This document shows positions 1-64,000 of a stretch of 64,000 bases of DNA, piece after piece. The notes beneath the pieces were generated by a model, which did not search any database, was not told where the DNA came from, and was given only the letters and a program-made list of their open reading frames with translations. Made by a program: the position numbers and the translations under genes. Where the stretch lies: contig CM065878.1 in assembly GCA_033439255.1 (NCBI GenBank), positions 1,426,001-1,490,000 of the forward strand, read 5' to 3'. Source of the DNA: Hericium rajendrae (Eukaryota > Basidiomycota > Agaricomycetes > Russulales > Hericiaceae). The first letter of the stretch is position 1. Every line of letters begins with the position of its first letter.

Positions 1-975
1 CTTCACATTTTTTTGATTGTATCTTCGCTCACATCATGAGCAGGCCCTGGAACTAGGAGCAGATACCATTCTCTTTGATGAGGACACCTGCGCGACCAAT
101 TTCTTGATACGAGATAGAAGAATGCAGATGCTTGTGTCTGCAGACCCCATCACACCGCTCATATTCAAAGCCAGTGGTTTTTCAGACGACATGCCCCGTA
201 CTCTTTCTGACTGTCTACCATTCAGATTCGGTCTATGTACAGAGACCATGGCTGTTCATCCATCCTTGTGATTGGCGGATGCGGTTCGCCTTCTTTTTTG
301 GACCTGCACAACTCATCACTGACTGTAATCCCAGGAGATTACTGTGACGTTGCCGACCTCGTCCTGGAAATGCGGAACTATGAATGCCATAACATCACCG
401 ACGCTGCACGACTTGTAGCCGAAAAGATACCATCAGTCGTACGTGACTATGAAGGTATAGAGCTTCTTATGTCCATGGACGACAATGGCAACGCATACTT
501 ACCGCTTTCCGTAGAAACGAGTTTCGGTCAAATAAGACGTCGGGAGATCAATCCTCGCAGTCTTCTGCCTTCCGGCGCCAAGACTGTCGCAAGAGGACGC
601 ACCACAATACAAATCGGAGAGGAGTCCCTTGACCTCACCCGCCTGATGCAACTCGTCCATGAGAGTCAAACTCGAGCCATCGTATCGATCCTTCAATATT
701 TGGTCGCCAAAAATCCTGCGCAGAAGCAAGTTGCCCTGGTCGACTGTCTTGATTCATTGCAGGCGTCACTAGACAGCGAGCGGGGACTAGATGAGGTGAC
801 GGCTAAAGATCGCATTGACGGATTCCTTGCTCGGCCACGACTGCTCGAAGTTGGCATGGCCATCAACCGTTTGGCAAGCACTCTCACCTCATGTCGTGTG
901 CTAAAGGGCTCATATTTCCCCCTCATCCAGCGCTCTGCCGCCTTGCAGTACAACAGCAAAATAGATAACAGGTAA
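1..975 (+). CDS. ABC-class ATPase (PF09818-type), 3' part
   Basis: C-terminal part of a predicted ATPase of the ABC class; the cellular role of this family is poorly known. The coding DNA appears to begin at base 44 after an intron acceptor, so the start lies outside the window. The motifs LFDEDTCATNFLIRDRRMQ and DPITPLI match the family's Walker-B-like segment (DEDTSATNFMIRD). After a 51-nt intron (284-334) comes GGCGDYCDVADLVLEM, matching the family's GGSGDYFDVADTVI. The end, RIDGFLARPRLLEVGMAINR, is also typical. The first joint has no GT donor that keeps frame; a GC-AG intron at 170-225 would give LIFK-IRSMYRDHG. Stop TAA at 973-975. Family assignment is from recalled motifs and fairly sure. 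Confidence 0.8.
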
Positions 976-1124
976 GACCGGGAAGCAGTTGCAAATGGTG
1001 AGTATGCGTAGTGTACAAATGCATGCTAGGGTATGAGACGACGCCTTGCGCCTAATTCTACATCAGTTGGATCCAACTTATGAGTCTTCCAAAGCAGCGA
1101 GATCGAAACGTTTGACGGTATCGA

Positions 1125-4100
1125 TCATCTCCGATCCTTTCCGGACGTAGACAAGCTGAATCTCGAGTCAGCATCGATGTTTGCCAGTATTGGGCCATGA
1201 AGACGCACCATGTATGGGTTGGCTGTGGAGCCAGTTGTATCTGCCAACACCTCGTCCTTGGAGACAACGCTCACGTCCGAATCGTTGTATTTGAACCAGG
1301 AATCGGGGTTTTCAGGGAGATGGCGGGAGTAGAAGAAGTAGTGGCCCCAAGATGGTGATGAGCCGCGGTGGATAAATACAGAAGTCAGCTCGTACGCTGC
1401 CTCGCGCTCATTCTCCCATATCCTATCCAGCTCCTCCTTCAGTTTTGACGCACGAGACCGCAGCTCTTCCAGCTCGACTCGCAGGTAATCCTGCTCCGAA
1501 TTGAGGAGCAAGATGAACTCATCATCTACCTCCGGCAGGTCGACCGCTTCCTGCTTCTGCAAGAACTCATGCGTGCTTGTGAGTGCTGAGCCGAAAGGTG
1601 CGTGCTGGCGGCGGTTGTAAGTATAGAAGATACTGGAGTTTACGCATCAGATCCTTACCTTCCCCGTTGTCAACAAATGTATTCGATCGCGAATCGCACT
1701 CAGCTCGGAGTGAATAGCCTTCGACCGTTCCTTCTTTTCTGGGTTGGCGCTGTCCAGGAAACGATCCATATAAAGAGTCTCTCCAAACTTGACATACGCC
1801 TGTGATTTGTACGGCTGCATCGTCTCGCGGTCGAACTGTGCCCTCTGCAAAGAAAATCAGCCATATTGCGTTGAAGCGCACAGGTTTTACACACCTGGAG
1901 CTGAATCTGCAGGACCGGAGGAAGATCAACAAGGGTGACCTCCATCCTGGCTTTCTTCGACTCAAATTCGACCACGTCATCAAAGTACCGGCTCAGGCCA
2001 TCGTACAGGTCGTAGCCTTCGTCAGAGACATTGACCGGGAGAAGCGAAAAGAGATCTTCTTTTTCATGCACAGATGGTTGCGATCCAGAGTCATCCGGGA
2101 TCATCGTCAAACGCTGTTTAAGGGTGCCATAGAACAGCCGCTTGACAATACTGGTCTTGCCTTCCTCAGTACCATCCATGCCGTCGAACCGCAGCAGCGC
2201 GGTCTCGATCTGGAACATGCAGTTATCCATGCACTCTGATACATCATGTTGGCGTCCTAGAGTAGAACAGCCATCAGCACTTCGCATATTGATGCCCGCA
2301 ACTAGACCCACCAAACATCATGACGGACTCCGCCGACTTCCTCGCCGGCGCTGCCGGTTTCGGAGCGACCTCCTTGCCCGCCTCCATGCCGACCTGCGTG
2401 TCAACATCCATATCTTTCTTCTCCGGTGACCGTTCCTTCCCAGGTGAGCTGGAGGACGCCTTCGGCGGCGAGCCAGAGCGCGCGCGGTGCGGCGACGCAG
2501 AATCGGACACCATGACGAAGTTCTCCTTGTCGGTATCGCCGACCTGCGTGTCCACGTCCATATCCACATCGCGGCGATCGGGGTCGCGCGCGCGCTTCCC
2601 GAGGACGGACGACGACCCTTCGATGGGCGACGCGACCGCCGTGTGCATGGGCGTGTCCTCCACGAGCGTCGCGTCCGTGTCGTTCGACGAATCGGTGCCG
2701 CCGCGGTCGACGTCGTCTTCCTCCTCGTCTTTGGACGTGACGAGCGCAAGCTTTGCGAGTTCGACGGTCGGCGTGACGGAGGGCGTCTCGCAGTGCTCCA
2801 TGTGCCAGAACAGGTCTGCCAGTTGGCTGACGACTGTGCAAAGAGTCAGAGAAGACGGGGAAGACTAGAGGTGGGGACTTACATTTCTTCGAGCGCATAA
2901 TCTCGCGTCGCGTTACCAGCCGCCCGCCCACGCGGTGCCGTTTCAGGTCGTCGTCTGTCAGTTTATCGTCGTCCATGGATTTCAAGCTGGCGTTGAGGAG
3001 CGGCTCCACAGCGTCCCGCAGATCACGTATGGTGTAGAAATATTGAAGAAGAGAGTTGAGGTAGCACGTATTGCCAAGTTGGTTGAGCCCTCTTGGCCAA
3101 TCCGGGCGCGTGGGCACAACGATGTCTCCCGCTAGATGACGAATCGAATGAGAACCGAGACAAGCATTCATACGAGGAACTCACGGTCAGCCCCAGTTTT
3201 GAGGAACTCCCTGATCCGAGTACTGTCCCTGAACTCGATAAACCGCCAGCGCCTCGCGCATTTTGTCTATCTGACTAGGCTGGTCCTCCAGCTATCGCAA
3301 ACGCTTCAGAACGCGGAACAGCAGCATCTTCGAAAACACGCACCCTCATAGCAAAGATCGTGATCAGCATCGCATCATCCACGTCCTTCGGCACCTCTAG
3401 CGTCTGGTACGCGCGCTCGGGCGTCATCCCGCCACTCTGCTCCTTCTCCCACAGCTTGAGCAGCTCCGCGCTCCCGCGCGCCTCTGCGACCATGCGCAGC
3501 GCGTCGTTCGCCTCGCGCCACTTGGCCGTGCCGTTCGCCGTGTCGTTCCATGTGCTCTTGATGACATCCCGCCACGCGTTCACGATGAAGTCCTCCGGGA
3601 TGTCGTCGTCGAAGTCGACACCGAGCCGCGCGTCGCGCCCGAAGCCAAGAACCTTGACCGCCTCCGCGAGATTGTCCCATGTGAAGCGATTGCGCGCGCG
3701 CTCCTGTACGACAAGGTCCTGCAGCTCTTGCGGCGCATCATGTCCCATAAGAGGGAAAAGAGGTTGAAAAAGGCGGAGAAGTATTTGATTGTGTTGGCTG
3801 GATCGCAGCGGCATTGGGCGTAATACGCGAAGGCGAGATTTTCTGAAAAATAAATGATTAGATAGTTCGATGAAGGATAGACCAAATTGTCGTACCCCAA
3901 GAGTAAGATGCAGGAGTCATGCCGAGTACTTCCCATTCTTCCATCTTCTCCGTTCCCACAAGGCCAGGCGGGAGATAATCAACCTGTCGAGCTTATAACA
4001 AGATAAGTCAGTAGTTTTTCTAGTTCAAAACAGACAGACAACGTACTCTGATCAGGGAGGGCATGAAATTTGCTCTGATACTTTTCTCGCGCACTCTCGA

Positions 4101-5769
4101 TCTGGACCCACAGTGGGTGTGGACGGAAGTCTTTGAGAGCAGGAGCTATATAATGATTGAGAACCAGGCTGTGAATTAGTGATGGACAAGACTCACCAAA
4201 CCGTTTTTGATAGTCTGCAAGCCAGGCGCTGATCTCGACCCACGCACGCAGCAACTTGCCTCGAGTGCGTTTGCCCTCAGGCCTGCTGGGGTCAATACTT
4301 GGAGGTCTAAGCGACACGTCTTCGGAGCCGGAGTCCTTGTCCTTGTCCGACGTAAAATCTAATGCTGTAAAGATAGCTTGTCTGCATTTTGATATTAGCA
4401 AGGTGATGGTAAGGTGAAGCAGAAAGATTCTTACAATGTTGGATTCCATCCCAGTTTGGTCTGAAATGCCTTTCTTGTAACAGGTAGCTGACGAGTCTCT
4501 CCTTTCCACAATCTGTTCTCGATTATGCTGCGTGTGGGTCAGAGTAAGATACCGCAACATAGGATGAGGGATATGCACTCACGTCAAGATCGTCTCCCAA
4601 GCAGTCATCACCATGTGCTCGCCCGTCTTCCCAGGTGGTGGGTGCCCCGCCTTGTCTCTAGTCAAATCCTCTACATACTTGACCGGGATGACGCCCGAGT
4701 GCACGTCCGAGACGACACAATAGAGCTGGCACTGGCAGCACACATAAAGGTCGAGCAGCTCGCCCTCCTCCTCCGATTCCTCCATCTCCACATCCGCCTC
4801 CTTCGCATCCTTCAGCGCCTCCAGATCCACGGGCGCATTCCCGAGATCGAGCGTCATCTTCCGCCGGCGCTTCTTCCGCGACTCAAGGTCCTCCCACTCG
4901 CTCCGCACGAACGGCGTGTCAAGCTTCCGTGCGTCCGCCGCGGCCGCGTAGTAGTGAAAGTGGTGCGCGCGGTCCACCGTCCGCACGCCGCGCTCCGCGT
5001 CGCCGACGCAGCACGCGGAGCGGCGGCGATGCTCCTGATCGGGCAGCGCGCCCGTAAACGAACGCGCAACGGGCGGGGGCAGGCTCGAGAACTTCCACGA
5101 GAGCAGCACCCAGCCGTTGTGCTTGCGACAGTAGTACGCGTTCGGGTGCGGCACGGCCGTGCGCACTTCGTCCGCGCCGGGCGGGACGAATGGCGGCGTG
5201 CCGTCGGGCGCGCGCACGTCCGGCGGCGCGACGGCGACGTGGAAGAGCGTGTGCTCCGCGTTGTGCACGCGCTGCGCGAGCAAGGGCCCGAGGATGCCGG
5301 GGCCAGGGCGCGCGGCGTGCGCGGCGGGGTCCCACCAGCGCGCCTCCTCCGCCTCGTCGCGCCCGTCGATGCCGACCTTCGCGGCGACGTCCGTGCCCCA
5401 GCCGATGGTGGTGGACGGCTCGAAGAGCCCGCCGCCGGGCGCGAAGGCGTCCCATGAGGCATCCTGCGCGGGCCAGGAGGATGAGGCCGGGTCGTACTGC
5501 ACGTCGAGGCTCGCGGCGGGCGCGAGGGCGGGGGTGTCCTCGACGAGCTCGGGCTCGCGGAAGGGCTCCTGCCAGACGTGCGTGTTGGCGGAGCCAATGC
5601 CAGAGCTGGAGGGGCGCTTGGGGAGCGGGGGCTTTTGGTTCTGCGGCTGGATGCCGTAGAAGGATGCAGGGGCTATCGGGCTGCCTGGTCGGCCTTCTGT
5701 GCCGGATTTGCGAGACTTGGTGGATGGGGTCGAGCCCGGCTTAGGCGAGCGCGGTGTGGAGTTGTCCAT
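1125..5769 (-). CDS. Ubiquitin carboxyl-terminal hydrolase, Ubp2-like
   Basis: Cysteine deubiquitinase that cuts ubiquitin from proteins. It reads from ATG at 5769 through many exons to TGA at 1125-1127. The first exon (396 codons) holds a Ser/Pro-rich leader. The middle exon near 3275-3810 carries a GMTPERAYQTLEVP segment like the repeated UCH/UBP2 (RPT) domain. The Cys box is LNQLGNTCYLNSLLQYFY (active Cys near 3065), then GRQHDVSECMDNCMFQIE and LPPVLQIQLQRAQFD. The His box is SSPSWGHYFFYS (His near 1342), followed by SWFKYNDSDVS. An acidic low-complexity insert at 2300-2800 splits the catalytic domain and carries DMDVDTQVG twice plus KRARD. In yeast, Ubp2 acts with Rsp5 on K63 chains; that role here is inference. 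Confidence 0.9.
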
Positions 5770-6290
5770 CCCGGCTTGGAGATCAGTTGATAGGTGGGAT
5801 GAGTGCCTTCAATGGGGTGCGAAAGCGTAGATCACGTCACTCGTGTGTGGTCCGTCTGGAAGAATGGTAAGATACGATCGTATTCTGGCTCATCGAGTAG
5901 TGATGTTTGGGCTTACTGTGCCGCTAGGATGAACACAAGGAGATGTCTGAGATAGTACTCGTGGGGGATGTCGAAGGGTTTGTGAAGCTGTTACGAGCCC
6001 CACGTGCTGAATACTGCGGTGCGCTGACGCGTTCCCAAAAAGACAACTGCAGCATCTGGCAGCATCACAGGCCTCTAAGAGCAGCAAGGCAGCATAGAAC
6101 GGCATGTAACTCCTAGTCTTTATGCGTTACGTCTTGGAGCAGCATCTGGGATTTGTATGGCTGATTTAAAACATGTCATATTTCCTGATCTACACTTTTC
6201 CATAAAATCTAGTTTATGGGACTGTATTCGACTGGAGACGGGAAGCGGTAGCAGTGTAGACACTATCTATTAGCAGAACAACGAGACAAC
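5770..6290. other. Intergenic, upstream of the Ubp2-like gene
   Basis: About 520 bases between the start of the deubiquitinase gene and the 3' end of the MCR1-like gene, both on the minus strand. I see no coding signal, RNA gene or repeat. The part next to 5770 should hold the deubiquitinase promoter. Confidence 0.5.
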
Positions 6291-7595
6291 CTAGAACTTG
6301 TAGACCTGGTCCTCCGTGTACCCGAGCTGCTTAAGGATACCCCCGAGCTCACCCTGCTTCATCCCATCCTTCTTACCCGCAATAGCGTTAACCTGACCAG
6401 GAGGGCCTGCAAGAATGAAGAACAAATCAGATCTTCGTGGGACCGACAGTGTCTGCACGATGGCGTACCGCAAACGAAGACCTTCGTCTTCCCCTTCAGC
6501 TCTGGCGAGGCAATCTCCTTCTTGATCAGCTCAGCATTAATGTATCCCGAGGGGCCTGCACGGAAGTGCACGTTAGGATCTTGTTCGTGACATAAGGGTG
6601 ATAGTTGTACCTTTCCAGTCGGAAGTTGGCTTGTCGACCGTGTAGACAACGTCAAAGTTGTTCGGGTATTTCTTTTTCCACTCGTCAAACTCCTCCTTCA
6701 GTAGGATGTCGGCTGGCGTGATGTTCGCGAAGATGAGCTTGAACTTGGTCTTGTTTGACGGGTCGGGGAGTGCGTGCTTCAGAATCTGGTAGAGCGGGGT
6801 GCTAAGGGGTGGATCCGTTCAGTGGACGAGAAATGCCGACGTGGATAGGACAACTGACATTCCGCTCCCACCGCCGATCAGCCCGACTTCCTCGAACTCG
6901 TTCTCTGCAAGCGTCCATGTCAACTCGGCATCCGCAGCATTTTATAGGGGGACGCACGCTTCCATGGCCACTTGGGAATGGGGCCCTTGATGCTCAGCTT
7001 GTCTCCCTCCTTCAGGCCGTGAACGTGCTTCGACGCGAGGCCCGTCTCGTACCTCTTGATGAGGAACTCGAGCTCGCCCTCCTGGTTCGAGTGCGAGATA
7101 GGCGTGTACGGGCGGACGACGGGCTTACCCTTCTCATCCTTGAGCACCTCCGGATCCGACGACTTCACGATGACGCAGGACGCGATCGGGAGGAGTGATG
7201 CTTGGCCGTTGGGAAGCTCGAAAACGAACCTGCGTGAGCGGCGTCAATATGAGGGCGCGGCCGTTGAGAATAGGGGAATATGCACCGAGAGGTGTTGTGA
7301 TTGTACGGAATCACCTTCTTGAGCTTGAAATCGACCCAGTTGTCAGGGTCGAGTGGGCTCTTCGTCTGCTTGGGCTTTTGCAAACTGCCGTAATAGAGGT
7401 AGCCGCCGACACCAGCGATACCTGCGCCCATCAGGTACAGGGCGAGATTGTTGGGTTTCTTCTGCGCAGGGGCTTCGGTGGTAAAGCGTCTCGCAGCGGC
7501 CGCCTAGGAGACATCAGTATGAGAACGCATACTAGGGACCCATACACCGGACGCACCGCTGAGCGCGCCGTGGTTGCTGTGCGGATAAATGACAT
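6291..7595 (-). CDS. MCR1: NADH-cytochrome b5 reductase, mitochondrial type
   Basis: FAD flavoprotein that passes electrons from NADH to cytochrome b5, serving sterol and ascorbyl-radical reduction at the mitochondrial outer membrane or intermembrane space. ATG at 7595-7593 opens MSFIRTATTARSAVRP, an Arg-rich mitochondrial presequence, joined over a ~45-nt intron to AAARRFTTEAPAQKK and a membrane anchor, LALYLMGAGIAGVGGYLYYG. The FAD motif is VVRPYTPIS followed by GELEFLIKRY. NADH-site segments are GLIGGGSG, KFKLIFANITPADILL and KVFVCGPPGQ. The C terminus YTEDQVYKF is typical of the family. There are about six short introns. Stop TAG at 6291-6293. It is divergent from HOG1. Confidence 0.93.
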
Positions 7596-8233
7596 GGTGA
7601 CTGGAAGTTGGTAGTTCTAAGCCAAGTTGCCTCACACTTATACGCGGAGTTGAAGAGCGCACGCCTGGGCCGTCGAACGCGTCAACGGCAGATGTCGGCA
7701 AAAGAATAGTCAGCGTGCGTGCTTGAGGTGGACATGATTTCGTCATGTTCTCAAGCGAATCCAGGCTCTTCTCCTAATGACAGATTGTTACCGAACTTGT
7801 AACAACTTGTAGGTGCAATAATAACTAGTACTACACGTGTTTGAAGCGGCCGTGTGCTACAATCTACATGCAACTTTTTCAGACGATCACTCGGAGTTGC
7901 GATGACGAGGACCTCGTTGGTGGGTGGTCTGAGTGATGTCATTGGGAAAAAAAAGGTTGATGTGTGCATCAGAGAAGAGGGAGGAGGAGCTGCAGAGACC
8001 GGTAACCAATCGCACGGGACCAGCATCGATGACGCACTTACCGAATGCAGCTGCAGCTTCAAGTCCGCAACGCCACTTGGCCCTTACCACTACCGCAGCC
8101 TCGTCTCTCTGCATTCTCTTCCTTTCCCCTCTCTTATCCTCCTAGAGGTTTGCTTGTGGTCACCGCCCACCTATTCGTCATTCTGGCTCGCACATTTGAG
8201 ACCGTCAGCACTGAAAAGGGCAAGACCAAGACC
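7596..8233. promoter_or_regulatory. Divergent promoter region, MCR1 / HOG1
   Basis: A 640-base gap between two head-to-head genes, so it must carry both promoters. The HOG1 side (8095-8145) has a pyrimidine-rich tract, common just upstream of fungal transcription starts. I see no TATA box or named operator. Confidence 0.5.
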
Positions 8234-10765
<2,532 letters not shown>

Positions 10766-13700
10766 ATGAACGCTCGAACCGCGTCCGGCTCGCGTGTGCG
10801 CAGGCCTACGGCCTTCGAGGCCAGTTTCGGCGAGCCCATGGAGGAAGAGGAGGAGGCTCCGCGAGTGGGCGGAAAGAGGAGATCGGAATCCGCTGAGGAA
10901 CGGGTGAGTGTGACAGTGCGCTGTCGCCTTGCGGGCGGTGACTGACGGGATCATTATTGGGCTCAGCCTGGCAAGAGGGCAAATCAGCAAGATGGAAGGC
11001 GCGCGAAGCAGCAGCAACGACAAGGTATGTGAAGACATGACAAAAGATGCTGATATCGAGGCTGACAATGCGTGTACGTCCGCCCAGTGATACGCTACGC
11101 CCCGCAGCCGGGCGAGGTCCCCGAAAGCAACAACCCGCTCGTGCTCGGCGAAGAGCTCGACGACGCCTCCAACGAGCGTCCGATCCGCGTGCTCTCCGAC
11201 TTTGTGTTCTTCGACCCCGCGCACCAGCTCGAGATGCTCTCGCTCGCGGCGCTCGAGGCGGACGACAGCATGCTCGACCGCCAGTTCGAGGGCGCGGGGT
11301 TCGTGTGCCCGCACTACGACAATGAGGAGGACGGCGGGCAGGAGGACGAGGACGACGAGTTCGTGCCAGTGCGCATGCGCCTGAGCGCGGTGCTCACGAC
11401 ATGCGTGGACTATACCGTGCGCGATGAGTAGGTCGTTTTTCTGTCGACTGGGTGATGTTGGGTGCTGATTGTGGTTTTGCAGTCCGATTTATATTATCAC
11501 GTCATTTGCGTGGTATATGCTGCGCAACCCGTTCCCCGCATATAGCCCGTTCTACACGGAGTTCTACAGGGTGCAGAAGGCACTGCAGGCGCTCATCTCG
11601 ACAGCCGTTGCTGAACCGGACACGACCCCGGAGGCCTTCTTCTCAGACTTGTCCAGCGTCAGAGACGAAATTCTCGGCCGGCCGCTCGACGAGCGCGACA
11701 TCAGAGCAGCGGTACGCCATTTCCCTTCATTCTTACTGCCTAGTCCCTTACTCCAAGTTTCCCAGGTACCCCTCCTCTCCGATGCAATCGAAACCGCTTC
11801 GGAGAGTGGCGCTCCCGCCGCCGATCAGCCGAATTTCGTCGCTCGCGTGCAAGCAAGCACGAAGCGGATCGTCGCGCCCATCCTCGCCGGGCGCAGCATC
11901 GCCCCAGCGCGCCTGCGCGGAGCAACGCGTACCATCCGCAACCTGACGAGCCGGAAGCTCGCCTCATTGCCGTCTCGCGACCCCGACATCGCGGTGCTGA
12001 AGGCGGAGAACCAGAACCCCACGCACGTCACGCCGCGCATCGCGCTGCTCGCGCGCGGCCTGTTCCGCGAGCAGCTCGTCGTCGTCGGCCCGCGCCCTGC
12101 CCACCCCACCCCTGCGGTCCTGCGCCGGCGCCAGCAGGACGAGCACGCGCTCATCCTGCGCTTTATTGCTGCGGCGCTGCGCGACGACCCGCCTGTCCGC
12201 GCGTTGGATCAGTGGCGCCTTGGCGGCGACCGTCGGTCGCCGTGGCTGAAGAAAGTTAAGGTCGGGGACGAGGAGTATTCGGTACGTGCTCGCACGGTAT
12301 GGCCGGAGTAGCGTTCGTGGCTGACTGATGTTGTAGGTCGGAGACGTGATCGTCGTCCCGATCGGAAAGGATGAAGCTACAGGCAAGACCGGACCTGATC
12401 TCCCTGACCACTCGAGGGACGTCCCGGAGGACGCCATGATCGCAGACTACTTTTGGTAGGTCTCGATCGGCTGCTCGCTCGCTCTTGTTCTGATCGTACT
12501 GCTCGTAGGTTTGCGAAGGTCATATCGATAAATTTCGGGGAGGACAACGTGCATGTCCAGTGGTTCGAACACAGCTCCAAAACGATGCTGGAAGATGTCA
12601 GCGATGCACGCGAGCTCTTCCTCACCAAGATTTGCAACAATGTCGGGCTCAAAAGTATTGCTGGGAAGGTGGAGGCAATTCAACTGCCGCCAAATCAACC
12701 CGTGCTCGAGCCAGGCCTGCGAACAGTCTTTTACTACAAGTAAGTCTCTACATCGTAACGGCTTAGTGTTTTCTAACACGAAGTTAGATTTGTCTATGAT
12801 AAGAAAGAGGCAACTTTTATGGACATCCCCCTAATGCCTGTTATCGACTCCCCTCCCGATAATTGCATGTGTTGTGCATTTCAAGAGCAGATAGCCTACG
12901 ACGAGTTCCGTGAGATCGAGAATGGCATCGTGTTGAAGGGGATCAGCTATCACATTCATGACTTTGCATACATCTGCTCGAGTGATGGCCCGTGCAAGAT
13001 TGGCCAAATCACATCAATTGCGAGGCCGAAACGTGCACGAGATGCAGCATTTAGTGTGACTGTCCGTCGTCTAGGACTATTCGGCAGTCTCAGCATCCTA
13101 CCACCAGGCAAGTTCAAGGATGAGGTGTGTTTATGTGTCCCCCTCTTGTCTGCTTCATCAGATGACTGATGACTTGTTCTTTTGTAGCGTGAACTGTTCC
13201 TGACAGACGAGGAGGAGACTGTGTCCACGGATGACCTTATTCAAGTCTGTTATGTCGCACATGGTAATGTCTTAGAGGACAAGGAAGCATGGTGTCAGGC
13301 ATCACCAGATCACTTTTATGTCCGATTCCATTTTCCAAAATTATCTCCATGTCGTTGGGGTCAACATCACCAAGTGGCTCATGAAGAGCTGCTTGTTTGT
13401 TCTTACTGCCTTCAAGAGAAGATCAAAGAGCAGCACGATTGGAAGCAGTTTGCTTTGAGGCCTCAGCTATCTGTTTTTGATCCATTTGCTGGTGTTGGTG
13501 CTCTTAGCCAGGGATTAGAGTCAGCAGGTGGAATTAAGACCACTCATGCAGTTGAGATCTCTCCTAGTGCTGCAATCACATTCAGGTAACCTTTCTACTT
13601 ACATTATTTCTTTAATCTTATTTGTTGATGTTGTGTGATAGAAAAAACTCCTCGAATACTGTGGTGTACAATCAATGTGCTAATGAGATGCTTCGCTACA

Positions 13701-15382
13701 CTATCAAGTATCACAGAGGCTTGTTGGATGCTGCAGATCAACCCAAGCATTTGTCTCAGGAAGTAGGATTTCACTTGCCTCCTCCTCCTAAACCTGGATC
13801 AATTGATATCTTAGTAGCTGGTTTTCCATGGTAAGCACAATTCACTATAAATATAAACTCTCTAATATTTTTCTCTAGTCAGCCTCATTCTTGCTTGAAC
13901 ATGTTCCAGAAGGCAAATGATGTTAAGAGTAATCTTCTTTTAACTCTGCTATCTCTGGTGGATGAACTTCAGCCCAAATACTGTGTTTTTGAAAATGTCA
14001 AAGGTTTTCTGCAGTTCAATCTCAACTCTGTGCAGCATGATCAGTTTAGGACTGAGGATGGTATTGAGATGGGAGGTTTAAAAGTTTTGATAAGAATCTT
14101 AGTTGCAATGAAGTATGTGATGCAATGCTTTTATCTGTCTTGATTCTGATATCCTTCAAAGTTATCAAGTGAGATTTGGCCTGCTACAGGCTGGACACTA
14201 TGGAACTCCTCAAGGCAGAATAAGATTCTTTCTCATAGCTGCTAGAACTGGCTTCATTCTTCCCAATCTTCCTCAGCCTACTCATGACTTTCCTATATCT
14301 GGCAAGCTAGAAATCAAGTTTTCCAATGGTGATTCTATTCAGCCTATCATTACTGAGAGGGGCACAGCACCACTTTTGCCTGTTACTGTGGATGATGCTA
14401 TCTCTGATCTGCCTAGATTTGACTGGCAAGTTATATTTTTTATAATCATATCAATTAATACTTACTATATTAAAGGTTAGGTCCTGATTCAGCTACACAA
14501 GCCTTTCAAGCTCAACAAAGAGTGGAAGATTTTCCAACATATGCTTGTGATAGTTTCAAAAGTCATGTTGGAATTGAAGGAAAGCCTACTTATCACAGTA
14601 AACCTCTAAATACCTTTCAACAAAAGAGTAGAAGAGAGGAAGTCTTCAATATTCAGCACTTTACAAGAGTGCTAAGACCTGAGGCTATAGAGCGGTAAGT
14701 CTTCTCTTATTGTAAATTAATTTAAGCTAACTATTTTCTCATCAGTGTAATTCATATTCCTCTAGTTGCAGGTGCAGACTATAGAAGTCAGTACTACTTT
14801 ATTTACTTTTTTACTTTGCTTATCATTTTGTTCAGGTCTCAAATCTAAGCATTGGGAATGGCAGTTCTCAAACCCCTCTTCTGCTGTTGCTAGAGGAGGA
14901 TTTAGAGCAGGTATTCTAAGTTTTTTTTTCTAACAATGAATACCTTTGATCTCATATTAATACAGGATTATATGGAAGGATTGACAAAGATGGCTTTTTC
15001 ATCACAACTGTCACAAATATGGAGCCCACTGCCAAGCAATGTAAGGTCTTAAATCCTTATGTGAGTTGTGATCTTTTGTTTCATCTTGGATATCCTTCTG
15101 ATGATTATTAGTGCATGAGGACTGTTACAGTCCGTGAGCTGGCCAGGTCACAGGGATTTCCTGATCACTTCGAATTTTACTCTCTCAACAATAGTGTGAA
15201 GACAGTGAGTACCTGAATGCATGATGCTATCTTACACTTCTGAATTTATCTCTTAGATGCACAGACAGATAGGGAATGCAGTGCCTTGGCCAGTGGGTGC
15301 TGCATTGGGTAGGGAGATCAGGTTAGCTGAGTTCAAGAGATGGAAGAAAAACTGGCAGGAGGCAACACATGTAGATGACTAG
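10766..15382 (+). CDS. DNA (cytosine-5) methyltransferase, DNMT1-like with BAH domains
   Basis: Transfers methyl from S-adenosylmethionine to C5 of cytosine in DNA, probably in CpG maintenance. ATG at 10766 opens [18 protein letters not shown] and a basic, acidic-patched leader. An RFTS-like domain follows ([35 protein letters not shown]), then two BAH-like domains ([51 protein letters not shown]). Catalytic motifs: I = [19 protein letters not shown] = GFPCQPHS (split by an intron at about 13832-13878), VI = [14 protein letters not shown] = [18 protein letters not shown], and IX/X = [23 protein letters not shown]. Stop TAG at 15380-15382. The order matches DNMT1. Base use changes sharply inside the gene: the 5' half is CpG-dense, the catalytic half nearly free of CpG. 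It is convergent with the MCC subunit gene, 74 bases away. Confidence 0.95.
13441..15360. other. CpG-depleted tract covering the methyltransferase catalytic domain
   Basis: By hand count I find about five CpG dinucleotides in these 1.9 kb, none in 13695-14692 and none in 14695-15132. A single 60-base line in the same gene's 5' half (12001-12060) holds eleven. Arg codons in the tract are nearly all AGA or AGG, while upstream exons use CGN freely. Depletion covers introns as well as exons. It starts gradually from about 12.5 kb and ends abruptly past the gene, where CpG density returns by about 15.5 kb. Confidence 0.9.
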
Positions 15383-15456
15383 CCGAAGCAGCAGCGGTGG
15401 ATCAATGCTGAACTTTAGTTTAGTTTGATATACAAGTAATCTACAATGTTCCATGT

Positions 15457-18400
15457 TTACTCCGTGTCCTCTTCGATGTCGACCAGTTCCCGGCCTTCCT
15501 CAACCATCTCCCCCTTCGTACAACCAACAGCTTTTACAACACCACTGACCTCCGCCCGGAGAACCGTCTCCGTCTTCATGCTCTCGAGCACCACGACCGC
15601 CTGGCCCTTCTCGACGTGCTCGCCCATCATCACACGCACCTCGACCACCAAACTCGGCATCGGCGCCTTCAGCGCGCCCTTCGCGGCACCGAGGATGTCG
15701 CCGCCGAGCGAGCGCAGCCAGCCCGGCGAGGGCAGCACGAGCGTGGTCTTGTGCCCGCCCTGGAAGATGTGCAGGCGCTCCATCGTGTTCGGCGCGTGCG
15801 ACGGGCACATTCGGCGCGGGCGGCTGCGGACGACGGTCGCGCGTCGCGTCGCAGCGTCGAGCGTTGTGGAGAGCGTGTTTGCGGACGTGAGTTGCGCGGA
15901 CACGCCGTGAAGTGTGCGTATGTGCGCCGTGGTGGACGATAAGGTCATAGAGGCCACCGGGGGCAGGGGCGATGTGTACAGTGTAGGTGGGGGCGTCGGC
16001 CTCGGAGGGGAGTTCGGGTTGGAGGGTGACGACGCGCATGGGGATGTCGCCACCGAAGCGCCGAGCGCCGAGAGCGGTCCATGGGGTCGTGGTCGTTGTA
16101 GGCTGATCGCGGAGGACGGTATAGAGTGCGGCTTGAGCGAGGACTTCAGGCGAAGGTTCGGGAAGTGGTGGGAATAGCTCCGCGTGATGTTTCTGAGAAG
16201 TTCGAAAAAAGTCAGGGTTTGATTTCTGCGCCAGACGGAGACGCATTACCGGAATGAAGCCCGTCTCGACCTCGCCGTCGATGAACGCGCGGTGTCCTGC
16301 GAGCGCGCGCAGGAACTCGATGTTCGTCGATACGCCGACGACCTTGTACTCTTCGAGGGCGCGGCGGAGCACGCGCAGGGCCTCGGCGCGGTCCTCCGCG
16401 TGCACGATGAGCTTCGCGATCATCGGGTCGTAGAATACGCCGATCTGCGCGCCCTGTGTGAAGCCTTGTTCGAGACGCACGGACGGTGCGAAGCGCGCAG
16501 GCGTGTCCAGAGCAGCAACATTCATTGGGTCAGCGGAAGAGGGAGGCAGTGGCGGTGCGAAGATGTGCGTAGGCTCCGGAGTGGAGATGTAGAGCAACGG
16601 GCCTGAGTCAGGTAGGAAGTCGTTGCGCGGGTTCTCGGCGTATATGCGCGCTTCGAAGGCATGTCCAACGAGTGGGATCATTGATTGGTGCAAGGGCAGA
16701 GGGTTACCGGTGGCGACCTGGTATGAAAACCGATCGTCAGTGAATAGATGTCAGGGTGACACAGTGAGAGAACATGCCTCGAGCTGCCATTCTACAAGGT
16801 CAAGGCCAGTGATCATCTCTGTAACAGGGTGCTCGACTTGCAGGCGCGTATTCCTGCATGATGGAGCGGTATCAGACCCCAAAAAGACGCAAGGATAAGG
16901 AAACGAATGCATACATTTCCATGAAATAGAACTTCTGCGTGTCATTGTCGAATATGAACTCGACTGTCCCTGCGCCAACATAGTTGACCGCTTTCGCAGC
17001 AGCGACCGCCTTGTCGCACAGCTCCGCGCGCAATTCCGGCGATAGCCCTGATGCAGGCGCCTTCACAGATCAATCAACCAACCGTCAGTCATACCGTCAA
17101 TCTGACACTTGTCAAGCACCACCGCACTAACCTCCTCGATGATCTTCTGGTTCCGTCGCTGCACAGAGCAGTCGCGCTCCCACAGGCTGACAGTATTGCC
17201 GAGCATGTCCGCGAAGATCTGCACCTCGACGTGCCGTGGGCGCTCGACAAACTTCTCGACGAGCACTGTGGCATCGCCGAAGCCCTTCAACGATTCACGT
17301 TGCGCGGATTCGAGCGCGTCGAAGAAGGCGTCGGGGGTGTCTACGGTACGCATGCCTTTGCCGCCGCCGCCATGGACTGCTTTGATGAGGACCGGGAAGC
17401 CTGGGTTTGGGAGATGAGAGGCGCGGACAGGCGGTGAAGGGACAAAGGTGGATACCTATTTTCTCTGCTTCGCGGAAGAGATATTGTGGGTCTTGATTGC
17501 TGCCATGGTATCCTGGAACACATGATACTCGGCATCTTCAAATGAGGTATCAGAATGCAAGCCCTTGGCAGTGTACGAGAACAGAAAACAGCCTACTCGA
17601 CATGATAGTCTTTGATTCACTATTATCGGATGCATTTGATTTGAATCTGATTCATTCGCAGAAAATAGTCGTTCGCACCTCTTCGAACCCATGCTCACGA
17701 TTGCGCTGGCTGGAGGGCCAATGAACACGATGCCTTCTTTCGCCAGTTGCTCAGCAAATTTTGCATTCTCGCTCAAGAATCCGTAGCTTGATCAGAAGTA
17801 TAGTCAGCATTGGTGCGAAGCAGGCAAGCTTGTCGGCCGTGCATACCCAGGATGAACTGCCTTCATTGAGTATCAGTAGATGATTTGACCAAAATAGATA
17901 TGAAGCGTCCTACTTGAGCCCCGCTCCGGTGACACACGTCGATGATCTTATCCATACGAAGCTGAGAGCCTCGTCAGAATCAGGATCAATACACTCGGTA
18001 AATGATACGGTATACGCACATAGCTCTCCGAAGACTGAGCTGGGCCGATGCAATACGCTTCATCTGCCTAAGCAATTCGTTTCGGATAAGAGCATATATG
18101 CATCAAATTGAGGACTGCATACTAAGGAGACATGTAGAGAATCCGCATCGACATCGCTGTAGACAGCAACGGTTTTGATATCGAGCTTCTTCGCAGTGCG
18201 TATGACACGGCATGCGATCTCCCCGCGATTCGCAATGAGGATCTTGTCAAAGTGAGGCTTTCTTGGAGGAACAAGCGAAGATAGAGAGCCTGTTTGGGGA
18301 ACAAAGTGACAAGTCAGTCACGTCAGAACCAATCAGAGGTTCAAGACGCACCTGCTACCGCGGCGAATCCCCTCGTCTGTGCGTTCAAGGACACATGTCG

Positions 18401-18553
18401 CGTAGTGACTAACTCGGTACGACCAGGAGATTGCTGTTGCGCTCGCGACGATGTCGAAGACGCGAGAATGGGCGCCGATATGCGTAACGAAGCTGGTGGG
18501 ACGCGACGGAGGACGCGTGCTCCGGCTGCCGCAGAATGTCGAGATGGGATCAT
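15457..18553 (-). CDS. 3-methylcrotonyl-CoA carboxylase, biotin-carrying alpha subunit
   Basis: Mitochondrial enzyme of leucine breakdown: it carboxylates biotin with ATP and bicarbonate for transfer to 3-methylcrotonyl-CoA. ATG at 18553-18551 opens [20 protein letters not shown], a mitochondrial leader. Visible in order: [54 protein letters not shown] (ATP grasp), [40 protein letters not shown] and EARIYAENP. The biotin site is VLESMKTE (Lys near 15575), then [15 protein letters not shown]. Stop at 15457-15459. The frame changes by one base near 15905-15930, between [10 protein letters not shown] and [14 protein letters not shown], with no GT-AG pair to explain it; an extra base in the assembly or a real lesion. 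A propionyl- or pyruvate-carboxylase is less likely given length and the ESMKTE site. Confidence 0.9.
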
Positions 18554-19478
18554 GATGTGTGGGACAGACAGAATGCTAAAGAAAAACTACAGCAGCCGGA
18601 TACAAGTCGCCTGTGCGGTATTGGGGGGAGGATGGACTTCGAGAGATTACAACAGGCTACGAGTGCGGGTTTGCAAGATCCGGAAGCGGGGAAATGGTCG
18701 CTCAGACAGCCGGCCGGCGCCCAGTACATCACGAGGTGTACAATTTCATGCAGACGACACCCACAACGAGCAGCTTGAAAAACGAAGACTATTAAGACTG
18801 AATTGTGATATCGTTAAGATCTTTGAGCAAGCTGAACGTACAGATTGAAGAGCTCGATGGGAGGAAAACAAGCAGAAATTCGAATTTCCTTGCCATACGT
18901 ACCCCGCATTTTCCTTTTTGGATGGCTTCGGAGGCAATTCATGCTCGCGGCTAGCAAGCGCTCAATTCGTTCACAACGCTCCCAGTGCACCATAAACTTG
19001 CACCTCTCGATGGCGTTGCACTTTTCTTTTTCGTGCAGAGATCTCCCCACGAACGACATATGCTGTTTCACTATACCTGATGCTGTACCCGTTTGCCACC
19101 GACATCATTCACCGAGATCACGTTGACGGTATCTGGACCAGGTACGAGCGTCTATCGCTTGGCAGTGCAACGAAGCTGTATAGCGCCAACGTAGCGCCAT
19201 ATAAACCATCCTGACTTTCAGGACTGGACACATTTTGGTGACCCGGTTTTCGTGGCAATCGGCGCCAACTGCTCATCACGACTTTGCAACCTGTGTTTGT
19301 ATGCTTCGATCAACCCAAGAGGACGACCTCCACCCTCAGTGCGTCGTCATGTTATCATTTGGGACTGGACGCCGTATGCTGATCACATATTCTCCAGGCC
19401 CTGGCATTTCTTAGGTCTGCCCGGTTCACCGAACGAAGGGGCGAAGACGCAGCGCTAATGAGGACCGTTTGTTTGCAG
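18554..19478. other. Intergenic between divergent MCC alpha and C2-like membrane protein genes
   Basis: Holds both promoters and probably a short first exon of the downstream gene, which I could not fix. No repeat, RNA gene or clear regulatory site seen. Confidence 0.4.
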
Positions 19479-21421
19479 TCCTTCGATCGCAGAATCTGCG
19501 GTTATTGCGACCAGAAAAGTCCTGGCGACCGATTGTCACTATTGACGTTGACAAGCACCATTCGCACGAACTCGTCCTGGGTGTCGATGGACAAAATCCC
19601 AATCTGAGGGCTCCCATAATTCTGTACGTCGTCTTCCCTTGCTCGTTTCGGATATGTGTGCTCATAATATGCGGTAGTCATGATGTTCACGATGGTAGTC
19701 TTGTCGACGTGAAGGTATGGTACAAGTCATCTAGCAAGGCGAAAAGCCGCCGCAAGCGGCATCTTGTAGGCAGCGCATCGACGTCTCTTGGCGAGGTAAC
19801 CAGGAGGCAAGGGAACGAATCGCGTAAGGCTTGTATCTGGCTCATTTGCCCAAATTCTGATGGTCATGATCTCATGCAGACGTCGATCTCCGGTTATCCT
19901 GCACGTCGCCGCACGTGAGGAAAGCTGCGTCAACTAGCAAAGAGCAGACATACGCGTCTCTGCTGGTAAGGGTCCGAACGCCCTATGCGCCCTCGCACGT
20001 CCATCGTCACGACGATGATGTCGTGAGTTACGAAGACGATCGCGTGTCGATCGTTGACTCAGGTAAGACTGCCGGTCTTCGTGCAGTGACGGCTGTGTTA
20101 ACATGCTCCCATCAGTCGACGACTCTCGAAGTTCGTCGGGACCATCCATTCCTTTATCAGAACCTGCCGAAAACCCACCGCCATGGGACCAGTCATCCGT
20201 TACGATGACCGAGGAGCCGACGCCTCCGAACACCTTGAGCCGTCGGCGACGGCGCAAGATCAAGCCCTTCCGCATCGACTCTGACGATGACGCGTGCAGC
20301 ATCTCCGCCTCGGAGTACACCGACGGGGAGGACGAGGACTCGAATCCCAAGCCTGTCGACCCATGGTCCTACGGCGACGAAATTGAGCTCTTCAGGGACG
20401 GACAAGGCGCGGAGGGCCCGATCGCCATCGTCCTTCCGTCCGAGCTCCCGTCGTCGTATATCCGGAACATGCAGGACAACATGTCGATCACCTCGTCAAT
20501 GACGTCGTCCATGACCCGCGGGCGGGCCTTCGTGGATCTGTTCACGTACTATCGCGAGCTGCGCGAGGCGCACGTGGACGTGGACTTCGAACGAGTGCTC
20601 GGAAAACTGATCTACGAGTGGTACTGGATAGGCGGTTCGGTGAGTCTGCCCCTGCCCCTACACCTCCGCGTTCCGTCTTCTAACGTCGTTTCTACTTTAA
20701 CAGCTTATCGCGGTTGCTGCGTAAGTAGTCTTCGAATGCCGTAGTCGAATACGATTCTAACGCGCCATTGTCCCGCAGGCTTGACACCGCGATCTTTGGC
20801 TTCTCGCCCGACGCCATCTTCAGCCTCGATGGCCCCGCCAAGCGCTCCGTAACGGTCTCCAGCATCGCCTGCGCCATCGGCCTCTTCATCGACATGTGGC
20901 TCATATTCGCGTACTCCGGCGCAGACGTCCAAAGTTCCAAGTGCGCCTTGCCCCGCCGCTTCTTTGGAACTTAATGACTTACCTTGCTCACGCAGACGCT
21001 CGCGGTGGACCTGTACTCCTCGTGGTTCTTCTTCGCGCTGACGTCGCGCCTCCCGCTACTAACGCTCGTCGTCGCGGTGCTCGCGCTCGTCGTATTCCTG
21101 CTCGTGATCGCGTGGGACGCATGGCGCGGGGCGGTGCTCGTTATGTCGTGCATCGCGGGCGTGCTGTTCTCGCTGCAGTTCATCGTGTTCGGCGTGCATC
21201 GCATCGCGCTGGGAATCGCGTGGGTTGTGCTGCGGGTCTGGCGTGGGCTGATGTGGATATTTAGACGGCGGAAAGGGATGGGGAAGGCGGGTGCGGGAAG
21301 GTCGCAGCCGCAAGGAGAGAGAGGTCGAGGCGGGGAGGACGCGGCCATTCGTGCTGGCTCCGATAGAGGTGGAAGTTGGGGTGGAAAGCTTGGGAAGTGT
21401 AGATATTGTCGAGATGAGTGA
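19479..21421 (+). CDS. C2-domain-like membrane protein, conserved hypothetical
   Basis: The first visible exon starts after the acceptor TTTGCAG at 19472-19478; the initiating ATG lies upstream in an exon I could not place. The N-terminal part has the look of a C2 lipid-binding domain: VLRSQNLRLLRPEKSWRP, VTIDVDKHHSHELVLGVDGQ, SLVDVKVWYKSSSKAK, LVGSASTSLGEV. The middle is acidic and basic (SRRRRRKIKPFRIDSDDD). Downstream are several hydrophobic stretches: SSIACAIGLFIDMWLIFAYS, PLLTLVVAVLALVVFLLVI and VLVMSCIAGVLFSLQFIVFG, likely membrane segments. The tail is Arg/Gly-rich and ends at TGA 21419-21421. Such C2-plus-membrane proteins occur in Agaricomycetes; function unknown. Several short introns. 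Confidence 0.7.
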
Positions 21422-21645
21422 GCAGAGTAATTGTAGTACCAGTAAATCCTAGTACACGAAGTTTAAAATCATAAAACCGCACACCTCCTGGAGTGACTGA
21501 GTTGGCTTTGTTGCAAGGCAATAAGAACATAAGTTTCGAGCATGTTCCAAAGGATCTGCGGAGCAAAACAATTCTTCAAGTTTTCAGCCTGACAACAAAT
21601 TCACTTAGAAGACATAATCACGCAACTCGAGCACAGCAACAAAAT

Positions 21646-22082
21646 TGGATGACTTCCCGTAGCCATCTGGAGCGACATTTAGCTGAACTAAATTTCTAGA
21701 TACTAAATGGCCGAGCTGCCGACGCGCGCGGCAGCCATGCCGAGTGTCGGAGTGTGTCAGATCTTCGCCCGATGAAATACTATCCTAGAAATCTGGAGGG
21801 GGGGTCCCCACCCCCTCTTCAAACGCAAAGAGCATTGCTAGACCTTGCTAGACCTATTTCGCCGCGACGCCGGCGCCTTGTAAGCTGATGGCGCGCCTCG
21901 TTTGACCAAATTCAGCGACCTAGCCACGCCAGTGGTCTTCATCGAGATCAGGTTGAACATGTTAGATAATCAGGTATAGCTCGGCACAACCTGCCGTGAT
22001 TGCAGCTCAGATTGAAATTCTGACCGTTTAGAAAAACATTTAGAGCTACTAAATCTGCTAATGGGCTACGGGAAGTCATCCA
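21646..22082. mobile_element. MITE-like inverted-repeat element
   Basis: Bases 21646-21664 (TGGATGACTTCCCGTAGCC) recur as an exact inverted copy at 22064-22082. Beyond this 19-bp perfect core the two ends stay similar for about 70 bases, both with ATTTAG...CTAAAT blocks. The 437-base unit has no ORF of note and a GC-rich middle with GGGGGGGTCCCCACCCCC. This is the form of a non-autonomous DNA transposon. I see no clear target duplication, so the superfamily is open. Confidence 0.65.
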
Positions 22083-22109
22083 TTCGAAGTTCCAGAAATT
22101 CGTATTTCA

Positions 22110-22127
22110 ATTACTAAGCTTAGTAAT
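22110..22127. repeat. Perfect 18-bp palindrome
   Basis: ATTACTAAGCTTAGTAAT is fully self-complementary and lies just outside the MITE-like element and 140 bases from the U2 gene 3' end. Could be a protein site or chance; no function claimed. Confidence 0.5.
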
Positions 22128-22269
22128 ACAAATCATAACCAGTTCGAAATCCAAAAATAGTAAGGAAAACGGGAAAGATCATTCCATCCCAATCATTTGC
22201 ACATCCCAAGCATGCATCGACAGATGCATGTCAACAGGAATTGCAAAAGAAGAGAAAGTATGATCCCCC

Positions 22270-22450
22270 GACGACACGAGCCGGTAGTGCAGTGACAAGG
22301 TCATCGCGTCCCCGGGTTGCAAGCAGAGCCCAGGGAGCAGGGGCGGCAAAAATTAGATAACCAGTAATGGGGGCAGTGCCCCCATAATAGTGGTTAAACT
22401 ATTAAGAACAGATACTACACTTGATCTAAGCCAAAAGGCCAGAGTGGTGA
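22270..22450 (-). ncRNA. U2 spliceosomal snRNA
   Basis: RNA of the U2 snRNP that pairs with the intron branch point and with U6. On the minus strand the 5' part reads GGCCTTTTGGCTTAGATCAA then GTGTAGTATCTGTTCTT, nearly the universal U2 5' domain; GTAGTA is the branch-point pairing site. Next come stem-loop IIa (AATAGT/ACTATT), stem-loop IIb (TGGGGGC/GCCCCCA), an Sm site AATTTTTG near 22350, stem III (CCCTGGG/CCCGGGG) and a terminal stem pairing GACGCGA with TCGTGTC. The ends are set by structure and by comparison with human U2, to within about 5-10 nt. The many short introns in this window are its substrates. Confidence 0.95.
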
Positions 22451-22474
22451 GGAAAAGTACATGTCGCGCGCCGG

Positions 22475-22482
22475 TATTTATA
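22475..22482 (-). promoter_or_regulatory. TATA box of the U2 snRNA gene
   Basis: TATAAATA on the minus strand lies about 25-32 bases before the inferred U2 5' end, the right distance for a core promoter. Placement depends on the predicted RNA start. Confidence 0.65.
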
Positions 22483-23174
22483 CGTTTTCGAATGCGCACG
22501 GACCAAGACCGCGTAAGCGCGCGGGCGTGCTGCATTTGTCAGCGTGGCGGGTTCGGGCCACGATCTAGATCTTGGCCACGATCCTTGGCCGCGATGCACC
22601 GACGTTGACCACTCTTGACAAGAAGCTTGACCGTGAGCTCGCGGCAAGAAATGCAGCCTGCGGTACTAATAATCTATTTCCACGACTCTGTATTAACTTT
22701 ATGTTGCATTCAAATCTTGAAATTTCTCACCTTTGCTGGGTATCATTCCTTAAGGGACGCGGAAACTACCTGTTGTAGCACTAAAGCCAATGAAGACAGG
22801 ATTTTAGGACTGGACGGCTCTGGGACACGAAAAATAGACCACAATCAGGTTGAGCGAGGAGGAGGATTCAAGGATAAGAGCCGCCCGACGCAGCTGCCAG
22901 ATATGCAGTCACTGCGGACCGGATGTACTTAGATCTTCGCGCCAAAGGTCGATGGACAAAATGAGGTATAAGAAGACCGACTGCATAGGTTAGCAGGAAT
23001 TTCTCAGGGGTTATTCAACGTGTCTGTCTCCTCCCACTTCGTCGACTCTTTCATCGTAAAACTATCCGTCAGATAAGTACGAGGACTTTTTCCCCTACGC
23101 AAGTTGCTTCAGTCGATGTGAGTAGATTTTCCAACTTTTCAGACGCAGGACTTCATACGCATGTAGAGAGAACC
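22483..23174. other. Intergenic, U2 upstream region and F-box gene promoter
   Basis: Head-to-head spacer between U2 (-) and the F-box gene (+). No gene or repeat seen. Confidence 0.4.
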
Positions 23175-24733
23175 ATGAGCAGTAGAAGCCCTTCGTCTTC
23201 TATCAACGCAGACAGCATGTCTCGGACTCCATTCATCAACAAACTTCCCGACGAACTTCTTGCCGAGATTTTCAGTCTCGCAAGGGACCCGCTGATAATG
23301 CGTTCACCTCTTGCACGAGAGCCTCTCGGATCCAAAAATCTACCATACTGGACACCCTATCCTATCCGCATCGCCAATGTTTCGCGGCGCTGGCACAACA
23401 TCGCCGTCACGATGCCCAACCTCTGGTCACAGCTCTCGTTCGCTGACACGGACTCGACTACCACATTGTTCCTTGCTCGCGCAGGCAACACGCCTCTGGA
23501 CATGGTCTACGATGCCGACGCGACGTGGACCTACCCCAGCGAGGATGCATGTCCCGCCTTCACACGTCTCCTGCAGGACCCGCTGCTCCGAGAGCGCTGG
23601 CGCACGCTGTGGTACCGCTGCCCGGAAGACGTCGAGGACATGCACTACGCATTCGCCGTCGTCGACGCCGCGCCGCAGCTCCCGAACCTCGAGGACCTGC
23701 TGCTCAGCTTCGCGCCGACGTTCCGTGAGTTTAAACTATCCGCATCCGTCCGTCCGCCGGAGCTGGAGTGGGGCAGGAACGCATGCAGCCTGAAATCGCT
23801 GAGGCTGCACGCTGTGCCGATGAAGTGGAACGATGCGCCGTCGTGGGAGGGCCTCACCTGCCTCGAGCTCAAGTTCTTCCCCAGCGAGAACACGCCCACG
23901 TTTCCGCAGTTCAAGCGAGTCCTCGAGACGGCGACGCACCTGCGCGAGCTCGTGCTCGACGCCGCGGGGCCCCATGGTGCCGAAGACGCCTGGGACGCCG
24001 AGCAGCGCCTCACGCTGCCGCACCTGCGCAAGCTTGCGCTCGCGAGGCAGGATGTCTACGACTTCGTCGCGCTGCTCAAGCGGCTTGTCATCCCGGCCCT
24101 GCACCACCTCGAGCTCAACCTCCCGCGCACGGAGCGCGCAGCTTATCCAGAAATGGACGACGACGACGACCCGGACGACCTCTTCTCGCTCATCGTCGGC
24201 AACCCGCAGGTCGACCTCGTCGAGATGATGGCCACGCCCTATCCCGGAACACAGACGTCACTCCTCGCATCCATACGTGTGCTCCGCGTCGAGGAGCTGC
24301 ACTTGGGCGCGACACGGCCGCGATGATGCTCGGCGCGCTGCCGCATCTCGAAGTCGTCTGTGCCGATCTCGACGCATGGGACAGCACGCGGCTCCCACCG
24401 GAGTTCATGCACTGCGTGCTCGGCCTCCCGCCGTCCCAGCGCGGCGGTTTCCTCCCGCGCCTCTCGATGCTCATCGTGTCCGAGCTGCCTGTCGGCACCC
24501 TGCGCCAATGGCTCGAGCTGCGCGCGAAGCTCGGCAAGACGCTTCCGGAGGTGTTCGTGCCTGCATGCTTGTATGATAGGGACAGCGGGGGCCATCGACG
24601 TATTGGGTATATACGCACGCCGAAGGATATGAAGATCGGGGCGCGAACGCTGGGGCACCTCGATCTTAGCGAGTTTTTGGAGGCCAGAGAGAGATATGTG
24701 GTGCTCGAGGACGAGCTCGCAACCGCGCGCTGA
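23175..24733 (+). CDS. F-box / leucine-rich-repeat-like protein
   Basis: Probable substrate receptor of an SCF ubiquitin ligase. The first in-frame ATG is at 23175 (MSSRSPSSSINADSM); the frame is open further 5' but without an ATG. The F-box reads INKLPDELLAEIFSLA, then IRIANVSRRWHNIAVTMPNL and WSQL, the usual Agaricomycete pattern, then LRR-like segments (CSLKSLRLHAVPMKW, LRELVLDAAG, HLRKLALARQDVYD). Near 24305 the frame breaks by one base in TTGGGCG: the first frame stops at 24326, while the next carries a good C terminus (TAAMMLGALPHLEVVCADLD, then GRFL-type repeats) to TGA 24731-24733. It may be a one-base assembly deletion or a truncated paralogue; large F-box families do contain pseudogenes. 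No introns are needed. Confidence 0.75.
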
Positions 24734-24965
24734 ACGGCCACCATACGTCTACTATTCATTTGGGTGGCTCGATCACTGGCTTTTCTCTCATTGACTTTTG
24801 AAACGTTTCTTCCCTTTGTTTGGACCTTACGAAGCGGACATACGCTTATCTGTCCTGCCCTCTATGTATCAATATATGCAATCGTTCACTATTCGCGCAT
24901 GAACAATTATTTTCGCATATCAGATCTTGCTACTAAGCCTGCTGAAATGTTACAGGAAAATGGAG

Positions 24966-25749
24966 CTAGAAGACGAAAGGAATAAGCCTGTACGGCGTGT
25001 CTCGCGCCCACTTTTTCCACGCGTCTCCAAACTGCTCGCGCAGCATCCCGTCCTCCTTCCATGTCCGCGATATAAGGTTTGTCATCTCCAGGATCCTGAA
25101 CAGAAACCATAGCATCATGTACCGCCTGCCCCCGATTGCTCCAAACCACCCGCACTCCCGGAACCACGAACCCGCGCCGAAATGAACGATCGCGCTGCCA
25201 ACCATGTTCAGGAGCAGGCCGGTGTAGCTCGGATGCCGCACGAAGCCGTATGGGCCATCTGTGATGAGTTTGTGCTCGTCACGCAACGCAAGCTCGAACG
25301 TGAACATCTTTCCCATCCTGCGGAAGCAGGCGATGCGCAGGAAGGCGCCGCCTGCGGCGATGGCGGCGCCGGCGAGGAATTCTGAGGTGATCTGGATGTG
25401 GGTGGCTCTGCCTGGGATGAATTCCAGCCCAGATAAGACCGTTTGGGAAAGTGGGTGGTCGGGTACATTGCTCGCGAGAATGAGCGCGGTCTCAGCTGCC
25501 GTGCTCAGCGCGCAATTGAGCTAGGGAGTGCGCCGTGAAGCTGAATTTTGTGCCAGCGTCGATACGAAGAATCTAACTTACCTTAAACAAGAATGCGAGC
25601 ACAGGCACGTATCGGTCTACATACTTTGTGGGCCCCGTGGACTTAACTTCCTCACGTCTCGTTGGCAGCGCAGGCGGTGTATACGATCTCCAAACAAGCG
25701 CGGTTTCTGTTAATAGGATGGGCAGCTTGTATAGAGAGAGAGTCGGCAT
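24966..25749 (-). CDS. ICMT/PEMT-like membrane methyltransferase
   Basis: Resembles isoprenylcysteine carboxyl methyltransferases, which methylate C-terminal prenyl-cysteines in the ER membrane. ATG at 25749-25747 gives MPTLSLYKLPILLTETALVW, a likely membrane segment. Further hydrophobic stretches are YVPVLAFLFKLN, a Gly/Ala-rich helix (EFLAGAAIAAGGAFLRIACF) and LLLNMVGSAIVHFGAG. The signature DGPYGFVRHPSYTG and the later ERYMMLW-like and EDGMLREQFGDAWKKWARDT segments match the ICMT cofactor region. Stop TAG at 24966-24968. Two or more introns. Basidiomycetes have several such genes; whether this is the true Ste14 orthologue is open. Convergent with the F-box gene. Confidence 0.82.
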
Positions 25750-27077
25750 TTGAGGCGCGGACTGAGGCTATGGGGTGAGGCTAATGCCGATAGAAGATGC
25801 GAAGAATCTGTGAACACTTTATAATAAGTCTCTTCAAGATTCTTCAAGATTCTGAAGTTGCAAACATATGCAACTTTGAACACGGGTGTCAGTGCGTGCG
25901 CACTTATCAATAGACGTTGTATGGAAGTCGAAGGACTTACTACAGGCAACGGGCTCCCACCCACCAGGCACTATAGAGTAATCTATTGTTGATGTTTCGT
26001 CAGTCAGGCGCGATGCAATTGATGCTCGCGAGAACAGTGATCCTGTTCTGATGTCTGTGATCACGATTTACGCGAAGCACGAGGACGAGCAAGAGGAGTG
26101 ACGATTGTATGGAGGATACGACATGGCAAGCATGTCAGTGAGGTCGGCCTGAGTGCAGGGAAGATTGAGCTCGAACTCTCAGTCGGTGCAGACCGCTTGA
26201 TCCAAACATCTGCATTCCTCGCATCAACTGAGTGCATCGCGAGTTGTGGAGATGCCGGTGGGTTTTGACTAAGAAGGGACTTGAACCCATGCAGGCGAGT
26301 CCCGTCTACAAGGCGCCTGCGTTGTACAGCTTCAGTGAAAGCAGCTTCAACTCCGATTGTTCGCCTTTCTTCCCACGAAATTGCAGGGAAATGAGGCCAA
26401 CAGATTGAACCTGCGGAACATCGGGACGAAGCTGAAGAGCAATTATTAGTGACCTGATTCGCGGAAAGAAAATGAAACTTCATCTTACAGCAGTTCGGAG
26501 ACCTGCGGAAACATGCAGCTTCCATAACCCTTATAACTTCCTGACGCCGCAGCAAAGGCCTGAACATCAACGCCTGACATGAAGCATATAGATCGTCGCC
26601 GCGCTTCCTGTATCAGAATATCACCGAACACATAAGATAATATGAGCCAAAGAAAAAGAGCTCCGCCACAAGCCTCCATTAACACCATACCCTACACTAC
26701 CGTTCTAGTTCCCACAACGACACACAATACACGAGCCCCTCCGAGACGAGACAGATGCAATGCAAGAATAAATGACCGGGGCGGATAATGATCGATGGGG
26801 AGGAGTAGTGTATGTGCGTGTCCGTGCGGAAAGCGAGATATCCAGATAGTGTGTGCATGGGAGAGGGAAGGAATCCAGAAAGAGGAGGGATATACTCGCG
26901 AACAAAGGGAGTTAGATAAAGTCCGTAGGGTATGTCCATATATCCAAAGAAAGCAGCAGAAAGGAAATCAAACAAAAGCATCGTCACCATCGTCACCAAC
27001 CCACCTAGATCAAAGCAGAACGCATACGCGAGTCCAGAGGCAAAGAATGCCTCAGATTCAAACCCCAGCATAGACGC
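25750..27077. other. Intergenic, no gene called
   Basis: About 1.3 kb. A minus-strand frame (26061-26567) is open for some 168 codons but shows no known domain. A tRNA-like T-loop string (GGTTCAAGTCCC, minus strand, near 26275) lacks the rest of a tRNA. I find no convincing gene. Confidence 0.4.
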
Positions 27078-29150
27078 TCACAAGCCCGACGACGCGCCGA
27101 CGAGACCAAACGCGACGGCGGGGAAACACCCGCGGGCAGCGCTGCGAGCGCGCCATTGCCGTTGAACGGCTTGTACGACTGTGTTGGCGTCGCGGTCGGG
27201 TCGAAATCGCCCGTGCCACCACCAGTCAGGTTAGCGCCATTCGGCTGCACACCCCACCCGAATCAGTAAGTCCCTTTGCCCCATGCGAAGAAAGAAAAGA
27301 ACGTACGCCGATCGGCCGGGAGTTGTCCGCGAACTGGCAGCTGCTGTCCTGGCAGAGACATTGGCCCTTGATGGGGTCCCAGAACGGCGTCGAGCAGTTC
27401 GCGGGGACTGCGAAGGACCGTTTCAGTCATGCGGTTGCTGCGATGGGAATAAGAAGATATACTCACGGCGGAAGCGCTCCTGGCCAGCCGCAGGGTCCTG
27501 CGGTGGGTTGGGGTTGCTCGGCGAGAGCTGCTGTGTCGGGCAGCCGTACTGTGTCAACCAGCAAGTGGTTAGCATACCAATATGACCCGTCTAGTGACAG
27601 GAGACGTACGCAAGTATACCACGGGAAGTCGTTGAATGCGCAATGCGCGAGCAGACCCTCCTCGTTATCCGGCATGCCGTTGCATATCTTCTGGCTTACT
27701 TGCGGCGTCGAGCACTTGAGCGGCTCGAACGAGTCGAGTTGCGAGACTGGCACCGGGTTCTGCACCCAGGCGAGCAGCTGCTCGCTGGATACAATCCAGA
27801 CTAACACCAAAAAATATTATGAGCGCGCTAATCGACAGACAGGACAGGCATGCTACCATTGTTCTGTTCCTGCGCCCAGTCGAGAAAGGCGTTGATCATG
27901 GCAATAGTCGAGTTGGACACGGTAGCGCCTGGCACGGAGCGCTACAAGGCAGTTCAGCACGATTGATCGCCAAGACGCCATGAGGAAAGTGTACGCACCG
28001 AGACGTGGATCGGGTGGGTATAAAGACCGAAAGGCTGGCGGTTGTTGCTGTAATGCGCACTGAACGTGCTCTTCATGAACTCGAGCGTGGCTGAATCGTT
28101 CACCGCGGTGTTGCCATCAGCAGTGTCCCTGCAAAGTTCCATCAACAAGAGAAATCATACTCCATGGGAACATGATGACTTACAACCACGGATCCATGAG
28201 ATGAATGCCCTCCGGGCCACGACTGTCGAACAGCGCGTACATAGGCACCTCCCAGAAACCGGGCAGTTTCGGCTCGCCCTTGCACATGCCATCCACGGCC
28301 AGGCAGTCATTCGCCATGCCATAGTCGAGTGTGTATGGCCAGTATGCATCCGTGCCAGGGTCCGTGACGGGAATGGACGCACTTGCGCTCGAGTCGTACG
28401 TGAATTTCGCCGCGGCGAGATGCTTGAGTGTGTCCATGGTGTAGTTCAGGAACGGTGCGCGGAAGCCGATAATGCTCGATAACGGGATGCCGGCGAGGGC
28501 GTTGAGCGCGATCAAGTTTCCGTCAACCTCGTCGTCTGGCGGTGTGCCGACATGTGTCATGCTGTATCCGTCATTTCTCCGGGTGAGCATCCGGTCTCTT
28601 TCTGTGGCAGAAGTGTGGTTGCACTTACGTATGGTCGGCGATTTCGTTTCCTGCGACGAACCAGTCTGTGACCATGCTCATGTTCGTGTAGTTAATGGAC
28701 GTGTAGTAGGTCATGCGAGGCGTGCAGCCATTGGGGTTCTTGCGCTGAGCGAGAAACTGGTTGACCGCATCGAGAGTATAGGATTGGATGGCATCATCGG
28801 CAGTGAAGACGAGGAATTGCGGGGTGTCGGACTGACAGACAACAATCATTCATCAGTAACATGATAGAAACCTACAAGCATATTCTGCGAAGCAAACCCA
28901 TCCATATAACGCCGATGACAACGCTCGCCGCCGACTACACAGGCAGTTCGAGGTTAATGGGATGGATACTCACTGGGCTTAACCCACCCGGAGGATTCGG
29001 GCTTGCGCAATTGCAGTTGGGCAGCTTGCACTTGGACGCGTCACAAGAGTACCCAGCGGCCGAAGAGCTACTCGTCGGACCTGACAGGGAGCCGTCCTGA
29101 GCGACGACGAGCGCTGGAATCAACGCAGCTAAGATGGCGTAGGACAGCAT
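27078..29150 (-). CDS. Secreted polysaccharide (chitin) deacetylase-like protein, CE4
   Basis: Likely removes acetyl groups from chitin or a related wall polymer outside the cell. ATG at 29150-29148 gives MLSYAILAALIPALVVAQDG, a clear signal peptide. A Cys-rich segment follows (CDASKCKLPNCNCASPNPPG). The NodB-like core has FTADDAIQ in place of the usual TFDDG-type motif 1, then NEIADHTMTHVGTPP (metal-binding His pair) and IIGFRAPFLNY (motif 3). After the core come Cys-rich segments (LKCSTPQVSQKICNG, GQCLCQDSSCQ) and a Gly/Thr-rich stalk. A hydrophobic tail, AVAFGLVGASSGL, ending at 27078 looks like a GPI signal but lies one base out of the preceding frame, at GTTTCCCC (27115-27125). Roughly nine introns. 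Similar to animal-type CDA-like proteins; the substrate is inferred. Confidence 0.8.
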
Positions 29151-29901
29151 GCGGAGGGCTGAACGCAAGAGGGCACCGAAGACGGCCTGGTATAGAGAGA
29201 ACGGGCAGAACAAGGACAGGCGGGGGGGAGAGACCTACAGGCGCGCACCACGAGGATGAAAAGGGCTGGGCAAAGGAGGGACTGGTAGAAAGAACGAGCG
29301 AACAAGCGAGTGGGCACAAGACAGCAAAAATTACCGGGCGTTTGCCTTGCCTAGGTGACATGATCGCCCGCCCAGATGGTCTCCATGCGGTCCCATCCCT
29401 TGAAGCGCGTGCCACCGACGCGTCCCCGATCGTGTCTCCGATCGTGTCTTGCCGCAGCGGCATCCATCAATCACAGGGCCGTGGACCACCACATCCCCAT
29501 TACGCCATGGATCTTCGGCATGTTGAGGCCGCTTGCAAGTCTTGTGGTCATCAGTGTCAAGTCTGCAGACGCTCGAATGACTTTCTGTGACATTCGGTGA
29601 AGTTTCACCGGTTGAGGAGAACAATGGACCTCGTCGAACGTGGAGAAACCGAGGCCAGGTGAGAAACTGTACGGAGGTACAAAGCGCTCGAACGGAATGA
29701 CGTCCTGCCTTCCAGGGTTGACGGCAGAGTTTGCCAGTTTTGACACCAAGCGTCCTGCTCTTCGTTTACAGTCCTAGTACTTGTAGGGCCCGATATAACA
29801 TGGTAATTGCCTTCTGGTCGCACCTCGCTGTACGTCCAAGAATACGCCATGTCGAAACGGGGGCTCTGCCGAAATGTCCATTGCTCTAGAAAACTCGATT
29901 A
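29151..29901. other. Intergenic, deacetylase promoter side
   Basis: Begins upstream of the deacetylase start. I see no gene; all frames are short or lack recognisable sequence. Confidence 0.4.
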
Positions 29902-30136
29902 CAGCCGTTTGCTGAACGATAGGCACCCCCGGAAATTATGTCAAATAGGTTCTTCGAAGCGGAGCACGACGGCGTCCGGATCTTGAAGGGGCACGCCACC
30001 CGGATTTTCGTCGCCGCTCGCCAATTCGTGCGGATTGTGGCTGCGGCAGGACCGGCTGATGGAATTGACGTCTTCGCTTAGCCGTGGTCTCTATGAATAA
30101 TTTCCGGAGCGGGGCCTATCGTTCAGCAAACGGCTG
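29902..30136. mobile_element. TA-flanked MITE (Tc1/mariner-like ends)
   Basis: A 235-base unit with perfect 23-bp terminal inverted repeats, beginning CAGCCGTTTGCTGAACGATA at 29902 and mirrored up to 30136. Similarity goes on inward (CCGGAAATTAT on both sides). It is bounded by TA on each side (29900-29901 and 30137-30138), as left by Tc1/mariner-type insertion. No coding capacity, so a non-autonomous element. Near-identity of the ends suggests it is not old. Confidence 0.85.
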
Positions 30137-30289
30137 TAGAGCGAATCAAAATCTGATGTCGATGGCCTTTACGGCTTTAGGAAGGGCACGTAACGCCCTT
30201 CCGTCAATGGTTTCCGGATTAAACACATGCTTTGTTGAGTGCCAAATTATCCCAACGAAAGAGCTTTTCTCTGCAGAAGTTCAGCAACA

Positions 30290-30655
30290 ATGACTATTCA
30301 GAGGCAAATCGATTTGGAAGACCTTTTCAACCTCATCCAGAGACCGCCGCTGCCTTCCTCAGCCTGTTTGTGGTCCGTATTGGTCCGTGCGACACGGCAA
30401 GCGCTTCTTTCGGCAATCGCCGAGCCTCAAAAACATTCGTCGAAATCGTTCGCGCCTCTTTTCCAAAACGCACCTCAAGTCAAATTACAGACCAGCCTCA
30501 TCGTCATGGCGGGTCTGTGCCAAAGCAGGGCGGACAGCGACTCGGATGTCTTAGTGCTCGGCGCACAGATGTGCGTCGCGCCGACTGCCGTAGCGGTTGC
30601 GGGAGGCAGAGCCGGGAGTTCGTACATATTTTCGGACGACGTGTGTGGTGCGTGA
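30290..30655 (+). CDS. Small hypothetical protein
   Basis: ATG at 30290 opens a 121-codon intronless frame, MTIQRQIDLEDLFNLIQRPP onward, ending in YIFSDDVCGA. The start is amphipathic and acidic and the C-terminal half has a weakly hydrophobic Ala/Val/Gly stretch. I do not recognise it. It sits 150 bases after the MITE. Could be a chance frame. Confidence 0.25.
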   Translation: MTIQRQIDLEDLFNLIQRPPLPSSACLWSVLVRATRQALLSAIAEPQKHSSKSFAPLFQNAPQVKLQTSLIVMAGLCQSRADSDSDVLVLGAQMCVAPTAVAVAGGRAGSSYIFSDDVCGA

Positions 30656-31148
30656 GCATGTACTCAGTGTTAGGCTATTGTCGAATAAAGCAATACTATG
30701 CTGCTGAAGAAGACAATGTTGGATAGCTCAGCGCGATGCGGAGACGTGTTGAACTCTTACCAGCGATATCAGGTTCACCTTGGCTACTGACAATCTTCTA
30801 TGCCGTTAACATTATCATCGCAGCACTAGCTGCTCCTATTGGCGGTGAACGCTGCAGTCCATTCGGTCAGTTCTCCAGTGATGCGGATATTCGTACTCAC
30901 CGCCTTATCTCCCCAGTCTCAGCGTCTATATGCATCTCCAAGTTCTCCGCGCGTATAACGAGAATTTTGCCATGGATGTGAGGCCAGTAAGGTGAGGGTG
31001 CAATATACTCGACGATAGTTGATTCGAGGTAACCACTGACGACGTTGACGACGTGTGGGAGGCGTTGTGGCGTGCGCAGTCTCCATCGAATTCGGAACTC
31101 GGATGTCCAGAAACAGCTGTGTCGAACTCCTATGAACTGCGGCGAGTC

Positions 31149-31156
31149 TGACGTCA
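31149..31156. promoter_or_regulatory. CRE (ATF/CREB) site
   Basis: TGACGTCA, the perfect palindromic CRE, 29 bases before the TATA box of the next gene. In fungi such sites bind Atf1-type bZIP factors under stress-MAPK control; binding here is inference. Confidence 0.6.
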
Positions 31157-31184
31157 CTCGCAAGCTGCCGTTCGGGCCCCGCCC

Positions 31185-31192
31185 TATATAAG
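31185..31192 (+). promoter_or_regulatory. TATA box of the small charged-protein gene
   Basis: TATATAAG in a GC-rich setting, about 120 bases before the ATG at 31309, leaving room for a start near 31215 and a ~90-base leader. Confidence 0.65.
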
Positions 31193-31308
31193 CCTCTTGT
31201 GTCCTCTAGAAACAACCACCCACCGCACACTTCCTATCATTGGACTCGACGACGATAAATCTCAGTTTTTACACCTTTATTGAACCTTCATCCACCACTC
31301 TACACAAG

Positions 31309-31795
31309 ATGTCGCACGGTTCGCACGGAGTCACGCACGGTTCGCACGGCGCTATGCAGTCGAAGATCGGCAGCGCTCAGGTGTACGAGTCCGCCGACCA
31401 GAAGTACGTTGTTACAGCTCCGAAACCCTTCGCCAGCTGACTGGCTTCATCTCTTTCAGAACAAGCCGTGGCAGCACCGACGCCCCTATCCACCCCGTCG
31501 GGCCCAAGTCGGACAACGCGCAATTGCTCGAGGCCAAGTACGATTGCATGCTGACTTTCACTGCGCACCCGCTCATGTTTTCGTTTGCAGGGAGAAAGAG
31601 GAAGTTTGGGATAAAGAGTTAGATGAAGCAGAGAAGAGGGGCAAGGAGGACTGGGAGGCAAAGAAATTCGTGCAGGAGCCCATGAAGCCGGCGCTCGAGC
31701 ACGGGAACAAGCCATCGCGCGGCGCGGAGGTCGACGCAAAGATTCGGCAGGAGGAGCTGGAAGAACTGCGGAATAAGGGCAAATCGCCATTATGA
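31309..31795 (+). CDS. Small charged protein with His/Gly/Ser repeats, unknown function
   Basis: ATG at 31309 begins MSHGSHGVTHGSHGAMQSKI, with three SHG-type repeats. Introns at about 31404-31460 and 31538-31590 join it to STDAPIHPVGPKSDNAQLLE and to a highly charged, probably helical C terminus (EKEEVWDKELDEAEKRGKED, then EVDAKIRQEELEELRNKGK). Stop TGA at 31793-31795; about 115-125 residues. No Cys, no signal peptide, no membrane segment. The composition resembles disordered stress proteins. Its promoter has a CRE and a TATA box, so induced expression is plausible. I do not know a family for it. Confidence 0.7.
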
Positions 31796-32349
31796 GCCAT
31801 CGAAGCAACTCATGGGGAGTTGTGAGGAGAAAGCAGATGTCGAAAGTGATAAATACATGAATGTGTTTTTCGCAGACAGTTACTTCTTTCAAGTCTAAAG
31901 CATATGGTTAACCAGGTGGACGACGTCCGTCTTTGCAGTGCATGCGTTGAAACACTTTGCTGTAATCAAGATTGCAGGAACGGATTCAATTCCATTTGAA
32001 ATTGGCAAAGGTTACTCCGCGGGCACACAGCGGCTGCCCCGAAAGACGGTGCAGGCTAGTCTCTGAAACAACGCGTCTTTTGGCCGCCATTAGTCCTACA
32101 AAAATCAATTGGTCACTTTGGATCCATTCCTAATGCTCAGATATTAAAGACGATTACCTTGCAGCCGGAGATACGGAAGCCCGCGGCGAAAGGGAGAAAA
32201 CACGCGGTCACGTGCTGATTGCGACGCGTACGCGCTCATACTCGTTTACTCGTTTGCTGCATGGCATCGGTTACATAAAATCAGGTCCACCCGTCTTCCA
32301 CTCGGGCCTTCGTCCTCTCCTCTTCCCGCCGCCTCACCTACCGCACTGC
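31796..32349. other. Intergenic, promoter of the homeobox gene
   Basis: About 550 bases; nothing identified. Confidence 0.4.
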
Positions 32350-33225
32350 ATGGCGCCTGAACGCCCCGATCTCGCGTGCACATCGTCCGTCGCGAGCGTG
32401 TCGTCCGACGACGGCGTCGACGGTGCCGCGCGCCGCACGCGCAAGCGGTTCACGAACCTGCAGCTCATTATGCTCGACGAGCTGTATCATCGCACATCGC
32501 ATCCAACGCGTGAACAGCGCGAGACCGTCGCGCGCGAATCGGGGATGTGAGACGCTGTCTTGCATCTCGTTTGTCCGCACGCTGACAGCGGCGATCAGGG
32601 AATCGAAGTCCGTCACCATCTGGTTCCAAAACCGTCGGCAGGCCGAGCGCCGCGCCGCCCTCCACAATACCGCGAGCAGTACCACTGCTGCCACGGCGAC
32701 GCCCCTCACGCGCAAAAGCAGCGTGAAGACGCCCTCGACTGCGCGCCGGCGCCCCGCCGCGGCGTCCTCGCCCTACCCACCGCAAACACCTGCCCCCACC
32801 TCCGCGTCGCGCCCGAACCTTGAGCAGGTCGCGTCGCGCTCGGAACGGTGCCCGCGCACGCCCACCCGCGGGAGCCGCACGCCGGGCGGCTCGCTGTGGG
32901 ACAACATGCCGAGCAGCCCGCTCGCGCCGCCCAGCCCGCCCGAGCGCGAGCTCATCGAGTTCGGAAAGCGCGCGACGCTCGAGTGGGCGTGTGCGGCGGC
33001 GCGGCTGGCCGGGAAGGGGCGCGCGGAGGATGGGGACGAGACGGACGAGGAGCCGATGGAGGCGATTACCCCGATGGGCAGTTTGGCGGCGGGCGATCCG
33101 TTCTGGGTGGGTCGGGGGAAGGGGAGGGGAAGCAGAAGGAGGTTGGAAAGACGCAGGGGGATATACCGGATGAGGAGCTGATGAGTGCGGCATTGGTGCT
33201 GTGTGGGCTGGGGAGGAGTTCATGA
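32350..33225 (+). CDS. Homeodomain transcription factor
   Basis: ATG at 32350 gives MAPERPDLACTSSVASVSSD. The homeodomain starts ARRTRKRFTNLQLIMLDELY and continues HPTREQRETVARESG, an intron (about 32549-32597), then MESKSVTIWFQNRRQAERR with the helix-3 WFQNRR core. The rest is Ser/Thr/Pro/Arg-rich with PSSPLAPPSPPERELIEFGK and TLEWACAAARL. A second, 50-nt intron at 33107-33156 (GTGGGT...CGCAG) restores a good end, DPFW-GDIPDEELMSAALVLC, to TGA 33223-33225; reading through instead gives an Arg-rich tail that looks spurious. About 235-240 residues. It resembles the small non-mating-type homeobox regulators of mushrooms; specific role unknown. Confidence 0.88.
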
Positions 33226-33427
33226 TCTGATCCGTTTTTGTTTGTTAATCTCAATCGCCATTGCTATGATCTTAGGAGTACATGTTTTGTATCGCGGGCA
33301 CGCGCATCTATGTCGTCAAAAATAAAATTTGGTCCAAAAATCAAGCACAGGGCTGGATAACACTACGAGGTATACAACAGAGAACATTTAAGCCTATTGA
33401 ATTAGTGAAAGCAGCCCAACTACGATA

Positions 33428-34658
33428 TCATGTTCTCGTCCAGCCGATCTTGAAAAGCCTGTAACCACCCTCATCCGCCCTCCCCCGTCCCTCCTGTTTC
33501 TCCAGCTCCTCTTCCTCCAGAATCGCCAGCTCCCACTCTTCTCCAGCCTCCTCGCCTGGTCTCCCAAACACCTCATTCACAGTTCCATCCAACCCATCAT
33601 GCCGCCCCGTCGCCCGCACCGCAATAATCATCCAAAACACCCCTCCACGGTCCTTCACGCCAGCAGGCCTGCGCAACAACCGCACGACGCACTGTCGGAT
33701 CCATGCCGCGTGCGGAGGGTGGTACACGACGTCCGCCGCGAGCACGACGTCGAACGGCGCGTCGAGCGGTGGCGCGTACACCGGCGCCTCCCAGTCGAGT
33801 GCGCGCACGTCGACGGCGACGCCGTTCGCGGCGACATTGCGCCGCAGGTTCGCGAGCACGTCCGCGTGGAAGTCCGTCGCGACGATCGGGGTGTCCGCGC
33901 CGACGAGCTTCGCGGCTGCGATGCTGAGCAGGCCCGTGCCGGCGCCGAGCTCGAGGATGCGCGCGCCGGGGGCGAGCGCGAAGGCGCCGGGGGCCGCGGC
34001 CATGCGCTCTGCGAGGAGGATGGAGCTTGCCCAGCTCTGCAGGCCGACAGAGGTGTGGTCCGCGGCGAGCAGCGGGGCGTCGTTGAGTGAGACGGAGATG
34101 GGGCCGAGGGCGAATGTGCGCGTCAGCGCGGGCTCGGCGATCTCGGGGTCGGGGGAGACGAAGGCGGAGATGAGGGACGCGGCTGAGTCGATGAGGAGGG
34201 CGCGGGTGGATTCTTCGGAGGAGGGGGAGGGAGGGGAGGGAGGAGAGCCAGAGGTCGGCGCGCGCGGTGAGGCCTGTGAGCCATTTGATGGCGAAGGTGC
34301 GCTCAAACGTGTCGGAGCGGAGGACGTCGAGGTCCGAGTCTTCTTCTTCATTCTGAAATGCGTTCAGCGACGAGGATGGAAGAGCGACGGACTCCTCGAC
34401 GATCTGCGTGTCTTCGGTATCTTCCTCCTCAGCGGAGACGTATCCAGAGTCAGGGACGGACCGGTCATGGATGAGGTGCCGGAGCTTCGGATTGCGCTTT
34501 GCGAGCTTGATGCGGGGTGTGGGTGGTGATGGTGATGGAAAGTAGATGGCACGCAGGTTATCGAGGGCTTCTTTTATCTGAGTCGAAGAGTATGACGAGA
34601 GACGTCCGAGAGGTGGAAGACTGGATGTCGGTGGGATAGGGCGATCCATTCGATCCAT
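33428..34658 (-). CDS. Family-16-type protein methyltransferase (EFM2/METTL21-like)
   Basis: Predicted S-adenosylmethionine-dependent protein-lysine methyltransferase. ATG at 34658-34656 gives MDRMDRPIPPTSSLPPLGRL, a helical leader and an acidic segment (VSAEEEDTEDTQIVEES), then RTFAIKWLTGLTARADLWLS. The Rossmann domain follows: HTSVGLQSWASSILLAERM, ILELGAGTGLLSIAAAKLVG (SAM loop), VATDFHADVLANLRRNV, VRALDWEAPVY and FDVVLAADVVYHPPHAAW. The DVVYHP motif is the family's DxxY-type signature. Stop TGA at 33428-33430. The two halves are in different frames across a C/T tract at 34222-34250; a homopolymer indel is likely. Homologues methylate elongation factor 2 in yeast; the substrate here is not shown. 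Confidence 0.85.
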
Positions 34659-35130
34659 CGAGTATATATTCGGTATATTGTAGACGATACGCTTCTCTAG
34701 TTGTCCGGTGTGGACAGTCTATGGGATATGTCGGATTGCTTGTCTATGCGAGTGCATTCGATAACGATAATTGCGTCTAGTAGCGGGTATCGTCTAGAAG
34801 TCTATTGCAGACACCGCAGGGCCCAAGGAAACGAGGAGAAAGACAGACAACAGACCAGACACACGACGGTTATTGGGAAAGCGCAGGCATCTTTGCAGCG
34901 AGGAGGAAGACGTATCAGTGTGGATGAGAGGCTGGACAGATTACATTTTATCTGCACTGCCGGAGCATTGACCAATCAGACGTCAGAGACACGAAATTTC
35001 GAGGATACAACGTTCGCCGGAGATCCGGGCCGGAGGTTAGAGGGCTTTGGACAACAAGCGTCAACAACACCTGCAGTGCTTTCGCTTCATCTTGTCATTT
35101 CTCTAGGCTTCGTGAACATCAGTATCTGCC
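34659..35130. other. Divergent intergenic region
   Basis: About 470 bases between the methyltransferase (-) and GON7-like (+) genes; carries both promoters. No specific site found. Confidence 0.4.
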
Positions 35131-35382
35131 ATGGCACCCACCTTCATCGTGTCCTACGAATTGCATCCTCCAGATGGAACACAGACTGCAAACCTAGCTC
35201 CATCCAAGGCGCACCAGATCGAGCTGAAGCCAAGCGAGGGTCAAGGTTATCGCGCGCATTATGATGCCCTCCGATCGGCCATTGCGGACGCACGAGAGAA
35301 GACGGGGGAAGAGTTAACGGCTTGGAGAGATGCAGTTGGAAACAAGGAGCAGACAAAGGAGCCGAAGAAGACTCAGAAAGAC

Positions 35383-35413
<31 letters not shown>

Positions 35414-35430
35414 AAGAGGAGGAGGAGTGA
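35131..35430 (+). CDS. GON7-like small acidic protein (possible KEOPS subunit)
   Basis: An intronless frame of 99 codons. It starts MAPTFIVSYELHPPDGTQTA, has a helical middle (YDALRSAIADAREKTGEELT) and ends in a run of Glu residues from GAG/GAA repeats. The short YEL...DG start, central helix and Glu tail fit fungal GON7, an accessory subunit of the EKC/KEOPS complex that makes the t6A modification on tRNA. The family is poorly conserved, so this is tentative; it could be an unrelated acidic protein. Confidence 0.55.
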
Positions 35431-36612
35431 GGCGGCAGGTTCTGCACAATAGAGAATTTTTGCAACGGGTTGAACTCGGACTTGGAATCTCCATCAACTG
35501 ATCTCCCGACGCTCGACTGGGATCTTTGAATTGGAGCGGTGCCGGTCCTTGACATAATCGGCTTGCCAGTCAATCTCCAATGCGTACCCTCCCCCGCGCT
35601 GTTGGCGGTGCGATGAAATGAGGACGTTCCCTCAAGACGATGTCTGAGAGACGAGCTTCGTGGAGGAGCTTGAAGAGTGGAGTGAAACTTCTTGCACAAT
35701 GAAACTTAGCTCACAGCGGGATCTTGGATACTAGCTCCGAGCTCGAGCCGTGCTAGGGTTTGACTGTGGAGCGGTTGGGTTCGCGGTGGCTGTCAGTTGG
35801 AATGGGTTGCAAAAACTCTCTAATCCCTGCTCCATCAACTCGATCAGGGTACGATCTTCATTCTCCGATATCCAGCGGATAAGCGCTTAAGCCTTCATGA
35901 CTGACTATGATCTCGCGCCTGCAGTGCGTCGTTTCCATGTCGAGCCTATACATCCGATATTTAACACTCGCCATAGCTGCCCTCCCGAGTACTGGGTTGC
36001 AATCGACTTCTCAAGATTTGCAGGCTGCCTTCTCATCCTCATGATAAGTCATGAATGACAAGGCGAGGGAGTGCGCGGGCGCGGCGGAAGTAGAGCATCC
36101 TGATCAATCTGGGGCCCTGTATTCTTCGCAAAACTCGGGAGGGAATATAGGCATTCTGGACATAGGCCCGCGGAACACGATGTTGCTTCTTGGCTGGTTC
36201 TATGGCACGGGATATTCCACCTGCGATAGTTCCCTGGTGTTGCTTGCGGATCTTATGTATTAAGGTTCTCAACAGTTCCGTGCTTCGATGTACATATCTT
36301 TAACAGAGCAATTGGGTAGCTCTGACCGAGACTCAAACTGTGTGGGAACCAGGAATTTGAGCGTTTTTTTGACAGTCAAGCTCTGCACAGGCACCGAAAA
36401 TACTGGACCTGTACATTCAATGCAGGTCCAATATTTGCTGCGACGAATAGCCCGCGACGCGACGCGTAGCACGTGCTTCAGTCACCTGTGCGCGTGATCC
36501 GCCCACGCGTCCGCAACGCGGTTGGCATTCGGTTCGCGCCCGTACCCTTCAAATTCTTGCTCCACTCCCACAATCTCTCGCTTCACTCCTCTACCCACAA
36601 AATACCCACACG
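35431..36612. other. Intergenic with one hairpin
   Basis: 1.2 kb without a supported gene. The one structure seen is the inverted repeat at 36398-36436. The last 100 bases are pyrimidine-rich, as in fungal promoters. Confidence 0.4.
36398..36436. repeat. Hairpin-forming inverted repeat
   Basis: AAATACTGGACCTG (36398-36411) and CAGGTCCAATATTT (36423-36436) are complementary at 13 of 14 positions around an 11-base loop. Could be a small RNA stem, an eroded transposon end or a protein site. Confidence 0.55.
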
Positions 36613-37436
36613 ATGCGGCGCGCACAGAGCGTACGGCACTACGCCCGGCCCTCACTCGCGCTCGGCGCGGACGACCTCGGGATGCTGAAGGAGAGCCCGG
36701 ACGAGTCGAACGAGGACGTGCTGCGGCGACAGCTGCTCGAGAAGGACCGCGAGAACGACAAGGTATTTTGGGCTTAGGGCTGAGGTGAGTTCGTGTGCTG
36801 ATGGTTGTTTACAGCTGCAGACACAGATCCAGGGGCTGCAGGCCCTGCTCGCGCAGCGGCCGCCACTGGAGGATGTACAGGCGCTCGAGAGGGAATATAA
36901 GAATCTGGAGCTATTGCTGCAGGGGACGCAAGGAGAACGAGCGGGCGATGGCCGAGCTCGAGAGGTGCGTGAATTGGGTCCAATGGTCAGCTGGGAGGGT
37001 AGTATGCTGACTTGGAGTATTGTACAGGGGAAAGACGAGGGAGAAGATGCTCGAGCGGGAGCTGACGAGGCTTGCGGGGGAGAACTGGCAGGTGCGTAGG
37101 ACGGTCATGCAACTGAACACGCTGGCTGATGGAGAATCTGTGACTTGCGCAGGCAAACCTCGAGATCTCGCCCGCGCCGCCGCCGTTCGTGCCACGATCC
37201 GTGACGTCCTACTTTCAGATGCCTTCGGCACAGCAAGCACTATCCCCTGGCTCGAGTTCGGAAACCAGGTATCTAAGGAGGCGACGCTGGCTCACGTCGA
37301 GCAGGTGCGGCTGCTCATCCTCGGGATGGAACAGCGGCTACAGGCGCGCGAGGAGAAGCTGAACAAAACGGTTGAGCGCGCGGAGGGCGAAGGCGCGAAG
37401 TTCGAAGAGCTGAGGAAGGGCGTCCTGACTGCGTAG
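36613..37436 (+). CDS. Coiled-coil protein, unknown function
   Basis: ATG at 36613 gives MRRAQSVRHYARPSLALGAD, then a helical region over four or five short exons: NEDVLRRQLLEKDRENDK, LQTQIQGLQALLAQRPPLED, REYKNLELLLQGTQRENER, KTREKMLERELTRLAGENWQ. A Pro-rich linker (ISPAPPPFVPRSVTSYFQMP) precedes a last helix, VRLLILGMEQRLQAREEKLN, to the stop TAG at 37434-37436. About 200 residues. The heptad pattern is clear. Small coiled-coil proteins of this layout occur in kinetochore and spindle complexes, but I see nothing specific enough to name one. Confidence 0.7.
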
Positions 37437-40186
<2,750 letters not shown>

Positions 40187-40682
40187 GAGTGTGTCTGCTG
40201 GACAGAGCATAGATTTTTCTTCAATTTGTGGATGGAGCATGCATTTTTGTACGATGTAGCAGCAGCAGTCCGGTGTATTTGTATCCGTGCACGTGTTTTA
40301 TACGCCTTTTGTTTTTCTTGTTTTCTAGCATAGACAGATATCACGCTACCCACGTATTATTTCAAGCATTGCGATCGTATGTATGCTCGAGTGTGAGCAG
40401 GCAGTGCGAGCATCGCCGCGACGCGCACGGACCTGGTGGCTCCGAGCTTCCGTCGCATCGGAGTGACAAAGCGCGTCTCGATTAGAGTTCGTCTGTGCGT
40501 TTGTTGACTGCGAAAACACCGTGGGAACGCCGTGTCGGAGCGCGAACCACGTTCGTCGTTTCGCCGCCCCTCGTCGCCCCACCCACCTCCTTCCCACCAT
40601 CATCACCCCGCCCCTCCGACTCACTTGTCGTCGACCTCCATCTTCACCTCCAACTTTTACCAAACCACTTCTATACTTTATC
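40187..40682. promoter_or_regulatory. Histone H3 promoter region
   Basis: 500 bases between SNF1 and H3. A long C/T-rich tract lies at 40560-40660, just before the H3 start; no TATA box near it. Confidence 0.45.
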
Positions 40683-41490
<808 letters not shown>

Positions 41491-41879
41491 TCGCGCACGC
41501 CATCTTCCCCATCCTACGACCCAGCTCTTTTCTTTCTGTTATTGTCTAGTTCTTGTTTCCTGTTATGTCCCGGTCTGAGCTGGCCGCGCCGCGTAGTTGA
41601 ACGAGTGCGCCTCCGTTTGGTTTGTACATGTAGCCCCGTTGGTACGAGTAAGAGACTAGGTGCCATGATTTTGGATTGTTGTGCGTATCGTGTCGTTTGC
41701 CAATATATTTGTCAGATGCACGTTAGAAAACCCATTATTGTTGCGAGAGAGTTGATAAAGCCATGGTATGTATATGAGTGAATATTTATAATATTGTTCT
41801 ATGAGATCGAGGATCAGAAACCAGCTTTTGTAGTTATGAACACCCCATCCCAGCATTTGAACCCAACGTCGTTCGTCAC
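41491..41879. other. Convergent 3' ends of H3 and GH28 genes
   Basis: No gene seen; holds the 3' UTRs of both. Confidence 0.4.
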
Positions 41880-43987
41880 CTAAGTCTGAGAGTAAGTCCT
41901 GCACAACGTGAAAGAGAACGCGCTCACGGTCGACGCATTGCACATCACGCGCACCGGCGCACCCGTCTCCGTCCACGCAAACACGTCCTTTCAACGACAT
42001 TGCTCACTACATCGCATCAGTTCCCGAACGAACGGGCACAAAGGCTGCCTACTCACCACTGCCCGCGTACAGATCGAGAATCGCGACCTCCTTCCCGTCG
42101 CGCCCGGGACGGCGTACCAGCACGGGTCGGACACGCAGGAGCCCTCGATGTACGGTTTGCTGAAAAGATATCGGTGTCCAGCCAGCGCGGCAGGGCAGAG
42201 GCGGGTGGGGGCGCACTCTTCGATGCTCCCAGCGAAACCGTCAAAAGAAAGTCCTCGATGCGGGTGTTGTTGACTGTCGCTCGTCCCGTTGGGCGCCGGC
42301 TTTGGACCATCTTCCTGGATCCCAGTAGCTGTGTGCAGGTCGGGTGAAGGTAGGTTCCGGGCAGCGAGAGCGGAAAGGCAAACTTCTGCGTTATGTAGAT
42401 CTGTGGGCGTGGAGGTGAATGGACGGGCGGACGGCATGGGACGGGGACGTACGGGGAAGGGCACGTTCGTGAAACCGATGTTGCGCCAGGTGGCGCTGCA
42501 ACTGGTGAGCGGGTGCGTCGTGGAGGTGGGCTGGTAGGAAGGCTTACTTGCGCGCGAATCCGTTGCCGCCGGTCCAGCTTCTGAAGCCGTATCAGATACC
42601 AGGGAAGTTCGAGATCGGGGGCGGGGGCATTGCACCATCTTTGCGTTCTCGATCCTACATACCGCAGTTGTCGTTCAGCGCACGCACCAAGCAATCTGGC
42701 GCGGACGTACAGGACATTCTCGACATCTGCGACCTGCCCGCCTTCGTCGAGTGACCCGATGGACAGGCCTTGGCCGCCCTCGCAGTAGCCGTTTCTGAAC
42801 TCACCGGTTGGATATGACTGAATGGTAGATCGGAGGGTGCGACGAACCGGAATACGATGTTCTTCGCGCCGTTCCCGACGGTGAGACAGTCGTCCCCATT
42901 TACGACATGGTTGTTCTCGAAGAGGAGGTCCGTCCCACCACCTACCGAAGCACCATCAAGCACGCGGCATGCGCGTTCTCCTCTGAAGACGTACCATCAC
43001 TAAAGGTGGAACGCCATCTCAACGTCAGTGGCAGCGCGTGATGACACTATGTACGCACGTATTGAAAGGGAATGCATTCGAATCCGACTTTGCCAGGATC
43101 TGGTTGTTGAAGATATGCACGTGGATGATCCGCTGGTCGCGAAGTTCCACCCGATCGGCTGCGCCCGCCGTCCACTCATTTCCATGTCTTCTTCGGAAGG
43201 CAAGACATGCGAGCATACCCTTCCAGAGCTTCGTATCGCGGATCACGCCACCTGAAATCTTGCTGAACGCCCAGCCGTGGGGGCGGTTCGTCTGCTCTTC
43301 GCGTCCCACCACTAGATTGCAGGTCGACAGTTAAAATTGTGGATCACGGTGTCTGAATGGGATTAGCGTCGAATTGTGGATCCGCGGAGAGTGATGTTTG
43401 AGTCGCCTGTGAATGCGAACCTGCAGAGATCCGATGAAGAAGAATTGATCATTCCAGGAAGAGAACTGTTACCATGCTCCTGGGTAACTCTGGACATGGG
43501 TCAATTTTTTTTTTTTTTTTTTTCCCAGTTTAAAGTCTATTTAGGGTTGCCCCCATGTCTAGACTAATAATACATGTGTGCGGTCGCTTCTATGGGTCAA
43601 TTGACCTGCAGACATAAGACGGGATGGCGATTCACCGACGAAGCGACAGCAGCTAGACGTCCATTCAAACGGCGTGGATCCAGCTGCCGAAGCGCGACAG
43701 GACAAGAACAGGACGCGCACCTTGCACGCTCGCAATATCATCCGGATACGTCAGGATTCCCTTGTATGAGTTACTTCTACATTGTTGAGCACTGGAAAGC
43801 GGACGGGCGTGAATATGTTGTACGTCACGCCGTGCTTGAAGAGGATCGTCGCGTTAGCGGTGTAGTTCGCGAGCGCGGTGACGAGCCCTGGTGCGTCGTC
43901 CTGCCCGGACGTGTGAGGGACTTCGTACGTGCGCCACGCGAGGGAAGAAGGGAGAAGGAAGCAGGGGAGGAGGGTGAAAGTGAGCAT
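41880..43987 (-). CDS. GH28 polygalacturonase-like pectinase, secreted
   Basis: Hydrolyses pectin galacturonan chains. ATG at 43987-43985 gives MLTFTLLPCFLLPSSLAWRT, a signal peptide. Segments in order: YEVPHTSGQDDAPGLVTALA (substrate-binding start), NATILFKHGVTYNIFTPVRF, LTYPDDIASVQ, TNRPHGWAFSKISGGVIRD, IIHVHIFNNQILAKSDSNAF, LLFENNHVVNGDDCLTVGNG (catalytic Asp pair), WRNIGFTNVPFPV, EGSCVSDPCWYAVPGATG and WTETGAPVRVMCNASTV. Stop TAG at 41880-41882. Ten or more introns; one near 43505-43525 holds a run of about 18 T. The layout is nearest to exo-polygalacturonases. Some exon joints are uncertain and small frame breaks may be present, so activity is not assured. Confidence 0.82.
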
Positions 43988-44711
43988 TGCGTCCTCGAGC
44001 TGGCACGACGGAGACGGAGGTACACAGTGCTTGACACTATAAGTTCATTTCCATGCATGACGGAACATGTGATGCAGACTGGAGCTCATTTTGTTATAAT
44101 TGGGGGTACGCACAGCACCCGACCATGGTCTGCTGTTAGTTTTAAGATGGGAGGGCGTCTTACCGAGGCGTTCTCGCATATACACTTGAACAGGTGAGCA
44201 GGTGGGTTTCCTTCACTGTGCTGCGTTCATGGTCAGAAAAGGACTTAAAAATAGGAAAATACTGTAGATAAAGACTAGTGTTTCCGGGAGCTGCAAGCCG
44301 TTGTCGGAGCAGCCGACATGGTCGTGGTGGTGAAGTTGGAAGTGGAAGGACGAGCCAGGACGGGTCCTCGGAAGGTTTACTGACGGACCGCTGCCGGGCC
44401 GTCGCGGGGAACACTCAAGGGCGTCTAATTTGTGGACGTTCAACGTCCATGTTGCATTCATGAACACAACATGAACACAATCGATTTCTGGTGAGTCTCT
44501 GTCCAATATCTATTCCGGTGATGCAATACCAGTCCTAACCACTGATAGAGATCTTGGTTTAGTTCTATATTTTACCATTCCGCCCCACAACCATCGCATC
44601 CTTGGCGTGAGTCAATGAACCGCTGCATTACGATAGCAAGCATGAGGTGCGTAGAATACTGGCAAAGCCACAAGAACGGATTAACACAGCGCAGAAGGGG
44701 AAATCTATGCT
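43988..44711. other. Intergenic, GH28 promoter side
   Basis: 720 bases with no supported gene. A minus-strand frame at 44213-44506 ends in hydrophobic residues but has no recognisable domain. Confidence 0.35.
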
Positions 44712-45688
44712 CTAAGGCATACTGGACACCTTATCGCACATAACCACCAGCTCGAACTCGGAGAAGCCATTCGCCAGCAACTTCGTGCCCATCTGCGACT
44801 TCTGGTTGAACATCGCATCGAGCATCGTTTTGCTCAAGGACTTCAACTGAGCGATGTGATCAGCACAGCTGATTCCAACCGCCTTCATCCCCTCGACGTG
44901 GGCATCCGACTCCAAATCCAAGTCTCGCAGGAACTCGCGGACAGGGTCGATGGGGTCCTTGGAGTCATCATCGCTGACTTCGATCACCTCTGGCTGAGGA
45001 CAGATGGTGTCGGCATTGACCTTCTTAACTTTCGGAGGGGCATCCCCACGTCCTTTGGGCGGGACCTGTCCTCGAGCTCCGATGCCGCGACCGCGACCGG
45101 GAGTACCTGATCCGTGAAGACATGCTGAAGCGGTAGCTTCTGGACAAGACCTTTAATATTCAGATCGAAAGTAGGCAATGCTTGCTCAACTCACGAGGTT
45201 TGCCGTCGGACGCGGGAATGGAACCAACGTTATTTTCAACAACCTTCACGGCCTCGCCGCCATCGCCATCGCCATCGCCTCGGGATGCATTATTCTTTCC
45301 GTCTACGACAGCTGGTCCTGCGGTCAGATACGACGATCCTGAGGCACGATGGTTGAGTCCAGTATCTACTCTGCCCCCGGGAGACTAGTCCTGCGCCAAT
45401 AAGGTGCATAGGATCTTTGACTGAGATCGTCGCCCATGGTGTTGGTCTTGATCCTGGAGATTGTGCTGGAGCCAGGTCCGAAGAGCTCCTTGATGACTTT
45501 TGGGGTCATACCGTTTCTCAACGCGGCGCGGATTTCTGCACGTTTCTGCCTGTCGTAGTTCAACCTGCGAAGGTCTGTGAATTCATCAAGAAGAAGCAGA
45601 GTCGCTCATCCTACCTCTGTGACCTTCGAGGTGTCGCTGCGGCTCTTCGCACGCCGGCCATAGACTCTTGTGGGCTCATGGAACACAT
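44712..45688 (-). CDS. HTH DNA-binding protein with SUMO-interaction motif and SAM-like C terminus
   Basis: Five exons fit well. ATG at 45688-45686: MCSMSPQESMAGVRRAAATP, an RRSQR patch, then a 50-nt intron. Exon 2: LNYDRQKRAEIRAALRNG and MTPKVIKELFGPGSSTISRI, a transposase-style helix-turn-helix (alignment helix, turn GPGSS, recognition helix). Introns at about 45340-45386, 45150-45195 and 45070-45110 join a Gly/Asp-rich linker, LPLQHVFTDQ and a basic stretch (PPKGRGDAPPKVKK). Then PEVIEVSDDDSKD, a hydrophobic core plus acidic/Ser run like a SUMO-interaction motif. The C terminus, DPVREFLRDLDLES, EGMKAVGISCADHIAQLKSL and LLANGFSEFELVVMC, has the helix pattern of a SAM domain. Stop at 44712-44714. 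About 250 residues. Function unknown; a domesticated transposase head is possible. Confidence 0.7.
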
Positions 45689-46083
45689 GGTAAGAATTGA
45701 CAGGGAGTCGTTATTTAGAGAGAAAAAGACTGACAGAACAAGTAGGAGAAAATACTCTTTATAATGTTCCTTCGACCCAACAGTTATTAGCGACTGAATA
45801 TGCTTGACGTGAAACTGTCACACTAAAAACGCTTGGGGCAATGTGTTCTGGGGAGCGGCCTCTAGCTGATAGACTGCCGTCATCTGATTGTGCAATTTAA
45901 AGATGAGGCTGTCTGGGCGTTGCTTTGGATTGGAGGATGGCCTGGTCGCGATGTTCAGTGACATCCCTTCCATTCAAGTTGGTGCAGGTATTATCGACAT
46001 TCCAAAACGGATATTACAGGTGCTCCACGATAGGTGACATATCGAACTGAATCAGAAGCAAGATGGATATTGCCGAAATCAGA
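45689..46083. other. Intergenic
   Basis: 400 bases: promoter of the HTH gene and 3' end region of the DUF2235 gene side. Nothing else seen. Confidence 0.35.
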
Positions 46084-48191
46084 TCAATCGACCCACACAG
46101 GCTCATACGGGAATTTAACCTTCGGGATGTACTTCCCACCCTCCAAGCCCTCCGCTTCCATGCGGATCTTGACGTCCGGTGAACTAAGAAATCAATGCCC
46201 TTCGATATTTTGCGTGGATGCCCCCAGTTGGGTCTGTACCATCCCTTGTCAGCACAACCCTGTACAGGGAACGGGCCAAACATACCTGATTTGTGTGGTA
46301 TACTTGCCATTGTCCTCCCTGTGCCAGTGTCGCATAGGCAGCGCTTCGAGGATCCACCACACCTTGTTGATCACGAGCTCATCATAGATCGGGCTCAGCG
46401 CGTCTGCAAGATCCTCCTCCTCCTCCGATTTCATATTCGCGCAGGGTACTGGTTCGCCGTCCACCACTGTAACGTCCCTCCGCTCTTGCTCAGCGTGCGC
46501 ACGCAGGAGCTTGGCCGTATCTGGCTCAGCATATATCGGCGGGGGACGCTTCGCCTGCGCGAACGGGTGGAGCGTCTCAGAGTCGAGTCCAATCTCGCGG
46601 AAGCCGCCGCGGTGGAACTGGATGCCCGAGTCCGTCAGGAAGCACTGCCGGATCATCCAGCGCAGCGGAATCCGCGCGAGACTGTGTGGTGTGCCATTTT
46701 CGACGGAGCCGCCGCCGACGTCTGCGGGACATCCGTAGGCTCAGCAACCATTGTCACAAGGGAGGAGAGGAGAGGGCGCACGGACCGCAGTGGCACCCGG
46801 CGAACCAGACCTCGAGCACGTCCGTCTCCCACTGCCCATCGTCGTGGTCCCGCTCGAGATGCGCTTTGGAGACCTTACCGTGGTGGTCGTGTGGGCGCGG
46901 CGGCCCGCGATGGTTCGAGCGCGGCATATCACCCTTGTTGGCATCTATGCCGAGCGCGTGCAGGTCGGACGGTGCGCCGCTTCCAGTGGTTCGCCTTGAA
47001 CTTCGCGCGGTGCTCGTCGAGCGAAAGCGCGTGCCGGAAGTAGCGCACGCTGTTGTTCGACGCAGTGAATGGCAACGAACGTGGGATGATCCCGACGGAG
47101 GCGACGGTGTCCCTGTGTGGTGTCGGCCAGGCGCAAACTGGAGCAACGAGATGGAGGCGTACCAGACACCGAGGAACTCGATCTCGACGTCAATAGAGAA
47201 TGACTTCTTGAACGCGCGTGATTGATCCCATCCCTTTTTATCCTCGCGCGTGAACATCTTATAGGCGAACGGCACTTGCTGGTGGTTGCAGACAGGCAGA
47301 AGGCCGACCTGTTTGAATAATTAGATGATTACGAACATACATATGAATCTGCGAAATACTTTGTGAACCATGCCAGCGAGTGCCCGCGCGGTGTAAGCAC
47401 CACGTGAGAAGCCGAAGATACAGATTTTGTCGCCGCCTTGGTCTATTTAAGTCCATCAGATTCACCGAGCGACAACTACTGCCAAGGGTTTATGACGCAC
47501 AATTCTGCATCAAGAACTCGTATCCCCCTGCCGAACCCACGATTTAGAATGCTTGGTGAGGCTGAACAGGGAGTACTGACCCATAACATGAGCGTTGAGA
47601 TTTATAGCGATGGCTTCGTCAATAGCCTTCTCTACTCTCGCAACGAAGGGAGTAGCTATTTGCGGGATGGTGTAGGTACCAATTCCTGCCTGTGTTACGC
47701 TGTGGTCGACACCTGTTCTCTACGCCCTGCATTCGCTAGAACGAACCTGGTAGTAAACCATCTGTTGGTTGCGATCATCCTTCTTGAGCATCGAGAACAG
47801 CTGTATGATATTCGAATTCTGCGTCATTCCGTATTAGGATCTCTCGAAGAATGGAACCAAACGGCATGCAGCAACGTACATCCGCGTCAAACTGGTCTCC
47901 GGTCCCGTCGAAGCACAGCACGAGCGTGCGATATGGGTGCGAGGGCGGAATTACCTCGTCATCGTACAAACGGTCACCGCCGCCCAGCGTCTTCGCAGAG
48001 GCAGAACCCTGCTCGCCCGGCGACGACTGTGTCCTGCGTGGGCTGACCGTGCCCGAAGTATCGATTGTGTGCTGCGGCCGCTCTCCTGCGGGGGCAGGCT
48101 CAGAGTTAACGTGCTCAGAAGCCATCGATGATGTCGTGGGCGTTGCGCGGGAATGCGTCCGAGGATGCGTGGGATGCCGAGGACGTTCCAT
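46084..48191 (-). CDS. DUF2235 / Tle1-like alpha-beta hydrolase protein
   Basis: Member of the DUF2235 family, whose bacterial relatives include Tle1 phospholipases; in mushrooms it is a multi-copy family of unknown role. Two in-frame ATGs: 48191 (MERPRHPTHPRTHSRATPTT) and 48125 (MASEHVNSEPAPAGERPQ). The core starts YRTLVLCFDGTGDQFDADNS, then YYQAGIGTY and the nucleophile elbow CIFGFSRGAYTARALAGMVH (GxSxG). Next are CNHQQVPFAYKMF, SIDVEIEFLGVWDTVASVG, NNSVRYFRHALSLDEHRAKF and VLEVWFAGCHCDVGGG (typical catalytic Asp/His region), ending YIPKVKFPYEPVWVD at TGA 46084-46086. About ten introns. Near 46970-46990 the frame shifts by one base (FKANHWK to APSDLHALGIDANK), unexplained by an intron. Confidence 0.85.
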
Positions 48192-51100
48192 GCATCGCGG
48201 TCTTTATATATATGATGATGTATCCGGAGATGATGTGCCATCCAAGATTCCATGCAAACGTCAGTCCTTGATTCTGGTGAGCCGAGAGCAGAAAGTGTAT
48301 AGACGCCGCATCAACTTCCATTCAGCCAGTCAGGTCACGGGCTGCTATCTGTGTATCTTGCCGACCCGAGTCGATACACTTCGACACTTGGCTGAACCAG
48401 ATGCAAATCCTTCCAAGCAATCGTTAGTAAGGATTTGAGTCAAGATACAAGCCACTCAACATCGTATGTCGAGCGGAATATGAATTCATCGACGCAGGTC
48501 TTGTCTATTCCATCCGATTGACACCGTGCTTGTCGTCGGAACGATGAAAGTTGCTTCAACGGACGCCCACCAATGCGAGTCATTGGCTTGCACAACCTGG
48601 GATCGGAAAGCTGAACAAGCCATTGAAACGCCTGACTGATATAGATCGTGGAAAATGAGAGGCATCGCCCACTTCCCATGAAGATCTGCCAGCTTGGGCA
48701 CGAGCTCAACACGTGTAGTGCTGTACAAGGTACCGACACCACCATCGGTGTGCGAGTACGAAGAAGGCACGATATTGATGGCAATGCCTCAAGCGGAGCC
48801 GGAGACAATGAGCATGTTCGCCGGCTAGGATGGATGTCGCATTTCCGTTAGCCCCGGCCCCTTCGCGTGTCCATCTACCCATCTTTGTAGATGAGACCCA
48901 TCATCACAGCACAGGAATAAGATGAGCGCAGGTGCAACGCCCATGCCCTCTAGAGTACAGTGTGACTCACGAAGTGATAAGCCTCAAGAAGTGGAGGACC
49001 CGGTTTATAGGACAGTGCGGAAATCCCGAAGCTACTGTCACATTATCGGAACCTGTCATATTGACATGCAGGGAAGTCTGGTGATGAAAGTTCGCTATAT
49101 AATTGCGATCTTCGGCGCCAGCGTTCGTAATTAGGAAGTCTTCGGTGCGATGCGAGCGGGCGTTCCGAGAGCAGTCAGCTGTATAGCCGCAAACCTGCGA
49201 ATCCGGTTCCGTTTCAACAAACATGCCTCACGTCCTTCAAGCTGCTGTTCGACAAGTTAAAAATACTTTCATTCAACTGCTATGTCGAGATATGGGACTG
49301 GCATCACATTGTAAGCTGTTGAATTCCTCCTGGGTCAGAGAGATTGCGGATCGTGCGATTCCGTGCGATGAATCTAGCACAGCAGATAATCATTGGAGCA
49401 AGGGGCTACAGCGGGTTGCAATTAGGATCCCGAAGGCAGAGAAGATGATAACTCAATCAATGTGCCCCAGGATGTTTTCATTCATAGCTGCAACGGACTT
49501 TGCATCGATGCAACAAACAATCTGAGATGTCTGGTTGGCGCAACGCAGTTTGGCGAATCACCATCAATGAAAGCAGGAAGAATTAAACATACGAGTAAGT
49601 GTGCGCATCTTTCCAGTCATGTCTGAAGATTGATTGATACCAATGATGAAGTCGCGAAACAAGATAAAGGGCTGGTCGTTGCCAACTTGTCGCCAGCGAC
49701 TCCAGCCAGTCTCCAGCCCGGTCAACATGGGGAACCAAATATGACCAAATTGAGCTGCCGCGTTCACCTACGTAAATTCACCGGTCGCCTCCGCAACGCA
49801 GGCCTTCACTTCTTCTGTTGCTGTGGATGGATCGAGAGGACATAGGCTATTTCATGTGTTCGAACAATGCAAAGCCCTCGAGCATGTTTTCGTTTCTTCT
49901 GGTTGGCAGATTCCGACTTTACATTTTTGCGTATCCGGCCCACGATCCGCAGACCAGAGTTTTGTCCCAAGTTCAGCTTTCACGGGAGCTTGAGGAGTTC
50001 ACTTTCGATTTCGAATAGTAGGACTGGTCGATAGTCCCTGGCTACGGTCTTTTCACGTGCATCAATGACTGGCTCGGCACTGCAAGAACGTCAAGGACTT
50101 ACGGACATTATCCATTCAGAAGTCCCGTATCCGGCAGTCATGAGTAGACAGCTGGTGGACATCTGCTCAAGCTGCATGGGATAAGTAGTTCGAGTTGCAA
50201 TAATCCTTAGCAATGGCACAGTGTCAACGGAGGCTTAAACTGCGCGGTACTTGCCAACTCATTTGAGGACTCCTCTCGTTCATCTTGCTCATGGCCAACA
50301 GCGAGCGCAACTCGGGATGGTCGTCCCCCGATAAGATGCTCCCCGTGGAAGTTCCCCACGCCGAACGTGGGCGCGACCAGACTGCAATATCGCGGGCTCG
50401 AGCCAGAGGCCTGCAGTACTTCCCTCGTCGTCAACGCACTCGGCACGTCGACTCTGAAGATCAGCGGGCCAGACTTGTTGAACAGTCAGATTGCGGCACC
50501 GAACAGTGCACCGTGCACTGCTACGCACAGACGGCTCGAAGGGGGAAGCAAAGGCGAATGTCAATGAAGACGACAGGCAAGCTCCACGAAGCTGACATGA
50601 CGGGCGTCGGATTAATCGTAGAGCAGCTCAGGTCGAAACGTACCACCGCGCGAGTCAGAGATCATGCAACATCATGCAGCGTCAGTACTTCAGGCCAGTC
50701 AGGCAGGACCATTCGCGGCGGGGTTAGTAGCGATCGGGTTGCAGCTGACATCACAGCAGTAAGCGCTGGACTACGAAGATGTTGGTTCGTCATTTCTCCT
50801 TTGCAATGTCGCTTCGGCGTGCTCCCCCCAAAGATATTGTGAAGGTAGGCAATCGCGGGTCCATGCACATGGCTGGCAAACGCGCAAAGTGACCTGCGAG
50901 GATCTGTGTGTCGTGCACCTCGACATCGAAGAACGCAAGAACGCTGAATTGTCGCGACTGCGAGCGGAGGTAAGTCCGTCGGAGGGCAAATCGATCTACT
51001 GACGATCGATCAGTACGCCCATTGCAGATTTCCATTTGAGGGCACTGCTGGCGAGTCTCGAAGCGGATGATCTGCAGAAGAAGAAAAAACGCGAAGCAGG

Positions 51101-51563
51101 AGGAGAAGGGGATGTAACCAAAGACGCTAGATCGACACATACGAGGCGCCTTGTGTACTTACCGATCAAGCGAAAAACAAGCGCTGGGCAGAAAGACTGC
51201 GAGCTAAGAGAAAGGCTTTGGTGAACGAGGATACAGAGGTCTGCGACGAGTGGGATGCAAAACAAACGGTCAGCAGCACCGGCAACTCACCGGCGACTAG
51301 ATAAGAGCGTCTACTCAAGTATAGGAACAACTTCCGCGAACAAGATCAGAATGCGATCTCCGAGACCTGGAAGCAAGTGTTGTCTGGTTCAAGTCTGGTT
51401 AGTGAATGGTTTCCAACCGCCAATATTTGTCATCTGCCCCTGTCCCAGCGCTGATTTGCCTGCTTCGCAGCCCAGCCGGCCCCGCGCATCTTTAGCTGAC
51501 TGAAAAGGCCAGCGCGCGCAGTGTGCGTAGGTCGACCATCTTTTCGACGACAGAACCATCATC
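48192..51563. other. Gene-poor region with unidentified coding relics
   Basis: 3.4 kb where I can support no complete gene. Several short stretches look once-coding. On the minus strand: 48486-48770 (SHTDGGVGTLYSTTRVELVP), 48967-49224 (MFVETEPDSQVCGYTADCSR), 49570-49800 (QFGHIWFPMLTGLETGWSRW) and 50207-50446 (VAPTFGVGNFHGEHLIGG). On the plus strand: the stretch listed separately at 50888-51221. None matches a family I know, and they do not join into one gene. The part from about 51230 should include the promoter of the Zn2Cys6 gene. Confidence 0.4.
50888..51221 (+). CDS. Possible coiled, basic protein fragment
   Basis: Plus-strand reading VVHLDIEERKNAELSRLRAE, a GTAAGT donor at 50971, then FHLRALLASLEADDLQKKKK and a basic tail ending RERLW at TGA 51219-51221. 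The charged helix pattern is plausible for coding DNA. No start or upstream exon could be fixed. Low confidence. Confidence 0.25.
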
Positions 51564-54500
51564 ATGCCGCCAAAGACGACCGACAAGGAGAAAAACGGCG
51601 ACGAGCCGCCCAAGCAGCGTCGCCGGCCTGGGCGCGTCCCGGTCTCGTGCGCCGAGTGCCGTCGGTGCGTAATTGTTGCTTTGCGTCCTGTAAGACCATC
51701 GGCATTTACGCCTCTGCCTTGCCCGTTCTATAAATCGCATCCGCGTTTCTGCAGTCTTAAACTAAGATGCGATCGGAAAGTAAGCCTTATAAACCGAGCG
51801 GCGGGAATCACGCCCGGCTCATCGTGGTTCGGGTGCGCAGGTGCCTTGCGAGACGTGCACGAAGAGGGGGTGCGCGTCCATCTGTCCGAACGGTGCGTCT
51901 TGTTTATATGCGGCCCTGCACCCGCGCTGAACCCCTACAGGGTCGCTCACGACCGGCAAGGCGAGCAACCGGCACGTTCCTCCCATATGTGGCGAGCGCG
52001 CGTGTGCTGAAGCTGCACTGCAGGAGATATGTTTTGGCGAATACGGAAGAGCTTCACGCGCGCATCGAGCATCTCACTACGCGCGTGGGCGAGCTCGAGA
52101 CCGCGCTACGTGCGCTGCAGAGCACTGTCGCGCCCGACATGGAGCACCCCTTGTTGAAGGAGGAGCTGTTGTTGTCCTCGAAGCCGAGAATCGAACGGGA
52201 GTTCGTCGAGGTCAAGTCCGGGGCAGCAGAAGGCAGATACAGACGAGGAGGAAAGTGTTCTGAACGCGTTTGGTGAGCACGACCTGTTTCTTTCTCAAAT
52301 GGTGGATTAGAACGTGTGTTAGGCACGATGAGCATCGGATCCAAGGGTGCTACGAGGTTCTTCGGGCCGACAGCACGATGTGAGGTGAGTTCATTACCTC
52401 GGTTCGTGACATACTATTACTCACCCCGCTCAGTTCCTCATACAGGTGTGCATGCCGTCCCGCAGCCATCTGTTTCGAACTAATACCGTTTCAGGCCTAC
52501 CAGACAATACCCCCGAATGCCTTCTACTCCGTTACGCGACTTGACGAGCGAATACTGTCCGTGCCATTCCCCGAAGCCGAGCGCGAAGATGTGAACGACG
52601 ATATCCGCCAGCTCGTCTGGAGCTACCTACCGCCTCTATCCGAAGCGTGCAGTCTCTGCGAACTGTACCTCGAAAAGAGCTCATTCACGTACGTCCGTTG
52701 TATACCTTCCCAGTTTCCATTCACCAATCCCGCATGCAGATTCTCGTCCATCACACGCAAGCAACTCTTCGACGAGATCCTCAGCGTCATATATCGCACC
52801 GGGTACGTATGTCCCTTCGCATCTCGCGCTCTTGCGCTGACCAGCTGCGCAGCCCCCTCGACGACAACACGAGCTACCACGCGCTCAGCCTGCTCTTCAT
52901 CATCTTCGCGATCACGAAGATCTTTGACATGAGCTGTGAGAACTGGCAGGTCGAGGCGCACGAGTATTTCCTGCTCTCCCGCGTCGCGCTGACGTTCGAA
53001 TCGCCACTGCGGACGACGACGGTGGTTGCCGTCCAGGCGATGGTGGGTTCCCGCCTCTGCTGGAGCTTTCTATGGACAGTTGTTGATGTGCTGGTAGACG
53101 TATATGGCGCAATACCTCGACTACAGCGAGTCGAGTCTGTTGCCTTCCGGGTCGAGCAAGGCATGGCTGTATCTGGGTTATGCGGTCAAGCTTGCGCACA
53201 GTGTACGTGGTTCTTTGTTCATCTGACATTGTCACACACTTATCTTATCACCACCGAGCAGATGGGTCTGCGTACGTTCCTTGCAATCCCTCGCCCCGGA
53301 TGTATTTCTTAACCTGTAGCATAACTAGATTTGAATGCAGGGCGATGGAAGCTATGCGGGGAGGAGACCGAGCGGCGGAACCGCGTGTTCTGGCATCTCT
53401 TTGCGATCGATACGTGGTGTGTGAGTGCTATTTCTCCTTTCACTCCACGTCTGGAATAAGGACTTGACGCTATTCATATAGAGTTTCGGCTTTGGGCGAC
53501 CGCCGAGCACCAACCTTACCTTTATCGACTGCGACCTCCCCACCGACCACGAAGAGCACATCAATGAAGACGGCACCAAAGCCATGAGCTGTGCGTCCGC
53601 CGCCCATTCTGTCTCCAGCCTAATACTTATATCCATGTAGTTCACCATTGGAACTTTTTGTACAGCCAGCTGCTGTACAACATCATGGTCACGGCGTTCA
53701 GCGCAAAGGCCCCGCAGTACATCGCGATTATGGAGCTTGACCGCCAGGTCCGCGACGTGTCGACGCCGGAGTACCTCACGCTCAGCGACACGGCCGACGC
53801 CATGCCCGCCGAGATCGCGTGCCAGCGCTGGATCATCCATTCAAACAAGGAGTGGAGTACGTGCTTGTTCTCCTCCTCGGTAAGCCAGCTGGCTGACTGA
53901 CTGGCACGTTCAGCGCTGCTAAACGTGCATCGCGCGTATTACGCGGTCGCGCTGCGCGAGAAGCCGACGGATCTGCTCAAGCACAAGTACGGTCCGTCGG
54001 TGATGGCGACGTACCGCGCGGCGTACCGCATGATCGAGGGCGCGGAGATCGCGCTGCGTAGCGTCGATCCCATTTGGTACCGCTCGAATTTCGCGTGCTC
54101 CAAAATCTTGTCTGCAACGGTGCGTCCTGCGTTTCTGCATTTTCTCAGCGGTGCTAAGCAGGCGTTTAGATCGTGGTATGTCTGCTCGTGTGCAATGCGC
54201 CCAGCTCGGAGCTCGCGCCAGCGTCGCTGGAGGTGCTCGACAGAGCTGCTACATTTTTCGAGTTCGCGGCGAGCAAAGGCAGCTGGCCTGCAAGCGAGAG
54301 TCTGGTGAGCCCCCGACCCACTTCCTAGCATGTTCGACGCTGACCATGCGCAGGCCTTCGTGCATAACCTGCAGCGGCAGGGCCACGAGGCAATGGATAA
54401 GACAAAGACGCACATCCGCTCGCCGCTCAGCGCGGCGGAGCTCGAGCGCCTCGGCGGCATGACGCAGCTCGTCTCGCAGCAGCCGCTCGCAGCCCCCGCT

Positions 54501-54836
54501 CTCGTCCCCGAGGCGCTGCGCGTGCCCGTCTCCGCCCCCGTCGCCCCTACCGCCCCCGCGCCATCGCAACTCGCGCAGTCGACGATCCTGCAGGACCTGC
54601 AGTCGTTCATCCACCCCGCGATGCAGTACAGCAATTTCTTCGAGCCCGCGCCCGCCGCCACGGCGCCAGCGAGCTTCGCGCCGATGCAGCAGGACGCGGC
54701 GTTCGGCGGCACGGGGGCGTTCGATTTCGCGGATAGCTTTGCGCAGCCGAGTATGTTTGTGCAAGAAGACGTGCAGCAGACGCCGTATATCCTCGATGCG
54801 ACATGGCAAGATTTTGTGCAGCAGCTGGGGTTCTAG
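51564..54836 (+). CDS. Zn2Cys6 fungal transcription factor
   Basis: Fungal-specific DNA-binding regulator. ATG at 51564 gives MPPKTTDKEKNGDEPPKQRR. The zinc cluster is spread over three exons: SCAECRR, LKLRCDRK and VPCETCTKRGCASICPN, that is C-x2-C-x6-C-x5-C-x2-C-x8-C. A short coiled coil follows (NTEELHARIEHLTTRVGELE, TALRALQSTV). The middle fungal_trans domain shows SYHALSLLFIIFAITKIFDM, YFLLSRVALTFESP, AWLYLGYAVKLAHSMGLH and ERRNRVFWHLFAIDTWSFGF (the ERRRRVFW-type signature), then GRPPST and DCDLP. The C terminus is Ala/Pro-rich with PFxxF-type activation-like residues, ending WQDFVQQLGF at TAG 54834-54836. At least ten introns. Target genes cannot be told from the sequence. Confidence 0.93.
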
Positions 54837-55176
54837 TGTGTAGATATAGAGTATCGTGTAATGTAATTTGTGTAGAATAATGATCGCCCCTTGCTTGCTC
54901 GTGCTCCATGTTTTGTCTATCGTGTGCCGGAGGTTTGAAAGTAATAGTCGATTTGTTATCGATACAGTATGTCGCGGGAGTGCGCGCCTGGTCGCGTCGT
55001 CGTTGGAGTCGCATCATCGTCCATGACGCACGTTGCAAAATTTGCCGCCCGCCGACTTCCGGATAGCTTCACGTTTTCATTTCGCGTTCGAGCAGGTTTG
55101 GGCTCACCACGCACGTATTATTCTATGAACCAATCTTAACGTCTGTATCCTGTCTGTCTCCCCCTCGACCGGAACC
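54837..55176. other. Intergenic
   Basis: 340 bases: 3' UTR of the Zn2Cys6 gene and promoter of the phosphotransferase gene. Nothing else seen. Confidence 0.4.
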
Positions 55177-56949
55177 ATGGGCTATATACCTCACCACGCT
55201 CTCAAAAACCTGCAAAATTACAAGTACCACGGCGTCGATAAGTACGTGTCCTGCCGACGTGACCATTTCCCCAGCTCACCGTTACGCTACAGATCCCTGC
55301 TGTCGAACTACGTGCTCAATCCGTACTGGAACTGGCTCGTGACCCTCTGGCCGACATGGGTCGCGCCGAACATGGTGCGTCCACCCCACCCTTCCCTCTA
55401 TTAGCGTATTTTAAGCATGGGCATCGCACCAGATCACGCTCACGGGCCTGTCCCTGGTCCTGATCAACTTTGCGACGCTGCTTTACTATGACCCGACGCA
55501 CGTCGGGGAGAAAGGCGGCGCGGGCCTGCCGCAGTGGGTTTACTTCACGCGAGTACAGTGTCCCTTCGTGTGTGCGCGTGTGCGGTGCTGATACGGCATG
55601 CAGCTGGGCGGCAGGTCTGTTTATGTACCAGAGCCTTGATGCTATCGATGGGTAGGTGGTTTGTTTGCGTTGTATGGATCGGGGCTCATATGGGATCGCA
55701 GAAACAGGCAAGGCGGACGGGGATGGCGGGGCCGTTGGGGGAGATGTTCGATCATGGTGTGTGTGTTCTTCTCGAGCAGTGGCGGGTGATACTGACGATG
55801 CCCAGGATGCGATGCACTTAATACGACGGTATGGCGGGAACTCTTTTATCTGACGTGTGCTGAGTTCTCGAATAGCTGGAGGTGATTCTCGTTTCGGAGG
55901 CACTGAACCTAGGCCGGTCGTGGTGGACCGTGGCATCGCAGGCTGCGACGCTCGCGAACTTCTACCTCACGACGTGGGAAGAGTATTACACGGGTGAGCT
56001 ATGTTTCCGACGACGCCTCGGCTTCGCTGAACATCGTTTAGGTCATCTCTACCTGGGTCATTTCTCCGGGCCTGTGGAAGGCATTCTCATGATTGTGCTC
56101 ATCTATATCCTTACTGGGATCTACGGTGCGTCTACATTCCAAATGATAGATGACCATGACGCCAACGCCATTGTAGGGCCTTCGTTCTGGGACCAGAAAA
56201 TACTGACAGTGACGAGACTGGAGGATGTAGAAGCGATTGCATCTCGGATACCCAACATCCCACTGAACGTGGCCTTCATGATATTTGGCGCATGCGGTGT
56301 CGCACTCAACATCATCACCAGGTAGCCTCTTCATTTCGCCGTTCGTTTACTGCTCATCGTTCATCGCCATCCAGCTACATAAATGTGTATACCTCCCATC
56401 GCGCATCCGGGCAGGCCCTATATAAGCCGCTGCTGTACCTGCTGCCGTTTCCGGCCTCGGCGATCGCGCAGCTCCTATGGATGAACCACCCCAAATTCTC
56501 CAACTCGGACATCATGCACTCGCCCGTGTTCGTGCCCTTCCTCTGCGCATGGGGCCTGCTGTTTGCGCACCAGGTCGGCCGCATTATCCTCGCGCACGTC
56601 ACGAGCCAGCCCTTCCCGTGGTGGGACAACATGTTCATCTGGAGTGTGCTCGGTGCGATCGACGCCAATCTGCCATTCCTGATTGGCCGGTACGTTCGAT
56701 CGTTGTGATGCCTATTCTTTCCCCTGCTGACGTTACGCTAGTCCGCCGCTCATCCAAAACTCGCCTGAGAATACCGCGAAGTTTGTATACCTGACGCTCG
56801 TGGTGACGTTCCTCTCCTACGCGCATTTCGTTGTAGCCGTCATCAACGACATGACGAACTATCTCGGCATCGCGTGCCTCACGGTGCGGAAGCGGGATGC
56901 GAGGGGTGTCTGGCGCAGAGCTGGTCCGTCGAGCGAAAAGAAAATCTAA
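55177..56949 (+). CDS. CDP-alcohol phosphotransferase (choline/ethanolamine type)
   Basis: Integral ER membrane enzyme of the Kennedy pathway that joins CDP-choline or CDP-ethanolamine to diacylglycerol. ATG at 55177 gives MGYIPHHALKNLQNYKYHGV, then DKSLLSNYVLNPYWNWLVTL and WVAPNMITLTGLSLVLINF, the usual N terminus. The catalytic CDP-OH-P motif DG-x2-AR-x8-G-x3-D-x3-D is present as DGKQARRTG, MAGPLGEMFDHGCD, split by introns near 55653-55706 and 55759-55802. Then TWEEYYTGHLYLGHFSGPVE, ILMIVLIYILTGIYG and several further membrane helices (LNVAFMIFGACGVALNI, VFVPFLCAWGLLFAHQVG, FVYLTLVVTFLSYAHFVV). The tail is basic, ending SSEKKI at TAA 56947-56949. About seven introns. Choline or ethanolamine preference cannot be read here. 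Confidence 0.93.
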
Positions 56950-57218
56950 AAGGCGCAGGTGCTTCACGTAGATACCTGACCTGTGCCACGTCATTTACGC
57001 ATCATGATCTGGGACGAAGAATATCTGAGCACTAGATAGATTAGATTTACCATAGACCCAACAATGCCCTGATGTTATGTTGTTTTGGGCAGCGATTGTG
57101 CAATGGCGACATGGTGACAAGTGGTTGCCGAGAAATGTGGATGAAGAGATCAGGGTGTCCGGGGATCTTGACTGTTACGATAATCATTATCGAGTCACGA
57201 GAAAAGTTGTTGCACCGA

Positions 57219-59370
57219 ATGCTTTCTCGTCTTGTACGCGCTCCCTCTACCCATCGATTCCTCCTTCCACGCACTGTACATATACCACCCACCCTCACAC
57301 CCAGACGCGCACGGTACCACAACATGGTCTCGGTCGAAGAGCTCACGCGGGAGATCGAGCAGCAGTCCAAGACATACAACGAGCTCCGTCAGCAGAGCGC
57401 GGACGCAGGCGCGGTCGATGAGGCGCGAAAGAAGCTGGGCGAGCTGAAGAAGGCGCTCGCGCTCGCATCGGGCGCGGGCAAGGATGGCGGCGGGAAGAAG
57501 AAGGAGCGGCTGCTGCTCAAGACGGCGAAGGTGCGTGCGTGCGCCTTTGCAAAGGCGCGTCTGATGCTCATCCAGCGCGCCGCAGGGCACGCGCGACTAC
57601 GGCCCCGGCGAGATGTTCTGCCGCGAGCACGTCGAGCGCATCGTCAAGGAGTGCTTCGTGCTGTACGGCGGGTGCGCGCTCGACACGCCCGTGTTTGAGC
57701 GCAAGGACATCCTTGCGGGCAAGTATGGCGAGGACGCGAAACTCATCTTCGATCTGGAGGACCAGGGCGGCGAGCAGCTCGCGCTGCGGTACGACCATAC
57801 TGTGCCGCTGGCGCGGTATCTGGCGATGGGCGGCGCGACGGTTACGCAGTCGAAGCTGTGGCAGGTCGGAAAAGTGTACCGAAGAGATAACCCCGTCATG
57901 TCCAAGGGCCGTATGCGGGAGTTCTCACAGGCTGTGAGTATGTGAGCTGCGCCTCGAAAGTATGACTGATGATGAGGATGTATAGGACTTCGATATTTGC
58001 GGTCAATGGGACACTATGATCCCAGATGCCGAATTGATCAGCTTGCTCTGCACGATTCTCTCGAGATTAGACGTCGGAGAGTTTACAGTCAAGGTAGGTC
58101 AAACATTTTCTTATGATATATGTCCGCTGACCATCTTTCAGATTAATCACCGAAAACTTTTGGACGGCATCTTTGAAGTGTGCGGTGTCCCTTCAGAAAA
58201 GATCCGTCCCATATCGTCAGCAGTAGACAAGCTGGACAAGCTCCCTTGGGCTGATGTGAAAAAAGAGATGACAGAAGAGAAGGGCTTAGATCCTTCTATG
58301 GCGGACAAAATTGGCGAATACGTCAAGCACAAAGGTGTGCTCATCCATCGTTGTAGCTGTATGCAACCACATTAACATGAATCAGGCGGACGCGAGCTTC
58401 TTGCACGACTACTTGAGGATCAAACGCTGACCGCAAACGCAAGCGCAAAACAGGGACTCGACGAGATGGTCATCCTTCTTGATTTCCTCGAGGTTTACAA
58501 AATCTTGGACAAGGTATGTCCTGTCCCTTCACGAAACGCGAATAATCTGCTGATAACGGAGTAAAGGTTTCCTTCGATCTCTCCCTTGCGCGAGGCCTCG
58601 ACTATTACACTGGCCTCATCTACGAAGCCATCGTCGAAGCGTCCGCGCCCCCAGGCTTCAAACAGGCCGACGCAAACGCAGGTGCCAACCTCCCCAGCAT
58701 CGCGCCCGCGCCCAAGAAAAGGGCCGCGAAGAAGGCCGGCGCGGGTGAGGAGGAGGAGGAAGTCGAGGACGCGAACGTAGGTGTCGGCTCGATCGCGGCG
58801 GGTGGGCGGTACGACGGGCTTGTGGGGATGTTCACGAGCGCGGCCGCGGGCGAGACGAAGAAGGGCCTGCCGTGCGTCGGCGTGAGCATCGGACTCGACC
58901 GCATCTTCGCGCTCATGTGGCCGAAGTGGGTCGAACGCGGGATGCGGAGCAAGGAGACGATGGCGTACGTGATGGCGGCGGGCGACGGGCTCGTGAAGGA
59001 GCGGATGGGGCTCGTGCAGGAGCTGCGCGAGGCGGGGATCCGGGTGCGTTTGGTTTTGTTTCGTGTTGACGGCGGTTCGGGCGCTGACGTGCGAGCGCAG
59101 ACGGACTTTCTGGCGAAGAACAAGCCGAAGCTGCCGGCTCAGTTTGCGGCGGGCGAGCGCGATGAGGTGCCGTTCGCGATTATCCTGGGCGGGGACGAGC
59201 TCAAGGCTGGGCTGGTGACGGTGAAGGAGCAGAGGTGGCAGCTCGTGGACGGCAAGAAGTCGAAGGTCGAGTCGGCGGAGAAGGGCACGCAGGTGAAAAG
59301 GGCCGAGCTGGTGCAGTGGCTCAAGGATACGCAGACGTACAAGGAGTGGTCGAACGGGAAGTGGCTGTAA
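57219..59370 (+). CDS. HTS1: Histidyl-tRNA synthetase, likely dual cytosolic/mitochondrial
   Basis: Charges tRNA-His. Two in-frame ATGs: 57219 opens [20 protein letters not shown], an Arg-rich mitochondrial leader; 57324 opens [20 protein letters not shown], a WHEP-type helical domain (to about residue 50). One gene giving two products through alternative starts is known for yeast HTS1; here it is inferred. Class II core: [53 protein letters not shown], motif 2 [43 protein letters not shown] (histidine loop), [12 protein letters not shown] and [13 protein letters not shown] (motif 3). A Lys/Ala/Glu-rich insert ([20 protein letters not shown]) lies before AGGRYDG. An anticodon-binding domain follows ([15 protein letters not shown]). 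Stop TAA at 59368-59370. About six introns. Confidence 0.95.
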
Positions 59371-59543
59371 GCTGTGTATGTGTTGTGTGAGAGGTAACTT
59401 AGATCTGTCCATCGTCGCATTATTGATTAATAGACATATACCACTCGCTGAATGGGTTCGCAAAAATCCTTGGATCTCTATGTTTACATTCCCATTGATC
59501 CAAATTGTAAAAAGTGGACGATAGATACACAAATACGCCAATA

Positions 59544-60382
59544 CTAGTCTTCATCAGACCCCGAGCCAGAACCAGATCCTGAGCCTTCACCATCTAGAAG
59601 TGCCGAGCTTAGTATTGGCACCGTGAAATAGCAGGGCAGAGGAATAAGACACACCAGAGGCAACATCGTCCATGGAAACAGCGGCCTGCGCCTGCGACTT
59701 GCGCAGCATGTCCTTGATCTCTCTATCCTCTAGCGTATCGGACAGGAACGACAGCACAGTGTCTCCGTTCTTGTCCTTGAATCTGCATCCAGGGTCAGCG
59801 CATGGGATGGCTCGGAGCTGGGGCTTGCGCTCACTTGGTATCAGCGCCTGCCTCCAAGAGACTGTCTATGACGTGTTTCCGAAGCGCCTTGTTCTCTAGC
59901 TGGACTGCGAGAAGGAGAGGCGTGGCCTTCTCTAATCGGTTTATGGGGTCGACGTCGCAGCCGTCATGCTCCAGTAGTAGCTCCAGCACGTCGGTCGATC
60001 CGTGCGATACCCTGCGATTCAAAACATGGACGGATGATCTCTGAATGAAGCAAGCGTACTTACGCGTAGTGGAGAGCTAGTGGCCAAGATGGAGGTTATT
60101 GAATTTCTCGCGTGCATACGTCTGCTCAGCTACACACCTGTGTTTCCGAGCCTGAGATGCATCGGTATCACGATCTCAGGAGAGAAAGAAGGTCCTCACC
60201 CATCATGGAAGTTTATATCGTACCCTCCCTCGCTGAAGACTTCCTGCAGCAGGTCCTCATTATCCTCTCGCGCCGCGGCCAAGAGCCTCTGATCTAGACA
60301 GATGACCGATGGTTAGATCCGTGATGTAAACTAGACTCACTCAGAAGGCGTACTGTTATCCGCGCCTTTCGTTTCTTCGGAC
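59544..60382 (-). CDS. Small ankyrin-repeat protein
   Basis: ATG at 60382-60380 gives MSEETKGADNSTPSE. Exons then read QRLLAAAREDNEDLLQEVFS, a second part with LGNTALHYA, and VSHGSTDVLELLLEHDGCDV, NRLEKATPLLLAVQLENKAL and VIDSLLEAGADTKFKDKNGD, which make two to three ankyrin repeats. The C terminus has TVLSFLSDTLEDREIKDML, SMDDVASG and a Gly/Ser/Asp tail (DGEGSGSGSGSGSDED). Stop TAG at 59544-59546. About 200-210 residues. Comparable to yeast Yar1-type ankyrin chaperones in size and acidic Ser-rich tail, but that link is only suggestive. Confidence 0.82.
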
Positions 60383-60608
60383 ATGTTGCTCACGGGATAT
60401 AATTATGAGGGCGGACGTTGAGCAGAAGGCACTTTGAGATGGATGCAGTGCCGTTGTCCTCCGTGCCGGGGTAAGGGTACCGCTATTGTTTCCTAAAGCG
60501 GACGCTAAGATAGTTAAGCACCCGTGGGAACGTGCCCTCGTCCCCCTTTCACCAGGCCACAAATCCAACTATAGTCCTGTCTGAACCAGTCCCTGGAAAA
60601 AGAAAACA

Positions 60609-62130
60609 ATGGAAGCATATCACGAGCCTTATGAAGCTGCTTACGACCCAATGCCACAGCCTGTGAGTTTTTTTTTGGTTCTATGTGACCGTAAGTTGAC
60701 GAGAAACCAGGTAGAGAACGCGACCATGGTCGCGGAGACATTGGTCTCTATCGTATACAAACAACCCATAACGCAGCCCGACGGATCCATATTACAGACA
60801 GCCGTCAAAACCGGCGAGACTGACACTAGGTTCACAAAAGAGCCACACGACATTGTGAAAGAGCTCCGACTGCTGCGTTCGCTGTCTCATGCAAATGTCA
60901 TAACCGCCCTCGGTACTGTGCATTCATCTCGCGCTGACCCTGTTTTCTAGGTCATCAAAATATTGAATCACTCGTTCGATGAGCAGCGCTGTATTCAGAG
61001 CTTTTGGATGCCATACATACCCAATCCCTTGGCTACTTATTGGCCTGTCCAGCGTTCGCGCCTCGGTCGTACCGCGACATATCACCACAAGAGTTAGCCG
61101 AGCAAGTGGACGTCTTCCATGTGATCTCAAAATCTTCATATATCAGATCATCTCTTCCATTGCATACCTCCACGAGGCAGGCCGCGGCATCGCCAACCGT
61201 GACCTCAAACCCGGCAACATCCTGTTCACCGACGACGGCTGCATCAAGCTCATCGACTTCGGCATCGCGTTCCGCGAGGCAGACACCGACGAGGACCGGA
61301 AACACGACATCTGGCCGGAAAGCCCCAAGAAGATGTACTTCGAGGTCGGGACCGGGTTTGTTGCTGCACATTGCCGCCATGAGAAACGCTGATGCGTGCC
61401 CAGGTCCTACCGCGCGCCCGAGCTCCTCTTCGGCCCTAGCTCCTACGACGCGCTCGCGGCGACCGATGGAGCCTCGGCGCGACGCTCGCAGAGTTCTTCA
61501 CCACCCTGCGTCGACGGAGTCTTTCGGACGACGGCGACGACGACGACTGGGGCTCGACGAAACCGAGCGGGGGTCCGAGGACCTCACGCAGCCGTTCATC
61601 CTCGACACGCCGAAGTCCGAATGGTCGACCGTGCGCTGGGAGCGCTGTTCCCTCTTCGACTCCAGCCGTGGCGATCTCGGGCTCATATGGAGCATCTTCA
61701 AGACGCGCGGGACACCCACGTCAGAAAACTGGCCGGTAAGGCCCTCGTTCATAATTACGCGTGTCCGTCGTGGCGACCCCGCATTCCGTTGCAGACGTTC
61801 GGAGATCTCCCGGACGCGACGAAGATCTCGTTTGCGGAAGTCCAGGGCATCGACCTCGCGTCGATCCTACCTAATCTGCCGCCGCCGCCGCCGGGGTATC
61901 GAATATCAGAACGTCCGCAATTACCACATCTCCCGCCCGCGGATGCCGCGCCCACGCCGCAAGATCTTGTCCATCGATTCCTCGTGTATCCTCAATCATC
62001 GCGCCTCACAGCCGACGCGGCACTCAAGCACCCTTGGTTCACATCAGACGTTCCGCTGCTGTTGCCCCTTGAGGTGAAAAGTAGTGGCACGACACCTTCC
62101 GTGCCTGAGACATGGAGGGTAAAAGTTTAG
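60609..62130 (+). CDS. Divergent CDK-like kinase (Cak1/Csk1-like)
   Basis: ATG at 60609 gives MEAYHEPYEAAYDPMPQ. The N lobe has AETLVSIVYKQPI where a Gly-rich loop would be, then EPHDIVKELRLLRSLSHANV and IKILNHSFDE. The catalytic loop is GRGIANRDLKPGNILFTDDG, so the usual HRD His is Asn; then CIKLIDFGIAF, SYRAPELLFGP and RWSLGATLAEFFTTL. The C-terminal frame has KTRGTPTSENWP, FGDLPDATKISFAEVQ and LTADAALKHPWF, ending at 62128-62130. The lack of a GxGxxG loop and CMGC-like C lobe recall CDK-activating kinases Cak1 (budding yeast) and Csk1 (fission yeast). Two one-base-type frame breaks, near 61460 and at TGGGGC 61548-61552, separate good segments; assembly error or decay. Confidence 0.7.
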
Positions 62131-62284
62131 AAGGTTGGCTGCAAGTCATCATGAGCGCACGAGAGGATGAAAAGTAGAATAATCAATCATAGCGAATACG
62201 AGAGCCTACAATTACATATACATCTTAGACTACAAGGACACACAGCAGACACCCAAGGGAAGTTCATATTTTAGGATCTGTACG

Positions 62285-64000
62285 TTATTGTGCCGCATTG
62301 GCGGAGGGATTGAAGCGGACAGTATGCAGGTCTCGGTTGTCAATGGAGATGCCTGGTGGCAATTGCAGGATTAGCCTGCGATCGATAGAAAAGTTCTCAA
62401 AGAATGCTACATACTCCGCGTCTGATTTGACGTCTTGTATATGCCAATGAGCCGATGGCTGAGCTCGAACATGTCGTTTCTGTGACATATAAATAAGATG
62501 CTAACAATAGAAACAAGGTTTTAACGACGTACCTCAGCGAGATAATGATGAACTGTGCATTCTTTGTGCGATCCTTAATATAATTGGCGATAATGGAAAC
62601 ATTCCGGAAGTCCAGCGCAGCGTCGATCTCGTCCATGAAGTAGAGCGGCGTAGGCTAAATATACACAACCTCAGCAACTGATCTCGCCTTGCTGACATGA
62701 GGACATACCTTGAAGACATGTAAGGCAAACACGAGGGCGAGGGAACTCAGTGTCTGGACTTCACAATTAGTCACATCGATAGGCAAAGTCGTGTTGTTAT
62801 CCTTGCCTTTTCACCACCCGACAAATTGGAGATGTTTCTCCAGCTCTTCTTCGGCGGCATGACACTGAAGATAATGCCTTCAGAGAAGGGGTCCATGCTA
62901 TCAACCAATTCTAATTCGGCATTCCCTCCCAGAGTAATCATCTGTTTGTTAAGATGATGTCAGAGGCCGCGACTGAAACATACGCGAGGGCCGCACCTGG
63001 TACATTTCCTTCAACTTCAATGTGATCGCATTGAAGCCAGCCATGAATTCATCGAGACGTTGCTTCCTCAAGCCATCGTACTTCTGCTTCTCAGCGTCAC
63101 GAAGATTTGTGATGTCGTCCAGATCTTTGGCCCTACGGAAGAACTCCTCTTCGCGTTTCCTATATTCCTTGAGAACGCCGAGATTAGGTTTAGCATTCTT
63201 CAGTTTCTCTGTGGACACGGAAATTACATGAGCGTTCAGTAAGTCCATGGATTACAGGTAAGTCCGCACCGTCCAGCAATTCCGTGTCGGCAACGAGTTC
63301 CTGCCGCTTGAAACGGGCAAGTTCATCCGCACTGTAAATATGCAACTCGTTCGAAGGTGTGCCCTTTCGTTTCTTCTTGCTGCTGCCTTCTCCAGGCTCT
63401 TCCTTCACGCCCTCGCTCGGTCCCGCTTCGGCGTTGGCGTCGTGCTCGGCCTCTTCTTCGTCATCATCGTCCTCACTATCAAGCAATCATGAGAAAAAGT
63501 GGCTTTGTCTGCAATCTGCACTCACTCGATGTCCTCCAGTCTGAGGTTATCGTGCTGCAAGCGCCAGTGTTCCAAGTTGCGATCGTTCTCTGCGATATCT
63601 TTGTTCACGACTTCCAATGCCTGCGTCAGCTCCATCTAATGTCGTTTGCGTTAGCATAACATTTTCGCCATTGAAGTTTACAACTCACCTCTTTGTTGCG
63701 GAACGCCTGGATTTCCTCGGTCTTCTCGTCCAGTTCGGCTTTCAAGTTCTCAAGGTCCTCCTTGGAGTTCTCAGCAGCGTTCTGAGCAGCATCGACCTGG
63801 TCACGAATCTGAGCGATAAGTCCGTAACCTCCTTTGAGCTGTGCCGTCAGATCGTCCAGCTCCGACTGAACCTCCTTCAGCGCAACCGTGTTGGCCTCGA
63901 CGGCATGCTCGAGCTTCACCGAGTCCTTCTCTGCTTTCGCCTTGGCGACTTCAGCCTTGGTGATCTCGTCGTTTGCGAGGTTGATGTGCAGCTTGATGCC
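62285..64000 (-). CDS. SMC4: SMC4 condensin ATPase, C-terminal part
   Basis: Core condensin subunit needed for mitotic chromosome compaction. The gene runs off the right edge, so only the C-terminal coiled coil and head are here. The coil: LKEVQSELDDLTAQLKGGYG, NAAENSKEDLENLKAELDEK and others. An acidic, basic segment (EDDDDEEEAEHDANAEAG, KKKRKG) interrupts it near 63370-63480. Next: KPNLGVLKEYRKREEEFFRR, ITLKLKEMYQMITLGGNAEL, ELVDSMDPFSEGIIFSVMPP and KKSWRNISNLSGGEKTLSSL (ABC signature), then LYFMDEIDAALDFRNVSI (Walker B and D-loop) and FIIISLRNDMFELSHRLIGI. A last 62-nt intron gives NQTRSISIDNRDL. Stop TAA at 62285-62287. The DPFSEGIIFSVMPPKKSW segment separates SMC4 from SMC1-3. Confidence 0.95.

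Follow-up and report, generated by a model that had tools for sequence, protein, structure and literature searches.

The catalytic half of an intact predicted DNMT1/Masc2-type cytosine DNA methyltransferase gene of Hericium rajendrae is nearly free of CpG, and cytosines before C have been eroded there as well. We consider it probable, judging from the sequence, that this desert is the footprint of long-standing, locus-specific cytosine methylation followed by deamination in the body of a functional gene; methylation may long have eroded the very gene that makes it. New here are the combined CpG and CpC signature, a desert in a second gene of this type, deserts in DUF6535 genes and a CpG-biased C-to-T change in retrotransposons. 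Among the literature matches listed, none reports a CpG desert in a basidiomycete DNMT1/Masc2 gene. Positions refer to the window, that is, the whole 64-kb stretch analysed, and all of its features described below lie on the forward strand.

The methyltransferase gene

The gene spans 10766-15382 (C1:1436766-1441382), has 18 exons and 17 introns and encodes 1233 amino acids; under our splice model it forms a single open frame ending in the stop codon TAG at 15380-15382. The open frame needs a GC donor in the GC-AG intron at 14426-14475 (GCAAGT..AAAG). Pfam matches, all above the cut-off, follow in the order PF12047 (RFD, 94-218), PF01426 (BAH, in two stretches of the protein, the best at 478-558) and PF00145 (DNA_methylase, 842-1213), which is the canonical order for DNMT1. 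In an alignment to the DNMT1 chain 5guv_A, the catalytic motifs I, IV (PCQ), VI (ENV), VIII (QxRxR), IX and X are all present; the motif I region (FDPFAGVG, 13476-13500) lies just within the 5' edge of the desert. The preliminary description of this DNA had recognised a DNA methyltransferase gene with its frame and catalytic motifs kept, and the domains, the alignment and the open splice model bear this out: the locus encodes an intact predicted DNMT1/Masc2-type methyltransferase.

Extent and composition of the desert

Between 13441 and 15360 there are exactly five CpG, as had been estimated, which gives an observed/expected ratio (o/e) of 0.069 compared with 1.12 for the whole window. Over its full extent (13436-15383, the catalytic-domain exons and introns up to the stop codon) the desert holds 6 CpG, whereas 74 are expected from base composition (Poisson P ~2e-24). 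The spacings between them include the two long CpG-free runs pointed out before, 999 (13694-14693) and 440 (14693-15133), and two of 217 and 213; no CpG-free run elsewhere in the window is as long as any of these four, the next spacing being 149. The sole CpG between 13694 and 15133 is found at 14693-14694, as part of a CGT codon for Arg that the intron 14695-14745 interrupts. Depletion includes the introns, as previously claimed: the nine desert introns have no CpG in 461 bases, the seven 5' introns 27 in 391. GpC is undepleted, at 1.16 in 13441-15360 and 1.17 in 13436-15383.

The 5' half of the gene (10766-12508, from the RFD up to the first BAH match) is CpG-rich, with a CpG o/e of 1.28, a third-position GC of 0.80 and up to 12 CpG per aligned 60 bases, where eleven had been counted. 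It is followed by a graded transition (12509-13435) in which CpG is partly eroded (third-position C kept before G in 18/51 cases, third-position G after C in 9/32). The o/e in 200-bp windows, a check proposed earlier, falls from ~1 to 0.1 across 12901-13600. At the 3' edge the change is sharp, the next CpG (15384) being 2 bases past the stop codon.

A CpG deficit joined by an excess of TpG and CpA, the signature of a methylated gene body, was found (293 TpG+CpA in 13436-15383, 232 expected). TpG (1.19) and CpA (1.34) are indeed common in 13441-15360, as had been noted; however, the excess is not specific, because CpT (1.37) and ApG (1.35) are raised too. GC content is 0.39 in 13441-15360 and 0.55 in the window, third-position GC is 0.36 in the desert, and intron GC drops from 52% in the 5' half to 28%. 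Since the desert is AT-rich and the drop in GC exceeds the effect of CpG loss, the change in composition is not wholly due to the latter. This GC content would suit a catalytic module taken from an AT-rich, CpG-poor donor, as the preliminary description had suggested, but such an origin is very unlikely: the domain order is canonical, introns are short in both halves (46-71 bases under one splice model), the 5' edge is graded, and similar deserts are seen in the second DNMT1-RFD gene and in DUF6535 genes, the latter with the same signature. Unless some process keeps it up, a base composition inherited from a donor is lost with time.

Sequence context of the cytosine losses

The losses in the desert depend on the neighbouring base. 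Third-position C is kept before A in 39/79 and before T in 30/57 cases, but before C in only 5/60 and before G in 1/79; third-position G is kept after A in 48/78, T in 26/46, G in 9/41 and C in 1/34 (Fisher P 3e-9 for CpC, 1e-16 for CpG and 3e-5 for GpG). In the 5' half C is kept before C in 45/58 and before A or T in 59/75 cases. A synonymous shuffle of the desert with protein and codon usage fixed gave 21.2 expected C|G junctions against 1 observed (z -6.0) and 15.6 expected C|C against 5 (z -3.4), with C|A and C|T above expectation; the 5' half also has a mild C|C deficit (45 versus 57.6, z -3.1). The pattern of the desert is a strand-symmetric erosion of CpG and CpC that goes beyond codon choice. 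Plain AT-richness or codon choice was judged insufficient as its cause, since the CpG and CpC deficits survive the shuffle. In the first 119 kb of background, the six 400-bp windows with a GC of 0.40-0.44 have a CpG o/e of at least 0.71, and a stretch of the second DNMT1-RFD gene at GC 0.40 has 1.03; this sample of AT-rich DNA is small, and low GC and low CpG do coincide in the background segment L056 and in DUF6535 genes.

Strand-symmetric C-to-T change with a context bias, as in RIP or MIP, is what we find, on the basis of third-position composition and not of polarised substitutions. Methylation of a gene body that affects CpG only does not describe the desert, where CpC is lost as well. 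CC/GG o/e is 0.49/0.14 in the desert introns, and it is low in the 5' introns too (0.74/0.62). The fourfold NCN codons of the desert end in A no more often than other fourfold codons do (33/115 versus 25/91), but they do end in T more often (69/115 versus 32/91); because of this, the change from NCG to NCA, the path that deamination predicts, does not stand out.

Of the 27 arginine codons in 13642-15381, 24 are AGA/AGG, compared with 9 of 48 in 10766-12508, which agrees with the earlier remark that these codons prevail almost throughout. The swap from CGN to AGR requires transversions, thus a single burst of transitions cannot have produced the desert. These swaps, the extreme loss with the protein kept and the inconspicuous NCG-to-NCA path would be expected if selection and not mutation had purged CpG (and CpC), modification at these sites being liable to silence or damage an essential gene. 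We regard this explanation as quite improbable, given that the introns are also cleared of CpG, that CpC and GpG are lost too and that the pattern is common to DUF6535 genes.

Deserts elsewhere in the genome

The other DNMT1-RFD gene of the genome (C12:756.6-760.9 kb), 30% identical to the first in protein and without significant similarity in DNA, contains a CpG desert too, again in the catalytic part, with a CpG-free run of 565 bases. In this desert (rc 2300-3200) C is kept before G in 1/30 cases, but CpC is not reduced (9/30 versus 18/50); downstream, at rc 3200-4500, both CpC (10/41) and CpG (10/44) are below A/T (33/63), and in the 3' third of the gene CpG o/e is near normal.

Uniqueness to DNMT1 is ruled out by L056, one of ten 10-kb background segments placed by round coordinates, which contains CpG deserts and a DUF6535 gene; its noncoding CC/GG o/e is 0.57/0.49 in one part and 1.34/0.65 in another. 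All six sampled DUF6535 genes, each confirmed by Pfam, are CpG-poor, and when pooled they keep C before A in 144/390, T in 130/317, C in 26/220 and G in 12/320 cases. In this pooled form the DUF6535 genes share the signature of the desert, which makes the DNMT1 desert a member of a wider class. The family is multicopy, with 28 matches including the query itself, some of which are parts of one gene. No desert was seen in the first 119 kb of background, nor in a small, hand-picked set of control genes (kinases 0/6, P450s 0/6, RdRPs 0/2, other PF00145 methyltransferase loci of ~3 kb each 0/3). No relatives were found in viral_contigs or genome_contigs, collections without a fungal genome set.

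The DNMT1 pathway might hold down the expression of its own genes by methylating their bodies, the desert being the scar of this feedback. Self-regulation by the enzyme, raised already in the preliminary description, is possible, and this form of it seems unlikely to us. It would account for deserts in the catalytic parts of two such diverged genes and for their absence from the three other PF00145 loci, and 2/2 DNMT1-RFD genes against 0/17 other sampled genes, DUF6535 excluded, gives P ~0.006. Yet these 17 (the kinases, P450s, RdRPs and methyltransferases above) are few, with seven DUF6535 genes counted the contrast becomes 2/2 against 7/24, and DNMT1 is not singled out, the DUF6535 genes having the same desert and no evident link to methylation. 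The second gene's desert without CpC loss and its near-normal 3' third also speak against such feedback.

A homology-directed, MIP- or RIP-like modification that treats DNMT1 catalytic parts and DUF6535 copies as repeats, striking only the best-conserved part of the DNMT1 pair, is likewise doubtful. The multicopy DUF6535 family and the deserts in both catalytic parts would agree with it, and a DNA methyltransferase gene of Zymoseptoria tritici was struck by RIP after amplification, which offers a precedent (PMC8016269). However, duplication at the DNA level, characteristic of RIP and MIP targets, was not found: the desert matches only itself in a whole-genome DNA search, and the two DNMT1 genes are not significantly similar. 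The Arg transversions argue against it too, as do six tandem P450 genes, pairs of which share stretches of 82-220 bases at 75-87% identity and lack a desert. Duplicate genes in general were rejected as targets on account of these P450 genes and the two RdRP loci.

Origin of the desert

Deamination of modified cytosine fits the losses, because they are context-specific and strand-symmetric and affect introns and exons alike. Under the methylation reading that we favour, the 3' half of the gene body would have carried germ-line methylation for evolutionary lengths of time, mostly at CpG and to a lesser degree at CpC; the methylated cytosines would have been deaminated to thymine on either strand, with purifying selection preserving the protein. 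The gene could remain expressed, since the promoter and 5' half are spared. We infer that the modification would be 5-methylcytosine, that it would be ongoing and that one process would lie behind both CpG and CpC loss. The intact frame, the CpG-free introns, the DUF6535 signature and the CpG bias of retrotransposons count for this reading; the mixed CpC results (second DNMT1 gene, noncoding DNA), the NCN result, the C|C deficit of the 5' half and the drop in GC beyond what CpG loss would cause count against it. As first proposed, CpG loss by methylation and deamination gains from the strand-symmetric, context-specific pattern and the retrotransposons, but the desert is not peculiar to this gene.

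In one retrotransposon family (28 copies of 30 loci; L010 and L011, ~72% identical, were excluded) C-to-T per site and copy is 0.0301 at CpG and 0.0025-0.0040 in the other three contexts; a CpC effect is hardly visible (0.0040 versus 0.0034 at CpT). Nor is CpC eroded around old retrotransposon relics, where two stretches of 6 kb have a CC and GG o/e of 1.02-1.05. Because neither copies nor relics show clear CpC loss, known CpG methylation does not explain the CpC erosion of the desert. A gene-targeting system specific for CpG and CpC, separate from the CpG-only methylation of transposons, could hit chosen intact genes (DUF6535 and its own DNMT1) and feed back on the methylation machinery; we offer this as a tentative and rather improbable suggestion.

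Several parallels are found in the literature. In the polypore Ganoderma sinense CpG makes up 98.7% of methylated cytosines, RIP-like C-to-T in transposons prefers CpG, and two Dnmt1-type genes, the number found in Hericium, are reported (PMC4457147). The basidiomycete Dnmt1a/Dnmt1b resemble the present gene in their RFD, BAH and methylase domains. Rhizoctonia solani has a CpG-preferring RIP-like C-to-T change that affects genes as well as repeats (PMC4014442). The Hericium case shares with these Agaricomycetes the C-to-T direction and the CpG preference, but its target is a functional gene without a detectable repeat, the loss is concentrated in half of the gene, and CpC is lost too. MIP-like methylation followed by CpG deamination has been proposed and tied to Masc2-like genes (PMC4352252), whereas the Hericium desert has no DNA-level duplicate and its gene is intact. 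In Zymoseptoria tritici dim2, also a DNA methyltransferase gene mutated from C to T, the reference isolate has 23 non-functional copies and the enzyme is lost (PMC8016269); in Hericium the one gene is intact, and all its changes have been tolerated. In Pleurotus methylomes genes are nearly without CG methylation (PMC5974365), which counts against the methylation reading.

Fungal CpG decay is best known from silenced transposons, and here it is met in intact genes, the methyltransferase itself included, with an additional loss of CpC that would not be expected from the CpG methylation reported in basidiomycetes. Should the methylation reading be confirmed, genes that underwent germ-line methylation could be recognised from sequence alone, and self-targeting by the methylation machinery would become directly testable.

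Gene places for Tet_JBP, SRA and Piwi were also located in the genome.

The CpG desert of the DNMT1 gene

The genome searched comprises 46.8 Mb in 19 contigs, with the window at G000:C1:1426001-1490000; its gene content and the presence of the DUF6535 family point to an agaricomycete. Judging from its sequence, the gene at 10766-15382 on the forward strand is intact and of DNMT1/Masc2 type. A hand-built splice model with 17 introns, one of them of GC-AG type, gives a single open frame of 1233 residues. Pfam recognizes RFD, BAH (two stretches) and DNA_methylase domains in the protein, and solved DNMT1 structures can be aligned with its catalytic half, catalytic motifs included (best E 3e-56). 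The frame and catalytic motifs are thus kept, as the preliminary description had claimed.

That description had also estimated about five CpG in 13441-15360, with two long CpG-free runs and depleted introns, and all three points are borne out: the exact count is 5 (observed/expected, o/e, 0.07, against 1.12 for the whole window), the four widest CpG spacings of the 64 kb all lie inside this block (999, 440, 217 and 213; the fifth is 149) and the 461 bases of desert introns contain no CpG. Across 13436-15383, 6 CpG are observed and 74 expected. The 5' edge of the desert is gradual and the 3' edge abrupt, the first CpG beyond it lying 2 bases after the stop codon. The convergent neighbor on the reverse strand, a biotin-dependent carboxylase (15457-16693; PF02785, Biotin_carb_C, and PF00364, Biotin_lipoyl), has a normal CpG level, and its last open frame ends at 15457; the stop codon of DNMT1 is 75 bases away. 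GC peaks of 0.74 (12001-12200) and 0.72 (15701-15900) stand on both sides of the AT-rich desert, at most 2 kb away.

Sequence context of the losses

Third codon positions were used to separate sequence context from protein constraint. In the desert, third-position C is kept in 39/79 cases before A, 30/57 before T, 5/60 before C and 1/79 before G, and third-position G in 48/78 after A, 26/46 after T, 9/41 after G and 1/34 after C. In the 5' half of the gene third-position C is kept in 78-82% of cases, whichever base comes next. GpC is not depleted. In a synonymous-codon shuffle that holds protein and codon usage constant, the desert has 1 C before G where 21.2 are expected and 5 C before C where 15.6 are expected; in the 5' half C before C is mildly low (45 against 57.6) and C before G exceeds expectation. 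Hence C is lost when the next base is C or G, on both strands, and since this rule is strand-symmetric, it points to a cause at the level of DNA rather than of translation.

Arginine is encoded by AGR in 24/27 cases in the desert and by CGN in 39/48 in the 5' half, in agreement with the earlier remark that AGA/AGG prevail almost throughout. The change from CGN to AGR requires transversions; therefore, the desert state is likely old and not the result of a single burst.

The most economical reading is that cytosines in the 3' gene body of DNMT1 would have been modified over a long time and then deaminated, while purifying selection would have preserved the protein. The context bias, the strand symmetry and the CpG-free introns support this account, in which we infer the modification itself, when it acted and how it was targeted. 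However, at fourfold NCN codons T is raised compared to other fourfold codons (69/115 versus 32/91) and A is not (33/115 versus 25/91), which counts against simple deamination. Selection may instead have acted against the CpG and CpC sites themselves; acquisition of the catalytic module from a foreign donor is unlikely.

CpG-poor genes and transposons elsewhere in the genome

The background set consisted of ten 10-kb segments placed at round coordinates and the remainder of the window, 796 windows of 200 bp altogether. An o/e below 0.25 was found in 16 of them, all 16 in one segment, L056 (G000:C10:1000001-1010000), which carries a 476-residue open frame matching DUF6535. Its third-position pattern matches that of the DNMT1 desert: C is kept in 0/61 cases before G, 3/37 before C and 35/150 before A or T. 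A whole-genome search with this frame gave 28 matches, the query among them, and six further loci (L059-L064) were sampled. All six exceed the PF20153 cut-off, are CpG-poor (o/e 0.03-0.44) and have a frame open across the entire 1.2 kb examined. Pooled, they keep C in 144/390 cases before A, 130/317 before T, 26/220 before C and 12/320 before G, and G in 118/320 after A, 159/277 after T, 18/103 after G and 18/220 after C; their CpC loss shows no dependence on the base following CC. L056 1-7000 and these loci are DUF6535 genes of a multicopy family, AT-rich, CpG-poor and with long open frames.

The control genes were all normal: six kinases had o/e of 0.96-1.18, six tandem P450s 0.83-1.20 and two RdRP loci 1.06 and 1.16. 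Because the DUF6535 genes are low in CpG and the controls normal, the DNMT1 desert falls within a class of genes that are eroded yet keep open frames, in small, hand-picked samples (6/149 kinase and 6/111 P450 matches). Such a class may arise by homology-directed targeting of repeated sequences, which fits the multicopy DUF6535 family. However, the DNA of the DNMT1 gene is single-copy in the genome, and the tandem P450s have no desert.

In 28 of 30 loci of one retrotransposon family (two loci of another subfamily were excluded), C-to-T changes per site and copy amount to 0.0301 at CpG, 0.0040 at CpC, 0.0034 at CpT and 0.0025 at CpA. Two 6-kb stretches around older retrotransposon relics have CpG o/e of 0.51 and 0.42, with CC and GG at 1.02-1.05. 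Decay in the transposons is therefore at CpG, with almost no part at CpC, and this counts against one process behind all the losses.

Excerpts of published work report that 98.7% of methylated cytosines in Ganoderma sinense are CpG, that methylation is higher in its transposons than in its genes and that it has Dnmt1a and Dnmt1b homologues (PMC4457147); that C/T differences in Rhizoctonia solani are biased to CpG in both genes and repeats (PMC4014442); that Masc2-like enzymes are linked to CpG decay (PMC4352252); that basidiomycetes have Dnmt1 and Rad8 classes (PMC5073141); and that CG methylation in Pleurotus resides chiefly in transposons, with genes nearly free (PMC5974365). Others treat dim2 and RIP in Zymoseptoria (PMC8016269) and Laccaria and Coprinopsis, the latter excerpt without naming DNMT1 (PMC8889193). 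Among open-licence papers, one mentions DUF6535. The titles and abstract openings of the open-licence matches listed name no CpG desert in any DNMT gene of a basidiomycete, and no CpC decay in basidiomycetes.

Second DNMT1 gene and other methyltransferase loci

A PF12047 profile search of the genome found two DNMT1-RFD places, the window gene and L040 on the reverse strand of C12 (G000:C12:754001-761000; the desert lies within reverse-complement positions, rc, 2300-3600). The two proteins share 30% identity over 454-1223, and their DNA shows no significant similarity. The catalytic part of L040 also contains a CpG desert: a run of 565 bases, beginning about 150 bases past motif I, lacks CpG altogether, and 850 bases hold 6 CpG against 30 expected; C is kept in 1/30 cases before G, 9/30 before C and 18/50 before A/T. 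At rc 3200-4500 the CpG o/e is near-normal and C is kept in 10/41 cases before C, 10/44 before G and 33/63 before A/T. Downstream of the QGRRR exon of L040, at about rc 3290-3330, the frame has one apparent break, which may be an intron, an assembly error or a real break.

A desert in the second DNMT1 gene as well is what self-regulation, by which DNMT1 methylation may act on its own genes, would lead one to expect; the deserts of the DUF6535 genes speak against it. The other three PF00145 loci (C4, C2 and C1:4.46 Mb; about 3 kb each) contain no CpG desert and no spacing above 89 bases. From their motifs, those on C2 and C1:4.46 Mb may be Rad8/DNMT5-like and Dnmt2-like; the desert-free one on C4 (C4:1315701-1316153) has SCVDYSNLN at the usual place of the PCQ motif. 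Additionally, Tet_JBP has 46 matches in the genome, many of them open frames alike in score and length (293, 204 or 194 aa), and such like-sized frames are suggestive of carriage by mobile elements.
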